Part shown: positions 1-49,772 of the stretch, in pieces
Position numbering within the stretch: the stretch's first letter is position 1
How the letters are laid out: each line of letters begins with the position of its first letter
Virus record (IMG/VR): IMGVR_UViG_3300035698_014061
Span: 1-49,772 of that record
DNA: 49,772 bases
Source: a virus
Strand: one strand, 5' to 3'
Position numbers and translations under genes: made by a program
Notes under the pieces: generated by a model
Told to the model about the DNA's origin: nothing
Database searches by the model: none
What the model saw: only the letters and a program-made list of their open reading frames with translations

Positions 1-45
1 GACGAAACTATCTGCCCGTCCATCAATCTGAATTGTGTTTGCCAT
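1..45 (-). CDS. N-terminus of an unidentified head-region protein (partial)
   Basis: Only the first 15 codons are in the window (MANTIQIDGRADSFV), so the product cannot be identified. The start is an ATG at 45 preceded by a GAAAGGAAT ribosome site. It follows the DUF2213 gene by 63 bases in the same direction. In phages with this gene order, small DUF2190-type proteins or the major capsid protein often come next, but that is only a positional guess. Confidence 0.6.
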   Translation of the reverse strand, partial: MANTIQIDGRADSFV

Positions 46-108
46 TTGACTATTCCTTTCCTATTCTATTCGTTATCGTTGTTTGTTCTGATTCAGTAAA
101 ATACTGAC

Positions 109-1497
109 TCAACCTTTTTGATCGAAGTTCATCACAACCGCTTCCAGCGGCACTTCGTTGTGATCGGTGGCATTATCCACGACCGGATTTTGTCCGGAGT
201 AGTCCGTGCTGGGCACCGGCTCCTCTTCATTCACAGCCAACGCAGCAATTGATTTCAAATCATCAATCGTTTTGCCGAGCAGCTGTTCATTTGTGAACAC
301 GTTCTTCTCGTTGGCTTCGATCCGGGTGATCAAAGCGTTGCGAGTTGCTTTCACCTGCTTCTGTCCTTCTTCAAGGACTTCTTTGATGCCGGCGGGAGCG
401 TTGGCGATGAAAGTTTCAGTGGATACGTTATCCACTACTGGGGGTTTGGCTGCCGGGGGAACTTCCTCATTCTCGACTGCCGGAACTACGGGTGCCGGGG
501 GATCTTCAACGACCGGTGGGACAACCTCGTTATCCACAGGCTTCCGATCCTGCAGATGCGTGAGGGCTTCTTCGTTCAAGGACATGAGAAATTCTTTGTC
601 CGTTTCGACCCAACTCGGGCCTTCGATCAGTGCCTTTACGACTTTTACCTTATCCATTGTTTGCTCCTTCTCGTATGTTAGATTATGGATTCGCTTCTTG
701 CCATTGACTGTGACATATTCATATCGACGAACCACTTTTTGTGGTGTGCCGGCTAATGATACGCTGTCTCCATTGACTGCGTATCCCATTTGAAAAAGTT
801 GGTTGTTATCCTCGTAAATAAATGTATCAGAATAAGCATCAACGACCCAAAGGAACCCTGGTTGTTCTTTATTTTCTGAAGAGCGATTCTTTGTAACCAA
901 AACCTGCAGCTCATCCCGAACAGATTGTTGACTGAGTTGATTGCGTAAAAAACCTCCACCAGCTTCGATCGAACACGCACCAATCTTATCCGGAAGGAGT
1001 GCGAGATGATCGGGTTTGAAATTGCGAGCGATGCCAGCATAGGCAACTTCTTTGAATACACCGGCTTTTTCTTCTTTGTCGGCATACAACCCTGTAGAGA
1101 GTTCCATCATGGTATTGGTTTCGATGGCTTCCGTGACGCGAATGTCCACCTTATCAATTCGAGACTTTTCCAACCATGCTTCGGCTGTCAGTCTCCCTTC
1201 TTCATAACGTGTATTCAGAACCATGCCAACTTTGCGATTGTCGAGGATGACCGGATCGCAAGCACTCACGGCTTTGCCTTCGACTTCGGGATGATACACA
1301 ACGATCGGTTTGTGATCCCAAACACTTGGGAACTTGCTCAGCTCTTCGTTTGGGTAAAATATAGGCCCTTCGGATCCGCTCAAAACCCCTTCAACAATCA
1401 TTACCATCGGTGCTACCAAGTAGTCACGATCTTCTAAACGCTCGTGACGAATCTCTCCTGACAGGTTCGCTGTTATATTATTGAAAATAGTTTTCAT
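109..1497 (-). CDS. DUF2213-family phage head protein
   Basis: 462 residues. The first 190 or so residues resemble the DUF2213 family (segments VAPMVMIVEGVLSG, HKPIVVYHPE, NRKVGMVLNT and PDHLALLPDKIGACSI). These proteins sit between the portal/MuF genes and the capsid gene in many tailed phages and are thought to act in prohead maturation or scaffolding. A proline- and valine-rich low-complexity linker follows (about residues 330-375), then a mostly helical C-terminus. The start at 1497 is chosen because GGAGAAAAGA precedes it; upstream in-frame codons run through a hairpin terminator. Family assignment is good; the exact role (protease or scaffold) is inferred. Confidence 0.75.
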   Translation of the reverse strand: MKTIFNNITANLSGEIRHERLEDRDYLVAPMVMIVEGVLSGSEGPIFYPNEELSKFPSVWDHKPIVVYHPEVEGKAVSACDPVILDNRKVGMVLNTRYEEGRLTAEAWLEKSRIDKVDIRVTEAIETNTMMELSTGLYADKEEKAGVFKEVAYAGIARNFKPDHLALLPDKIGACSIEAGGGFLRNQLSQQSVRDELQVLVTKNRSSENKEQPGFLWVVDAYSDTFIYEDNNQLFQMGYAVNGDSVSLAGTPQKVVRRYEYVTVNGKKRIHNLTYEKEQTMDKVKVVKALIEGPSWVETDKEFLMSLNEEALTHLQDRKPVDNEVVPPVVEDPPAPVVPAVENEEVPPAAKPPVVDNVSTETFIANAPAGIKEVLEEGQKQVKATRNALITRIEANEKNVFTNEQLLGKTIDDLKSIAALAVNEEEPVPSTDYSGQNPVVDNATDHNEVPLEAVVMNFDQKG

Positions 1498-1513
1498 TCT
1501 TTTCTCCGGACAT

Positions 1514-1549
1514 AAAAAAACACGAAGCCTCATGATGAAGGCTCCGTGT
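1514..1549 (-). terminator. Hairpin terminator between the sugar island and the head gene
   Basis: On the minus strand an 11-base arm at 1549-1539 (ACACGGAGCCT) pairs with 1530-1520 (AGGCTTCGTGT, one G-T wobble) across an 8-base loop and is followed by seven T residues. This fits an intrinsic terminator for leftward transcripts. It lies only 17 bases before the DUF2213 start, so it could also be an attenuator or a processed 5' hairpin. Confidence 0.7.
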
Positions 1550-1643
1550 TCGGATGCTTCTGTGCTTTTCATATTCACTTTTCAATCTTTATGATAAAGT
1601 GGATTGGAGCAAAAGCAAAAGAAAAAAGAAGTTTTTTTCAAGT

Positions 1644-1841
1644 TTATTTTTGAGATGTTCCCCGCGTAGGAGGTAGATGTTTCCGTTGATCAGTGACGTG
1701 CATTACTCTTCCTGCATGAAAAGTGATATGAACTTCTCCGTAGAATCCATCACTCATGCGTTCTTTTATCAACGCAATGATCCAATTCTTTTCCTTGACT
1801 TTGTCTATCGGATTGTTCGAACGTTCCGTGTTCTTTTCCAT
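1644..1841 (-). CDS. Small YezD-like (DUF2292) protein
   Basis: 65 residues. The segment around YGEVHITFHAGRVMHVTDQ matches the pattern of DUF2292/YezD proteins, small bacterial and phage proteins of unknown function (a short helix, then two strands with a 'G-x-V-x-I...G-R-V-x-x-V' pattern). The start at 1841 has a GGAG site upstream. It is the last gene of the leftward run before the hairpin at 1514-1549. Function unknown. Confidence 0.65.
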   Translation of the reverse strand: MEKNTERSNNPIDKVKEKNWIIALIKERMSDGFYGEVHITFHAGRVMHVTDQRKHLPPTRGTSQK

Positions 1842-1847
1842 TCCAAA

Positions 1848-2342
1848 TTACTCCGTACATAAAGACTTCAAAGCAGACAGATCGTTTGTCATCGAAAGAA
1901 TGGTTGTCCACGTTGGCCAGCGTTTGTAATCGAAGCGATATTTGAACGTGTCAAAAACTGGCTCATACTTATAATCTGCTGCCGTTGGTTGTTGTGTGTC
2001 GTGTACAACTACCAACATTGCACTCTCTCGAAGTCGAGCGATGTCAAAGGCTCGACGTTCTCCGGGAGAGTGATCCACGAATGCCACGCCCCAATACTTC
2101 TCATCAAGAACAGGCCAAGCATTCCAATCTGTAACGTGATGGAACTCGTGCGTGTCACTTTTCAAATCAATAAACTTGTCCAGCCATTCTTTGTTATAGT
2201 CGGCAGTAACCAAGCGTTGCTCTCCTGCTAACAAATGAAGCATCGGCGTAGAATTATCTCCCGCACCTAGTTCAAGTATTGGCCCCCATTCCTGTAATAC
2301 TGCCCATGCCAATAACGGTATATGTGTTCCGTATGAATCCAT
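1848..2342 (-). CDS. SAM-dependent methyltransferase-like protein
   Basis: 164 residues. It shows a Rossmann-type SAM-binding pattern: PILELGAGDNSTPML (motif I) near residue 20, LVTADYN (acidic residue after strand 2) and WGVAFVDHSPGERR (motif IV region). The start at 2342 has an AAGGAG site upstream, and the gene begins 2 bases before the end of the preceding glycosyltransferase. Placement in a sugar-gene cluster suggests it methylates a sugar or a related small molecule, but the substrate cannot be read from sequence. Confidence 0.65.
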   Translation of the reverse strand: MDSYGTHIPLLAWAVLQEWGPILELGAGDNSTPMLHLLAGEQRLVTADYNKEWLDKFIDLKSDTHEFHHVTDWNAWPVLDEKYWGVAFVDHSPGERRAFDIARLRESAMLVVVHDTQQPTAADYKYEPVFDTFKYRFDYKRWPTWTTILSMTNDLSALKSLCTE

Positions 2343-2343
2343 G

Positions 2344-3987
2344 TTACTTTTTCTCCTTTGTAAATTCTTCAAAATACGTATCGCACCAATCCATTCGATG
2401 CGGTATCACGTTAATCAAAAGCTCACGAAGTCTTGGCCAGTTTTCTGCGGTGTGTCCCGGACGAAGTAAATGGGCGTCCATATCACCAGCCTTCAAATCA
2501 CGCCAGCAACTTCTGTCTATACGATCGACCGGTGGAGCACCGTAACGTTCGATGATGTCAGTGGCGTCAGGATGTTCCTGCATCCATTTATGAATTTGCG
2601 ATCCCATAAATATCTCGTCATAATTCCAAATAGTCATCCCATCGGTTTCGTTTCGCAAGCCATCCTCCAACGCACTTACCAAACTGAAACCTTCCACAAG
2701 ATCCCGCCACACCGGAACCCTCGCACCCATATACGCCATCGGATATTTCGGCTTGTCTTCGTGAGCGTACGCATTACCATAATACAAGTGAAGTTGTTTT
2801 GAAAAATTGGCTTCAATAAACTTCTGCCCTGCGAGTGGCCACATATCTATATCTGAAATCAATAAGTAATCACTATCTGTTAGAGGTAATCCGTAGTATT
2901 CCAAATCACAAGCGAACACTCTAGCGAGTTGTGCAACAGTCGCATCTTTGAATCCTTCGACGCGATCAATGAAATATATTTCAGCACCAGCTTCTCTTGA
3001 CCAATCCAAAACCGGCCCTTGCCATTCTTCGCAAGATCCCACCAACAATAAAGTCGGAGTATAATTTGTGAGCTTCCTCCAAAGCATAGAAGACAGCGGT
3101 GCAAAAAAAGAATAATCCATATTCAACGTAGCGGACAACACCACTCTTTTACTTGGTGGAGGAGTATCATCTTGGATTGGTGATTGATGGGCTTCAACTT
3201 CGCACTTTTGAATTGCAGTAGTATCGCAGTGAGCATCGAACCATTTTACCACAGGGACGTGTTGGAAACTTTGTCCGATTCCGGGAGTCAAGGCATCAAC
3301 ATCCCGGGCAACATCTTCTGCCAGCTCTACCGTCTTGGAAACTTCACGCATTACATACTGATCTCCTTCGGATGCTGTCGATGCCAAGCGATGACCGACT
3401 GCCCTGTGACGTAGTATGTCCCATATCTGATGATATAAAAAAACCTGATCACTACCATGCTTGTTTGTCATCGCTCTCGACTCGCTAAAATCTTTCCACG
3501 TTGGGTAGAGTTTGCGTATCGCAGCAGTACGGAAGCCACACATACCTCCCATGATGGGTGTTCCTACGTGAGCGGGATTATCTGCGATGGTATGAACGTC
3601 CATTCCGGTATTGATAAAATGATCGCAAGCGTATCTGTCCCGAGGAGTGGGCAAAGCATCAATATCTCGACTGAAAACATATTCAGCATCCGATTCCCAG
3701 ATCGGACGCAATCGCCATAACATCCCCTCGCAAAGCATTGGGGAGTTTTTGCCTCCATAAATCAATTTCAAAAAACTTCCCTGCTGTCGTGCGAAAGCAA
3801 AAAGCACTGATCCATAATAACCCTGAAAGATGCTGTCATCATAATACAGATGGAGCTGCCAACCGGGATATACTTCCGCGTGTGCACGGATAATTGAGGA
3901 CAAAAACTTTTGGTAGAAAAACCAACGATCCTTCGTTTGGCCTTCCCCATCTACTGAATAAAACAAACTCATTCCAATTACATTCAT
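2344..3987 (-). CDS. Two-domain glycosyltransferase-like protein
   Basis: 547 residues, apparently two GT-A-like domains in tandem. The N-terminal half carries YVFSRDIDALP (DxD-type motif, near residue 105) and TPIMGGMCGFR; the C-terminal half carries YLLISDIDMWP (second DxD) and YPMAYMGARVPVW, a pattern typical of sugar-nucleotide-dependent transferases. The start overlaps the stop of the upstream glycosyltransferase by 4 bases (ATGA), showing translational coupling. It probably adds sugars to a glycan on the virion, DNA or host surface; donor and acceptor are unknown. Confidence 0.65.
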   Translation of the reverse strand: MNVIGMSLFYSVDGEGQTKDRWFFYQKFLSSIIRAHAEVYPGWQLHLYYDDSIFQGYYGSVLFAFARQQGSFLKLIYGGKNSPMLCEGMLWRLRPIWESDAEYVFSRDIDALPTPRDRYACDHFINTGMDVHTIADNPAHVGTPIMGGMCGFRTAAIRKLYPTWKDFSESRAMTNKHGSDQVFLYHQIWDILRHRAVGHRLASTASEGDQYVMREVSKTVELAEDVARDVDALTPGIGQSFQHVPVVKWFDAHCDTTAIQKCEVEAHQSPIQDDTPPPSKRVVLSATLNMDYSFFAPLSSMLWRKLTNYTPTLLLVGSCEEWQGPVLDWSREAGAEIYFIDRVEGFKDATVAQLARVFACDLEYYGLPLTDSDYLLISDIDMWPLAGQKFIEANFSKQLHLYYGNAYAHEDKPKYPMAYMGARVPVWRDLVEGFSLVSALEDGLRNETDGMTIWNYDEIFMGSQIHKWMQEHPDATDIIERYGAPPVDRIDRSCWRDLKAGDMDAHLLRPGHTAENWPRLRELLINVIPHRMDWCDTYFEEFTKEKK

Positions 3988-4865
3988 TCCACTACTCCAA
4001 AAAGATCGAGACCTTCGAACAACACCGGATCATTTGCACTAACCATTCTTCGGGCTTCTTCCGCATGCCAACTTTCACCATCCAATACCAAATTGTCCAA
4101 CCAACGTCCATACGGAAACCACCATTCGGGATTCATCGGTGTTGTGATTATTTTATGCTCATCCAACGCCTGTCCGTATGTCTTGTTCAATGCTTCAACA
4201 GAAGAGCGAGACAAGTCAGGCCAACGGATTCTTTCTTGCACATTATACCATGCGTGTTTCGCTCGAAGTCTATTCCAATTAACCCATTGAAGATGCATCA
4301 CTCCTCCCTTTGCTTTTCCCCGCAAGGGCCGGAAACGTAAAGCAGAACAACCATGTGGTGGTCTGTTATGGTGAGCATAATCCCCGGCTCGGTTATACCA
4401 ACCCAAATCAGGATTATCTTTGAACGCTGTGGTGATAAATGAACGACTCCAAACGCTTTTGTCGTCCCGATATGCAACGAGACTTCTCCACGGTGCGATC
4501 ATAGGCAAGTCCAACAGCTGGTAATCGTTTAACGATTCAATCCACTCACGAATATGAGGCAGTAAATTGCCAGTAAGAACTTCGTCCGCATCGATGATCG
4601 CAATATGCGTTGCTCCGGCTTCCCTCGCTTCTTCGAGCGTGCGTTGACGATCAACCATTTCCTGCCAGTGATCATCTGCTCTGGATCGTAAAAGATATAA
4701 ACGATCTCCATACATCGCTTTTGCTTCGTCTAGGAGGTCTGCTGTATGGTCTGTAGAGCCATTATCCAACACTACCATAGAATCGACCCATGACATGGCT
4801 GCACGCAGGGAGAAGCCAAGCACCCAATCCTCGTTGCGAACTATCATCACTCCTACTATTTTCAT
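3984..4865 (-). CDS. Family 2-like glycosyltransferase
   Basis: 293 residues. The N-terminus (IVGVMIVRNEDWVLG, then SMVVLDNGSTDHTADLL) and the DxD-type motif IAIIDADEVL (around residue 100) are the standard GT-A fold pattern of GT2-like transferases. The start at 4865 is set by AAGGA upstream and overlaps the previous gene by 4 bases. Residues beyond about 200 are less conserved and may bind the acceptor. The substrate is unknown. Confidence 0.8.
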   Translation of the reverse strand: MKIVGVMIVRNEDWVLGFSLRAAMSWVDSMVVLDNGSTDHTADLLDEAKAMYGDRLYLLRSRADDHWQEMVDRQRTLEEAREAGATHIAIIDADEVLTGNLLPHIREWIESLNDYQLLDLPMIAPWRSLVAYRDDKSVWSRSFITTAFKDNPDLGWYNRAGDYAHHNRPPHGCSALRFRPLRGKAKGGVMHLQWVNWNRLRAKHAWYNVQERIRWPDLSRSSVEALNKTYGQALDEHKIITTPMNPEWWFPYGRWLDNLVLDGESWHAEEARRMVSANDPVLFEGLDLFGVVE

Positions 4866-5665
4866 TCCAAATATCCTTTCGCAAATGGGCACGAATGCAT
4901 AATGTTCACTTGTAGCTGTTTGATCAACTCAGGCTTGTATTCTTGCTGCCATCTTATCGTAAGATCATCGACATATGCCAAAGGCAACTTCTTTTTTCTG
5001 CAATCCTCTTTGTCCATTATTACTCGCTGAACACTTTCATAATAGTCGAAGAACTTGACACCATCACCAAAAAGATTATCAGTGATTTCCACTTGCCGAT
5101 TTGGAATGCCATAAGCATCAGCGATTATCAAACCGTGGAGCGACGAAGAAAAAACGAATTCGCATTGCGTGATTTCCTTCACGAATGATTCGACAGATTG
5201 AAGAACGTTGATGATGTGTAAATCTTCTGGTTGTTTTCTATGCTCTTTCCCATGCAGCAGCCATGCTTCAAACTGCTCTACATAATGAGGAACAAAACCG
5301 ACTTTATACTTCTTCATTTCAGACGGTGGAATGAATGTTGGAAGAACCAACGCCGGATCACCATACTTGTATCCATCAGCGCAACCACTCAATTTACACA
5401 CGCACGCAGAATAGGGGCCACGAACCAAGCGAACACTAGCAGCAGGATGAATCTTTTCTATGCGTGCTCCTATCCCACTTCCCCATACAATTCCTTTACC
5501 ATCAACCCAATCCATGATACTGCCACACCCATAAAGTTTTACACAATCCGATGCCGGTTCAACAAAAACAGGCAACGCACCCGTTATCTTCTCAATCAAA
5601 TATGGAGTAATGCAATCTCCAACATTCAAACTCTGACACCAAGTTGCTACGATAGGTGATATCAT
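4862..5665 (-). CDS. Polysaccharide pyruvyltransferase-family protein
   Basis: 267 residues. Recognisable family landmarks are NVGD near the N-terminus, VRLVRGPYS, YGDPALVLP, and FVFSSSLHGLIIADAYGIP in the last third. Family members (CsaB/WcaK type) transfer pyruvate from phosphoenolpyruvate onto sugars as ketals, while some relatives are glycosyltransferases. It overlaps the upstream gene by 4 bases and lies among glycosyltransferases, so a role in acidic sugar decoration is likely. A pyruvyltransferase is unusual in a phage genome. Confidence 0.75.
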   Translation of the reverse strand: MISPIVATWCQSLNVGDCITPYLIEKITGALPVFVEPASDCVKLYGCGSIMDWVDGKGIVWGSGIGARIEKIHPAASVRLVRGPYSACVCKLSGCADGYKYGDPALVLPTFIPPSEMKKYKVGFVPHYVEQFEAWLLHGKEHRKQPEDLHIINVLQSVESFVKEITQCEFVFSSSLHGLIIADAYGIPNRQVEITDNLFGDGVKFFDYYESVQRVIMDKEDCRKKKLPLAYVDDLTIRWQQEYKPELIKQLQVNIMHSCPFAKGYLE

Positions 5666-6336
5666 GATTTTACTTTCTTCGGTTTATGTTTGGGAAAGTT
5701 CGCAGCTTTCCTTTTTTCAAATAATGCTTTATCCGCGTTCCAATGATCTCTGGCTTTGCATAAATACTCTGGACGCTTTCGTCCGATCCTTGACCAATGA
5801 TCGTGGTGCTGTGTTAAGTCTGGACGCTGCCAAAGAATCCCCAACTGCTTTGATACATCATGGAGTTCTTCGTCCGCATAAAAATGATAGTAATCAGGCC
5901 AAAAGACTCCACGACCCCCATTGAGCCTTTCAATCACTGAACGACCCAACCACGGACTTCCGCAGATACGTTCGGCGGCACATCTCTTCGCAGAATCGAG
6001 CATCCAACGATCACCAGTCGGTTGCATCACTCCGAAGAGATCGGGGAAGCGTGATTTGAATTGTTTCGCAATATCTTCTGCTTGTATGTTCGGATCCGGG
6101 AACATATCATCACCCCCAACAACAACAATATCTGAATCCACAGCACGGCAAAGTTCTTTCAATGCCTTCGGCCAACCTCTGTACTTCTTCGTGTACAAAA
6201 TCTTATCGGCGTTGGGGACTGTGTGCATTCCTTCGTCCAACAATACTATCGTTTTGTATCCCATGCTTTTCCAAATCGCGAACGTCTCATCACACTTCTC
6301 TGGATTAGCACTCGGGATGGCATACCAAACTTCCAT
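5662..6336 (-). CDS. Putative glycosyltransferase
   Basis: 224 residues. It has a short GT-A-like layout: MEVWYAIPSANPEKC at the N-terminus, DIVVVGGDDMFPDP (DxD-like, about residue 73), then YYHFYADEELHDV. The C-terminus is basic (KHKPKKVKS). The start at 6336 is chosen from AAAGGAAG upstream; earlier in-frame codons lie inside the neighbouring gene. It overlaps the upstream gene by 32 bases and the downstream pyruvyltransferase by 4. Substrate unknown. Confidence 0.6.
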   Translation of the reverse strand: MEVWYAIPSANPEKCDETFAIWKSMGYKTIVLLDEGMHTVPNADKILYTKKYRGWPKALKELCRAVDSDIVVVGGDDMFPDPNIQAEDIAKQFKSRFPDLFGVMQPTGDRWMLDSAKRCAAERICGSPWLGRSVIERLNGGRGVFWPDYYHFYADEELHDVSKQLGILWQRPDLTQHHDHWSRIGRKRPEYLCKARDHWNADKALFEKRKAANFPKHKPKKVKS

Positions 6337-6925
6337 CTTTTCTTCCTTTCTTTGCTTCACGTGATGCTTGCATGTGTAGAATAACAGGTTCCAATGTTGG
6401 ATGCTGCTCCCGCATGAGATCAAAAATAAAACAATACTCCGGCGGCAGATCGACAAAATGAATGTCTCCAGTTTCATGCAGAAGTCTCTGGAGATTTTGC
6501 TGCTCATATCGGTCTGGTCTTTTGATATTAAGTAACTCCCAACTACCGAACAACCGCTGCACTCTGGCATTCGCTTCAAAATAAATAGTGCCACCGAGCA
6601 TTTCCGGTTTGCGTTGCTGGCGTGGTGGACGTATGTGTGCTGCTACGTCTGCTTCCATATCGTCGAATAAAACCATCGGTGCTTGTACCACTGCATCGAT
6701 GTCAAGATATAAACAACGGGCACCTCTATGAGCACAAACGAAGTCAAACAGATACTCCGCTTTGAATTGTGTGTTGTTTTGCCAACTCCCTCGATCTGGC
6801 AAAAGTCGCACATCAAAATCATAACCAAATTTATTGAGCGATTCTGCCCACCGATCATAATGCTTAATGTACACGGAATCGTTGGTGTAAAAACCAGTGA
6901 TCAATAACGGTTTACGTTTCATCAT
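6305..6925 (-). CDS. Putative glycosyltransferase (DxD type)
   Basis: 206 residues. The segment GARCLYLDIDAVVQAP carries a DxD motif, preceded by TGFYTNDSVYIKHYDRW. MLGGTIYFEANARV and PPEYCFIFD are also typical of small GT-A-like transferases that use nucleotide sugars. The start at 6925 follows GAAGGAG and lies inside the 3' end of the preceding gene; the next ATG at 6922 is equally possible. It is the first gene of the sugar island in transcription order. Confidence 0.6.
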   Translation of the reverse strand: MMKRKPLLITGFYTNDSVYIKHYDRWAESLNKFGYDFDVRLLPDRGSWQNNTQFKAEYLFDFVCAHRGARCLYLDIDAVVQAPMVLFDDMEADVAAHIRPPRQQRKPEMLGGTIYFEANARVQRLFGSWELLNIKRPDRYEQQNLQRLLHETGDIHFVDLPPEYCFIFDLMREQHPTLEPVILHMQASREAKKGRKDGSLVCHPEC

Positions 6926-7328
6926 CAAAATCTCCTTCGATGTCTTCCATCCCCTCCATGTCTTTCTTACCATGTTCCCAAGAAATCATACTTTCAATTT
7001 CGTTTTGTTTGCGATGCTGAAAGTTTACAATCAATGGGATTATAATTCCTTCAGGAACGCTTCTGTATAGCAACTCCTCATAGTAAGATCCTGTGGCTGT
7101 GGCCAACTCTCGTGTGAGTCTTTCTGAAGCTTCCATTCTTCTCTTTTCTTTGTCACCATTCTTCTCATTCAACAGTTGCTTGGACAATATATGATTGGTC
7201 TGTTGAATGGACAATAGCGATGCCACTGCTTCTTTCCAACGTTGCGGCCAAATGTCGTTATCGTTCGTTGAGGCATCAGGTGTCAACGGTATCTCTTCAA
7301 CTATTCGTTCCATCAATGTTTTAGTCAT
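6912..7328 (-). CDS. Hypothetical protein
   Basis: 138 residues, highly charged and mostly helical, with an acidic tail (about 120-138) rich in D/E. No domain recognised. It overlaps the upstream gene by 8 bases and the downstream glycosyltransferase by 14, so it is translationally coupled to both. Confidence 0.6.
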   Translation of the reverse strand: MTKTLMERIVEEIPLTPDASTNDNDIWPQRWKEAVASLLSIQQTNHILSKQLLNEKNGDKEKRRMEASERLTRELATATGSYYEELLYRSVPEGIIIPLIVNFQHRKQNEIESMISWEHGKKDMEGMEDIEGDFDDET

Positions 7329-7686
7329 CTTTTTTCTTTCCCTTTACTGACGTATTGATTTCCAATCGTCTCATTATTCGTAACATATCTTTTAATGTCT
7401 TGACTTCAGGCTTCGACATTTCTCCGTGGTCATCTGACCGCGTATAATCGGAGAGGGAAAAACGAACGTTTTCCGGCATCACTTCTACATTCATCTGATC
7501 AATATAGGCTTCGACATGCACCTTCGCAGAATCATGAGCATCCATTTCGCAGATGATGCGGAAAGTTCCTGGAACTTCTCGCAGCTTTTGCTCCACTGCC
7601 TTATCTCGATTGATCACCACAAGACCTTTTCCACCCTTATTGATGAACAATCCAAAATCTCTTCCCATTGATATTGTTGAAGCCAT
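7321..7686 (-). CDS. Hypothetical protein
   Basis: 121 residues. The N-terminal 80 residues look like a small mixed alpha/beta domain (FGLFINKGGKGLVVINRDKA) and the C-terminus is lysine-rich (KGKKKDD). No family recognised. The ATG directly follows the stop of the upstream transglycosylase-like gene (TAA then ATG). Confidence 0.6.
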   Translation of the reverse strand: MASTISMGRDFGLFINKGGKGLVVINRDKAVEQKLREVPGTFRIICEMDAHDSAKVHVEAYIDQMNVEVMPENVRFSLSDYTRSDDHGEMSKPEVKTLKDMLRIMRRLEINTSVKGKKKDD

Positions 7687-8280
7687 TTAGACGGTGTCCA
7701 TTCCGTAAGCCCATATCCACGTCCAAGCTCGATCAGCGTAGTCTTGGGCGTCTGGTTGTAGATAATCCTCGCAGCCACCGTTGTACATCGCTAACATCCA
7801 AAATGTACTCATGGGTTCTCCGGTCTCCTCGAATAACTTCTTCGTGTACCGCTCACCATATGCAACTACCAACTCCGCGACATCGAGCGGATCTGTTAGA
7901 TCGAATGACTTCGGATCACGCTTCAACCATTCCGCAGCATCTTTTCGGAAACCCCATGTCATACAATATGGGTTGTCTGGGAGTCCTTTCTCCTGTAATA
8001 GAATCGCGGGCAACAACACCCTGCGTGTGTCAGACTTCCAGACAACCCTTATACAAGGCATCTTGAGGATGTCCCGTTGTCGTATTTTTACCACAGGAAT
8101 TTCTGGCATAATCGCTCTAGCTAAAACGATCGCGTCTGTCTCAATAGGCTCCTCGATGTCCTCAACGAAGATACAACTTAACAACAAGCACACGGTGAAA
8201 AAGATAACGGCAGCTGTCCACCCGATCGTGCTGAATATGTTGTTTGTCTTTCCATGCCTTAGTTTTTTATCAAATTTCAT
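7687..8280 (-). CDS. Membrane-anchored lytic-transglycosylase-like protein
   Basis: 197 residues. A hydrophobic stretch at about residues 19-38 (WTAAVIFFTVCLLLSCIFV) would act as a membrane anchor or signal. The C-terminal region has the outline of an SLT/lysozyme-like fold: PAILLQEKGLPDNPY (the glutamate could correspond to the catalytic Glu), WGFRKDAAEW, and FWMLAMYNGGCEDY (compare the 'A-x-YN-x-G' motif). If correct, it would cleave peptidoglycan during entry or lysis. The match is by pattern only and the glutamate context is not canonical. Confidence 0.45.
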   Translation of the reverse strand: MKFDKKLRHGKTNNIFSTIGWTAAVIFFTVCLLLSCIFVEDIEEPIETDAIVLARAIMPEIPVVKIRQRDILKMPCIRVVWKSDTRRVLLPAILLQEKGLPDNPYCMTWGFRKDAAEWLKRDPKSFDLTDPLDVAELVVAYGERYTKKLFEETGEPMSTFWMLAMYNGGCEDYLQPDAQDYADRAWTWIWAYGMDTV

Positions 8281-8324
8281 ATTGCAAATCCTTTTCGTTT
8301 TGTCCCAGAATTCTTGCCCACCTT

Positions 8325-8349
8325 ATTATCGTGGCTTTTGGGTTTGCAC
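8325..8349 (-). promoter_or_regulatory. Candidate short-spacer promoter (weak)
   Basis: GATAAT (8330-8325) lies 13 bases after GTGCAA (8349-8344). The downstream context (AAGG) is like other members of the short-spacer series, but the upstream box is poor (3/6 to TTGACA). It would drive the 8280 gene and possibly the sugar island. Confidence 0.3.
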
Positions 8350-8371
8350 TTTAATCTTTTTTTATTTTTCT

Positions 8372-8638
8372 TTACATCCCCGCCCGAAGGCGAGCGTTTT
8401 CTTTTTGCGACTCAGCGTACAAACATCCAATTCGCTCCGCCTCATTATTGGCAGTACACACGTCGCCGGAATGGATATGTGCATTTGTGATGAGGCTGGT
8501 AATTTTTTTCTCCTTAGCCGCCAGTTGGTTGCGGAGGCATTGGACACCGCCCACCTCTGATTCAAAGTGTCGTGTCGGCATGGAGGCATCGCCTCTATTA
8601 AAAACAATTCCACAATCTTTGCATTTGTTATCGCTCAT
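8372..8638 (-). CDS. Small zinc-finger/coiled-coil protein
   Basis: 88 residues. The N-terminus has CKDCGIVFNRGD and a later TRHFE, arranged as C-x2-C...H, suggesting a small zinc site; residues 35-85 are a heptad-like helical region. The start at 8638 has GAAAGG upstream, inside a potential hairpin (8639-8690). Function unknown; small phage zinc proteins often bind nucleic acid or host proteins. Confidence 0.6.
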   Translation of the reverse strand: MSDNKCKDCGIVFNRGDASMPTRHFESEVGGVQCLRNQLAAKEKKITSLITNAHIHSGDVCTANNEAERIGCLYAESQKENARLRAGM

Positions 8639-8690
8639 GATATACCTTTCGCCCTGGTGGGCTAGTAGTTCGGGGTTGTTGAGGTATATC
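8639..8690 (-). promoter_or_regulatory. Leader hairpin covering the ribosome site of the 8638 gene
   Basis: Perfect 8-base arms GATATACC (8690-8683) and GGTATATC (8646-8639) flank 36 bases that contain a smaller GCCC-ACCA-GGGC hairpin. The 3' arm ends directly against the ATG at 8638 and includes part of the GAAAGG ribosome site, so pairing could limit translation. Confidence 0.5.
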
Positions 8691-8699
8691 TAGTCATTG

Positions 8700-9152
8700 T
8701 TAATTGTTTCCCTTAAAAATAACTACTGCTGACGGGAACGGTGCAGGACTTGATTTGTGTGTACCATCTGCTTTCCAGCTAGGTAGATTTCTCTTTTCAA
8801 ATTTTAATCTCCCTTTAATAAATCGAATTTCGCCTTTCATACAATAATTATGCCACCATTGAGTATCAGTCCTTGAAGGGATTAAGCATACAACAGTTGT
8901 GCCACAAAGAGATTCTTCATACGCTTTTTGTATAAATTTACCTATGACTCTACCGTATGGAGGATTCATCCAACAAACACCGTTCCATGGCAATGTTAAA
9001 GCATCATCTTCTTCTGTAAAATAGTGCTTACACTTAGCGTTTTGTTGTGTTGCACAAACATCGCAAGTGAATCCAAACTCTGCGTTAAGATCATCGAAGA
9101 ACTTCTGGGGTGTTTCCCAGTCCATCTTTTTGCTTGAGAAGTGTACATTCAT
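8700..9152 (-). CDS. Phage DNA N6-adenine methyltransferase (Dam family)
   Basis: 150 residues. The pattern is that of the phage Dam family: WETPQKFFDDLNAEFGFTCD at residues 12-31, then the catalytic motif NPPY at residues 63-66 (MNPPYGR). A later VVCLIPSRTDTQWWH is the usual substrate-side motif. These enzymes methylate the N6 of adenine, often at GATC. No cognate restriction gene is adjacent, so it looks like an orphan that protects phage DNA. The start at 9152 follows GGAG and overlaps the previous stop by 4 bases. Confidence 0.85.
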   Translation of the reverse strand: MNVHFSSKKMDWETPQKFFDDLNAEFGFTCDVCATQQNAKCKHYFTEEDDALTLPWNGVCWMNPPYGRVIGKFIQKAYEESLCGTTVVCLIPSRTDTQWWHNYCMKGEIRFIKGRLKFEKRNLPSWKADGTHKSSPAPFPSAVVIFKGNN

Positions 9153-9451
9153 ATCATCACTCCACAAAAAAGCCCTGCAAACTCGTTAATTTTAGGCATA
9201 AGATACTTATCTCTCACCCGCTCAATAATGCAGCAGGTACCGTTATGGTGTGATTCCCACCTCCTACAGAAATTATGATAAAGACTTAACATGTCATAAA
9301 ATTCATAGATACTCTGCGGCAATGTTTTCTTATGGTCAAATTTGAAATACCAGTAACTTTCCAATTCTTCCTCGCTCTTGGAAAATAGATCATTCTCAAA
9401 ACCTGTTGTCATCAGCTCTATTATTTCTTTTAGGTCTTCTTTAACGTCCAT
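9149..9451 (-). CDS. Hypothetical protein
   Basis: 100 residues, acidic N-terminal helix (MDVKEDLKEIIELMTTGF), aromatic-rich middle and two adjacent cysteines (GTCCII). No domain recognised. The start at 9451 is supported by GAAAGGAAAG. It overlaps the downstream Dam gene by 4 bases, suggesting coupled expression. Confidence 0.6.
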   Translation of the reverse strand: MDVKEDLKEIIELMTTGFENDLFSKSEEELESYWYFKFDHKKTLPQSIYEFYDMLSLYHNFCRRWESHHNGTCCIIERVRDKYLMPKINEFAGLFCGVMI

Positions 9452-9496
9452 CTTTCTTTCCTTTCGGCATACCTCGAAATTTTATTTCTCTAGTTT

Positions 9497-9769
9497 TCAT
9501 TTTCTTCTTACCTTGACTTTCTTCACAGACTTTTTGACGGCCTTCTTTGCGGTTCTGAAACGACCTTCTTCAATGCTCATGCCCAAACGTAATCCAGACT
9601 GTTCCAAAGTTCTTCGACTGGTGATGACTTCTCGCAGATCCTCTTCTGCTTCCACGAGTGCAATTTGGGCACCCATCGCGTGGTTCCCTCCATACGTTCC
9701 CAAACGAAATTGGAACTCAGCTTTGATCCAATGCTTTACTGCCTGTCGAATTGTTTTATCATCCGCCAT
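9497..9769 (-). CDS. Hypothetical protein with lysine-rich tail
   Basis: 90 residues. The first 70 are a charged helical domain; the last 17 are a basic tail (TAKKAVKKSVKKVKVRRK) resembling nucleic-acid-binding tails elsewhere in this phage (28666 gene, MuF protein). The start at 9769 overlaps the end of the zinc-finger ORF (9759-9866) by 11 bases. Function unknown. Confidence 0.6.
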   Translation of the reverse strand: MADDKTIRQAVKHWIKAEFQFRLGTYGGNHAMGAQIALVEAEEDLREVITSRRTLEQSGLRLGMSIEEGRFRTAKKAVKKSVKKVKVRRK

Positions 9770-9866
9770 TGAGATTTTCCCGCTTGTCACGGTGCATGGC
9801 ACGATGACGAGCAATACCTAAGCTCTGAAAATGCTTGTCACAAGTTTTGCAATAACAAAATCCCAT
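9759..9866 (-). CDS. 35-residue C2H2 zinc-finger protein
   Basis: A very short ORF that reads MGFCYCKTCDKHFQSLGIAR followed by HRAMHRDKRENLNGG. The spacing C-x2-C-x11-H-x3-H is that of a single C2H2-type zinc finger with a conserved F and L at the usual core positions. The ribosome site AAGGAG lies upstream, and a TTGACA-13-TATAAT promoter sits at 9919-9895, so it is the first gene of its transcription unit. Single C2H2 mini-proteins are found in other phages, role unknown. Confidence 0.7.
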   Translation of the reverse strand: MGFCYCKTCDKHFQSLGIARHRAMHRDKRENLNGG

Positions 9867-9894
9867 AATTATTTTTCTCCTTCTCTCTCTCTCT

Positions 9895-9919
9895 ATTATA
9901 TGACAAAGATAAATGTCAA
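9895..9919 (-). promoter_or_regulatory. Short-spacer promoter (TTGACA-N13-TATAAT)
   Basis: On the minus strand TTGACA (9919-9914) is followed after exactly 13 bases by TATAAT (9900-9895), both perfect matches to consensus boxes. The spacing is 4 bases shorter than for a normal sigma70 promoter but equals that of two other sites in the window. It lies 29 bases before the zinc-finger gene start. Confidence 0.65.
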
Positions 9920-9930
9920 AAGAATCTTTC

Positions 9931-10254
9931 TCACACAATCTTTTGAAGGATGCCTTTTTCGGTCAATGCCTTGTCGAGACTTTTGATAATACAAATAGCG
10001 GAATTCACCTGATGAGCCAGAACCTGATCCACCACAATAGCTTCCACGTCAGCAGCGGTGATATCACCGTGCATCAGCATAGAAATGAAACCGACATTAC
10101 CCGCTGGAATATGCTTTGCCGCGTCCGGGGAAAACTCCCAGCAAGGAACCAATGGGCCTATGTACAGGACTCCCGTGTCCTCGTAAAGCCAGTGCTTCTG
10201 TGTCTCGTTGTAAATTACTTTTCTTCCGTCCGGTGTTGTTGATGATGCTGTCAT
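9931..10254 (-). CDS. Hypothetical protein
   Basis: 107 residues. The N-terminal part (VIYNETQKHWLYEDTGVLY) suggests small beta strands; the C-terminal half is helical. No family recognised. The start at 10254 is chosen because AAAGGAAAAG precedes it; an in-frame ATG at 10275 has no ribosome site. Downstream, a 7-base inverted repeat (CAAAAGA/TCTTTTG) spans the stop but lacks a clear T tract. Confidence 0.55.
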   Translation of the reverse strand: MTASSTTPDGRKVIYNETQKHWLYEDTGVLYIGPLVPCWEFSPDAAKHIPAGNVGFISMLMHGDITAADVEAIVVDQVLAHQVNSAICIIKSLDKALTEKGILQKIV

Positions 10255-10265
10255 TTTCTTTTCCT

Positions 10266-10775
10266 TTATTTCCATTCTCTCTTCATAATATCTTCAGACC
10301 AGTAACACGTTATTAGGTATTCACTATGCTGTCCATCCATATCCAGAAAGCTGGCCCACCAACCGCAGCGAGAAAGGCTGTCCGAAATAAAATAGATATT
10401 AGTAGAACATCCTTCATAATCAGGATGCCATACGCGATAATCAGCTTCGGAATCATCCATATCCAAGAACACGTGATCTTTCGTTTCGGCAGGCTCTCGT
10501 ACCTGCTCCGCATCCTCCGCAATCCCAAGAGGAACCTCAACGGCTTTATCTCCCAGATCCTTCAGGATGTTCAAAAGACTTTTATTGGTATCGTCCATTT
10601 CCCGTCTGCGTGAGTTGATGATGTTGAGATAGGAATTTTCAATTGACTCCCGCACTTTGTCTTTCGATACATCATCGAACATAGGCATTGTAGCCAGGAT
10701 TGCATCACGTAATCGATTCAACGACCTGATCCAATCTTCTCCCTCTATAAATGGATTGCCTTTTTCTTTAATCAT
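10266..10775 (-). CDS. Hypothetical protein
   Basis: 169 residues, helical and charged in the first 110, then an aromatic/acidic section (HVFLDMDDSEADYRVWHPDY and GWWASFLDMDGQH). No domain recognised. The start at 10775 overlaps the end of the upstream gene by 8 bases. Confidence 0.55.
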   Translation of the reverse strand: MIKEKGNPFIEGEDWIRSLNRLRDAILATMPMFDDVSKDKVRESIENSYLNIINSRRREMDDTNKSLLNILKDLGDKAVEVPLGIAEDAEQVREPAETKDHVFLDMDDSEADYRVWHPDYEGCSTNIYFISDSLSRCGWWASFLDMDGQHSEYLITCYWSEDIMKREWK

Positions 10776-11253
10776 CTTGGAGTTCCTCGACAGCTTTCTG
10801 ATAATCCTGCAATGGGATTTCTGGTGGTGTGTATCGTTGAACGGTGACGGGCTGCTTGATCTCAATGGGTTGATTGTTTAACCTTACCAACTGTATATAG
10901 ATGAGCCCTAACTCAATGGTAGAACAGACCAACGGCACAATGACTATTGCCACCCATGTATGTGGACGAAGATCCTTGATCCACTTACATATTATTTTCA
11001 TCCCATCGATCTGAGCCTGCCCAAATGCCACCACGCACTTCCGGACTGCTGTGCGGAAGTTCGTGAGTGCTGATAACGTAGTCTTGGGGGTGACATCTTT
11101 CCACAACCCGTCCTCTTTAATAAATATGCGGTAGCAAGACAGGCATTTATATTCTCGGTGCTTCCTGTACTGGTTGCAAGGTCGTTCTCTCAGTTCTTTC
11201 TTTTCACATACGGGGCAAATATACACTAAGTGATCTTCTTTCATAGCCTTCAT
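10768..11253 (-). CDS. Membrane protein with N-terminal zinc ribbon
   Basis: 161 residues. CPVC (about residue 14) and CLSC (about residue 36) form a zinc-ribbon-like pair. One transmembrane helix is predicted at about residues 99-122 (WVAIVIVPLVCSTIELGLIY), leaving the zinc domain on one side and a proline-containing tail on the other. The start at 11253 has AGGAG 8 bases upstream. Function unknown; the topology resembles small phage proteins that act at the host membrane. Confidence 0.55.
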   Translation of the reverse strand: MKAMKEDHLVYICPVCEKKELRERPCNQYRKHREYKCLSCYRIFIKEDGLWKDVTPKTTLSALTNFRTAVRKCVVAFGQAQIDGMKIICKWIKDLRPHTWVAIVIVPLVCSTIELGLIYIQLVRLNNQPIEIKQPVTVQRYTPPEIPLQDYQKAVEELQDD

Positions 11254-11272
11254 AATTGGTCTCCTATGGTTG

Positions 11273-11422
11273 TTATTTCTTTTGCTCTTCTTTTTCCTTA
11301 CTTTTAGCCACACGCTCTTCGAGTTCGGCAATTTGCTCTTCATCGTAAAAAGTAAAATCTCCCGCTTGTGCCAAAAACTTCTCTCCACGTTCTTCTTCTG
11401 TTGCTTTCTTTTTCTTTGCCAT
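11273..11422 (-). CDS. Small charged helical protein
   Basis: 49 residues, beginning MAKKKKATEEERGEK and ending in KSKEKEEQKK; about half are K or E. AGAAGGAAACG precedes the ATG, and a TTGATA-13-TATAAT promoter lies at 11467-11443, making this the first gene of its unit. No family recognised. Confidence 0.6.
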   Translation of the reverse strand: MAKKKKATEEERGEKFLAQAGDFTFYDEEQIAELEERVAKSKEKEEQKK

Positions 11423-11442
11423 CGTTCGTTTCCTTCTATATT

Positions 11443-11467
11443 ATTATACGCTTGAATTATTTATCAA
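11443..11467 (-). promoter_or_regulatory. Short-spacer promoter (TTGATA-N13-TATAAT)
   Basis: TTGATA (11467-11462) and TATAAT (11448-11443) are separated by exactly 13 bases on the minus strand, as at 9919-9895 and 18814-18790. The upstream box overlaps the last codons of the MuF gene. It would let the small-gene cluster 11422-9931 be transcribed separately from the head operon. Confidence 0.6.
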
Positions 11468-13569
11468 AAGGCAATTTCTTTTAATTCCACAATCCAATCA
11501 AAATCATTCTTCTTATCTATGGATATGACTTTGAATACCTGATGGGGGTGAAACAATATCTCCCGCTCATGCTTATGGGCAGAGTATTCTGCTATATTCC
11601 TTCCCGTCTTGCCTTTGATTTTGAATATGATAGATTGAAATCTGTCCTCCGTCACCTCTGCGAAATTTGCAGCCTTTGCTTCAAGACTCGATGTGGATGT
11701 GAAGGTATCAAAAGAAAAGCCCTTACCAGTTTTCAACTTTGAGGAAAATACATCAAACGCTTTCATATCATTATCATAATGCCTCACCCACTTCATGCCT
11801 CGATAGGAAGTGCCCTGATAACCATCCATCTTGCCTAATACTTTTTTGAGATTGGTGATCTTCCTCTTCATACCCGGAAGTTCAATTTCTGCGAGCACAG
11901 AAGGATCTCTCAAATACTTGTTCATCAAACTGAAATCATTACCCGTATAACCATACAAAGCATCTTTGTCAACTATTCGCAATTGCTCTCCGGTTCCCTT
12001 GCTTGTCAGGGATCGTTGCGGTATTTTTTGCACGGGCTTCTGATAATACTTTCTTGGCCTCGCCAGTCTCTTCTGTAATGTTCGGATTCTGTCCTCAGCT
12101 ATATCCATCTGCCCAATAAGCTGGCCCCGTCCGATGGGTGTGAGGTCTGCTGGCGTAGCTGTGGCCAATCGCGTCTTCAACCGATCCACAACACCTTGAT
12201 GCTCAATCACCTCCAACCGCCACGCTTGTCGTGCTATAGTCTCTTTCTCTGCCATCACTTCCAGTTTTACAGCGTCCAACTGTTCCTTTGCTACCTTCCT
12301 CGCTGTGGCTGTCTTTGCCTGCTCCGCTACGAGCTTATTGGAGGCTGCTTTGGTCTTGACTTTCTGAGCTGCTAATTGGTCTTGGAGCTTCTTTGTTTTG
12401 GCTGTGACTTTCTCTTTGATGAGTTTCTCTTTTGCGATCTTGTCGAAGAGAGACTGATCTGGGTATTTCTTGAGGGCCTTCGGTGATACGGGAGTTGTTG
12501 CGACTTTCTTTTTCACTACCTTCTTGACAGCTTTCTTCGCAGTCTTTTTGCTGGCTTTCTTCTTGACGATCTTGGGCAGATCTCCCTTCAACAAATCCTT
12601 GCCTGCCCATGTACTCTTTTTCTTCTTGGAGAGGAGCGAACCTTTCACCCGCTCAGCATCGATCGATTCTGCTATTGCTTTTTCTTTGGTGGTCTTGGAA
12701 GAAGCGGGTTGATTGGGAACCGGGATCCATGCGCATCTGCAATTGGGATGCCTCGGAATCAATCCGCGTGCTTCTTCCAACTTCAATATCTCACCTTCCA
12801 TCGACTGGCACATTTCGCATACGCGATCATCGCCAGCAGTAAGCCATTCTGCCAATACGGAAACTTGCGATATCCCCAGATCCGCGTATGCATCCAACGT
12901 TCCCTCCGCGTGAGCCGCGATAACCTCTGTACGGGCAATCATTCGTGCCCTCGTACGCGTGAGACCTGTTATCTCCTTGCTCATCTTGCGTGCGATCGAT
13001 CGGGGGCCATCCCCATTGGCCAAACCGAGCGAAAGAGCACGAGACATTTTCTGCCCCATAGCATCGGTCACTCCTTTCAGATCGCTGAAGGCCCGAGTGT
13101 ATATTGCTTCGATCCTTTTTGTTTCCTCGACTCCCTGAAAGCTCACGCCCAAGATATCTCCGTTGGGTTTCGTTCGCATGGCTTCGGGCGTTTGGAGAAC
13201 ATCCCCGTACACCTTTTGATAGGCTGATGCTTGCCCCTTCTTGTAGCCGCTCTCGATGTACGGAGCCAGCCATGGCTTTCCCTTGACGGCATCACTTATC
13301 AATATATTATCATCAACCTGTTCGGTGAGCCAGTCCCGGAAGGATTGCATTTTCTGAGCATCCGTTTGGAATCGCCACACTTGTCTTTCAGCTATGTTGA
13401 ATTTGAGCTTTGGTGGTGCATCTAAACCCAATGCATCCATATCAATAATTGCTGCCCGAACTTCTTTGCCCACCAACGCAAATCGTTTATTTATGTCCCG
13501 CACAAATCGTGCCCGGAGGTTGGTGGTTTGTGTAGGATCCACTCTCAGTGCTGATTTCGTGACTGCCAT
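11464..13569 (-). CDS. MuF-type head protein with C-terminal ADP-ribosyltransferase-like domain
   Basis: 701 residues. Residues about 190-290 are a MuF head morphogenesis domain (ARMIARTEVIAAHAEGTLDA, CEMC and the HPNCRC zinc-like motif). A lysine/alanine-rich and coiled-coil linker covers about 320-500. The C-terminus has the R-S-ExE signature of ADP-ribosyltransferases: Arg near 590 (TSYRGM), STS near 625-627 (FTSTSS) and ERE at 668-670 (HEREILF). MuF proteins are packaged in the head and several carry toxin-like domains delivered into the host, so this one may modify a host protein on infection. The start at 13569 follows AAAGGAAAG. Confidence 0.85.
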   Translation of the reverse strand: MAVTKSALRVDPTQTTNLRARFVRDINKRFALVGKEVRAAIIDMDALGLDAPPKLKFNIAERQVWRFQTDAQKMQSFRDWLTEQVDDNILISDAVKGKPWLAPYIESGYKKGQASAYQKVYGDVLQTPEAMRTKPNGDILGVSFQGVEETKRIEAIYTRAFSDLKGVTDAMGQKMSRALSLGLANGDGPRSIARKMSKEITGLTRTRARMIARTEVIAAHAEGTLDAYADLGISQVSVLAEWLTAGDDRVCEMCQSMEGEILKLEEARGLIPRHPNCRCAWIPVPNQPASSKTTKEKAIAESIDAERVKGSLLSKKKKSTWAGKDLLKGDLPKIVKKKASKKTAKKAVKKVVKKKVATTPVSPKALKKYPDQSLFDKIAKEKLIKEKVTAKTKKLQDQLAAQKVKTKAASNKLVAEQAKTATARKVAKEQLDAVKLEVMAEKETIARQAWRLEVIEHQGVVDRLKTRLATATPADLTPIGRGQLIGQMDIAEDRIRTLQKRLARPRKYYQKPVQKIPQRSLTSKGTGEQLRIVDKDALYGYTGNDFSLMNKYLRDPSVLAEIELPGMKRKITNLKKVLGKMDGYQGTSYRGMKWVRHYDNDMKAFDVFSSKLKTGKGFSFDTFTSTSSLEAKAANFAEVTEDRFQSIIFKIKGKTGRNIAEYSAHKHEREILFHPHQVFKVISIDKKNDFDWIVELKEIAF

Positions 13570-13580
13570 GATCTTTCCTT

Positions 13581-15128
13581 TTACTTCTTAGGAGGGACTG
13601 CTTTTTTCACTGGGATCTTTCCCGGAACCGGTGGAATGCCACCAGCAGCAGCAACAGCGGCAACTTCTTCCGCTGCAAGTGCGTCAGCCATGTCCTTTTC
13701 CAATAATGCTTGTTCTGCTTCTTCCTCTTCTAAAATGGCGTCCACTTCCGCAGTCATCTCCTTCACGAGATCTGCCTCCATGCCGATGATGTGTACGAGG
13801 AATTGTTCTGCAGTCATAAGCTGCTCGACACCGCCCTGTACATAGGCTTTCATCGCTTCCGTTATGACTTTGGATACATCGGCCTTCTCTTTGTCGCTTG
13901 GCTCTAACATGCTGGGCCACTCGATGTCGAATTGTTCCGGTTCTGTTATAATCTTCAACTCAATCATCCGCTCGACGAACGGACGAACCACATATGGCGT
14001 GAGATATTCTTTTTGTCTCGAAGCCATTCGTTTGGCCCATGCATCTGCATCTTGACCACCGGCCAGCTTCCCTTCTTCTGTCCCCATGAAAACACGGAAG
14101 GGAATGCCTTTTGCCAACGCGATGAGTTTGAGTTGGATCGTGATCTGCGGAGTTGGATCGACTACCTGCGGTGCTAACGACTTCACGCTGATGCCGATCG
14201 TGGTCAACGCTCTTTGTAGTCCATTCGTATAATCGAGCACTTCATCCTTCAAGTTTTTCTTTGCAGTATCATCGAACTCTCCACCGGATTCAAGCACCTC
14301 GGGACTCACCTCAAAATTCAGTCCGGGAAAAGCACCCTGCCAATACATTTCTGCGGATCCTCCAGCGAGCTTGCGAACATCTTGCAGACGATTGAAAACA
14401 TCCCGAAGTCTACTCACTCCCACCACGTCACTCATTCGACGATTATCTGCTAAGTGGATCACGCGAGTCCAATGAATTTTGACGGCCTGTGAAGATATGG
14501 TAGGTGACTCTTGTGTGATGTCTTGAAGTTGAACATCGTATTGTGTGGGCATTCCATAACGCTCATTCCGATTATCCTCTTCCAGTTTGGTGATCTTGAC
14601 AACGCTCTCATCGAACACTCGCAGATATATCAATTCGAGCCTATCACTGACAGCAACTTCTTTATCCAGAGTGTTGCCATCATTCAGGCCGATAAGAATG
14701 ATACCAAATCGCCCAATACCACTCAACGCATCGGCTCGTGCCATGAGGGCATATAAATCTTTCTGCTGCTCGAGTTCTTTCCACTCCTTCTCGAAGATCG
14801 TCTCATCGCTCTTCTCCCCTTCAGTGACGAGCGGATCCTGCTGCCAGCTTTCTTCTGGGATGATGTGTACTATCCTTTTGGCGAATCCTTCTTTTGTGTA
14901 CATGTCATCATAATCGCTGGCAGTGGGATTGCTTATGTATCCACATTCCTCATCTAATTTCCTTCGAGGATCTAACATCTTTGCCCACGCTGCGCTCCGG
15001 GTGGACATCTCATTGAATATATTCTGTGTATGTTGATTTCGTAAGCGTGTCCCAATCATTTCTTTCTTCTTAATGATTGCTTTCTTGTTCGCAGCGATCC
15101 TTTTGCTTGTTTCTTTTTTCTTTGCCAT
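13581..15128 (-). CDS. Portal protein (DUF1073-like)
   Basis: 515 residues. The central region matches DUF1073-type portals: DMYTKEGFAKRIVHIIPEESW, GRFGIILIG, DRLELIYLRVFDE and KGIPFRVFMGTEEGKLAGGQD. Such proteins form the dodecameric DNA entry channel at one head vertex. The order terS-terL-portal-MuF is the usual one and supports the call. The C-terminal 70 residues are an acidic helix followed by an alanine-rich and lysine-rich tail. It starts 1 base after the TerL stop region. Confidence 0.85.
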   Translation of the reverse strand: MAKKKETSKRIAANKKAIIKKKEMIGTRLRNQHTQNIFNEMSTRSAAWAKMLDPRRKLDEECGYISNPTASDYDDMYTKEGFAKRIVHIIPEESWQQDPLVTEGEKSDETIFEKEWKELEQQKDLYALMARADALSGIGRFGIILIGLNDGNTLDKEVAVSDRLELIYLRVFDESVVKITKLEEDNRNERYGMPTQYDVQLQDITQESPTISSQAVKIHWTRVIHLADNRRMSDVVGVSRLRDVFNRLQDVRKLAGGSAEMYWQGAFPGLNFEVSPEVLESGGEFDDTAKKNLKDEVLDYTNGLQRALTTIGISVKSLAPQVVDPTPQITIQLKLIALAKGIPFRVFMGTEEGKLAGGQDADAWAKRMASRQKEYLTPYVVRPFVERMIELKIITEPEQFDIEWPSMLEPSDKEKADVSKVITEAMKAYVQGGVEQLMTAEQFLVHIIGMEADLVKEMTAEVDAILEEEEAEQALLEKDMADALAAEEVAAVAAAGGIPPVPGKIPVKKAVPPKK

Positions 15129-15129
15129 G

Positions 15130-16596
15130 TTATCTCAAAGCTCCTATGTATTTCACTTTCTTGACTAGGTAGGCAAAGGCCCCGCTAGTCGCGTCAATTT
15201 GATCCTTGTATTTTGATTGCTCTCTAAACGCTCTCATCTCATCCAAGTATACAGTATTCCAGTCAGCTTGCCTCATCTTAAAATTACCCGCGTTGACTTG
15301 AGCAGCTACCGGATCGGCTCGTTGAAGTTTGTTACCGCTGGAGGCTCCGACCGGATCCGCACTCACCCGGAAGCCTGCTAAGTTTCTGACAGTGGCCTGA
15401 GCCGACTCTTTGCCCCCACTACCAGGTTCCTGTTCAATGCGGATTATAACACGTCTCGTATCAAGCTCGGCCGTCTGCCTGATGATCCGCTCGCGGCGGG
15501 AAGCATCCCATTGCCCGTGCACAACATCTAAAATAAAAAACTCTTGATCTCGTCCTTTGCCTTTCACACCCATCAATACGCCGGCAGTATAAGCTCCCCC
15601 ATCTTGAGTGCCTGCTTTGTCCCAGTACCGCACGAGCTTGACTCCCTGGGGATGCTTAGGCAGTGCGAGGATCTCGATCTCGTCCGTGTGGAACATGCCA
15701 CCGCCGCGGGGGATCGGATTCTGTAGATATTGAGCTTCATAAGAATACTCGCTATGTACGCGTTGGTTTTTCAAGGCTGTCCCTGATAACCGAACAGGAT
15801 CAAAGAGGCCATCAGTGTAGTATTGGCGAAGAGAGGCAGGCCGTACAAATTCATTTAATTCAGCTGGCAAGCAGATGTGTTTGATGTGCCTGCCTCTCTT
15901 CTTTTGAGCCAACCAAAGAGATGAGGGATCATCTTTGCTCAGTCTCTGCATTATCATTATGGTAGCTGTAGTGGTTTGATCCACTTTGCGCTTCGGTATT
16001 ATATCCGTCAACCATCTATTTGCAGCTTCGGTCTCAGCCAAGGATTCAGCTCCCTGCGGATCAACTGGGTCATCGATGATGATGATGTGACCGTGCCTAC
16101 CTGTCACAGCCCCTCCGGTCGAAGTGGCGAACCGCCAACCCCCTTTAGTGTTTTGATAAAACTGCTTTGCATTTTGGGTGCTACTCAATCGAATTCCCGG
16201 GAAACAAGTTCTAAACTTTTCACTGTCAACAACAGATCGGGCCTTTGTTGAAAGATCGAGTGCGAGATCATGCCCATAACTCCCACAAACTATCTGAACC
16301 CACGGCTCTCGAGTCCAACACCAAATAGGGAACATGACAGAGGTGATAGTTGATTTGGAGGTGCCCGGAGCTATGTTGATAAGAAGGTCATGCCGAGCAG
16401 GTTCTCGAAGGAACACCCTCTCGGCTATCTTTTGGAGTTCCTCACAAAGCAGAGGCATGTGCCAATTCTCCGTCATAGGCTCCTCTATAATCTCGTGCCA
16501 AAACTCCTGAACGAAAAACCAAAAACTATCTCTGCAGATGCTCGCGACGATATTACATTCTTCCAATCGAACAGGTTCTGTGGTGATGGGTTTCAT
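15130..16596 (-). CDS. terL: Terminase large subunit
   Basis: 488 residues. The ATPase domain has a Walker A-like motif NIAPGTSKST (about residues 74-83) and Walker B IIIIDDP (171-177). The nuclease domain begins with the strand VRYWDKAGTQ, then GGAYTAGVLMG and the acidic IRIEQEPGSGGK. This motor cuts and packages concatemeric DNA through the portal. It overlaps the small subunit gene by 4 bases (ATGA). Confidence 0.95.
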   Translation of the reverse strand: MKPITTEPVRLEECNIVASICRDSFWFFVQEFWHEIIEEPMTENWHMPLLCEELQKIAERVFLREPARHDLLINIAPGTSKSTITSVMFPIWCWTREPWVQIVCGSYGHDLALDLSTKARSVVDSEKFRTCFPGIRLSSTQNAKQFYQNTKGGWRFATSTGGAVTGRHGHIIIIDDPVDPQGAESLAETEAANRWLTDIIPKRKVDQTTTATIMIMQRLSKDDPSSLWLAQKKRGRHIKHICLPAELNEFVRPASLRQYYTDGLFDPVRLSGTALKNQRVHSEYSYEAQYLQNPIPRGGGMFHTDEIEILALPKHPQGVKLVRYWDKAGTQDGGAYTAGVLMGVKGKGRDQEFFILDVVHGQWDASRRERIIRQTAELDTRRVIIRIEQEPGSGGKESAQATVRNLAGFRVSADPVGASSGNKLQRADPVAAQVNAGNFKMRQADWNTVYLDEMRAFREQSKYKDQIDATSGAFAYLVKKVKYIGALR

Positions 16597-17327
16597 TCCT
16601 TTTCTCCTTCTCCCCTAGCATCCCGAACCAACTTCAATAGCTTTTTACGTTCCTCAATAGACAGATCGAGATCCTCTACTCGTACAGCATTGACTGCGGG
16701 GGTGTCGTCCGAGTGGCTGTGCTTGATGATGAATAGGCCTTGAACCTTGCTTAGCATATCAAGGGCTTTCTGCTTATCATGCAGAACATAACGGACTTCC
16801 CTGCGCTCAGGAACGGCGGGTATCTCTGCCCTTAGAACCACTTCATTCTTACTGACTCGTGCGGGCACTAAGGGCTTCCCGGGAATTATTCTTTCCCTTA
16901 CAGATTCAATTGCACAGGCATCATCCGTGCTGAGAGAGTTCAAAAACTCTACCACGTTCGCACTAGCCGCGGCCTTCTTAGCGATCTCATCATGATTTGC
17001 AAATGCGATACGGGCTTGTTCCCTGACTATCCGATCGGATGTAACTTGGGTTCGATACTCCCTGTCCTGAGTGAGTTCTTTGATTCGCTGAATAATATGA
17101 GGTCTCTTCAGAAGCTCGTTCGCATTACAAGCGTGGTTGTTGCCCTTTAGATAATCGGCGTCACGACTGGCCTTCGCCCCATTGCCGTGTTTGATAAACT
17201 CCTTACAAAAACGCTCCTCTTTAACGGAGCAACGTGTTATGCCGTTGATACGGACTGGAGCTCGCTTCTTGTTCTTTGCATCTTTGTCGATGCTTTTTTT
17301 GATCTTGGTCTTCGCTTTCGCTTTCAT
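16593..17327 (-). CDS. terS: Terminase small subunit
   Basis: 244 residues. After a basic N-terminal extension (about 40 residues), the segment ERFCKEFIKHGNGAKASRDA and ELLKRPHIIQRIKEL matches the helix-turn-helix region of Terminase_2-type small subunits, which bind pac/cos DNA and regulate TerL. The start at 17327 is supported by AAGGAAACC; an in-frame TTG at 17351 is less likely. A 17-base-spacer promoter lies directly upstream. Confidence 0.85.
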   Translation of the reverse strand: MKAKAKTKIKKSIDKDAKNKKRAPVRINGITRCSVKEERFCKEFIKHGNGAKASRDADYLKGNNHACNANELLKRPHIIQRIKELTQDREYRTQVTSDRIVREQARIAFANHDEIAKKAAASANVVEFLNSLSTDDACAIESVRERIIPGKPLVPARVSKNEVVLRAEIPAVPERREVRYVLHDKQKALDMLSKVQGLFIIKHSHSDDTPAVNAVRVEDLDLSIEERKKLLKLVRDARGEGEKE

Positions 17328-17350
17328 AAAATTTGGTTTCCTTACCTTCA

Positions 17351-17379
17351 ATCATAGAAAGCAAAAACAAACTATTCAA
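17351..17379 (-). promoter_or_regulatory. Sigma70-like promoter before the packaging operon
   Basis: TTGAAT (17379-17374) and TATGAT (17356-17351) are separated by 17 bases, the standard sigma70 geometry, placing the start of transcription about 17 bases before the terS ATG. It is distinct from the short-spacer sites nearby. Confidence 0.5.
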
Positions 17380-17401
17380 GGACTAAAATTTGTGACACTT
17401 T

Positions 17402-17566
17402 TTATGAGCAGATAAAAAAAGGAACTGACCCACAACCAATAAGATCAGTTCCTAACAAAAGGATCCGAGTGAATAGTAAAACTGGACACGATCCAAATAA
17501 AACCACCACACCCGTTACCATCATGAGTTCTTTCATGAGTTCTTGTTTATTACAGTTCCATTTCAT
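17402..17566 (-). CDS. Small membrane protein
   Basis: 54 residues. A polar N-terminus (MKWNCNKQELMKELM) is followed by an almost entirely hydrophobic stretch (VTGVVVLFGSCPVLLF, then LLLGTDLIGCGSVPFF) long enough for one or two membrane helices, with four cysteines. AAGGAG lies upstream, and a short-spacer promoter at 17642-17617 precedes it. The terminator at 17452-17414 lies within its last codons, which is odd but workable; alternatively the ORF is incidental and the unit makes an untranslated RNA of about 200 bases. Confidence 0.45.
   Translation of the reverse strand: MKWNCNKQELMKELMMVTGVVVLFGSCPVLLFTRILLLGTDLIGCGSVPFFICS
17414..17452 (-). terminator. Intrinsic terminator
   Basis: On the minus strand GGAACTGA (17452-17445) pairs perfectly with TCAGTTCC (17428-17421) across a 16-base loop, followed by seven T residues (17420-17414). 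It closes the small unit that starts at the 17642 promoter and insulates it from the terminase operon. Confidence 0.8.
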
Positions 17567-17616
17567 TTCTCCTTAAATTATTAACCATCAATTTCTCAGG
17601 CTTTCTTCGTTACCTT

Positions 17617-17642
17617 ATTATACACCCCAGCACGGATGACAC
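17617..17642 (-). promoter_or_regulatory. Short-spacer promoter (GTGTCA-N14-TATAAT)
   Basis: GTGTCA (17642-17637), 14 bases, then TGTATAATAAGG-type -10 (TATAAT at 17622-17617). The TG immediately before TATAAT is shared with other members of the series. It drives the 54-residue membrane ORF. Tandem 21-base repeats lie just upstream. Confidence 0.5.
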
Positions 17643-17660
17643 GACCTTCTAAATTATTTT

Positions 17661-17702
17661 CTTTTGAGTGTGGAGTGTACTCTTTTGAGTGTGGAGTGTA
17701 CT
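17661..17702. repeat. Two perfect 21-bp tandem repeats
   Basis: The 21-base unit CTTTTGAGTGTGGAGTGTACT occurs twice back to back (17661-17681 and 17682-17702). One copy equals two helical turns, so bound proteins would face the same side of the DNA. It sits about 20 bases upstream of the 17642 promoter, suggesting operator or activator sites. Confidence 0.75.
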
Positions 17703-17771
17703 CTTCTTTTTAGTATTCACTTGGATTCATACAAAAGAACCTTCATGGGATTTCCAAGACTTCCGACTTTT

Positions 17772-17903
17772 TTATTTTCCTTTATCTTCCTTGTTTATTA
17801 CACGAACTTTATTCAACAGCTCTATTATGCTTTTCAAAATTAGTTTATCAGTTGTGATTACCACTACCTCTTCTTTTACAATCAGCTGGTTTTTTGCACG
17901 CAA
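17772..17903 (-). CDS. Possible frameshifted extension of the 18136 gene
   Basis: Forty-three codons with protein-like composition (for example NQLIVKEEVVVITTD, then KLILKSIIELLNKV) lie in the -1 frame relative to the end of the preceding gene. The frames meet at a run of seven T residues on the minus strand (17914-17908). No ATG or good ribosome site precedes this frame (a TTG at 17903 is the first possible start). It could be reached by a -1 slip, be joined through an assembly indel, or be a separate TTG-started gene. Confidence 0.35.
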   Translation of the reverse strand: MRAKNQLIVKEEVVVITTDKLILKSIIELLNKVRVINKEDKGK

Positions 17904-18136
17904 GGCGAAAAAAATGGGAGGCGTGTCTTGGTGAGTTCAAAATAATATCCGTCACTGGTTAGCTCATCGATAAGGATTTGCATCTCTCCTGTTTCATCAT
18001 CAAAGGAAAATTCCTGTTGTTCTGTTTCCAGAGGCCCTTGCATATATTGAACGTAGCCAGACGATCGCAGCGTGGTGACTTCTATCGGACGTCCCGGCTG
18101 AACAGTATTAAATAAAAAGAGAGCCTGTTGGATCAT
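17882..18136 (-). CDS. Hypothetical protein
   Basis: 84 residues. The N-terminus (MIQQALFLFNTVQPGRPIEV) is followed by a GYVQYMQG strand and an acidic middle (FSFDDETGEMQILIDELTSD), then GYYFELTKTR. It looks like a small folded domain with no recognised family. The start at 18136 has GAAGG upstream and lies inside the 3' end of the preceding gene (29-base overlap). A run of seven Ts near its 3' end may allow a frameshift into an extra 43 codons. Confidence 0.55.
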   Translation of the reverse strand: MIQQALFLFNTVQPGRPIEVTTLRSSGYVQYMQGPLETEQQEFSFDDETGEMQILIDELTSDGYYFELTKTRLPFFSPCVQKTS

Positions 18137-18359
18137 TTTGACCTTCACTACCAAGAACTATTTGAAAAGCCAATTCTAATTCAACAGGACAGGAAACGTC
18201 GCCGACAAAAAGAACTCCATCACTCCTCCAAGAATAATCCATCAGGGATGCTATTTGTCCTTCACAGTAAGCAGCTCTCAGCATACGGATGACTCTATCT
18301 CCGTTCAGGGTTCGCTTATCGCCGATCAATCGCTCGATGATTTGTTCTCGTGTACTCAT
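18108..18359 (-). CDS. Hypothetical protein
   Basis: 83 residues. The N-terminal half is helical (STREQIIERLIGDKRTLNGD), the second half contains strands (DGVLFVGDVSCPVELELAF). No family recognised. The ATG at 18359 has AAAGGAAAAC upstream and a short-spacer promoter 44 bases further up, so it is the first gene of its leftward unit. Confidence 0.6.
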   Translation of the reverse strand: MSTREQIIERLIGDKRTLNGDRVIRMLRAAYCEGQIASLMDYSWRSDGVLFVGDVSCPVELELAFQIVLGSEGQNDPTGSLFI

Positions 18360-18402
18360 TTTGTTTTCCTTTCAGTTCAGTAAAGTTTTGCATGACTGCT
18401 TT

Positions 18403-18428
18403 ATTATACCAACCCTTCAGCATGTCAC
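18403..18428 (-). promoter_or_regulatory. Short-spacer promoter (GTGACA-N14-TATAAT)
   Basis: GTGACA (18428-18423), 14 bases, TATAAT (18408-18403) followed by AAAG. TTGG before the -10 box would also give an extended -10 element (TGG-TATAAT), so normal sigma70 recognition is possible at this site. Confidence 0.55.
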
Positions 18429-18516
18429 ATTTCCTTTTAATAAAAAATTCCTGGAAGGAGCTCTTTATCAATCACTCCTTTAGAAACCTTTTTCTTCTAC
18501 TCACTTGAGTAGGTAG

Positions 18517-18783
18517 AAAAGAGCCCTAGCGTTTAGGACTCTTTGAAACTTTTGAGTGAGGCTTTCAAAGTGGATCTCTGTCAAACCATTTTGCTGGGAG
18601 CGGCCAGCCACTGCCCAGAGATCAAGGAGTGCAAAAGCAAATGCTTTTGGAATGGGCTAGGGCCTTGCCCATCTCATTTACGTCTTCCTGCCTACTGCCC
18701 CGCAGGATATTTGGGAACGGATCTTGACCGCAGTCATTCCCGGATCCGTCGCCGGGATCGCTCAACAGGGAGCTTTTTTCAGC
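18517..18783 (-). ncRNA. Candidate multi-hairpin non-coding RNA (about 265 nt)
   Basis: A TTGACA-13-TATAAT promoter at 18814-18790 would start a leftward RNA near 18783, and a terminator at 18541-18517 (GAGTCCTA/TAGGGCTC with one wobble, then TTTT) would end it. Between them are successive hairpins: ACGGATC/GATCCGT arms at 18717-18723 and 18743-18749 with an inner TGAC/GTCA; TCCTGC/GCAGGA at 18686-18691 and 18702-18707; ATGGGC/GCCCAT at 18652-18657 and 18667-18672; CAAAAGC/GCTTTTG at 18632-18638 and 18643-18649; GATCTCTG/CAGAGATC at 18573-18580 and 18616-18623; CTTTGAAA/TTTCAAAG at 18541-18548 and 18563-18570. Only very short ORFs without ribosome sites lie on this strand. It matches no RNA family known to me; function unknown. 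Confidence 0.65.
18521..18541 (-). terminator. Terminator of the multi-hairpin RNA
   Basis: GAGTCCTA (18541-18534) pairs with TAGGGCTC (18528-18521) around a 5-base loop, followed on the minus strand by TTTTCT. On the plus strand the same stem has a C-A mismatch and no good T tract, so it works better leftward. A further 6-base hairpin, CTACTC-ACTT-GAGTAG, follows at 18497-18512. Confidence 0.6.
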
Positions 18784-18789
18784 TATTTT

Positions 18790-18814
18790 ATTATACAGGA
18801 AATTTGGATGTCAA
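18790..18814 (-). promoter_or_regulatory. Short-spacer promoter (TTGACA-N13-TATAAT) of the ncRNA
   Basis: Perfect TTGACA (18814-18809) and perfect TATAAT (18795-18790) with 13 bases between, and TG directly before the -10 box. The same geometry recurs before the zinc-finger and 49-residue genes. Confidence 0.65.
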
Positions 18815-18923
18815 AGAACTTATCTGGGCACTTTTCTTTATTTCCCTTATATTTCAGAGAAAATTCTTAAAAGTGGAGCCGAAAAGACTTAAAAAATTTC
18901 TGTCAAAATAAAAGATTTTGTCA

Positions 18924-18952
18924 TGGACCATTATTGGTTTTGCCAATATACT
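18924..18952 (+). promoter_or_regulatory. Rightward sigma70-like promoter with palindromic operator
   Basis: TGGACC (18924-18929, 4/6) and TATACT (18947-18952, 5/6) are 17 bases apart. Inside the spacer and touching the -10 box is an inverted repeat TATTGG-N5-CCAATA (18932-18948), ideally placed for a repressor such as the XRE protein at 22912. It is the best candidate for the main early promoter of the rightward operon. Confidence 0.5.
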
Positions 18953-19044
18953 TAGATAGTTGGATGATTAAAACAGAATAAAGATATTAGGATGGCAGCG
19001 AAAGCAGAACGATCGGGTGCAACCGAAGTTGGTCAGACCTTTTG

Positions 19045-19131
19045 AAAAGTTCAAACCTGTGAGTGCGGATTTATAGCGTGGCTCCTTCGAGCCTGACGGT
19101 GAGACAAGGTTACAGTGCTTTGAACTTTTTT
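19045..19131 (+). promoter_or_regulatory. Structured leader with terminator-like stem
   Basis: AAAAGTTCAAA (19045-19055) is fully complementary to TTTGAACTTTT (19119-19129), which runs into a T6 tract. Inside lie a GGCTC-CTTC-GAGCC hairpin and a CTGT/ACAG pairing next to the outer stem. It is about 100 bases before the first rightward gene and downstream of the 18924 promoter, so it could be an attenuator, riboswitch-like element or antitermination site. The 63 bases inside the outer stem are too many for a simple terminator loop. Confidence 0.5.
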
Positions 19132-19230
19132 GGCTTGAAGAAAGTCATCGATCGGGAGTAGTCCTTAAAAGTGCTGCGACGCACTTCGATCGTTTGGAAA
19201 TTGAAAACTACTTTTTACAGGAGAACGAAA

Positions 19231-19422
19231 ATGAGCAAGGCAAAAACAAACCATCTGAAAAAAGTTATAACAGTTGTCGGAGAAGACATACTGGGTCACA
19301 GCATCACAAGCAAAGACATCGACCGTTGCATTGAGCATTTGGAAGATGAAAAGGACATGGCTGAAATGGAAAATACTTTTTACGACGAACACAACGCCAT
19401 TAAAGATTTCTTCAAAAACTAA
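19231..19422 (+). CDS. Small acidic hypothetical protein
   Basis: 63 residues beginning MSKAKTNHLKKVITVVGEDI and ending in an acidic helical region with the motif DEKDMAEMENTFYDEHNAIK. No family recognised. The ATG at 19231 follows CAGGAGAACG. It is the first gene of the rightward operon, directly before the MoxR-like ATPase. Early small acidic proteins in phages often bind host enzymes, but that is only a possibility. Confidence 0.65.
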   Translation: MSKAKTNHLKKVITVVGEDILGHSITSKDIDRCIEHLEDEKDMAEMENTFYDEHNAIKDFFKN

Positions 19423-19490
19423 GAACCAAAAACCAAGAACCCAAAACTTTATAGAACAAAACCGAACCACTAACTACTTAGGAGACTATC

Positions 19491-20480
19491 ATGAGAGCCA
19501 CAAAACTAATTCAATTGCTAACGACATGCATCATCAACAACAAATCCGTCCTGATCAAAGGAGCACCGGGAGTCGGCAAAAGCGACATCGTGAAGCAAGC
19601 TGCTGAAGCAGCGGGTGCGGATCTTATCATCACCCATCCAGTTGTCGAAGACCCAACCGATAAAAAAGGCTTGCCGGGAATCGTAGACGGGCAGGCGGAG
19701 TTCCTGCCCTATGGCGATTTGCGGAAGATGATGAAAGCCAAGAAGAAAACAGTGGTGCTCATCGATGACCTCGGTCAAGCACCGGCGTGCGTCCAAGCAG
19801 CCAACATGCAGCTGCTGCTTGCTCGAGAGATCAACGGCAAAAAGATTTCAAATCACATAGTATTCATCGCTGCGACGAATCGCAGAGAAGATCGAGCGGG
19901 AGTCACCGGCGTACTTGAGCCGATCAAATCAAGATTCAAAACGATTGTCCAGCTGGACGTTGACGTGAATGACTGGTGCGATTGGGCACTGACGAACGGA
20001 GTGGCTCCTGTAGTAGTCGCCTTCGCTCGCTTTCGACCGGGGCTGCTGACCGATCCGGGAGCTGCTACTAATGACATCGTGAATCGCCCGAGTCCTCGTA
20101 CGGTCACCAACCTGAGTGAGCTGTATTTACTCGGCATAGAGGATCTGGAGACCTTGTCCGGAACAGCGGGTAGATCCTTCGCCACAGAGTACATCGGGTT
20201 CCTGAGCGTTTGGAAATCCTTACCTGACTTTGATCGGGTTTTTAGTGACCCGGAAAATGCGAAAGTGCCTACCGAACCGGCAGCACTGTATGCAGTAGCT
20301 ACTGCGTTGGCTTCGCGGGTCAACAAAGACAATGCCAGTCAAGCGATCAAGTACGCTGTGAGACTGCCTGACGAGTTCGGTGTATTGGCTATCCGCGACA
20401 CGTTGAAGACCTGCTCGGAAGCAGCCAACAATCCTCAGTTCATCAACTGGGCAAACGAACACCAAGATTACCTCGTGTAG
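19491..20480 (+). CDS. MoxR-like AAA+ ATPase
   Basis: 329 residues. Walker A GAPGVGKS at residues 24-31, Walker B VVLIDDLGQ near 88-96, and sensor-1 IAATNRRED typical of MoxR/RavA-type ATPases (compare dynein-related AAA+). These ATPases usually work with a VWA-domain partner to remodel or insert cofactors into proteins. The VWA partner is two genes downstream. The ATG follows AGGAGACTATC. Confidence 0.85.
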   Translation: MRATKLIQLLTTCIINNKSVLIKGAPGVGKSDIVKQAAEAAGADLIITHPVVEDPTDKKGLPGIVDGQAEFLPYGDLRKMMKAKKKTVVLIDDLGQAPACVQAANMQLLLAREINGKKISNHIVFIAATNRREDRAGVTGVLEPIKSRFKTIVQLDVDVNDWCDWALTNGVAPVVVAFARFRPGLLTDPGAATNDIVNRPSPRTVTNLSELYLLGIEDLETLSGTAGRSFATEYIGFLSVWKSLPDFDRVFSDPENAKVPTEPAALYAVATALASRVNKDNASQAIKYAVRLPDEFGVLAIRDTLKTCSEAANNPQFINWANEHQDYLV

Positions 20481-20542
20481 TCTGACGGCATCCAAAAAAA
20501 CAAAAACACGAAACCGCCCTTTTGGGCACAAAAGGATCTATC

Positions 20543-21457
20543 ATGAACGCTACTGCTATAACAACCAAGTATGACGAGCTGGACATGAAAACACAAACCC
20601 AAGACATAACAACCCGAGCTATGCTTTCCAAAGTGAGCTTCAGTCGATGGGACGGGCATGTACGGGACAGGCAGGTCACTGATGAGACTACCTCAAGAAA
20701 GATGGCTGGCGGAGACACAGGCAGCTGGATAACATACCTCCTGCCTCGTCATACTATCCGACCCATCTGGAGAGCAGTGAACAAGGGCAAAGCCATTCAC
20801 GAACGTTACACCTTACCTTGGAGTGAAAATGGATCGAGGATCCTCCCCGCAGATTTATTCATGAAGTACACCGAAGAGATGAGGTCTGCCAAGACTGAAT
20901 TTGAAAACGCAGTTGAGAGCTTCCTTGAGCAGTACGCCAGCATCGTCGAAGATGCCCCTGCGCGACTCGGTGGTATGCATAAGCCTGAACGCTTCCCTTC
21001 CCTTGGTGAAGTCCGTCGCAAATACAGTTGGTCCGTGGACATCTCACCTGTGCCCGCGGCGGGGGACTTCCGAGTGGATGTTGGCGAAAAAGACACCACG
21101 GCTATTCGCGAGGCGATCGAAAAGAAAGTCACTGAGACAGTCAACAAAGCAGTCATGGATGTTTGGGAAAGGCTCCACAAAGAAGTCCGGGAGCTAGGTG
21201 ATATCCTTGAAGATCCGGACAAGACCTTACGAGATGTGCGGATTGAAAAGGTCAAAGAACTTTGCGACTTGCTGCCTGTGCTGAACCTGACAGATGACAA
21301 AGACCTCACAGCCATTAAGAACGAAGTTCAAAAGAATCTCGCTAGTGCCATTCCTCAGGAGATTCGAGAGAACTTGGCCGAACGAGATAAAAAAGCCAAA
21401 GAAGCCACCATCATTTTGGAGAAGATGAAAGGGTTCATGAGCAAACGCGAAAATTGA
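20543..21457 (+). CDS. DUF3150-like protein of the ATPase-VWA module
   Basis: 304 residues, mostly helical, with a long charged C-terminal half that is likely coiled coil. It resembles DUF3150-type proteins, which commonly lie between a MoxR-like ATPase and a VWA protein in phages and plasmids; I am basing this on position, size and general composition. The start at 20543 follows AAAGGATC. It probably forms a complex with the two neighbours. Confidence 0.6.
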   Translation: MNATAITTKYDELDMKTQTQDITTRAMLSKVSFSRWDGHVRDRQVTDETTSRKMAGGDTGSWITYLLPRHTIRPIWRAVNKGKAIHERYTLPWSENGSRILPADLFMKYTEEMRSAKTEFENAVESFLEQYASIVEDAPARLGGMHKPERFPSLGEVRRKYSWSVDISPVPAAGDFRVDVGEKDTTAIREAIEKKVTETVNKAVMDVWERLHKEVRELGDILEDPDKTLRDVRIEKVKELCDLLPVLNLTDDKDLTAIKNEVQKNLASAIPQEIRENLAERDKKAKEATIILEKMKGFMSKREN

Positions 21458-21529
21458 TTTGACGCTCCTTCCCTTTCGGGGGATCTGCGACACACTAACT
21501 TTATAACCACCAACTTGAGGAGACCTATT

Positions 21530-22714
21530 GTGAAAAACAAATATCACGAAATCCTAAAAAGAATCCAAAAGGCACGAACGATTTTACTATTGGACCACCC
21601 ATTCTTCGGCACTCTTTCGATACGTTTGAAAGTCATCATCGACGAAAACATCAGCACGGCGATGACAGACGGAAAGAGTATCAGATACAGTCCGGTTTTT
21701 GTGGACAACTTAACAGACAAGCAGCTTCGCGGAGTTATTGCTCACGAGGTTCTCCACGTAGCTAACGGTCATTGCTGGCGACGAGGTGCGCGAGATCATG
21801 TCAAGTGGAACATTGCCGCTGATTATGCCATCAACAACATTTTGATAGGCGCCGGCTTCTCCTTACCTCAAGGAGCTTTGATAAGTGACCAGTTGGTAAG
21901 TGCCGAGGAAGAATACAAACGACGATTCCCTCCGACCTTAGAATCAAAAGCTGAGAAAGGGAAAGCTGAGAAAGGGAAAGGCTCCGGCACCGAAGAAGAA
22001 AAAGGACAGGGTTGTGATCCTGGCGGCTGCGGCGGCTTTGAAGACCCGCAACCCGACGACGCTGCGAATGAAAGCAAAGAGGAAGCTATCGAAAAACTCC
22101 GTGATGAGTGGCAGGTAGCTGTCTCGCAAGCATCGCAGCTGGCCGGCGAAACCCATGACAGTTTGAAACGGATGATCAAAGACATCACAAGTCCGGAAGT
22201 TCCTTGGGAAACGTTGCTAAGAGATTTCGTTGAACGCACCGCCCGCAATGACTATGATTGGACTCGTCCCTCACGCCGCTACGTTCATCGAGACGTGATA
22301 ATGCCGAGCCTGGTAAGCAATGAGCTTCCTAGAATTGTTTTGGCAGTGGACACTTCCGGATCCGTTTCGATGGAACGGCTGAGTCAGTTTGCCAAGGAAG
22401 CCTCAAGCATACTTGAATCCTTCGACACTACGATCGATGTAGTGTACTGCGATTATGAAGTCAGAGGAATCGAGACTTACACTAGAGCTGACTTGCCTTT
22501 AGATCCTAAGCCGATCGGCGGTGGTGGTACTCGTTTTGAACCTGTCTTCGATTGGGTTGAGAAACAAAACGAAGAACCGGCTTGCTTGATCTATCTTACG
22601 GATCTGTATGGCAGGTTTCCTTCCGAAGAACCTTCTTATCCAACATTGTGGGTATCGACCTCAGATCAAGATCAAGATAATGTTCCTTTCGGTGATGTGG
22701 TCCAGATCCGCTAG
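21530..22714 (+). CDS. Metallopeptidase-like (DUF2201) and VWA-domain protein
   Basis: 394 residues with a GTG start supported by TGAGGAGACC. The N-terminal domain contains HEVLHVANGH (residues 72-81), a zinc-metallopeptidase-type HExxH motif, and continues as in DUF2201 (WNIAADYAINNIL). Two KAEKG repeats and an acidic linker follow at about 145-190. The C-terminal VWA-like domain starts with the MIDAS pattern DTSGSVS near residue 275 and ends in IYLTDLYGRFP. A ViaA/CobT-like partner for the upstream MoxR ATPase. Followed by a strong terminator. Confidence 0.8.
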   Translation: MKNKYHEILKRIQKARTILLLDHPFFGTLSIRLKVIIDENISTAMTDGKSIRYSPVFVDNLTDKQLRGVIAHEVLHVANGHCWRRGARDHVKWNIAADYAINNILIGAGFSLPQGALISDQLVSAEEEYKRRFPPTLESKAEKGKAEKGKGSGTEEEKGQGCDPGGCGGFEDPQPDDAANESKEEAIEKLRDEWQVAVSQASQLAGETHDSLKRMIKDITSPEVPWETLLRDFVERTARNDYDWTRPSRRYVHRDVIMPSLVSNELPRIVLAVDTSGSVSMERLSQFAKEASSILESFDTTIDVVYCDYEVRGIETYTRADLPLDPKPIGGGGTRFEPVFDWVEKQNEEPACLIYLTDLYGRFPSEEPSYPTLWVSTSDQDQDNVPFGDVVQIR

Positions 22715-22732
22715 GATCCTAAAAGCAAATCG

Positions 22733-22766
22733 CCCCTGACTGGCTCGTAGTTGGTCAGGGGTTTTT
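22733..22766 (+). terminator. Intrinsic terminator after the MoxR-VWA module
   Basis: CCCCTGAC (22733-22740) and GTCAGGGG (22754-22761) form a perfect 8-base stem with a 13-base loop, followed by TTTTT. It separates the first rightward module from the regulator and sigma genes. Confidence 0.85.
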
Positions 22767-22911
22767 GCTGTTTCTGTTGCGTCCCTTCGTTTGTAAAATA
22801 ATCTGAATGAGTTCATATAAGTATTTCTGAGTTGCATTTGTTTTTTCGCTAGAAGGAGCTTATCTAACTGAGTAGTATAGACAAAACCAATGAAGAAAAA
22901 AGGAGAATAAA

Positions 22912-23130
22912 ATGGAGACCAAAAAACCTATCACCACCGGTGGATACGTCCGTAAACTAAGACAAAGAAAAAACATGACCCAGCAAGGGCTCGCTGATCG
23001 AGCGGGGCTGTCTCAAGGATCCGTGTCTCAAATAGAGAGTGATAAGTTCCGACCCCGATGGAACCACGCTCACTCCCTCGCAGATGTTTTGGGAGTGAGC
23101 GTAAAAAGAATTTTATTCCCCCAAAAATGA
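22912..23130 (+). CDS. XRE/Cro-type helix-turn-helix regulator
   Basis: 72 residues with a canonical HTH: YVRKLRQRKNMTQQGLADRA followed by GLSQGSVSQIES and a closing helix (HSLADVLGVSVKRIL). The start follows AAGGAG. It probably represses phage promoters; the palindrome TATTGG-N5-CCAATA at 18932-18948 is a plausible target. No promoter of clear quality was found directly before it. The gene could control timing of the short-spacer promoters, but this is inference. Confidence 0.85.
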   Translation: METKKPITTGGYVRKLRQRKNMTQQGLADRAGLSQGSVSQIESDKFRPRWNHAHSLADVLGVSVKRILFPQK

Positions 23131-23152
23131 CAAAGACATTCCCATGTATAAT
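23127..23152 (+). promoter_or_regulatory. Short-spacer promoter (ATGACA-N14-TATAAT)
   Basis: ATGACA (23127-23132) overlaps the stop of the XRE gene; 14 bases later TATAAT (23147-23152) is preceded by ATG. It lies 22 bases before the sigma-like gene, which suggests that gene could control its own expression. Confidence 0.5.
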
Positions 23153-23174
23153 TTTAACAAGCAGGAGACCAATT

Positions 23175-23720
23175 ATGGAAAAGGCCATCATGAGTTCACA
23201 GGCATGTACGGAAACATACGAAGATGTCAAATATCTAATGCGCAAACAGTGCAGTCGATTCATACAGAAGCACAACCCACCAAATACCTTTGAAGATTTA
23301 TATGGGGAATGTTGTATCTGGTTCATGAAAGCCTATCATCACTTCGACCCATCCCGAGGTGTTCGCTTCTCTACATATCTCGTTTATTATCTCAAGGCGG
23401 CTTTGTATCACAGCTACCAAAAGGAATCTCCTCATGCATTCGGCAAACATCCAAAAAGTGAAGATATTCTAAATGTTTTACCCTCCCCAAACAAACCTTA
23501 CTCCTTTTGGAAAGGGGTCTACAAAGAATTCAGCAAGGATGCCCGGACTGTTATTGATATGTCTTTGCGAGCCTCTACTGAGATTCAACAGGTCGTAAAA
23601 TCTAAAGGCGGTAACACTTTCAACATCCGATCGACTGTCCGCGAAGAGCTCCATAGATGCGGCTGGCAAAAGAAAAGAATACAAAAGACCTTTCGAGAAA
23701 TAGGACAAGGTGCCGAATGA
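23175..23720 (+). CDS. Sigma factor-like protein
   Basis: 181 residues. Residues about 32-80 resemble sigma70 region 2: FEDLYGECCIWFMKAYHHFD followed by RGVRFSTYLVYYLKAALYHS (compare 'DL..EG...L..A...FDP..G.RFSTYA.W.I'). The C-terminal 60 residues are basic and helical and could act as a region 4-like DNA contact, though it is not canonical. Such proteins redirect host RNA polymerase to phage promoters. The start at 23175 follows AGGAGACC. It overlaps the SNF2 gene by 4 bases. Confidence 0.7.
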   Translation: MEKAIMSSQACTETYEDVKYLMRKQCSRFIQKHNPPNTFEDLYGECCIWFMKAYHHFDPSRGVRFSTYLVYYLKAALYHSYQKESPHAFGKHPKSEDILNVLPSPNKPYSFWKGVYKEFSKDARTVIDMSLRASTEIQQVVKSKGGNTFNIRSTVREELHRCGWQKKRIQKTFREIGQGAE

Positions 23721-25111
23721 GTATCCTTTACCCGTTCCAAGAGAAGGGAGTTCGCAAGCTCGATCACTATGATGGCAGGGCTTTGCTTGCGGATGATATG
23801 GGCTTGGGCAAAACACTACAAGCCTTATGGTGGGCGAAGCATACCTCGCAAGCCTTGCCCGTCTTAGTGATTTGCCCGGCCCACTTAAAATGGATATGGG
23901 AAACGGAAGCAGCCTCCAAAGTGAAAATGCTGAGTCGGGTTCTAAGTGGCATGAAACCTCAAAGGGAAGGCATTCATATGAATCTGCCTTTAACCATAAT
24001 CAATTACGATATTTTGGAACCTTGGTTGCCTGCTTTACGAGCTATGAAATTCAAAACAGTAATCGTAGATGAGTGTCATTACATTAAGAACCTCACAGCC
24101 AAAAGAACCAAAAACGTTTTCAGTCTGGTAATGGAGAACGAAGAAAAAAAGAGAAAAGGGATCCCTCACCGGATAGCTATCTCAGGCACTCCCACATTAA
24201 ACAGCCCGGACGAGCTCTGGCCTTCTCTGCATATGATTCGACCGGATTTATATCCGATGTTCTGGGACTATGCTGTACGATACTGCAAGCCATCTTACCT
24301 GAATGGAAAATGGGTGTTCAAAGGAGCTGAGCATTTGAATGAGCTTCACCGGTTTATCAAACACAAACTACTGATCCGCAGACGTAAGAGCGAAGTGCTG
24401 AAGGAGCTGCCGGACAAGACCCGTACTGTCGTGCCCGTCACCGTTCCTCTTAAAGAATACAAAGAAGCCGAAAATGACTTTGTGCGATGGTTAAAAAAGA
24501 AGTCACCAGCCAAAGCCTTCCGAGCTGCTAAGGCAAAGCAGCTGACTCAGGTGGGATACCTCAAAAGACTAGCCACAGAATTGAAATACGATTTTGTCAA
24601 AAAGTGGATCGATGACTTCCTAGAGGAGACAGACGAGAAGTTGGTTGTCTTTGGGATCCATAAAAAGATAGTGAGGAGGCTGTATGAATCTTATCCAAAA
24701 ATATCGGTGGTGCTTGACGGCGACTGCTCTGCTTTACAAAAGCGAAAAGCTGTCGAAGCCTTTCAGCACCGGAAAAAGACCAGATTGTTTTTTGGTAACA
24801 TCACAGCCGCAGGAACAGGCATTACTTTGACAGCTTCCAGTCATGTGCTATTCGCAGAGCTGGACTACGTGCCCGCCAATCACACTCAAGCAGAAGATCG
24901 GATCCATAGGATCGGTCAAAAGAATGCAGCTCAGATAATTTACCTCGTCGCCAAAGATACGATTGAGGAAACACTATGCCGACTGATTCAAAGGAAACAA
25001 GAGATAGTGTCTGATGTAATGGACGGCAAAGACTTCCAAGACAATTTCAGCGTCTTCAATTCCATAATCCAGCGTTTGAAAAAGAAGAAGGAGAAAAGAA
25101 ATGAACGATAG
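23717..25111 (+). CDS. SNF2-family helicase/translocase
   Basis: 464 residues. Motif I ADDMGLGKT (residues 25-33), motif II VDECHYIKN (near 115-123), motif III AISGTPTLN, and C-terminal motifs V-VI (ITAAGTGITLTASSHV and AEDRIHRIGQ) are complete for an SNF2/SMARCAL1-like motor. Such enzymes move on double-stranded DNA and remodel forks or dislodge proteins. Coupled by ATGA overlap to the sigma-like gene. Confidence 0.9.
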   Translation: MSILYPFQEKGVRKLDHYDGRALLADDMGLGKTLQALWWAKHTSQALPVLVICPAHLKWIWETEAASKVKMLSRVLSGMKPQREGIHMNLPLTIINYDILEPWLPALRAMKFKTVIVDECHYIKNLTAKRTKNVFSLVMENEEKKRKGIPHRIAISGTPTLNSPDELWPSLHMIRPDLYPMFWDYAVRYCKPSYLNGKWVFKGAEHLNELHRFIKHKLLIRRRKSEVLKELPDKTRTVVPVTVPLKEYKEAENDFVRWLKKKSPAKAFRAAKAKQLTQVGYLKRLATELKYDFVKKWIDDFLEETDEKLVVFGIHKKIVRRLYESYPKISVVLDGDCSALQKRKAVEAFQHRKKTRLFFGNITAAGTGITLTASSHVLFAELDYVPANHTQAEDRIHRIGQKNAAQIIYLVAKDTIEETLCRLIQRKQEIVSDVMDGKDFQDNFSVFNSIIQRLKKKKEKRNER

Positions 25112-25526
25112 AATAATGGAAGCCGGAAATACAAAAGGTTTCATTGTAGCTGTAGATTTTGATGGAACAATAGTGAAGCACATGTTCCCCACCATCGGCC
25201 CTCCTGTACCCGGAGCCTTGGAAGCACTCCATTTGTTACAGGACGCCGGGATCCATATCATTTTGTGGACTATGCGGGGTGAATTACAGGGCGGTCACCT
25301 TCATGCGGCTCGAAGATATATGGACAGGCACGGAATAGATTTATATGGGGTGAATGAAAACCCCGATCAACCCAGCTGGACGAACAGCCCCAAAGCATAC
25401 GCTCATTTCTATATTGATGACGCGGCAATAGGTTGTCCGTTGATCTATCCGAAGAATGGCAAGCGAGCTTATGTGGATTGGGAAGGGGTTATGAGCGAGC
25501 TCAAAAAAAGAATAGGGGAGATGTAA
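25101..25526 (+). CDS. HAD-superfamily hydrolase-like protein
   Basis: 141 residues. HAD motif I is VDFDGTIV (near residue 20), motif II ILWTMRG, and the acidic motif near the end is YIDDAAIGCPL. This is the short, cap-less subfamily found in many phages and bacteria, with unknown substrate (possibly a nucleotide or sugar phosphate). AAGGAG precedes the ATG, which overlaps the SNF2 stop by 11 bases. Confidence 0.8.
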   Translation: MNDRIMEAGNTKGFIVAVDFDGTIVKHMFPTIGPPVPGALEALHLLQDAGIHIILWTMRGELQGGHLHAARRYMDRHGIDLYGVNENPDQPSWTNSPKAYAHFYIDDAAIGCPLIYPKNGKRAYVDWEGVMSELKKRIGEM

Positions 25527-25527
25527 A

Positions 25528-26394
25528 ATGAATCTGCTTGACCTGCTTAACAAATTATCAATCCCCTATGAGATTGAAGGAAAGCACTCCCGAGATGGAT
25601 GGGTTCAGATTGACTGCCCGGACTGTGGACGAGCCACCAGCAAATTTCATCTCGGTATCAGTGAAACATCTCTAGGTTGTAATTGTTGGCAATGCGGAAA
25701 GAAGAATTTGCCTTACGTTCTCCACACCATCACCGGCATACCTTATCAGGCCGCCCTCAAATTATTAAAGGATATCCCCCGCTCCTTACCAAAGACAGAG
25801 CAGCAAGGCGGAACTCTTGTCTTACCAGATGACATAGCACCGATGCAAAGAGTTCATTACGAGTACCTTCATGAACGCGGTTTGGATTCGCTCTCGATTG
25901 AAAAGTATTGGGGCGTGAAAGGAATAGGTCTCGCTGCTAAGTTGGCTTGGCGATTATTCATTCCCATCGACCTGAATTTTCAAACTGTCAGCTGGACAAC
26001 GCGAGCGATCGGTAAGCTCAACAAACCCCGTTACATTTCAGCCAAGCCCGATCAAGAAATTGTTAATCTTAAACAAGTGCTTTATGTAGCCGACCTCGCC
26101 AAACGAGCTATCGTGATTTGCGAAGGGCCTACAGATGCTTGGAAGATAGGCCCCGGGGCCGTGGCTACCTTAGGACTGAACTATACTCCAAAACAAATTG
26201 ATCTAATGATCCAGTTTCCTATTCGTGCGGTCTGCTTCGACAATTCAGTGGCTGCTCAAAAGCAGGCAAAGGCCTTGTGTTCTCTTTTGAGTTTGTTTCC
26301 CGGTCAGACAATCAACATTGAAATAGATGCGGAGGATCCCGGGTCAGCTTCTGAAAAGGAAATCAAAAAAATCAGAAAGGCGGTATTGAAATGA
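25528..26394 (+). CDS. DNA primase (DnaG-like, zinc finger plus Toprim)
   Basis: 288 residues. The N-terminus has the primase zinc-binding pattern with C30 and C33 (DCPDCG) and C53/C56 (CNCWQCG), followed by GIPYQAALKLL. The C-terminal Toprim-like domain starts AIVICEGPTDAWKIG (catalytic Glu) and continues FDNSVAAQKQAKAL. It makes RNA primers for lagging-strand synthesis with the helicase two genes downstream. Shorter than cellular DnaG, as usual for phages. The catalytic Asp region is degenerate (CFDNS rather than DxD). Confidence 0.8.
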   Translation: MNLLDLLNKLSIPYEIEGKHSRDGWVQIDCPDCGRATSKFHLGISETSLGCNCWQCGKKNLPYVLHTITGIPYQAALKLLKDIPRSLPKTEQQGGTLVLPDDIAPMQRVHYEYLHERGLDSLSIEKYWGVKGIGLAAKLAWRLFIPIDLNFQTVSWTTRAIGKLNKPRYISAKPDQEIVNLKQVLYVADLAKRAIVICEGPTDAWKIGPGAVATLGLNYTPKQIDLMIQFPIRAVCFDNSVAAQKQAKALCSLLSLFPGQTINIEIDAEDPGSASEKEIKKIRKAVLK

Positions 26395-27140
26395 GCAAAG
26401 GGTTCCTGCAACAGACAAGGACGGAAACTGTCGATGTTAATATGGAAGCTGGTATGCTTCTATATCAAGCACTTCGAGGTATAAACAAGATAACTAAAAG
26501 ATCCAATCTGGCTTTGTGGGCTCGTGAATTCCGGCTCCTCCGGGAACAGGACGCGATCGATGAGGATACCCTCAACAAAGTTCTTCAATGGTATATCAAG
26601 AACGTCAGCAACAAATACATACCTCATGTTTATTCCGCAGGAGGTTTCCGCTCTAAATTCCACCGGATCCGGGAGATGTATTATCGAGACCATCCCGAAG
26701 CTCATGAAAAGTCTCAAAATCGCAGTCCTAAGGTGAAGTCAGTGAACCGGCAGCTATCTGGTCTAAACTGGCCTGTTCGCAGCGGAGAAGCTGTTTTTGC
26801 GGCGGTTTCGGTATCTGTAGACCGTTATGAAGGCTGGTTGAAGGAGCTTCGGGAACTTTCCGGCTTATCTGCCCGCTTAACCCGATTCAGAACCTACATA
26901 TTGGGAACCTTGCCGAGTCCCGAGCTGGCCATAGTCCAGTGGTTTGAATGGCTTCATCGTGACCTGTCCAGATGGAAAGGCTGGGATGGTGATCTGTTAT
27001 CTCACGCTTGGCATCCCGACCATCCAGCTTGGCAGCTAAAATGCCGTGTTTTGAGTGGGTTATATTGTAATGAGTCTACACTGTGGAATAATCTTATGGA
27101 GTACATGAATGAAAATACAGCAAATAGAATCGAGCCGTGA
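26391..27140 (+). CDS. Hypothetical replication-region protein
   Basis: 249 residues, rich in W, R and L, helical. No domain recognised. It is coupled by ATGA to primase and overlaps the helicase gene by 32 bases; this position (between primase and replicative helicase) is where helicase loaders or primase cofactors are often found, so that is a reasonable but untested guess. Confidence 0.6.
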   Translation: MSKGFLQQTRTETVDVNMEAGMLLYQALRGINKITKRSNLALWAREFRLLREQDAIDEDTLNKVLQWYIKNVSNKYIPHVYSAGGFRSKFHRIREMYYRDHPEAHEKSQNRSPKVKSVNRQLSGLNWPVRSGEAVFAAVSVSVDRYEGWLKELRELSGLSARLTRFRTYILGTLPSPELAIVQWFEWLHRDLSRWKGWDGDLLSHAWHPDHPAWQLKCRVLSGLYCNESTLWNNLMEYMNENTANRIEP

Positions 27141-28503
27141 AAAACAGATTCTCACAGGCATGATTGTCAGTGCGTCTGTTTGCGGTCGAATAACCCACCG
27201 CTGGGATAATGAATTATTTCGATCTTCATGGGCAAACCTTGTTGGCGGTTGGTGCGTAGAGTATCTGAAAAAGTATGATGCCGCTCCCGGTAGCAACATC
27301 AAATCATTATTTGAAAGCTGGTCAAGCAAGAGCCAAGACGACACGACAGTTGATCTGATTGAATCCTTTCTGGCTTCTCTGTCCGATGATTACGAAGGCG
27401 CGGCTCACGAACTCAATGAAGATCACTTGGTGGACATCGCCGGCGAGTATTTTACAAAGGTCAGGTTGGAAAAGTTGGTTGAGCAGATTGAAGGGGATCT
27501 TGAAACAGGACACAGCACCGATGCCGAGACTCGTGTTGCCGAGTGGTCCAGCGTGCAGCTGGGTGAGAGCGAATGGGTTGATGTCTTTCAAGATGAAAAC
27601 GCAATCAAAGATGCTCTTGAGCATCAGGAAGAAGAAGTGCTTGTGGAGTATCCGGGAGCCTTAGGTGAGTTCTGGGGAACGAACCTTTGCCGAGATGGCT
27701 TTGTTGCTTTTATGGGGCCTTCCAAACGAGGCAAGACATTTTGGCTGCTGGATGTGGCTTTCCGAGCAGCCCTACAAAGAAGGCGAGTGGCTTTCTTCGA
27801 GGCAGGGGACATGAGTATGAAACAAATCAATAGAAGGTTCGCTTCTCGAATAGCCAAATGGCCTCGCAAGGCACGGACAGTCAAGTACCCGATTGAACTC
27901 AACCGAGACGATGGTGACCAGCTGGCTACCGTCGAGCATGAGGAACGTGTTTTCCAAACAGGTCTCAGCACCAACAGATACATCAAGGCTGCCAAACGAA
28001 TACAGGAAAAAAGAATAAAGTCAGAAGAGAGCTATCTGCGAGTCAGCTCCCATCCATCTGACCTTACAGTGCAGAGAATTAAAGATACGATTTTGGGCTG
28101 GCAACGAGATGGCTGGTCACCGGATCTGATCGTGATTGATTACGCTGATTTGATTGAGTCCGACAAAGGAGGTTGGGACAGGCGAGATCAAATTGGTGAC
28201 ATTTGGAGAAAACTACGAGGACTGTCTCAGCAATATCACTGTTTGGTTCTGACAGCTACCCAAGCCGATGCCGCCAGCTACAAGGCTTTCATAATGGATC
28301 GAAACAATTTTAGTGAGACCAGAGTGAAGAATGACCACGTCACAGGTATGGTCGGGCTCTGTCAAACTATGGAAGAAAAAGAACTTGGTATTATGCGGCT
28401 AAACTGGGTGGTGCTTCGTGAGGATGAGTTCGTGGAGACTCGCTGCGTTCATACAGCTTCGTGTTTATCTTTAGCCAATATGAGCGTGCGTTCGTGTTGG
28501 TGA
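27109..28503 (+). CDS. Replicative DNA helicase (DnaB-like)
   Basis: 464 residues. The N-terminus (EKQILTGMIVSASVCGRITH) resembles the DnaB N-terminal domain. The RecA-fold core carries Walker A GPSKRGKT (203-210), the EAGDMSMKQINRR segment, Walker B LIVIDYADLI (near 340-348) and the motif LVLTATQADAA. It would unwind the fork in the 5'-3' direction as a hexamer. The start follows GGAGTACATGA and lies inside the upstream gene. Confidence 0.9.
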   Translation: MKIQQIESSREKQILTGMIVSASVCGRITHRWDNELFRSSWANLVGGWCVEYLKKYDAAPGSNIKSLFESWSSKSQDDTTVDLIESFLASLSDDYEGAAHELNEDHLVDIAGEYFTKVRLEKLVEQIEGDLETGHSTDAETRVAEWSSVQLGESEWVDVFQDENAIKDALEHQEEEVLVEYPGALGEFWGTNLCRDGFVAFMGPSKRGKTFWLLDVAFRAALQRRRVAFFEAGDMSMKQINRRFASRIAKWPRKARTVKYPIELNRDDGDQLATVEHEERVFQTGLSTNRYIKAAKRIQEKRIKSEESYLRVSSHPSDLTVQRIKDTILGWQRDGWSPDLIVIDYADLIESDKGGWDRRDQIGDIWRKLRGLSQQYHCLVLTATQADAASYKAFIMDRNNFSETRVKNDHVTGMVGLCQTMEEKELGIMRLNWVVLREDEFVETRCVHTASCLSLANMSVRSCW

Positions 28504-28591
28504 AGAACGGGACATGAAGAATGGCCACTTGTTTTGTTTTTGGATGAGTCCGAAAAGAACACTTTGAAAATAATTTTGAAAAAGAAATCAA

Positions 28592-28615
28592 ATGACAGAC
28601 TGACATGTGTATAAT
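28592..28615 (+). promoter_or_regulatory. Short-spacer promoter (ATGACA-N12-TATAAT)
   Basis: ATGACA (28592-28597) is followed after 12 bases by TATAAT (28610-28615), with TGTG directly before it. It lies in the 162-base gap between the helicase and the H1-like gene and is the only apparent promoter for the modification cassette. Confidence 0.45.
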
Positions 28616-28665
28616 TAGATAGTGAAAGAAAAAGAATTGACATCTTTATAACAAGGAGACTGAAG

Positions 28666-29289
28666 ATGATAGTGGAACAAAAAGAAGCCGTTAGCTTATT
28701 GATGGCCATGGGTTATAAGACAGCTGATCGATGGGAGAGAGACCGTGTCAACAAAAAACTCCAAGACCTCGAAGAAGACCTCACAAAGCAAGGCAAGGAT
28801 CTCAAAAGCCCTCTCAAGGAATTAGGAGAGGACATCCTTGTTACCTTGAGTGAAGGGGATAACTTAGAGCTCGCTGACGCCAAGCCAGAAAAGAAGTCCG
28901 CAAAGAAGTCCGCAAAGAAGTCCGCAAAGAAGAAAGGCGAGATCGAAGAAAAAGTTGCCGAGAAGAAAGTAGCGAAGAAAGTAGCGAAGAAAGTAGCGAA
29001 GAAAGTAGCGAAGAAAGTAGCGAAGAAAGAAAAACCGACAGAACCCAAAGCAAAGCCAGCCAAAAACAAATCGCTCGGCCGCGAAGAGTCTATTATAGAC
29101 GCGATCAAAAAGGCAGGGAAGAAAACCACCGATGCAGTTACGATCGCAGATAGGGCCAACCAAGCCTACATTGCCGCCGGTGGCGGAGACAACCCCAAAT
29201 GTTCCCGCTTCATAACAGGCCGAGTCCTGAAGATTCTGAAATACTGGGGAGCTGTAGAAGTAGAAGGTTCTAAAATTAAGAATCTGTAA
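28666..29289 (+). CDS. Lysine-repeat, histone H1-like protein
   Basis: 207 residues. The centre (about 75-125) is made of KKSA and KKVA repeats, coded by 12-base tandem repeats. The C-terminal domain (about 137-207) looks like a small winged-helix-type fold (SIIDAIKKAGKKTTDAVTIA, then FITGRVLKILKYWGAVEVEG). The N-terminus is helical and acidic. Similar lysine-rich proteins compact or bind DNA. The start follows AAGGAG. Whether it binds host or phage DNA is unknown. Confidence 0.6.
   Translation: MIVEQKEAVSLLMAMGYKTADRWERDRVNKKLQDLEEDLTKQGKDLKSPLKELGEDILVTLSEGDNLELADAKPEKKSAKKSAKKSAKKKGEIEEKVAEKKVAKKVAKKVAKKVAKKVAKKEKPTEPKAKPAKNKSLGREESIIDAIKKAGKKTTDAVTIADRANQAYIAAGGGDNPKCSRFITGRVLKILKYWGAVEVEGSKIKNL
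28888..29034 (+). repeat. 12-bp tandem repeats in the H1-like gene
   Basis: Two repeat tracts: three units of GCAAAGAAGTCC-type sequence (about 28888-28934) and about six units of GTAGCGAAGAAA-type sequence (about 28961-29034). They encode lysine-rich repeats in frame. Identical units mark recent expansion and a likely length-variable site. Confidence 0.75.
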
Positions 29290-29336
29290 AAACAGCGTCT
29301 CCAAATTCTCAAAATACATATTACAAGGAGTGCGAA

Positions 29337-29687
29337 ATGTACACTGTGATTAAGCGAATGGAAATTGCCGGTAGCCACCAACTGAGTTTGGATTATGACT
29401 CCCCGTGCCAACGGATCCACGGTCATAACTGGTCGATTGAAGTACAGATAGAAGCCACCAAACTGGACAGCAATGGCATGGTGGTGGATTTCACCCGGAT
29501 CAAAGAGATCGTGAACCGGCTGGATCATGCTCATCTGAATGATAAGATGGAGAGCAACCCGACTGCAGAAAACATAGCGAAGATGCTCTGCGACATGATC
29601 AACGCTTGGTTCCAAAATGAACATCGAAAGTGCGTACGAGTAGACGTTCAGGAAAGCACAGGCAATCGCGCATGCTATATGCTATAA
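29337..29687 (+). CDS. queD: 6-carboxytetrahydropterin synthase QueD
   Basis: 116 residues. Zinc ligands H14, H28 and H30 (SHQLSLDY, CQRIHGHNW), catalytic C24, and the DHAHLND and ESTGNRACY segments are as in QueD. It turns dihydroneopterin triphosphate into 6-carboxytetrahydropterin, step 2 of preQ0 synthesis. Position before queE, queC and folE shows the full preQ0 pathway. AAGGAG precedes the ATG. Confidence 0.9.
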   Translation: MYTVIKRMEIAGSHQLSLDYDSPCQRIHGHNWSIEVQIEATKLDSNGMVVDFTRIKEIVNRLDHAHLNDKMESNPTAENIAKMLCDMINAWFQNEHRKCVRVDVQESTGNRACYML

Positions 29688-30340
29688 ATGAAATCTTCTA
29701 CTCAATCCAAGGCGAAGGCCACTTAGCAGGTACGCCGGCGGTCTTCATAAGATTCGCCGGCTGTAATCTGCAGTGTCCTTGGTGTGATACAAACCACAAA
29801 TCAATCGGCACTTTGAGCGCAAGTGAGATAGTTGCTTCAGTAGCGGCTCGCCATCCGTTCAAAAAAAGAACTTCCTCAGATCCTTTGTACGGAGCTGGAG
29901 GTATTGTAGTGCTGACTGGCGGGGAGCCTACTATACAAAAAGACCTCGGCCCTTTAATCGATCAACTGAAGCAATGGAAGAACCTTCCGATTGCTATCGA
30001 AACCAACGGGATCAAAGGAGATGTGATTGAGGAGATGACAGACCCAAGAAGAGAAGCCAAAATAGACTGGGTCACAGTCTCGCCGAAGCCGGAAATGGAT
30101 TTCAAAGATGAGCTATTTCTCAAAACCCTCAAAGCAGGCAATGAATTGAAACTTGTTTTGGATGGTATTGTGAACCCGGCCATCTTTGAAAAGATCCCCG
30201 AGGCCTATCACTTCTTTCGGAACGGCAAAGCCTTCATCCAACCTTGCAGCGGACATTATGAACCAGCAGTGCTTTTTGTAAAAGAACATCCGCACTGGAA
30301 ACTAAGCGTACAGACCCAAAAGATATTAGACATCAGATAA
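29672..30340 (+). CDS. queE: 7-carboxy-7-deazaguanine synthase QueE
   Basis: 222 residues. A radical-SAM enzyme: IFYSIQGEGHLAGTPAVFIR near the N-terminus, then the cysteine cluster C31-x3-C35-x2-C38 (GCNLQCPWCDT) for the iron-sulphur cluster, and LTGGEPT. It converts carboxytetrahydropterin to 7-carboxy-7-deazaguanine. The start at 29672 is inside the end of queD (16-base overlap) and aligns with the usual QueE N-terminus. Confidence 0.9.
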   Translation: MLYAINEIFYSIQGEGHLAGTPAVFIRFAGCNLQCPWCDTNHKSIGTLSASEIVASVAARHPFKKRTSSDPLYGAGGIVVLTGGEPTIQKDLGPLIDQLKQWKNLPIAIETNGIKGDVIEEMTDPRREAKIDWVTVSPKPEMDFKDELFLKTLKAGNELKLVLDGIVNPAIFEKIPEAYHFFRNGKAFIQPCSGHYEPAVLFVKEHPHWKLSVQTQKILDIR

Positions 30341-30351
30341 GGAGAAGCATT

Positions 30352-31038
30352 ATGAAGAGAGCTTTGATATCGCTATCGGGAGGACTCGACTCAGCCACCA
30401 TATTAGGGCAGATTGTTACGCAGGGTCAATTTGACGGGGTTGAAGCTGTAGGTTTCCGCTACGGTGCAAAACACAATTCTTTTGAGCTTGAGAGAGCCGC
30501 GTGCTTAGCAGCCTACTACAACATTCCTTTTCAGATTATGGAATTGACCGAAGCCATGAAGGGTTTCCAATCCAACCTCCTGCAATCTGGAGGGGACATC
30601 CCGGAAGGTCATTATGAAGATGAAAGCATGGCTCTAACTGTCGTCCCTGCCCGCAACATCATCTTCTCTTCTTTGTTAGCCGGTCTGGCTTGGTCTCATA
30701 ATATAGGAACCGTTTTTCTAGGCATCCACGCTGGTGACCACGTCATCTATCCAGATTGCCGCCCCACCTTCTACTGGGCAATGAGAGAAGCTATTGAAGC
30801 TGGTACAGGTGGAAGGGTGCTCTTAAACGCTCCTTTCCTCAACAAGACAAAGACTCAGATCGTCAAAAGAGGACTAGAGCTCAAAGTTCCTTACAATCTT
30901 ACACGAACTTGTTACAAGATGCAGGAAAAGGCTTGTGGCAAATGCGGAAGCTGTACTGAAAGACTCGAAGCATTCAAAAACAACGGACAAACAGATCCAA
31001 TTTTGTATGAAGGAAATCAAAATGACAAAGACGCATAA
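30352..31038 (+). CDS. queC: 7-cyano-7-deazaguanine (preQ0) synthase QueC
   Basis: 228 residues. PP-loop ATPase motif SGGLDS (residues 9-14) and zinc ligands C187, C195, C198 and C201 (CGKCGSC). It uses ATP and ammonia to form preQ0. No glutamine amidotransferase domain is fused to it, unlike in some phages. The start follows AAGGAGAAGC. The 3' end overlaps folE by 17 bases. Confidence 0.95.
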
Positions 31039-31972
31039 AGTAGATTTCTCATGGACGGACATTCGAGTCCGGGCGAAGCATGCCGGAGATAAAATTCTCC
31101 AACATCTGAAAAAAAAGGACGAGCGAGCAATCAAAGACAAAGCCATATACTTGTACGGAGTACCTCGCGGCGGTCTTATCCCTGTCGTATTTGTGATGGA
31201 ATATCTAATGAAGTATTCCCAGAACGGTAGCGACGGGTCGATCGAGATCACCGAAGATCCCCGGCAAGCTGATTTCATTATTGATGATCTCATTGACAGC
31301 GGACAGACCCAAACAAACTTCAGGCAAATCAATCCGGTTCCTTTCATTGCCTTACTGGACAAGAATAAGGAAATGAATTATCGAAAAGCCTGGGTGGTCT
31401 TTCCTTGGGAAAGGGCCTGTAATGAAAATGGTCCCGGAGAAAACATCAGACGAATACTGGAATTCATCGGTGAAAATCCTAATCGAGAAGGTTTGGTTGA
31501 AACACCGAGTCGTGTGATCCGTTCTTTTGAAAAGCTGTACGGTGGCTATAACATCAACCCAAAAGAAGTGATGAAAACTTTTACTGAAGGAACCTGCGAC
31601 GAAATGGTGGTTCTAAAAGATATTGAATTCTTTTCAACCTGCGAGCATCATATGCTTCCCTTCTTTGGAAAAGCCCATATCGCCTACATCCCGGATGGCA
31701 AAGTGCTTGGCATTTCCAAACTCGCAAGGCTGCTTGAGGTGTACGCCCGTCGACTTCAAATTCAGGAACGTCTATGCCAGCAAGTCACCGGTGCTTTGAA
31801 TGAGTATTTGGAACCCTTGGGAGCCGCTTGCGTCTTGGAAGCTCGTCATTTCTGTATGACTTCTCGAGGAGTAGAAAAGCAACACTCATCCATGGTCACC
31901 TCCTCTTTGACGGGTGCTTTCAAAACAAACCCCGAAGCCCGTGCCGAGTTTATGAGGTTGATTGGTAAATGA
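31022..31972 (+). CDS. folE: Phosphoribosyltransferase-like/GTP cyclohydrolase I fusion
   Basis: 316 residues. Residues 1-130 look like a type I phosphoribosyltransferase: [13 protein letters not shown] and the PRPP-binding motif [11 protein letters not shown] (86-96). Residues about 135-316 are GTP cyclohydrolase I, with zinc ligands C207 and H210 ([10 protein letters not shown]) and C278 (HFCMTSRGV). FolE makes the first intermediate (dihydroneopterin triphosphate) for QueD. The fusion might feed GTP to FolE by purine salvage, but this is inference. The start follows AAGGAAATC. Confidence 0.85.
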
Positions 31973-32889
31973 AAAACGAACAAACCATCGGCAGGCACTT
32001 TTTGGACTCGGGCGGATTTTCTATTGGCTCCTTAGCAAAGGCCTATCAGAAAGAAGCTACTCTCGAACAAAAGAAAAAGTACAAAACTTATTATGAAACG
32101 CCGGAGTTCTTTTCCTATCTCGATAGATACGCCGCGTTTGTTGTCAAGTATAGTGAAGTGATCGACTGCTACGCCAATGTAGATGTGATCGGGGATGCCG
32201 AACAGACTTGGGCAAATCAAAAGTATCTTGAAAGAAAAGGGATTCACCCAGTTCCGGTGATTCATTTCCACACGGATGTAAATTGGATCCGTCATTATCT
32301 TGAAAAATATGAGTACATTGCTCTGGGTGGTTTGGTGACTGCTTTGAGTCCGTTCAAAGGAGATTATAAAGGCAAAAAAGTTTTAGAAGATTGGCTGGAC
32401 AAGGCCTTCTCTATTATTTGTAATCAAACCTCCCGCAAGCCGCTGGTGAAAGTCCATGGCTTCGGCGTAACCTCATACGATATTTTCACAAATTATCCTT
32501 GGTATAGTACCGATTCAACTTCGTGGGTCAAGCACGGCGGTTATGGTCGAATCATGGTGCCAAAAATAATCAAAGGTGAGCCGGTCTGGACGAAGCCTCC
32601 GTTCGTTCTTAGTGTTTCAGACGACTCAACAAAACGACATAAGCGGCATCTGCTTGGTTTTTCTCCGCGAGCGATAGACCTTGTGAAGACATGGCTGAAG
32701 ATCATCGACGTCCCACTAGGTAAGACCGATGCTGAAGGTGAGACAGTCTCACCCGGAGTGGGTAATGACAGCAATTTCAGATCCCTTGCCAATTACAGAT
32801 ACTACAGAGGGCTCGCAGATTCAAGACCGGAATGGCCTTGGGCTTGGAAAAGGAAAGTGTCCAAAAGAGAAGGATGTATTTACAAATGA
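31969..32889 (+). CDS. dpdA: DpdA-like DNA-guanine transglycosylase 1 (catalytic part)
   Basis: 306 residues of the TGT-like DpdA family: LDSGGFS near residue 12, [29 protein letters not shown], and [13 protein letters not shown] with YSTDSTSW. Most of these blocks are shared with the second copy at 33059. DpdA enzymes exchange guanine in DNA for preQ0 or a derivative. The protein begins directly at the 'LDSGxF' strand and lacks the usual N-terminal strand with the SG...TFF pattern, which here occurs in separate small ORFs. The ATG overlaps the folE stop. Confidence 0.8.
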
Positions 32890-33059
32890 TAATGTATTTC
32901 TCAGGAATCTCGAAGGATCTAATTGCGCAAGGCGTCAAACCTGTACCGGATGTGATGATGACTTTTTTTGATATGTATAAATCAAAAAGACCCTCCAGTC
33001 AGCTTATGGATTTAATCAAACAAAGAAGACGAGCCAAAAGAGAAGAGAAGCAGCAGTAA
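32886..33059 (+). CDS. DpdA N-terminal-like small module
   Basis: 57 residues, [19 protein letters not shown] continuing to VMMTFFDMYKSKRPSS and a basic tail. The pattern M-I-x-[YF]-x-SG ... VM[ML]TFF ... K...RP is repeated twice in the 116-residue ORF at 33916. It resembles the segment that precedes the LDSGAF strand in full-length phage TGT-like proteins. Coupled at both ends (ATGA with dpdA1, TAATG with dpdA2), so it may complete the barrel of the DpdA encoded next. Confidence 0.6.
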   Translation: MIMYFSGISKDLIAQGVKPVPDVMMTFFDMYKSKRPSSQLMDLIKQRRRAKREEKQQ

Positions 33060-33919
33060 TGAAAGAAGACGCCTTCCCGATGATGGATTATGTCACCAAC
33101 CCTATACCTTTGTTTTTGGACTCGGGAGCCTTTTCACTTCTAGCCCAAAAGAAGTTGACTGATAAGGAAATGAAGGAGTACATAGACAACTATGCCGCCT
33201 TCATCCACAAATATAGTTTGGCGATTGATTACTACGCCAACGTAGACGTGATCGGCGATCCGGAAGCAACCCTAAAAAATCAAGAGTATATGGAAGATGC
33301 TCATGGCCTGGAACCGGTTCCCGTAATTCATTTTGGATCGGATATCAAATGGATTGAAAAGTATGTCGAACGAGGTAGCAAATACATAGGCCTTGGGGGA
33401 CTGGTGAGGAGACGCCCCGCAGAAAAAAGAAAATGGCTTGACCGCTGTTTTAATTTCCTTTGTGATACCGAAGACCGAACTCCGATCGTGCGGGTGCATG
33501 GTTTTGGAATGACTTCATATCGATTCCTTCTTGATTATCCTTGGTACAGTGTAGATTCAACCACGTGGTCAAAAACATCTTCACTTGGAAGCATCCTAGT
33601 TCCCCATAAAAGGAAAGGCGCATTCACCTTCGATGAAAAGCCTTACAGTATAGGAGTGTCTTCCTCGAGTCCTTTAGTCAGTGCAGCGGGCAAGCATTAC
33701 TTCCACCTCTCCAATTCAGAAAAAAAGATTGTGGATGAATGGCTCGAGTTTCTCGGTATACCTTTTGGGAGGATCGAAAATGAGAAGCCGGTTGAGCATG
33801 GTGTTTTGACCACGTACATTTTCAGAAACATCGCCAATTTATATTTCTTCAGAGAGATGCAGAAGACGATTCCTCCTTACCCCAGAGCCTTCCAAAAGAA
33901 GACAAGAGGTTTCTTATGA
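33059..33919 (+). CDS. dpdA: DpdA-like DNA-guanine transglycosylase 2 (catalytic part)
   Basis: 286 residues. Shares with copy 1: [47 protein letters not shown] and WYSVDSTTW. The aspartates in LDSG and VDST are the likely catalytic positions by analogy with TGT enzymes. As in copy 1 the N-terminal strand is missing from this ORF; a 57-residue module with that pattern ends in the TAATG at its start. Two copies could act on different bases, sequences or substrates, or form a heterodimer. Confidence 0.8.
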   Translation: MKEDAFPMMDYVTNPIPLFLDSGAFSLLAQKKLTDKEMKEYIDNYAAFIHKYSLAIDYYANVDVIGDPEATLKNQEYMEDAHGLEPVPVIHFGSDIKWIEKYVERGSKYIGLGGLVRRRPAEKRKWLDRCFNFLCDTEDRTPIVRVHGFGMTSYRFLLDYPWYSVDSTTWSKTSSLGSILVPHKRKGAFTFDEKPYSIGVSSSSPLVSAAGKHYFHLSNSEKKIVDEWLEFLGIPFGRIENEKPVEHGVLTTYIFRNIANLYFFREMQKTIPPYPRAFQKKTRGFL

Positions 33920-34266
33920 TCGTCTTTCACTCAGGTGAAGGAAGCCGGCAGGATGCTCATCCGGAAGTGCATCTCAAAGATGCTTCTGAAGGTGGAGTCA
34001 TGTTGACCTTCTTCGCAAACAAAAAAACCAGTCGGCCAAGGCCCCGTTTTGAAAGACAATCGGAAGCAAAAAAGAATGCAGGTGTTTTGTTCATGATCAT
34101 ATATCATTCGGGCGACGGCAGGCAAGATTCCGCACCGGAGAATCTTTTGAAAAAAGACGGAGTGATGTTGACCTTCTTCAAGAACAAGGACAAGCCTCGC
34201 TCCCGATTTATAAGATTTTGGAAAATGAAAAAACGAATTGAAAAAACGAAAGGAAGATCAAAATGA
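33916..34266 (+). CDS. Tandem DpdA N-terminal-like module protein
   Basis: 116 residues containing two copies of the small module: MIVFHSGEGSRQDAHPEVHL ... GGVMLTFFANKKTSRP, then MIIYHSGDGRQDSAPENLL ... DGVMLTFFKNKDKPRS. Both resemble the 57-residue ORF upstream. The second copy has its own ATG at 34093 and could be made separately. The C-terminus is strongly basic. ATGA overlap with dpdA2 and 4-base overlap with the clamp gene show co-translation. Confidence 0.6.
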   Translation: MIVFHSGEGSRQDAHPEVHLKDASEGGVMLTFFANKKTSRPRPRFERQSEAKKNAGVLFMIIYHSGDGRQDSAPENLLKKDGVMLTFFKNKDKPRSRFIRFWKMKKRIEKTKGRSK

Positions 34267-35279
34267 AAAAAGTGAATAGAGAAGACCTATTAAACCAACT
34301 GGAGGCAATAACCCCCGGCCTCTCCGCTCGTGAGATCGTTGAGCAGAGTAGCTGTTTCATATTCCAAGGAGGCAAAGCCTTCACCTACAATGATGAGGTG
34401 GCTTGTTCGTGCGACTGCCTGCTGAATGATATAGAAGGGGCGGTGCTAGCCAAGCCGCTTTTGGAAGTGCTGAGGAAAATGCCGGACGAGGAGTTGTCCA
34501 TCGAGGAAGATCCAAAAGGATTGCTTCTGAAAGGTATCCGCAGACGAGCGACAATCCGAATGGAAAAGGAAATCCTTTTGGATGTAGGAGCCACAAACCC
34601 GCCTACCAAAAAGTCAGTCTGGAATGAGCTGCCTGAGAAGTTCAGTGACGCCGTAGAGACTGCGAGGCACTGCGCTAGCAAAGATGAAAGTCATTTTTCA
34701 CTGACCTGCCTTCACATCGCACCTACGTGGATAGAAGCCTGCGACAACTATCAAATCACTCGTTACCCGTTGGACACCGGTCTCGACAAGTCGTTACTCG
34801 TACGCCAAGAATCTATGAAGTATGTGGGAGCTATGGTGATGACCGAGTGGACTACATCTTCCAGCTGGATTCATTTCCGCAACGACACTATGACTTTGAG
34901 CTGCCGCCAATACGCCGAAGAATTCCCAGACATGGGTAAGTTCTTACGGGTCAAAGGCGATCCGATGAAGCTGGCAAAACGTTTTGCTGAGTCGGCTGAG
35001 ATCGCTCAAATTTTCAGTAGTGAAGGAGACGTAAATGAAATACAGGTAACACTCGAGCCTGGTTGGGTCCGTATCAAAGGCGAGGGAGCTCATGGAAGCT
35101 ACACCGAAAGAAAGAAGTCCAAGTATGAAGGCACCCCGTTGCGTTTTATGATCTCACCGGAGATGCTGATCAAAATAGCCACCAACTATCGGACATGCGA
35201 AATTTCAGAAGTGGCTCTAAAAGTGAACGCCGGTCATTACACTTACGTCACCAGCTTGGGAAAGCCTGAAGATGAGTAA
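34263..35279 (+). CDS. DNA polymerase sliding clamp (DnaN-like)
   Basis: 338 residues, close to the 366 of bacterial beta clamps. The N-terminal region (FIFQGGKAFTYNDEVACSCD, then LLEVLRKMPDEELSIEED) and the C-terminal segment LRFMISPEMLIKIATNYRTC fit the three-domain beta-clamp outline. It would ring the DNA and hold the phage polymerase; a clamp loader subunit is encoded at 37870. Sequence similarity is moderate, context is strong. Confidence 0.7.
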   Translation: MKKVNREDLLNQLEAITPGLSAREIVEQSSCFIFQGGKAFTYNDEVACSCDCLLNDIEGAVLAKPLLEVLRKMPDEELSIEEDPKGLLLKGIRRRATIRMEKEILLDVGATNPPTKKSVWNELPEKFSDAVETARHCASKDESHFSLTCLHIAPTWIEACDNYQITRYPLDTGLDKSLLVRQESMKYVGAMVMTEWTTSSSWIHFRNDTMTLSCRQYAEEFPDMGKFLRVKGDPMKLAKRFAESAEIAQIFSSEGDVNEIQVTLEPGWVRIKGEGAHGSYTERKKSKYEGTPLRFMISPEMLIKIATNYRTCEISEVALKVNAGHYTYVTSLGKPEDE

Positions 35280-36492
35280 AGGCTTTTTCCCCTCATCGCA
35301 GATCCAATCCAAAGACAATCGCACGGGCAAGAGACCTCACTGCGGCACTTGTGGATTGTTCAAAACCTGCCATTCACCAAAGATGAAAGTCACCGGTGAA
35401 GGCAGGATGGGAATTCTAATAGTTGCAGAAGCTCCCGGCAAGACTGAAGATGAACAAGGCGTTCAGCTTGTAGGAGAGGCAGGGAAGCGACTACGAAATG
35501 AACTCGCCCTGTTCGATGTCGATTTGGAGAAGGATTGCTGGAAAACAAACGCGATCATATGCAGACCTCCCAAAAGCAAACCACCGGACAATGAAAAGAT
35601 CCGGTGCTGCCGTCCTAATCTTTTGAAGACGATCGAACAACTTCAGCCTTCGGTCATCATCTTACTAGGCAATGCTGCTCTTCAGAGTTTAATAGGTCAT
35701 GCTTGGAAAGAGTCTCCCGGTTCAATAAGCAAGTGGGCGGGTTTTGTTATTCCTTGCCAAGATCCTAACGCTTGGGTCATACCAACCTTTCACCCATCTT
35801 ATCTGATAAGAGAAGAACGAAACAAGGGACTCGCGTTTTGGTTTCGTCAGCATCTGAAAAAAGCCCTTGAAAAAACAGGGAGCGGGAAACCGTGGATAAA
35901 ACCGCGAGATTATAAGAAAGAGATCCATATTATACACGACCCAAGACGAGCTGCTGCCACTCTAAGAAGATGGACGATGGCTGGAGGGGTCATATCCATT
36001 GACTATGAAACCAACTGCTTAAAACCAGAATACAAAGGAGCTAAAATCTACAGCTGCGCCGTCTGCTGGAATGGTGAGAGAACAATAGCTTATCCTTGGC
36101 ACGGAGATGCTATCGAAGCCACCAAAGAACTACTGATTAGCAACTGCGGAAAGATCGCTGCGAATCTGAAGTTTGAAGATCGATGGACCAGAGCCATGTT
36201 AGGAATTGAAATAAAGAACTGGCAATGGGATACAATGCTATCGGCTCATGTCCTTGACAATCGGGCAGGCATAACGAGTCTCAAGTTTCAATCTTTTGTT
36301 CAACTAGGATGTCCCTGTTACGACAGCTCTATTGAATCTTATCTCAAAGACTCAGGCAAAAGTAAAATCAACAACATCCATAAAATTGACATCATGAATT
36401 TACTCTTATACAACGGAATGGACTCCCTGCTGGAATACGAGCTGGCTACCTTACAGACCATTCAAACCCCCAATATGAAAGTGGGTCGATGA
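35272..36492 (+). CDS. Uracil-DNA glycosylase fused to 3'-5' exonuclease
   Basis: 406 residues. Residues about 20-200 match family 4-type UDG: cysteines 24, 27 and 33 (CGTCGLFKTC), VAEAPGKTEDEQGVQLVGEA, TNAIICRPP and PTFHPSYL, usually an iron-sulphur enzyme. Residues about 225-395 look like a DnaQ-type exonuclease of polymerase A: VISIDYETN, AANLKFEDRWT and YNGMDSLLEYEL. It overlaps the polymerase gene at 36489, so the two proteins together form the UDG-exo-pol layout known from SPO1-type polymerases. Confidence 0.8.
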   Translation: MSKGFFPSSQIQSKDNRTGKRPHCGTCGLFKTCHSPKMKVTGEGRMGILIVAEAPGKTEDEQGVQLVGEAGKRLRNELALFDVDLEKDCWKTNAIICRPPKSKPPDNEKIRCCRPNLLKTIEQLQPSVIILLGNAALQSLIGHAWKESPGSISKWAGFVIPCQDPNAWVIPTFHPSYLIREERNKGLAFWFRQHLKKALEKTGSGKPWIKPRDYKKEIHIIHDPRRAAATLRRWTMAGGVISIDYETNCLKPEYKGAKIYSCAVCWNGERTIAYPWHGDAIEATKELLISNCGKIAANLKFEDRWTRAMLGIEIKNWQWDTMLSAHVLDNRAGITSLKFQSFVQLGCPCYDSSIESYLKDSGKSKINNIHKIDIMNLLLYNGMDSLLEYELATLQTIQTPNMKVGR

Positions 36493-37880
36493 TGGCAGCC
36501 ACCACTTTACAAGCACAAAAACTATTACAAGAAGGCACACGAGCTCTTAGCAAGGTAGAAGCCAATGGAATTAGAATCGATGAAAATTATCTTACAGAAG
36601 CCATCAATAGCACCAAAACCCGTATCATTGAATTACAACGGAGAATGGAAAAGGATCCCGTTACTATTGAATGGAAGAAAATCTTCAGACAAAAGACAAA
36701 TTTCAACAGCCGTGAACAGCTAGGCAAAGTCCTCTTTGAAGAGCTCGGTTATGAATGCAGAAGCAGAACCGCTACAGGCCGACCCAAAACGGATGAAGAA
36801 GCTCTCAGCCAACTTACAATTCCGTATGTTAAACGATTTGTTAGAATTGCAAAGATGCAGAAGGCCCTAAATACATATTTAATCGGGATTCAACGAGAGA
36901 CTGTAGACGGCTTCCTCCATCCTATCTTTTCACTCAACCTTGTTTCCTCTTTTCGAGGTAGTAGTGAAAGGCCTAATTTTCAAAACATACCTGTCCGACT
37001 TGAATGGGTTGCTGAACTTATTCGACGAGCTTTTGTTCCCCGTCCTAATCATGCTATTATCGAAGCTGATTATAGTGGCGTGGAAGTTGGTACAAGCTGC
37101 TGCTACCATCACGATCCTCGATTGATTGCTTACGTGAAAGACACTTCTTTGGATATGCATAGAGATATGGCGGCAGAATGTTACAGACTGTCCACAGATC
37201 AAGTCACCAAACAGATCCGCTACGGCGGCAAAAACAAATTCATCTTCCCTCAATTCTACGGTGACTATTATGTCAATTGCGCTCGCAACCTTTGGGAGTA
37301 TGTTTCCTCTTCAGACATTACCTTGTCCGATGGAACCTCGGTGATAGATCATCTGAAGGAAGAAGGCATCACTAAGTTAGGGATCTGCGATCCGGGCAAA
37401 CCTCCGAGACCGGGAACCTTTGAAAAACATATCCAGCAAGTGGAACAAAACTTTTGGGGCGAGCGTTTCAAAGTGTACTCTGAATGGAAGGACAAATGGT
37501 GGGCGGCCTACCAAAAGAAAGGAGGCTTCCAAACCCTTACAGGATTCACTATCAACGGAGTTTACAAAAGGAACGAAGCAATCAACATCCCCATTCAGGG
37601 ATCGGCTTTTCATTGCCTGCTTTGGAGTCTTATCCGATTACAAAAATGGATTGAAAAAACCAATAGCAAAGCCAAGATAGTAGGACAGATACATGATAGC
37701 ATTGTGTCTGATGTGCCGATTGAAGAAGTGCCTGACTATCTGAGGGCCTTGAAAAAGATTATGACTGAAGACCTGCCGAGGAAGTGGAAATGGATTATTA
37801 TTCCTCTGAGAATAGACGCAGAAATTGCATACGAAGGACAAAGTTGGTTTGACAAGAAGGAGATTAAAATTGAAAACTGA
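36489..37880 (+). CDS. Family A DNA polymerase (polymerase domain)
   Basis: 463 residues. Motif A is IIEADYSGVE (near 190-198), motif B the KNKFIFPQFYGDY region, and motif C IVGQIHDSIVSD (near 400-405), with HDS in place of HDE. The thumb region contains FNSREQLGKVLFEELG. The 3'-5' exonuclease is on the preceding gene rather than on this protein. It replicates the phage DNA. Starts at ATG 36489, overlapping the previous stop. Confidence 0.9.
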   Translation: MMAATTLQAQKLLQEGTRALSKVEANGIRIDENYLTEAINSTKTRIIELQRRMEKDPVTIEWKKIFRQKTNFNSREQLGKVLFEELGYECRSRTATGRPKTDEEALSQLTIPYVKRFVRIAKMQKALNTYLIGIQRETVDGFLHPIFSLNLVSSFRGSSERPNFQNIPVRLEWVAELIRRAFVPRPNHAIIEADYSGVEVGTSCCYHHDPRLIAYVKDTSLDMHRDMAAECYRLSTDQVTKQIRYGGKNKFIFPQFYGDYYVNCARNLWEYVSSSDITLSDGTSVIDHLKEEGITKLGICDPGKPPRPGTFEKHIQQVEQNFWGERFKVYSEWKDKWWAAYQKKGGFQTLTGFTINGVYKRNEAINIPIQGSAFHCLLWSLIRLQKWIEKTNSKAKIVGQIHDSIVSDVPIEEVPDYLRALKKIMTEDLPRKWKWIIIPLRIDAEIAYEGQSWFDKKEIKIEN

Positions 37881-38793
37881 ACTCTACAAAAAACACCGGC
37901 CTACAGACCTGCGGAGGGTCTACGGACAGCCAAAGCCTGTCAAGGTTCTTACCGAGATGATCGCCAATAACCGGATCCCTCATACGATTTTATTTTCGGG
38001 GCCGAGCGGTTGCGGCAAGACCACACTGGCTAGAATCCTGCAGCTTGAAATGAAGTGCGGAGATGCTGATTACTATGAAAAGAACTGCGCAGACTTCCGA
38101 GGTATTGATATGGTCCGTGCTGTTCGCCGCCGTATCAGCCAAGCCCCTATTTCTGGGTCCTGCCGGATCTGGTACATAGATGAATGTCACCGACTCACTC
38201 CCGAGGCTCAAGATGCCTTTTTGAAAATGCTTGAAGACACTCCCAAGCATGTTTACTTTTTCCTCGCTACTACCGAACCCAATAAACTCAAAAAGACAAT
38301 ACAAACACGAGCGACTAAAATAATTGTCAATCTGATAAAAGATGATGATATGAAAAAACTGCTCGCGTACACGGCTCGGAAAGAGAAAATAAAGCTGCCC
38401 GACACCTGCATGGAACGCTTGGTAGAAGTTGCGGAAGGATCCGCTCGGGCCGCTTTGGTGAGTCTCAATCAGGTGATGGACATAAAAGATGAAGATGAGA
38501 TGCTGGGGGCTATTCAAAACATCGACATGAAAGCTCAGGCGATCGAACTCGCTCGTATGCTTGTATCTCCAAACTGCAGCTGGAAAAAGGTAGCCGGTGT
38601 TCTCAGAGACCTTGAAGACGAACCAGAAACTGTCAGACACATGATGCTCGGTTATGCTAACTCCGTGCTTCTAGGTGGAGGAAGAATGGCGGCGAGAGCG
38701 TATCTTTTGATAGACTCCTTCCGTGATAACTTCTACGATAGCAAAAAGGCTGGGCTCACTGCTGCGTGTTGGGAAGTTGTCGGTACAAAATAA
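37870..38793 (+). CDS. Clamp loader subunit (DnaX/RFC-like AAA+)
   Basis: 307 residues. Walker A GPSGCGKT at 44-51, Walker B WYIDECHRLT near 97-106, sensor-1 FLATTEPNKL and YANSVLLGGG near the end. It loads the sliding clamp at 34263 onto primed DNA. The start is a TTG at 37870, chosen because AAGGAG sits 7 bases upstream and the protein then begins KTELYKKHRP, as in DnaX-like proteins. It lies inside the 3' end of the polymerase gene. Confidence 0.85.
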   Translation: MKTELYKKHRPTDLRRVYGQPKPVKVLTEMIANNRIPHTILFSGPSGCGKTTLARILQLEMKCGDADYYEKNCADFRGIDMVRAVRRRISQAPISGSCRIWYIDECHRLTPEAQDAFLKMLEDTPKHVYFFLATTEPNKLKKTIQTRATKIIVNLIKDDDMKKLLAYTARKEKIKLPDTCMERLVEVAEGSARAALVSLNQVMDIKDEDEMLGAIQNIDMKAQAIELARMLVSPNCSWKKVAGVLRDLEDEPETVRHMMLGYANSVLLGGGRMAARAYLLIDSFRDNFYDSKKAGLTAACWEVVGTK

Positions 38794-38803
38794 AAAACAA
38801 GTG

Positions 38804-38828
38804 TGAACACCGTCTTTCCCCTGATAAT
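38804..38828 (+). promoter_or_regulatory. Candidate short-spacer promoter (weak)
   Basis: TGAACA (38804-38809), 13 bases, GATAAT (38823-38828), followed by AAG. Each box has mismatches. Position between clamp loader and the 38848 gene is sensible for a new unit (coiled-coil gene, SSB). Confidence 0.3.
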
Positions 38829-38847
38829 AAGATAGAAGGAGACAATA

Positions 38848-39342
38848 ATGATTAAAAAAGCAGTGAAAAAAGCAACTAAGAAAAAAGAAGCAAAGCACAA
38901 TCTTGACATCTTTGAGTTGGATCTGGATGGACTGGATCAACGTTGGATTGAGCAGCCTCGTTTGGTAATTAAGCACTCTTTGGAATTAGCAGAAGCCAAA
39001 GACAGATCACGAAGACTTAAAAGTCGCACAGAGGTTTGTCAGGCTGAAGTGGCTAAGAAGATTCGACAAGATCCGGAAAGATATAATCTCGGAGTCAAAC
39101 CAACCGTGGCTGCGATCGCTGAAACAATTCAATTAGATCCAGACGTGGTACAGTATCAGGAGGAAGAAAAATCGGTGCTTCACGAGATCGACATTCTCCA
39201 GGCCTTCCTAAACGCCCTTGAGCATCGTAAGCGGGCTCTAGAAGGTCTGGTGAGCCTGTATGGTCAGAGTTATTTTGCTACGCCGACGACTACACCCATA
39301 GCTCCCATAAGTCAAAAGTCAGCGGATGCATTGAAGAAATGA
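38848..39342 (+). CDS. Coiled-coil hypothetical protein
   Basis: 164 residues. A lysine-rich N-terminus is followed by a long helical region (about 40-140) with heptad patterns. It is next to the SSB and recombinase genes, a position where mediator or accessory factors are often encoded. No family recognised. AAGGAG precedes the ATG. Confidence 0.6.
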   Translation: MIKKAVKKATKKKEAKHNLDIFELDLDGLDQRWIEQPRLVIKHSLELAEAKDRSRRLKSRTEVCQAEVAKKIRQDPERYNLGVKPTVAAIAETIQLDPDVVQYQEEEKSVLHEIDILQAFLNALEHRKRALEGLVSLYGQSYFATPTTTPIAPISQKSADALKK

Positions 39343-39515
39343 AACAGATACTCATCAAAAAGGTAGTGGGGATTGTTGAATGGCCTATTTTGGTTGTTCT
39401 GATAATTCCCTATACAGTTGGTTACATCGCGATAAAGTTGGCCACCGCGGCTTACTATAATGGCAAATTCACAACCCTAAATAGACAAGGAGAACGAAAT
39501 GGCGAAGAAGAATAG
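39339..39515 (+). CDS. Small membrane protein
   Basis: 58 residues: MKQILIKKVVGIVEWP, then a hydrophobic run (ILVVLIIPYTVGYIAIKLAT), then a polar tail. One transmembrane helix at about 16-38. It is coupled to the preceding gene (ATGA) and overlaps the SSB gene start by 17 bases. Function unknown. Confidence 0.6.
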   Translation: MKQILIKKVVGIVEWPILVVLIIPYTVGYIAIKLATAAYYNGKFTTLNRQGERNGEEE

Positions 39516-40953
39516 AAAATACAAAAGAGGCATGGCTGCCGAGAATGCCCGGAAGGCCGCTGCCAATCAACAGACCAGCGGCTTTGAAAGGACAGCTGTC
39601 AAACAACCGAATACGGAAATGAAAAATTTCCAATTGAAGAAAGCCGGAGTCAGAAGAATCAACATCATTCCTTACTGGGTAGGTGAAGGCAATCCAAACT
39701 CCGATGAAGGCAAGCTCCATTATGAAAGAAGCTATTGGATTCATCGTAATGTAGGCGTCAATCAAGATGCTTATATTTGCCTGAACAAAACCTTCAAAAA
39801 GCCCTGCCCGATTTGCGAGTGGATGGCGAAGCAGCCCGATTCGTTTAACAACGATATGGTGAAGAAGTTAAAACCTTCTTACCGACAACTGTTCCATGTG
39901 GTCGAACCTGACGACAAGAAAACCGTTTTGCTTTGGGACATCTCAAATTTCTACTTCGGTGAAAAACTCAACAACCTGATCAACACTCAGGACGAAGACG
40001 AAGCACTGAACGAGTTCTGCGAATTTGAAGATGGCAAGATTCTAAAAATGGTTGTGGATGAAAACAACTACGGCGGCAGAACAAGTTACAAGGTTGGCAG
40101 CATCACATTCAAAGATCGGAAAGAGGATCTTGATCCAGAGCTACTTGACCAGACCGTCTGTCTGGATGATCTGCTCATCGAAAAAACTTACGATGAATTG
40201 GCAGCCATCTTCCATCAAACGGATCTCAATCCAGACGAGGAAGATGTGGATGATAAACCGGATGATGAACCGGATGATGAACCGGACGATGAACCGGACG
40301 ATGAACCGGATGATGAACCGGATGATGAACCGGACGATGAACCGGATGATGGTGTGATCGTTGATGGCGACCGAATCAGTGCCGAGATTGACGGGACTGA
40401 TTACGAAGGAATCGTCACTGATATTGACGGTGATGATATCTCAATCACTTTCGATGATGGCGAGGAACTCGTCATGGATCGGGATGACGTCACCCTCATC
40501 AGCAAAAAGGATGAAGATGCGGATGAAGATGCGGATGATGAACCGGATGAGGAACCGGATAAGGAACCGGAAGCAGGGCCTAAAGCTGAAGACATCCCTT
40601 TTGAAGTTAGTGACCGAGTCAGCGTGGCAATCAATGACTCTGTATATAAAGGGGTCATCGACAGCATTCACGGAGATGATGTCACTGTTGTCTTTGATGA
40701 CGGCGACGTGCTGGTTGTAGAGCCTGGCGATCTTAAGCTGATCAAGAAAGGCAAGAAGGCAAAAAAGGACAAAGGAAAAAAGGACAAAGGAAAAAAGTCC
40801 TCAGCGTCCGAGAAGTCTCAAAAATCATCCAAGGGCAAATCCGAGAAGGGAAAATGTCCTGCCGGCGGTAAGTTTGGAAAAGACATCGACAATTTGGAAG
40901 GTTGCAAAAACTGCAAGGTCTGGGATGAGTGTGATGACGCTGCGAATGCTTAG
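39499..40953 (+). CDS. gp32-like single-stranded DNA-binding protein with Tudor-like repeats
   Basis: 484 residues. The first 250 residues look like phage gp32-type SSB: a lysine-rich start and a zinc-binding segment with cysteines near 94, 103 and 106 (CLNKTFKKPCPICEW). Then come about eight acidic DDEP repeats (about 252-284), a Tudor/SH3-like segment (DRISAEIDGTDYEGIVTDID), an acidic linker, a second such segment (DRVSVAINDSVYKGVIDSIH), a lysine-rich stretch and a C-terminal cysteine cluster (CKNCKVWDEC). The long C-terminal arm is not usual for this family. Confidence 0.8.
   Translation: MAKKNRKYKRGMAAENARKAAANQQTSGFERTAVKQPNTEMKNFQLKKAGVRRINIIPYWVGEGNPNSDEGKLHYERSYWIHRNVGVNQDAYICLNKTFKKPCPICEWMAKQPDSFNNDMVKKLKPSYRQLFHVVEPDDKKTVLLWDISNFYFGEKLNNLINTQDEDEALNEFCEFEDGKILKMVVDENNYGGRTSYKVGSITFKDRKEDLDPELLDQTVCLDDLLIEKTYDELAAIFHQTDLNPDEEDVDDKPDDEPDDEPDDEPDDEPDDEPDDEPDDEPDDGVIVDGDRISAEIDGTDYEGIVTDIDGDDISITFDDGEELVMDRDDVTLISKKDEDADEDADDEPDEEPDKEPEAGPKAEDIPFEVSDRVSVAINDSVYKGVIDSIHGDDVTVVFDDGDVLVVEPGDLKLIKKGKKAKKDKGKKDKGKKSSASEKSQKSSKGKSEKGKCPAGGKFGKDIDNLEGCKNCKVWDECDDAANA
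40253..40346 (+). repeat. 12-bp tandem repeats encoding DDEP
   Basis: About eight GATGATGAACCG-type units, some with GAC for GAT, code for (DDEP)n in the SSB. Near-identity and in-frame length indicate recent expansion; length variants are likely. Confidence 0.8.
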
Positions 40954-40998
40954 CAGCTAGGGCGCACCAGTAATGCTTAGCAGCTAAGACACACCAGT
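40945..40998 (+). repeat. Two adjacent 27-bp direct repeats
   Basis: The 27-base units at 40945-40971 and 40972-40998 differ at 3 positions, all G to A. Each contains a TTAGC-A-GCTA(A) palindrome. The first overlaps the SSB stop codon. They lie just before a strong hairpin in the SSB-recombinase gap. Confidence 0.7.
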
Positions 40999-41026
40999 TG
41001 GGTGGGGTCGTTCAGCCCCACCCAAC
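40997..41026 (+). promoter_or_regulatory. Strong intergenic hairpin
   Basis: GTTGGGTGGGG (40997-41007) and CCCCACCCAAC (41016-41026) form a perfect 11-base stem with an 8-base loop. There is no T tract after it, so it is not a standard terminator; an RNA-processing or stabilising stem, or a translation control for the recombinase 20 bases downstream, is more likely. Confidence 0.65.
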
Positions 41027-41045
41027 GTAACTCCAAGAAATCAAA

Positions 41046-42131
41046 ATGAAAAGAACAGATGAAATCAAAAAGCAGTTGAAAAAGAAAAAGAAGAAAGCCA
41101 AAATCACCTCGAAGGATTTTGTATCCACCGGCTCCTCCCTTTTGAACCTCGCCTGCAGCGATAAAGTGAGCAGGGGTTTCATGAAAGGCAAGTACTATTA
41201 TCTTGTCGGGGACTCTTCTAGTGGCAAAACGTTCTTGAGTTTGACGTGTCTTGCCGAAGCCTCCAACAATCCGAACTTCGATGACTACCGATTCATTTAT
41301 GACAACGCGGAAGATGGAGCGTTGATGGATATTCAAAAGTTCTTTGGCAGCGGAGTTGTGGAACGGATGGAAGCACCAAACTCCGACGAAGATGGAGATG
41401 TGTTCAGCAGCACCATTGAAGAATTCTATTATCATATTGACGACGCACTCAAAACTGACAAACCTTTCATCTACATTCTCGACTCGATGGATGCTTTGAG
41501 TAGTGAGGCTGAGCATAAAAAATTCGACGAACAAAAGAAAGCCCACAGCTCAGGAAAGCAAATCACCGGAACTTTTGGTGACGGAAAAGCCAAGAAGAAC
41601 TCCGCTGGGATACGCCGGTTGTTGAACAGACTCAAGAAAAGCAAATCCATACTCATACTCATAAGCCAAACCCGTGACAACTTAGGTTATGGCTTCGAGA
41701 CAAAGACACGATCCGGTGGGAACGCTCTGACTTTTTATGCCACGTTGGAGATATGGAGTTCATGCGGAAGGAAGCATAAACGAACGGTCAAAGGAAAGCC
41801 ACGAATCATTGGTATGGATTCGATTATACGTATCCGAAAGAACCGAGTCAAAGGCAAGGATCGTAAAGTCACCGTACCCATTTACTATTCTGTGGGCTTC
41901 GACGATGTTGGTGGATGCGTGAACTATCTTATTGAGGAAGGTCACTGGATCAAAGGTGAAAAGGCAACAAAGTTCAAAGCTCCTGAGTTTGATTTCTACG
42001 GGAGCGTGGAAGGGTTGATACGTCATATCGAAAAAGAAGGAATGGAAAAGGATTTGCGGATGCTCGTTCAAGAAGTCTGGGATGACATTGAAGAACGCTG
42101 CGAAGTAAAAAGGAAAACACGATACAACTAA
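41046..42131 (+). CDS. RecA/UvsX-like recombinase
   Basis: 361 residues. Walker A GDSSSGKT (55-62), Walker B FIYILDSMDAL (near 140-150), and loop L2-like region ISQTRDNLGYGFETKTRSGG before ALTFYATLEIW. The basic N-terminus is typical of phage recombinases. It would form filaments on ssDNA for strand exchange and replication restart. No obvious AGGAG precedes the ATG, which may tie translation to the upstream hairpin. Confidence 0.85.
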   Translation: MKRTDEIKKQLKKKKKKAKITSKDFVSTGSSLLNLACSDKVSRGFMKGKYYYLVGDSSSGKTFLSLTCLAEASNNPNFDDYRFIYDNAEDGALMDIQKFFGSGVVERMEAPNSDEDGDVFSSTIEEFYYHIDDALKTDKPFIYILDSMDALSSEAEHKKFDEQKKAHSSGKQITGTFGDGKAKKNSAGIRRLLNRLKKSKSILILISQTRDNLGYGFETKTRSGGNALTFYATLEIWSSCGRKHKRTVKGKPRIIGMDSIIRIRKNRVKGKDRKVTVPIYYSVGFDDVGGCVNYLIEEGHWIKGEKATKFKAPEFDFYGSVEGLIRHIEKEGMEKDLRMLVQEVWDDIEERCEVKRKTRYN

Positions 42132-42144
42132 GAAAAGGAACATA

Positions 42145-42651
42145 ATGACTACCAAATCAGGTGAAGTTCTACTCAGGAAGGATCTTCTACAATTCATAGA
42201 AGATAACCTTAAAAAACTGTTTAACAACCGCATTAAAATGAGGCAGCTTATTCTTATAGGTAATGAGGAGTATCATTCTGTCCACTTACCAAAGAAAGGA
42301 GGCTTTCAAGACACGGTTCTTATTTTAGAAAACGAGCCGAGAATCTTTCAACACGTCTTCACAAGAGACAGCAATTACAAAATGAAAAAGGCTTTGGAAC
42401 AGCTACTGGATCCAAATAGCGTCCCTTCGCAGCAGAGAACTGTAAAAGGTTTCCTCCCTTCTGAATCTTTCACTTTACGCTCTGGTCTTATACCGGACAT
42501 TGCGAATGAAACTGAGCAGCTGTTCCATAAGGCCTCCACTGCAAAACAAATTTACAGCTCATTGAGATGGGCGGTGTTTCTCCACCGATATGCTACTCCT
42601 TATATGAAAATGATGCTGAAGATAGTGAGACCGGAACTGATTGAAGAATAA
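42145..42651 (+). CDS. Hypothetical protein
   Basis: 168 residues, mixed alpha/beta with a helical C-terminus. No recognised domain. Between recombinase and 5'-3' exonuclease, so possibly a recombination accessory. The upstream ribosome site is weak (AAAAGGAAC). Confidence 0.6.
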   Translation: MTTKSGEVLLRKDLLQFIEDNLKKLFNNRIKMRQLILIGNEEYHSVHLPKKGGFQDTVLILENEPRIFQHVFTRDSNYKMKKALEQLLDPNSVPSQQRTVKGFLPSESFTLRSGLIPDIANETEQLFHKASTAKQIYSSLRWAVFLHRYATPYMKMMLKIVRPELIEE

Positions 42652-42676
42652 CCTATCACGGATGAAAAGGTGTATT

Positions 42677-43558
42677 ATGTCAAATGATAAATGGCTTATA
42701 TTGGATTGCAACTACCTATGCCATCGGGCTCGTTACACAATGCGTGAAATGAGGCATCAAGGAATACCCACTGAAATAGCTTATGGCTTTTTGAACGAAG
42801 TCCTATCTATGCAGAAGAAATTTGAAACCGCTTATCCTGTATTCTGCTGGGACATGGGAACGAGTATTCGCAAAAGATATTATCAGCCATACAAGGCCAA
42901 TCGATCCAAGACTCCCAAAAACATTACCGAAGAAGAACTGGACGAAGCCGCCAAAGAAGCTACTCGCTTTCGTCGCAGCGTCCGCCAGCTCCGAGTCCAT
43001 ATCCTAGACAATGCCGGTTATGCAAATATCATAATGAGCCCTCGATTCGAAAGCGATGATTTGATTGCCCAGTCTGTTTTAGAATTGAACAAAACATATC
43101 CACAGGACAAAGCTATTATTGTCACCGGAGATCAAGATATGTACCAGTGCCTCAGTGAAAAGGTTTGTGTTTACAATCCACTTCACCGGGAGCTCATCAC
43201 CCCTCATTCCTTCATTAAGAAATATGGGATTTCACCTCGGCAGTGGACTACTGTCAAGGCCATAGCCGGTTGCACCAGTGATAATATAAAGGGCGTCGCT
43301 GGCGTAGGTGAAAAGACGGCTATCAAATATCTGAAAAAAGAATTAAAAGAAGGCAGCAAGAAAAAAACAAGTATTGAATCTCGCGGTGGTAAATTGATCC
43401 GGGAGCGTAACCTGAAACTGGTGACCCTCCCTTGGCCAGATACTCCGGAGCTGTCCCTTCATAAAATAATACCATGCGAAAGACGATGGAGAAAAGAAAT
43501 CGAATCATTAGGAATGGTGACCCTTATTAAAGAAGGGCCCTATTCGGGAAGGTGTTAA
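42677..43558 (+). CDS. 5'-3' exonuclease (flap endonuclease)
   Basis: 293 residues. The N-terminal domain begins WLILDCNYLCHRARYTM and has VFCWDMGTSIRKRYYQPYKA; acidic metal ligands lie in FESDDLIAQ and IVTGDQDMYQ. The helix-hairpin-helix region NIKGVAGVGEKTAIKYL is canonical. It removes RNA primers and flaps, a function that family A polymerases often carry but which is separate here. The start at 42677 follows AAAAGGTG. Confidence 0.9.
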   Translation: MSNDKWLILDCNYLCHRARYTMREMRHQGIPTEIAYGFLNEVLSMQKKFETAYPVFCWDMGTSIRKRYYQPYKANRSKTPKNITEEELDEAAKEATRFRRSVRQLRVHILDNAGYANIIMSPRFESDDLIAQSVLELNKTYPQDKAIIVTGDQDMYQCLSEKVCVYNPLHRELITPHSFIKKYGISPRQWTTVKAIAGCTSDNIKGVAGVGEKTAIKYLKKELKEGSKKKTSIESRGGKLIRERNLKLVTLPWPDTPELSLHKIIPCERRWRKEIESLGMVTLIKEGPYSGRC

Positions 43559-43559
43559 A

Positions 43560-44120
43560 ATGGCAAACAAGGGATCCCCATACGAACGAAAAATATGCAA
43601 GATATTAAGTGAGTGGTGGACTCACGGTCAACGTGATGACGTCTTCTGGCGAACAGCAGGCAGCGGAGCCCGAGCAACTACTCGTAGCAAGCAGAACAAA
43701 ACCACCTTCGGACAATACGGTGATGTACAGGCGATTGATCCGATTGGTCAGCCTTTGATTGATCTCTTTACTATTGAACTGAAACGCGGATACCCTCAAG
43801 CCCATGTTGGTAATCTTATCGATAAAAAAGAACGAATGAAGGAAACACAACTGGTTACTTTCATGGCACAGGCGATGAGGTCGCAAGATGAGAGCGGTTC
43901 ATTGAGTTGGATGGTTATTCATCAACGCGACCAAAGAGAAAGCACCATCCTCTTACCCTTCAAAATGGCGTTGAGACTAAATGGCTTGCTTCGATTATGG
44001 TCGCCTTCTCTGATAATAACCTTAGACACAGGACGGATCCTCCAATTACAACTAACGGATTTTCTTTCAAATGTAGCGTCGTCTGACGTGCGGAGAGTTC
44101 TCGCACAAGAAGGAAGTTGA
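43560..44120 (+). CDS. PD-(D/E)XK nuclease, possible Holliday junction resolvase
   Basis: 186 residues. GSPYERKICKILSEWW, then RTAGSGARATTR, FGQYGDVQAID (Asp) and FTIELKRG (E-x-K) are the PD-(D/E)XK arrangement found in archaeal-type resolvases and phage nucleases. Given the recombination neighbours, a junction-resolving role is likely but not certain. GGAAGGTG precedes the ATG. Confidence 0.7.
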   Translation: MANKGSPYERKICKILSEWWTHGQRDDVFWRTAGSGARATTRSKQNKTTFGQYGDVQAIDPIGQPLIDLFTIELKRGYPQAHVGNLIDKKERMKETQLVTFMAQAMRSQDESGSLSWMVIHQRDQRESTILLPFKMALRLNGLLRLWSPSLIITLDTGRILQLQLTDFLSNVASSDVRRVLAQEGS

Positions 44121-44121
44121 A

Positions 44122-44346
44122 ATGGCTAGAAAGAAAAAGACCGCTGACATTATCATCAAAGGGGACGCGTATGAAGTTGTTGGAAAGTACAGCATGGCCT
44201 TCCACGCTCAACGAGCAATAAAGCGACTTGGGCATCCGCACCAATACACGCCCAATCCTGATTACAATCCAAAGTCACAAAGGTCAGCTAAGTTTCTTGT
44301 CGTCAAACCGTGGGATCAGCAAAATCTTTTTGAGGGCTTGTCATGA
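44122..44346 (+). CDS. Hypothetical protein
   Basis: 74 residues, basic and small; probable nucleic-acid-related domain but unrecognised. The segment GKYSMAFHAQRAIKRLGHP is helical. AAGGAAG precedes the ATG. Overlaps the Rad50 N-terminal gene by 4 bases. Confidence 0.6.
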   Translation: MARKKKTADIIIKGDAYEVVGKYSMAFHAQRAIKRLGHPHQYTPNPDYNPKSQRSAKFLVVKPWDQQNLFEGLS

Positions 44347-45350
44347 TTGAAATTATTGACATCAAAGGTTTCCAAGCACACAAGCGACTGGTCTTGAACT
44401 TCACCGAAAAGAGATCCACAATCATCGGCAAAAGCGACCGAGGGAAGTCCGCTATCTACAGAGCTATTATGTGGGTGTGTTTGAATCAGCCCGCCGGGAA
44501 TGAGTTTCTGAATTGGGACAGCAAAAGAGTTTCAGTGACCTTGACAATTGATGGAGTGGAAGTTGAAAGGCGATGGGAAGGAAACACGAACACATACCGA
44601 ATGGGAAAACAAATCTATAAAGCGTTCGGACGTGACGTGCCCCAACCCATCGCAGACTTCCTAGCTACAACCGATCTCAACTTTCAAAGTCAGCATGATA
44701 GTCCGTTTTGGTTTGCTATGTCTGCCGGTGAGGTCAGTCGATCTCTGAACAAAATAGTGGACTTGGAACTCATGGATTCTACAATGAGTAAATTGGCTTC
44801 GGAAATACGAAAGGCTCAAGTGCTCGCGAGTGACCGAGAACTTGCTTTGGAAGCATCCAGATCCCATCGCAAGAGTCTGCTCTACATTCCCGACCTCCAG
44901 AAAGATATGGCCGAAGTTCGCCAATTATCTGCTATCCATCTACAACAGCGTCAAATTTGCGATCTAAGCGAGAAGCAGGTGAATGAGGTGCGATTGGCCG
45001 CTGATCGATGCGATCTATTGGGAAAAACCTGGTTTTGTGCGGAAATATGCGAAATAGCAGGCCGCCGAGCCGCTAAATCTGAGATCAGGGCTACGCAGCT
45101 TCGAGAACTCATCGGATCCGTAGAGCAGGCAGACCACCGAGCCGCCCAAAAGATCCCACCGATCGAAGCCTTGGGCAAGAAGCATTCTAGCTGGGATGCA
45201 ATTCAAAAGAAGGCCGACTCCCTACGAATCGACATCGTCAGGATTAAAAAAGTCCAATCTGATTACGATCTGAATAGCGGCTTATTAAAAGAAACAGAAT
45301 TGAAAATGGAAACAGAATTCAAAGGCAGGTGTCCACTATGCGGAAAGTAA
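44343..45350 (+). CDS. Rad50/SbcC N-terminal half with terminal half zinc hook
   Basis: 335 residues. The SMC-like N-terminal ATPase lobe has Walker A IIGKSDRGKS (27-36), then strands and a Q-loop region (LNFQSQHDSPFW). A coiled coil runs from about 150 to 325. The protein stops at CPLCGK (330-335), which is exactly the CxxC zinc hook of Rad50. The C-terminal ATPase lobe is on a separate gene at 46502. The ATG overlaps the upstream stop by 4 bases. Confidence 0.8.
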   Translation: MIEIIDIKGFQAHKRLVLNFTEKRSTIIGKSDRGKSAIYRAIMWVCLNQPAGNEFLNWDSKRVSVTLTIDGVEVERRWEGNTNTYRMGKQIYKAFGRDVPQPIADFLATTDLNFQSQHDSPFWFAMSAGEVSRSLNKIVDLELMDSTMSKLASEIRKAQVLASDRELALEASRSHRKSLLYIPDLQKDMAEVRQLSAIHLQQRQICDLSEKQVNEVRLAADRCDLLGKTWFCAEICEIAGRRAAKSEIRATQLRELIGSVEQADHRAAQKIPPIEALGKKHSSWDAIQKKADSLRIDIVRIKKVQSDYDLNSGLLKETELKMETEFKGRCPLCGK

Positions 45351-46258
45351 TTGCGATTGCGTGCGCGGATATTCATTTACAACTCACAGCTCCTCGATGT
45401 CGATCGAAAGAACCCAGCTGGTTGAAGGCCATGCAGCGGCCTCTCGATGAGCTTCGGGAACTTTCCAAGCAACATGATGCTCCGATCCTTTGTGCCGGTG
45501 ACATCTTCGATCGATGGAACGCCCCAGCCGAACTCATCAATTGGGCTTCCGATCATCTTCCCCATATGATAACGATCCCCGGCCAACACGATCTTCCCCA
45601 ACACAATTATGATGGAATGGATAGAAGCGCGTACAGCACCCTTCTCCGAACCGGAAGAACCCTCAGTTCCAACCCTACCCGGCCATCATTTGTAGGTAAC
45701 GTCAACGGAGACTTTTGGGTTCACGGATACCCATTGGGATTCCCGATCCAGAAACTCAAACACAAAGCATCAACCAACTCTTTGAACATCGCAATCGTCC
45801 ACGAGTATTGTTGGATTCCTCAGCACAGTTATCCGAACGCACCGAAGGAGCAGCAATTATCGGACAAACGAAAATGGCTTCAACAATTTGACGTGGTTAT
45901 CTTCGGTGATAATCATAAAGGGTTCCGAACAACTTGCGGAGACACTTCTGTTTTTAATTGTGGTTCTTTGATGATCCGAAAAACGGATCAAGCAGAATAC
46001 AAACCGCAGGTGGGTTTGATAATGTCGGACGGATCCGTGAAAAGCCATTACTTGGATTGTTCCAAAGACGTGATTGAAAAGACCGCCGATGAGCCACAAA
46101 CTTCTGAATTGGATGTTACCGACTTTATGAAAGCGCTTGAAGGACTAACAAGAAATCCGCTGGATTTCCGAGCGGCAGTCGAGCATTACATCGCCCAAAA
46201 AAAACCGAGTAAGGAAACGCAACAAAAACTATTTGAAGCAATGGACCAATCAAAATGA
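45338..46258 (+). CDS. Mre11/SbcD-like nuclease
   Basis: 306 residues. Metallophosphoesterase motifs: ADIH (D11, H13), AGDIFDR (D55, D58), PGQHD (H84, D85), IVHEY and IFGDNH. The GNHD and GHxH motifs are slightly altered (GQHD, GDNH). It forms the nuclease of the complex with the Rad50 halves on either side, and probably processes DNA ends. The start at 45338 is inside the preceding gene. Confidence 0.85.
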   Translation: MRKVIAIACADIHLQLTAPRCRSKEPSWLKAMQRPLDELRELSKQHDAPILCAGDIFDRWNAPAELINWASDHLPHMITIPGQHDLPQHNYDGMDRSAYSTLLRTGRTLSSNPTRPSFVGNVNGDFWVHGYPLGFPIQKLKHKASTNSLNIAIVHEYCWIPQHSYPNAPKEQQLSDKRKWLQQFDVVIFGDNHKGFRTTCGDTSVFNCGSLMIRKTDQAEYKPQVGLIMSDGSVKSHYLDCSKDVIEKTADEPQTSELDVTDFMKALEGLTRNPLDFRAAVEHYIAQKKPSKETQQKLFEAMDQSK

Positions 46259-46509
46259 AATCAGCAATTGAAAAATACGAAGAGTTCAATCAGCAGGTAG
46301 ACAAACTGAAACGGAATAAAGAACAGGCCAAAGGTCAACTCGATCTTCTGCTGAAGCAACTAAAAGAAATGACAGGCTGTTCTACCTTGAAGGAAGCCAA
46401 AGTTAAATTAAGAAATCAGACCAAAGCCGCCGCAGCCGCTAAAAAAGAATTTATAGACTCCCTTGAAGAGTTTGAAAACAAATGGGAAGAAGTATTACAA
46501 GATGACTGA
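46255..46509 (+). CDS. Small coiled-coil protein of the Rad50 region
   Basis: 84 residues, an almost continuous coiled coil (EKYEEFNQQVDKLKRNKEQA ... LLLKQLKEMTG) that ends in an acidic helix. Located between Mre11 and the Rad50 C-terminal half with 4- and 8-base overlaps. It may be a detached piece of the descending coiled coil or an accessory subunit. Confidence 0.65.
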   Translation: MKSAIEKYEEFNQQVDKLKRNKEQAKGQLDLLLKQLKEMTGCSTLKEAKVKLRNQTKAAAAAKKEFIDSLEEFENKWEEVLQDD

Positions 46510-47089
46510 ACTACCGAGTCAACTATCCAGATGGGCCAGTACGGTTGAAAAACTAATGACCGAGTATGACCGTTCTAAACTGCAAATACAGGAAGCCCGC
46601 AAGAACCTGAACCTTGCGACCAACGAACTGGAAGCTCTCGAGGAAGCCCGCGAGATAGCTCAATCCATCTCCCAAGGGATTCAGCAAAAAGTACACGCTA
46701 GGATTGCAGGAGTGGTGAGTCGATGTTTGTCCTCTGTCTTTGAGGAGCCTTATGAGTTCAAGATTATTTTTGAACGCAAAAGAGGACGCACCGAAGCTCA
46801 ATTACTATTTGAACGAGAGGGAAAGCAAGTAGATCCTTTGACTGCTTCCGGTGGAGGATGTGTAGATGTAGCTGCGATGGCTCTACGCTTAACCTGTATG
46901 ATGCTGAAGCGTCCTTTGGCCCGGAGGATTATTATAATGGATGAACCCTTCAAATCCCCGTCTGCCCACTACCGAAGCAAAGTAAGGGAAATGACGGAAG
47001 CCTTGAGCAAGGAAATGGATGTACAATTCATCTTCGTCACGAACATTGAAGAACTACAAACTGGACAAATAATAGACTTGGAGAAGTAA
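46502..47089 (+). CDS. Rad50/SbcC C-terminal half
   Basis: 195 residues. A coiled coil (about 5-70) is followed by the C-terminal ATPase lobe: signature motif LTASGGGCVDVAAMALRL (113-130), Walker B IIIMDEPF (143-150) and the VTNIEEL segment near the end. No zinc hook is present. It must pair with the 44343 product to make a working ATPase. It begins inside the preceding gene. Confidence 0.8.
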   Translation: MTELPSQLSRWASTVEKLMTEYDRSKLQIQEARKNLNLATNELEALEEAREIAQSISQGIQQKVHARIAGVVSRCLSSVFEEPYEFKIIFERKRGRTEAQLLFEREGKQVDPLTASGGGCVDVAAMALRLTCMMLKRPLARRIIIMDEPFKSPSAHYRSKVREMTEALSKEMDVQFIFVTNIEELQTGQIIDLEK

Positions 47090-47090
47090 A

Positions 47091-47465
47091 ATGAAAGCAC
47101 CCCGACAAATTGCAATAGGATTTGATCCCCGGAAGGCAGAGCAAGGTTGTTTCAAATCAGCCGAAGGAACAATCTTATGGTTGTGTATACGAGCCTCCCA
47201 CAAAATAGATCCAGAACACTTTCAACAATTCGATATTGATATTGAGTTCACTGCTGCTCGGATACGGATGACCCCGCCTGAAAGCTACAAAGAATTCAAA
47301 GCCATTATACAAACAAGCAGTCTCCGCCGCTTTGGATTTGATGATTTGGGTATCGATAAAACGAAACGGAGAGTTTTGAGTGATGAGTTCTGGAAGCGAG
47401 TGTGGTTCTATCTCACTGGAAAGAAAAAACTCCATATAACAATTGACCCCCCCCGAAGATGGTGA
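47091..47465 (+). CDS. Hypothetical protein
   Basis: 124 residues, alpha/beta with no recognised domain. Last gene of the rightward operon, starting directly after Rad50-C. A run of eight C lies near its 3' end (47447-47454). Convergent with the structural genes to its right, with only 18 bases between stops and no clear terminator. Confidence 0.6.
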   Translation: MKAPRQIAIGFDPRKAEQGCFKSAEGTILWLCIRASHKIDPEHFQQFDIDIEFTAARIRMTPPESYKEFKAIIQTSSLRRFGFDDLGIDKTKRRVLSDEFWKRVWFYLTGKKKLHITIDPPRRW

Positions 47466-47483
47466 ACTGAAAGAAGAACCTGC

Positions 47484-48179
47484 TTAACCTTCCGCAACCA
47501 CAGCATCAGGATTGGTGACAGTTACGCTGCTGGTATCATCATCTGCAACTATGGGCAACAGAATCCAACTACCGGTTCCGACAGTACCATCAGCACCAAT
47601 CGCAGCGACTCCCGCATGCGTGTATGTTGTGGACTCGAATAAAATATATTCATGCGTTGTTACAAAAGAAAAGATTGGGATGGTGTGGTCAGGATCCGTT
47701 CCAAAGTCTGGCACTCCATTGCTCAGCCAGATTCCAGTGGAGACCTCACCAGAATCGTCGGGAGCGACCTCACCATCCCAAAGCAGGCGTATGTAACCTT
47801 CTGACCAATCGTATCGCAAATTGGTCAACAAGGGCAAACCCTCTTCTGCTCGTTCACTGGCAGCACTGTCGATCGTGATTGAACCTATATTCTTTTGGAT
47901 CAATCCTTCCCATGCCATTCCAGTTGTCTTGATCTTGATATCATACAAACCGTCAACCACCCACGCGGGAATTGTAAGCGTTGTTGCTACGGTGTCTGCT
48001 ACGTCTGTCCAACCAATATCATATTCTGTTCCGGCGGCATCGACCAAAAAGACATTCCAGCGTTCATCGCGTAAACGTCTTGTGCGAATCGTCAACGCTT
48101 TGTTACAAACGCAATTCGTAATTGTCGGCCAATAGTTTGTCGGCCAATAGTTTGTCGGCCAATAATTAGTTGCAAACAT
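47484..48179 (-). CDS. Putative virion structural protein with TNYWP repeats
   Basis: 231 residues. The N-terminus carries three TNYWP repeats (coded by 15-base direct repeats, 48121-48166). The rest is rich in T, V, G and D with beta-strand character, like tail-fibre or carbohydrate-binding domains. It directly follows the 48181 gene. The role is inferred from position and composition. Confidence 0.5.
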   Translation of the reverse strand: MFATNYWPTNYWPTNYWPTITNCVCNKALTIRTRRLRDERWNVFLVDAAGTEYDIGWTDVADTVATTLTIPAWVVDGLYDIKIKTTGMAWEGLIQKNIGSITIDSAASERAEEGLPLLTNLRYDWSEGYIRLLWDGEVAPDDSGEVSTGIWLSNGVPDFGTDPDHTIPIFSFVTTHEYILFESTTYTHAGVAAIGADGTVGTGSWILLPIVADDDTSSVTVTNPDAVVAEG

Positions 48180-48180
48180 T

Positions 48181-49101
48181 TTATGCCTTTGTTGAACTCG
48201 TTCTTGTTCCTGCTACTGTATTGGAAACTGTAACTGTCCAAAGAATTGTTGCTCCATCTCTTGCATAGATTGTGAGAACTCTGGTGGATGCGTTGAACGA
48301 AGTATTCCCGGCAAGCACCGCCAGCATAATTTCCAAACACTTACCGCCTGTTATTGCGTCTGTTGCGGTCGAGTCAACATTAGTAAACATCGCTTGCATT
48401 TCAGCGGTATCTGCCAACGCGGCAGCCAGATCGTTCATCGCTCCTGAGTCCGGGATGTTTGCTGCGATGGTGGCTATCCCATCAACCACCGTGTCGATAG
48501 TGCCGAGAAGAGCCGTGATGTTGGACTCGTCAGCCGGATCATCAGGCAAGTTGTCCGTTCGTTCTTTGATCGCATCGATGAGAGCATCAATCGTTCCACC
48601 GTTCGCAAGTAGAGCGAGGATCGCAGCCAAGTCACTCAACGCTCCTGCGTTTGGCAGGACATCAGTCACAGCTTTGATTGCGTCAATCAACAAATCCAAA
48701 CGCCCTCCATTCGCGAGATCGGTTTGGATTTCATTTGTGTCCGCAAGAACAAGATCCACATTTGAATCGATCACGGAAGGCAGGATCTCCGCTGTCCCAT
48801 CCCAATCCATAACACCACTCGCTATCGGATCATCTGTGATAAGAGGAGTGCCTGTGGCTTGGATATAAATATCCACGTTGTATTTTCCTGCTGCAGCAGC
48901 GGGGAATGTCCCCACGTAAGTGTACCCAGCAGCTGGAGACTCACTCAACGCAATGTCGTAGTTGACCCATTCTGCCGGAACTAGAGTTTCCAGAGCAGCA
49001 GCAATCGCATCCCAGTATTCATTTCCTACCGCTGTGCGGATAACCGCGTAAAGCACATCGGCTCCGGTGGTATCGTGTCTGTATTGAATTTCATTCGCCA
49101 T
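48181..49101 (-). CDS. Putative virion structural protein (fibre/trunk-like)
   Basis: 306 residues. Early beta-rich portion (YTYVGTFPAAAAGKYNVDIY), then repeated helical units of the type LLIDAIKAVTDVLPNAGALS and ALIDAIKERTDNLP (about 130-220), and a C-terminal strand-rich end (STRVLTIYARDGATILW). Such repeats occur in tail-fibre trunks and baseplate proteins. No enzyme motif seen. Confidence 0.5.
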   Translation of the reverse strand: MANEIQYRHDTTGADVLYAVIRTAVGNEYWDAIAAALETLVPAEWVNYDIALSESPAAGYTYVGTFPAAAAGKYNVDIYIQATGTPLITDDPIASGVMDWDGTAEILPSVIDSNVDLVLADTNEIQTDLANGGRLDLLIDAIKAVTDVLPNAGALSDLAAILALLANGGTIDALIDAIKERTDNLPDDPADESNITALLGTIDTVVDGIATIAANIPDSGAMNDLAAALADTAEMQAMFTNVDSTATDAITGGKCLEIMLAVLAGNTSFNASTRVLTIYARDGATILWTVTVSNTVAGTRTSSTKA

Positions 49102-49113
49102 GGTTATACCTTT

Positions 49114-49362
49114 TTATTTGAATTTTGCAATCTTTGCATCAATTTCGGCCTCGCGTGTTGCAAGATCGGAAAGTTTTGTGTTCTGTTTGGCAACTGCTTC
49201 TTGTCGCCATGAAGCGATTGCCGCTTTCTGTTTTAACAAGTCCTCTTTCGTGATTGTTCTGGCTTCGGTAACTTCAAGCAGTTCTCCACCTTCGCCATCA
49301 GGAATAATCTTTTCAAGCGAGGAGATGTCACTCACAATAATTTTGTCTGTTAAATCTGCCAT
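49114..49362 (-). CDS. Small structural-region protein
   Basis: 82 residues: an acidic start (MADLTDKIIVSDISSLEKII), then a long helical region with KAAIASWRQEAVAKQ. No domain recognised. It lies between two likely virion proteins; GGAGCTATAAA precedes the ATG at 49362. Confidence 0.55.
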   Translation of the reverse strand: MADLTDKIIVSDISSLEKIIPDGEGGELLEVTEARTITKEDLLKQKAAIASWRQEAVAKQNTKLSDLATREAEIDAKIAKFK

Positions 49363-49380
49363 TTTATAGCTCCTTAAATG

Positions 49381-49772
49381 TTATGCTGTTGACAATACTG
49401 CACCATCAATAGCTGCTACTCGCCACGCAAGAGCAGAGCCTTCATCCACAGCCACCAATGATATGAAGTCACCGATGTCTGCGAATGTGATGGTGTTGTT
49501 GTTTGCTTGGTTCACAAACGTCGCACAAGTGATAACGCAATCACCAGCATCGGTTTTGAAGGTCATGTTTATCACTAGCCCTACCTTATCGGGCCTTGCT
49601 AGCGTTCTGGTTTCTGATCCCCCCACTGTTACCAATGCTAAGTTACCGCTCTTGGTAACAGGAATAGCTCCACCACTAACCGGATCAACTATAATATCAG
49701 TTCCGAAATTGATTATTGTAAAATCAGCTTCGATGCAATTAACTAAAATTGCTCCGGCTGTAGGAGTTATGA
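49381..49772 (-). CDS. C-terminal part of a virion-region protein (partial)
   Basis: An open frame of 129 residues enters from the right edge and ends at the TAA at 49383-49381. Composition (V, T, N, D, A; repeated short strands such as GDCVITCATFVNQANNNTIT) suggests a beta-rich structural protein. The true start lies beyond the window. Confidence 0.55.
   Translation of the reverse strand, partial: ITPTAGAILVNCIEADFTIINFGTDIIVDPVSGGAIPVTKSGNLALVTVGGSETRTLARPDKVGLVINMTFKTDAGDCVITCATFVNQANNNTITFADIGDFISLVAVDEGSALAWRVAAIDGAVLSTA

Follow-up and report, generated by a model that had tools for sequence, protein, structure and literature searches.

Comparison of two related, uncultured phages supports a proposed structured non-coding RNA (ncRNA) of about 340 nt, here called RNA1, on the leftward strand of the window, which is the whole 49,772-nt viral stretch analysed (IMG/VR record IMGVR_UViG_3300035698_014061). 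The comparison is decisive for a predicted structure of at least six helices that is conserved by compensatory change while no ORF is conserved. Judged from its sequence, RNA1 matches no known family and adds a new one to an established broad type, the phage structured ncRNAs.

The second sequence came from relatives of the phage. Relatives of the TerL protein encoded at 15130-16596, each 77% identical to it, were found on four IMG/VR contigs, the longest of which, G001 (59.5 kb), is mostly colinear with the window across homologous genes and carries a syntenic RNA1 homologue between MoxR (78% identical) and TerS. Because the four contig copies of this homologue are identical across the 1 kb compared, they were counted as one, and the evidence on RNA1 consists of two independent sequences with about 70% RNA identity. 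Two phage species at this distance settle a large part of the secondary structure at the level of single base pairs, and so provide natural mutants together with their compensatory mutants.

To measure covariation, we used the pairwise alignment of the window with the G001 homologue and a named structure of 62 pairs. Data showed that 20 pairs had changed on both sides and yet still paired, compared to 10.1±2.3 when the partners were re-dealt (0 of 500 shuffles as high), while structures slid by 1-3 columns retained 0-1 compensatory pairs. In the named structure 99.2% of cells were paired, versus 33-46% in the slid structures. When all shared stems were listed without naming a structure, four carried at least three compensatory changes, against 0.17 expected. 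The RNAalifold consensus reached -83 kcal/mol, compared to -31±5 kcal/mol for shuffled alignments that preserve column make-up but not dinucleotides (z -11). The original prediction had claimed a leftward ncRNA built of at least six near-perfect hairpins and had set covariation in a related phage beforehand as its test; covariation was present, with compensatory pairs in each of H1-H5 and H7 (Table 1), and supports the structure of the predicted transcript. Its further claim, that the density of stems is far above that of ordinary intergenic DNA, was not demonstrated by stem density on one sequence, as the single-sequence fold gave a z of only -2.2 on the leftward strand (6 of 200 shuffles equally good) and -2.0 on the other; what bears out the structure is the comparison of the two phages.

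A coding region was rejected, as RNA1 and its homologue differ by one-base indels and share no ORF. The 122-aa ORF spanning RNA1 had no Pfam match, in agreement with the earlier statement that the locus holds no credible ORF. G-U wobble pairs in H3 and H7 would become A-C on the opposite strand. Because these wobbles fit only the leftward strand, RNA1 most likely reads leftward, as judged from few alignment cells, and the same pairs disfavour a structure formed at the DNA level.

Because there are only two independent sequences, invariant stretches and pseudoknots lie beyond the covariation test. Among these are the candidate pseudoknot in H5 and the two alternative pairings of the CCUACUC element, both of which are present in both phages and, being invariant, are put forward as candidates. 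We do not claim the H0 helix or an alternative pairing of the H3 loop with H7, since each has one compensatory pair, which is the level of chance. Where loops stay invariant while the stems around them vary, a bound partner is usually indicated.

Extent and promoter of the RNA1 gene

As originally described, a leftward TTGACA-13-TATAAT is followed by stems in series to about 18519. The terminator that was placed at this left end (18543-18519) is better read as an internal conserved hairpin, H7, whose U-tract is weak (UUUUCU in the window, UUUC in the G001 homologue). A hairpin further to the left, T2, has energies of -17.7 kcal/mol in the window and -16.3 kcal/mol in the homologue, and ends in U6 in both phages, their sequences differing. 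Because T2 surpasses H7 as a terminator, we moved the left end of RNA1 about 75 nt further, and the unit probably extends from about 18783 to about 18442. The idea that RNA1 has its own promoter and terminator thus survives with P1 and T2, the terminator assignment and left boundary being shifted. Promoter P2 directly follows T2; therefore, RNA1 is predicted from this anatomy to be a transcription unit separate from the next leftward gene. The GC content is 51% within RNA1 versus 28-33% in the flanking DNA.

Table 1. Predicted features of the RNA1 and RNA2 loci (window positions).
Feature	Positions	Strand	Pairing and remarks
Promoter P1 of the RNA1 gene	18790-18814	-	TTGACA 18814-18809, 13-nt spacer, TATAAT 18795-18790
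RNA1, proposed ncRNA	18442-18783	-	about 340 nt; start about 7 nt past the -10 box, end at T2; syntenic homologue; transcription predicted
H0, possible pseudoknot	18757-18753 with 18742-18738	-	UCCYG/CRGGA; 1 compensatory pair, no better than chance
Helix H1	18716-18750	-	18750-18743 with 18723-18716; 4 compensatory pairs; encloses GAC/GUC mini-hairpin
Helix H2	18686-18707	-	18707-18702 with 18691-18686; 5 compensatory pairs; conserved loop GGGNCAGUAG
Helix H3	18651-18673	-	18673-18667 with 18657-18651; 4 compensatory pairs and one G-U; conserved loop GCCCUA
Helix H4	18632-18649	-	18649-18643 with 18638-18632; 2 compensatory pairs
Domain H5	18573-18631	-	GAUCUCUG/CAGAGAUC, 18623-18616 with 18580-18573; 3 compensatory pairs
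Hairpin inside H5	18608-18604 with 18597-18593	-	GCUGG/CCAGC
Candidate pseudoknot in H5	18631-18628 with 18612-18609	-	CACU/AGUG, invariant stem
Helix H7	18519-18543	-	18543-18534 with 18528-18519; 2 compensatory pairs; conserved U-G wobble; GC-rich
CCUACUC element	18497-18513	-	two candidate partners: AGUAGG 18696-18691 in the H2 loop, and GAGUAG 18502-18497, forming a hairpin
T2, probable intrinsic terminator	18442-18494	-	hairpin then U6; folds in both phages
Promoter P2 of next leftward gene	18403-18428	-	GTGACA-N14-TATAAT; TATAATAAG copy at matching G001 position 51629
RNA2, divergent structured leader of rightward genes	18983-19200	+	three covarying helices; conserved core GUGCGGAUUUAUAGCG
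RNA2 12-bp helix	19044-19055 with 19119-19130	+	
RNA2 hairpin	19149-19154 with 19187-19192, and 19169-19173 with 19182-19186	+	

The spacer of a classical sigma70 promoter is 16-18 nt. Both boxes of P1, which had been called a perfect promoter, are present, but the 13-nt spacer is too short for classical sigma70; an alternative reading, TTGACA-18-TAAAAT, also fits. Exact TTGACA-N13-TATAAT occurs twice in the window, and close variants with 12-14-nt spacers precede several genes. In the homologue, the -10 box TATAATAA lies at the same place and is one of seven copies of TATAATAAG in G001, most of which have an ATC prefix and near-identical context and several of which stand immediately 5' of an ATG. 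P1 is therefore not of classical spacing, and is credible as a member of a promoter class reused by both phages. The phage also encodes a sigma-like protein with a Sigma70 region 2 domain (Sigma70_r2, 23058-23720), which may be relevant to this class. Promoters with TTGACA-like and TATAAT boxes and short spacers (13-14 nt) are found at 18814-18790, 9919-9895, 11467-11443 and 18428-18403, all on the minus strand; their counterpart in G001 is mostly ATCTATAATAAG.

Genomic neighbourhood and distribution

The RNA1 locus marks the point at which a rightward replication arm and a leftward packaging and structural arm diverge. In both phages it lies upstream of the genes for TerS, TerL and the portal, identified in the window as PF03592, PF17289 (phrog_38) and Phage_portal_3, respectively. 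RNA1 is conserved between the window and G001, whereas the small ORFs between RNA1 and TerS have no detectable conservation. A whole-genome nucleotide comparison found as conserved non-coding blocks RNA1, a second element on the opposite arm (RNA2) and gene-adjoining spacers of 19-65 bases. RNA1 and RNA2 are thus nearly the sole conserved non-coding DNA of both genomes, which points to an important job. RNA2 (alifold z -4.3) has an invariant core comprising GUGCGGAUUUAUAGCG and ACAAGGUUACA, and is an element separate from RNA1, from which it differs in helices and cores. No further copy was found by scanning other viral contigs for the exact RNA2 core pattern.

The absence of a known family, noted at the outset, was borne out: Rfam 15 covariance models at the curated gathering threshold gave 0 matches in the window, and permissive Rfam searches of the RNA1 locus and its homologue returned sub-threshold noise only. 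ARAGORN found no tRNA or tmRNA in the window. With no tmRNA match from either ARAGORN or Rfam, RNA1 is not classed as a tmRNA, a kind defined by its tRNA-like domain and tag reading frame.

For further members, we built a covariance model of RNA1 (R1) and scanned viral contigs with TerL (1 query), MoxR (2), RNA1 DNA patterns (4) and an RNA2 pattern (1). In these scans RNA1 was found on the same four contigs only, and pattern matches elsewhere scored as chance. One candidate of 16.5 bits (L261) falls within a 233-aa ORF whose product resembles an antirepressor, and was therefore taken as chance. Relatives of TerL and MoxR at greater distance had no match to the RNA1 model, and no RNA1 match was obtained in phage and plasmid records. 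Nor was there one in bacterial genomes (6, then 274 and 295 from two classes; 575 look-ups), searched with a 139-nt partial model and, for the large sets, stricter filters; this result carries little weight for a phage without an assigned host. A scan of genome contigs by TerL found no relative, and among the matches listed in a scan by RNA pattern, nhmmer identified no further RNA1. Within the data searched, the distribution of RNA1 thus appears narrow, an observation short of proof. Model R1 can be applied to larger metagenome sets for more members.

Searches for targets of RNA1, as an antisense RNA to phage genes, gave no lead: a crude duplex scan among gene starts returned nothing usable, and complements of the longest conserved RNA1 loops occurred a single time, at RNA1's own locus.

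Possible roles of RNA1

We lean towards RNA1 being a stand-alone phage gene for a structured ncRNA that would act in trans, as a folded scaffold or a protein-binding RNA. A separate RNA gene is favoured because T2 has been kept despite sequence turnover and is then followed by P2. According to this proposal, P1 would fire during infection, perhaps with the phage's own sigma factor (the Sigma70_r2 protein), and yield an RNA of about 340 nt, which would fold compactly, probably with pseudoknots. The loops that are invariant (GGGNCAGUAG, GACGUAA, GCCCUA, RAAAUGGUUUGAC and GAAAGCCUCACUCAAAA) would be presented to a partner, either a protein or an RNA, from the phage or the host, and RNA1 would serve as a ribonucleoprotein scaffold or as a sequestering RNA.

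To our knowledge, phage ncRNA genes as large and complex as RNA1 are few, and the most prominent among them, GOLLD and ROOL, have no known function. RNA1 resembles them as a phage-encoded, extensively structured RNA gene with no conserved ORF. ROOL and GOLLD are often found near tRNA islands, and many GOLLD RNAs exceed 800 nt (PMC12286853), whereas RNA1 is about 340 nt, has no tRNA in its window and no Rfam match, and is not assigned to either family. More speculatively, RNA1 could be the founding member of a novel class of phage RNAs that are pseudoknotted and act in trans. Together with RNA2 it would make up a control locus of two RNAs where the arms diverge, and would perform a step in takeover, replication or packaging for which, in tailed phages that use classical terminases, no RNA is so far known; we regard this as a tentative possibility.

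The strongest rival to a trans-acting RNA is a cis-acting leader of the leftward packaging and structural genes, in which the nascent RNA, as an attenuator or a processive antiterminator, would act on the polymerase that is transcribing it. The switch of CCUACUC from one partner to the other, the H2 loop or the hairpin that follows, would then decide passage through H7 and T2. A cis role is possible because RNA1 heads the leftward genes; the terminator-like hairpins H7 and T2 and the two mutually exclusive partners of CCUACUC, seen in both phages, also suit it. The pairing of RNA1 with a divergent structured leader recalls putL and putR of HK022, which share sequence and lie in the two divergent early transcripts; put is about 70 nt with two stem-loops and counters termination by RNA polymerase in cis (PMC9378689). 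This likeness is one of position only, in that a structured RNA heads one gene arm of the phage and a second element lies on the opposite arm. RNA1 exceeds put about fivefold in length, has more helices and its own terminator-like end, and is unlike RNA2 in helices and cores, so that the structural definition of put does not apply to it. Moreover, P2 after T2 would in both phages serve the next gene without read-through, and the small ORFs that come next show no detectable conservation. We consider a leader role rather unlikely.

Weaker still, and improbable in our estimate, is an RNA-based replication element, in which the pair of divergent structured RNAs would mark an origin, with RNA1 as the primer or a regulator of DNA synthesis. 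The position at the divergence of two gene arms and the phage's own PolA-type polymerase would fit such an element. RNA-based origins do exist in mycobacterial prophages: in those lacking RepA, an ncRNA beside parABS is required for extrachromosomal replication (PMC7157519), and RNA1, compared with it by description, is likewise a phage ncRNA without an ORF. However, the cited cases are extrachromosomal prophages adjoining parABS, and RNA1 and RNA2 are divergent and non-overlapping, forming no antisense pair of the RNA I/II kind.

A role in packaging beside the terminase genes, whether as an RNA or as a site recognized in the DNA, is very improbable. Its appeal lies in the position of RNA1 upstream of TerS, TerL and portal in both phages. 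The pRNA, also a phage RNA gene, is part of the phi29-type packaging motor, while RNA1 adjoins packaging genes that include a classical TerS/TerL pair, has no Rfam match and is not classed as a pRNA; for a DNA site, wobbles fitting one RNA strand would be unneeded. Finally, chance palindromes in an AT-rich spacer without RNA function would suit the modest single-sequence z, but this reading, to which we give practically no credence, is already refuted by the 20 compensatory pairs, unmatched by shuffled or slid structures, and by the place of RNA1 among the few conserved non-coding blocks of the genome pair, unless the alignment is wrong.

Other genes of the phage

Several further features of the window were observed. 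The leftward gene at 11464-13569 encodes a 701-aa protein in which Pfam identifies a Mu F-like head domain and a C-terminal ADP-ribosyltransferase domain; a protein fused in this way could travel within the virion and act on the host upon entry. Also among the leftward genes, the ORF list reads as several glycosyltransferase-like or sugar-related frames at 2344-6973. On the plus strand, radical-SAM (QueE-like), QueC-like and GTP cyclohydrolase I genes are consecutive at 29630-31972, which suggests that the phage DNA carries a 7-deazaguanine modification; profile tests covered the radical-SAM and cyclohydrolase domains, and QueE and QueC were named from reading the sequence. The adjacent proteins encoded at 31969-32889 and 33059-33919 (plus strand), which have no Pfam match, are apparent paralogues.
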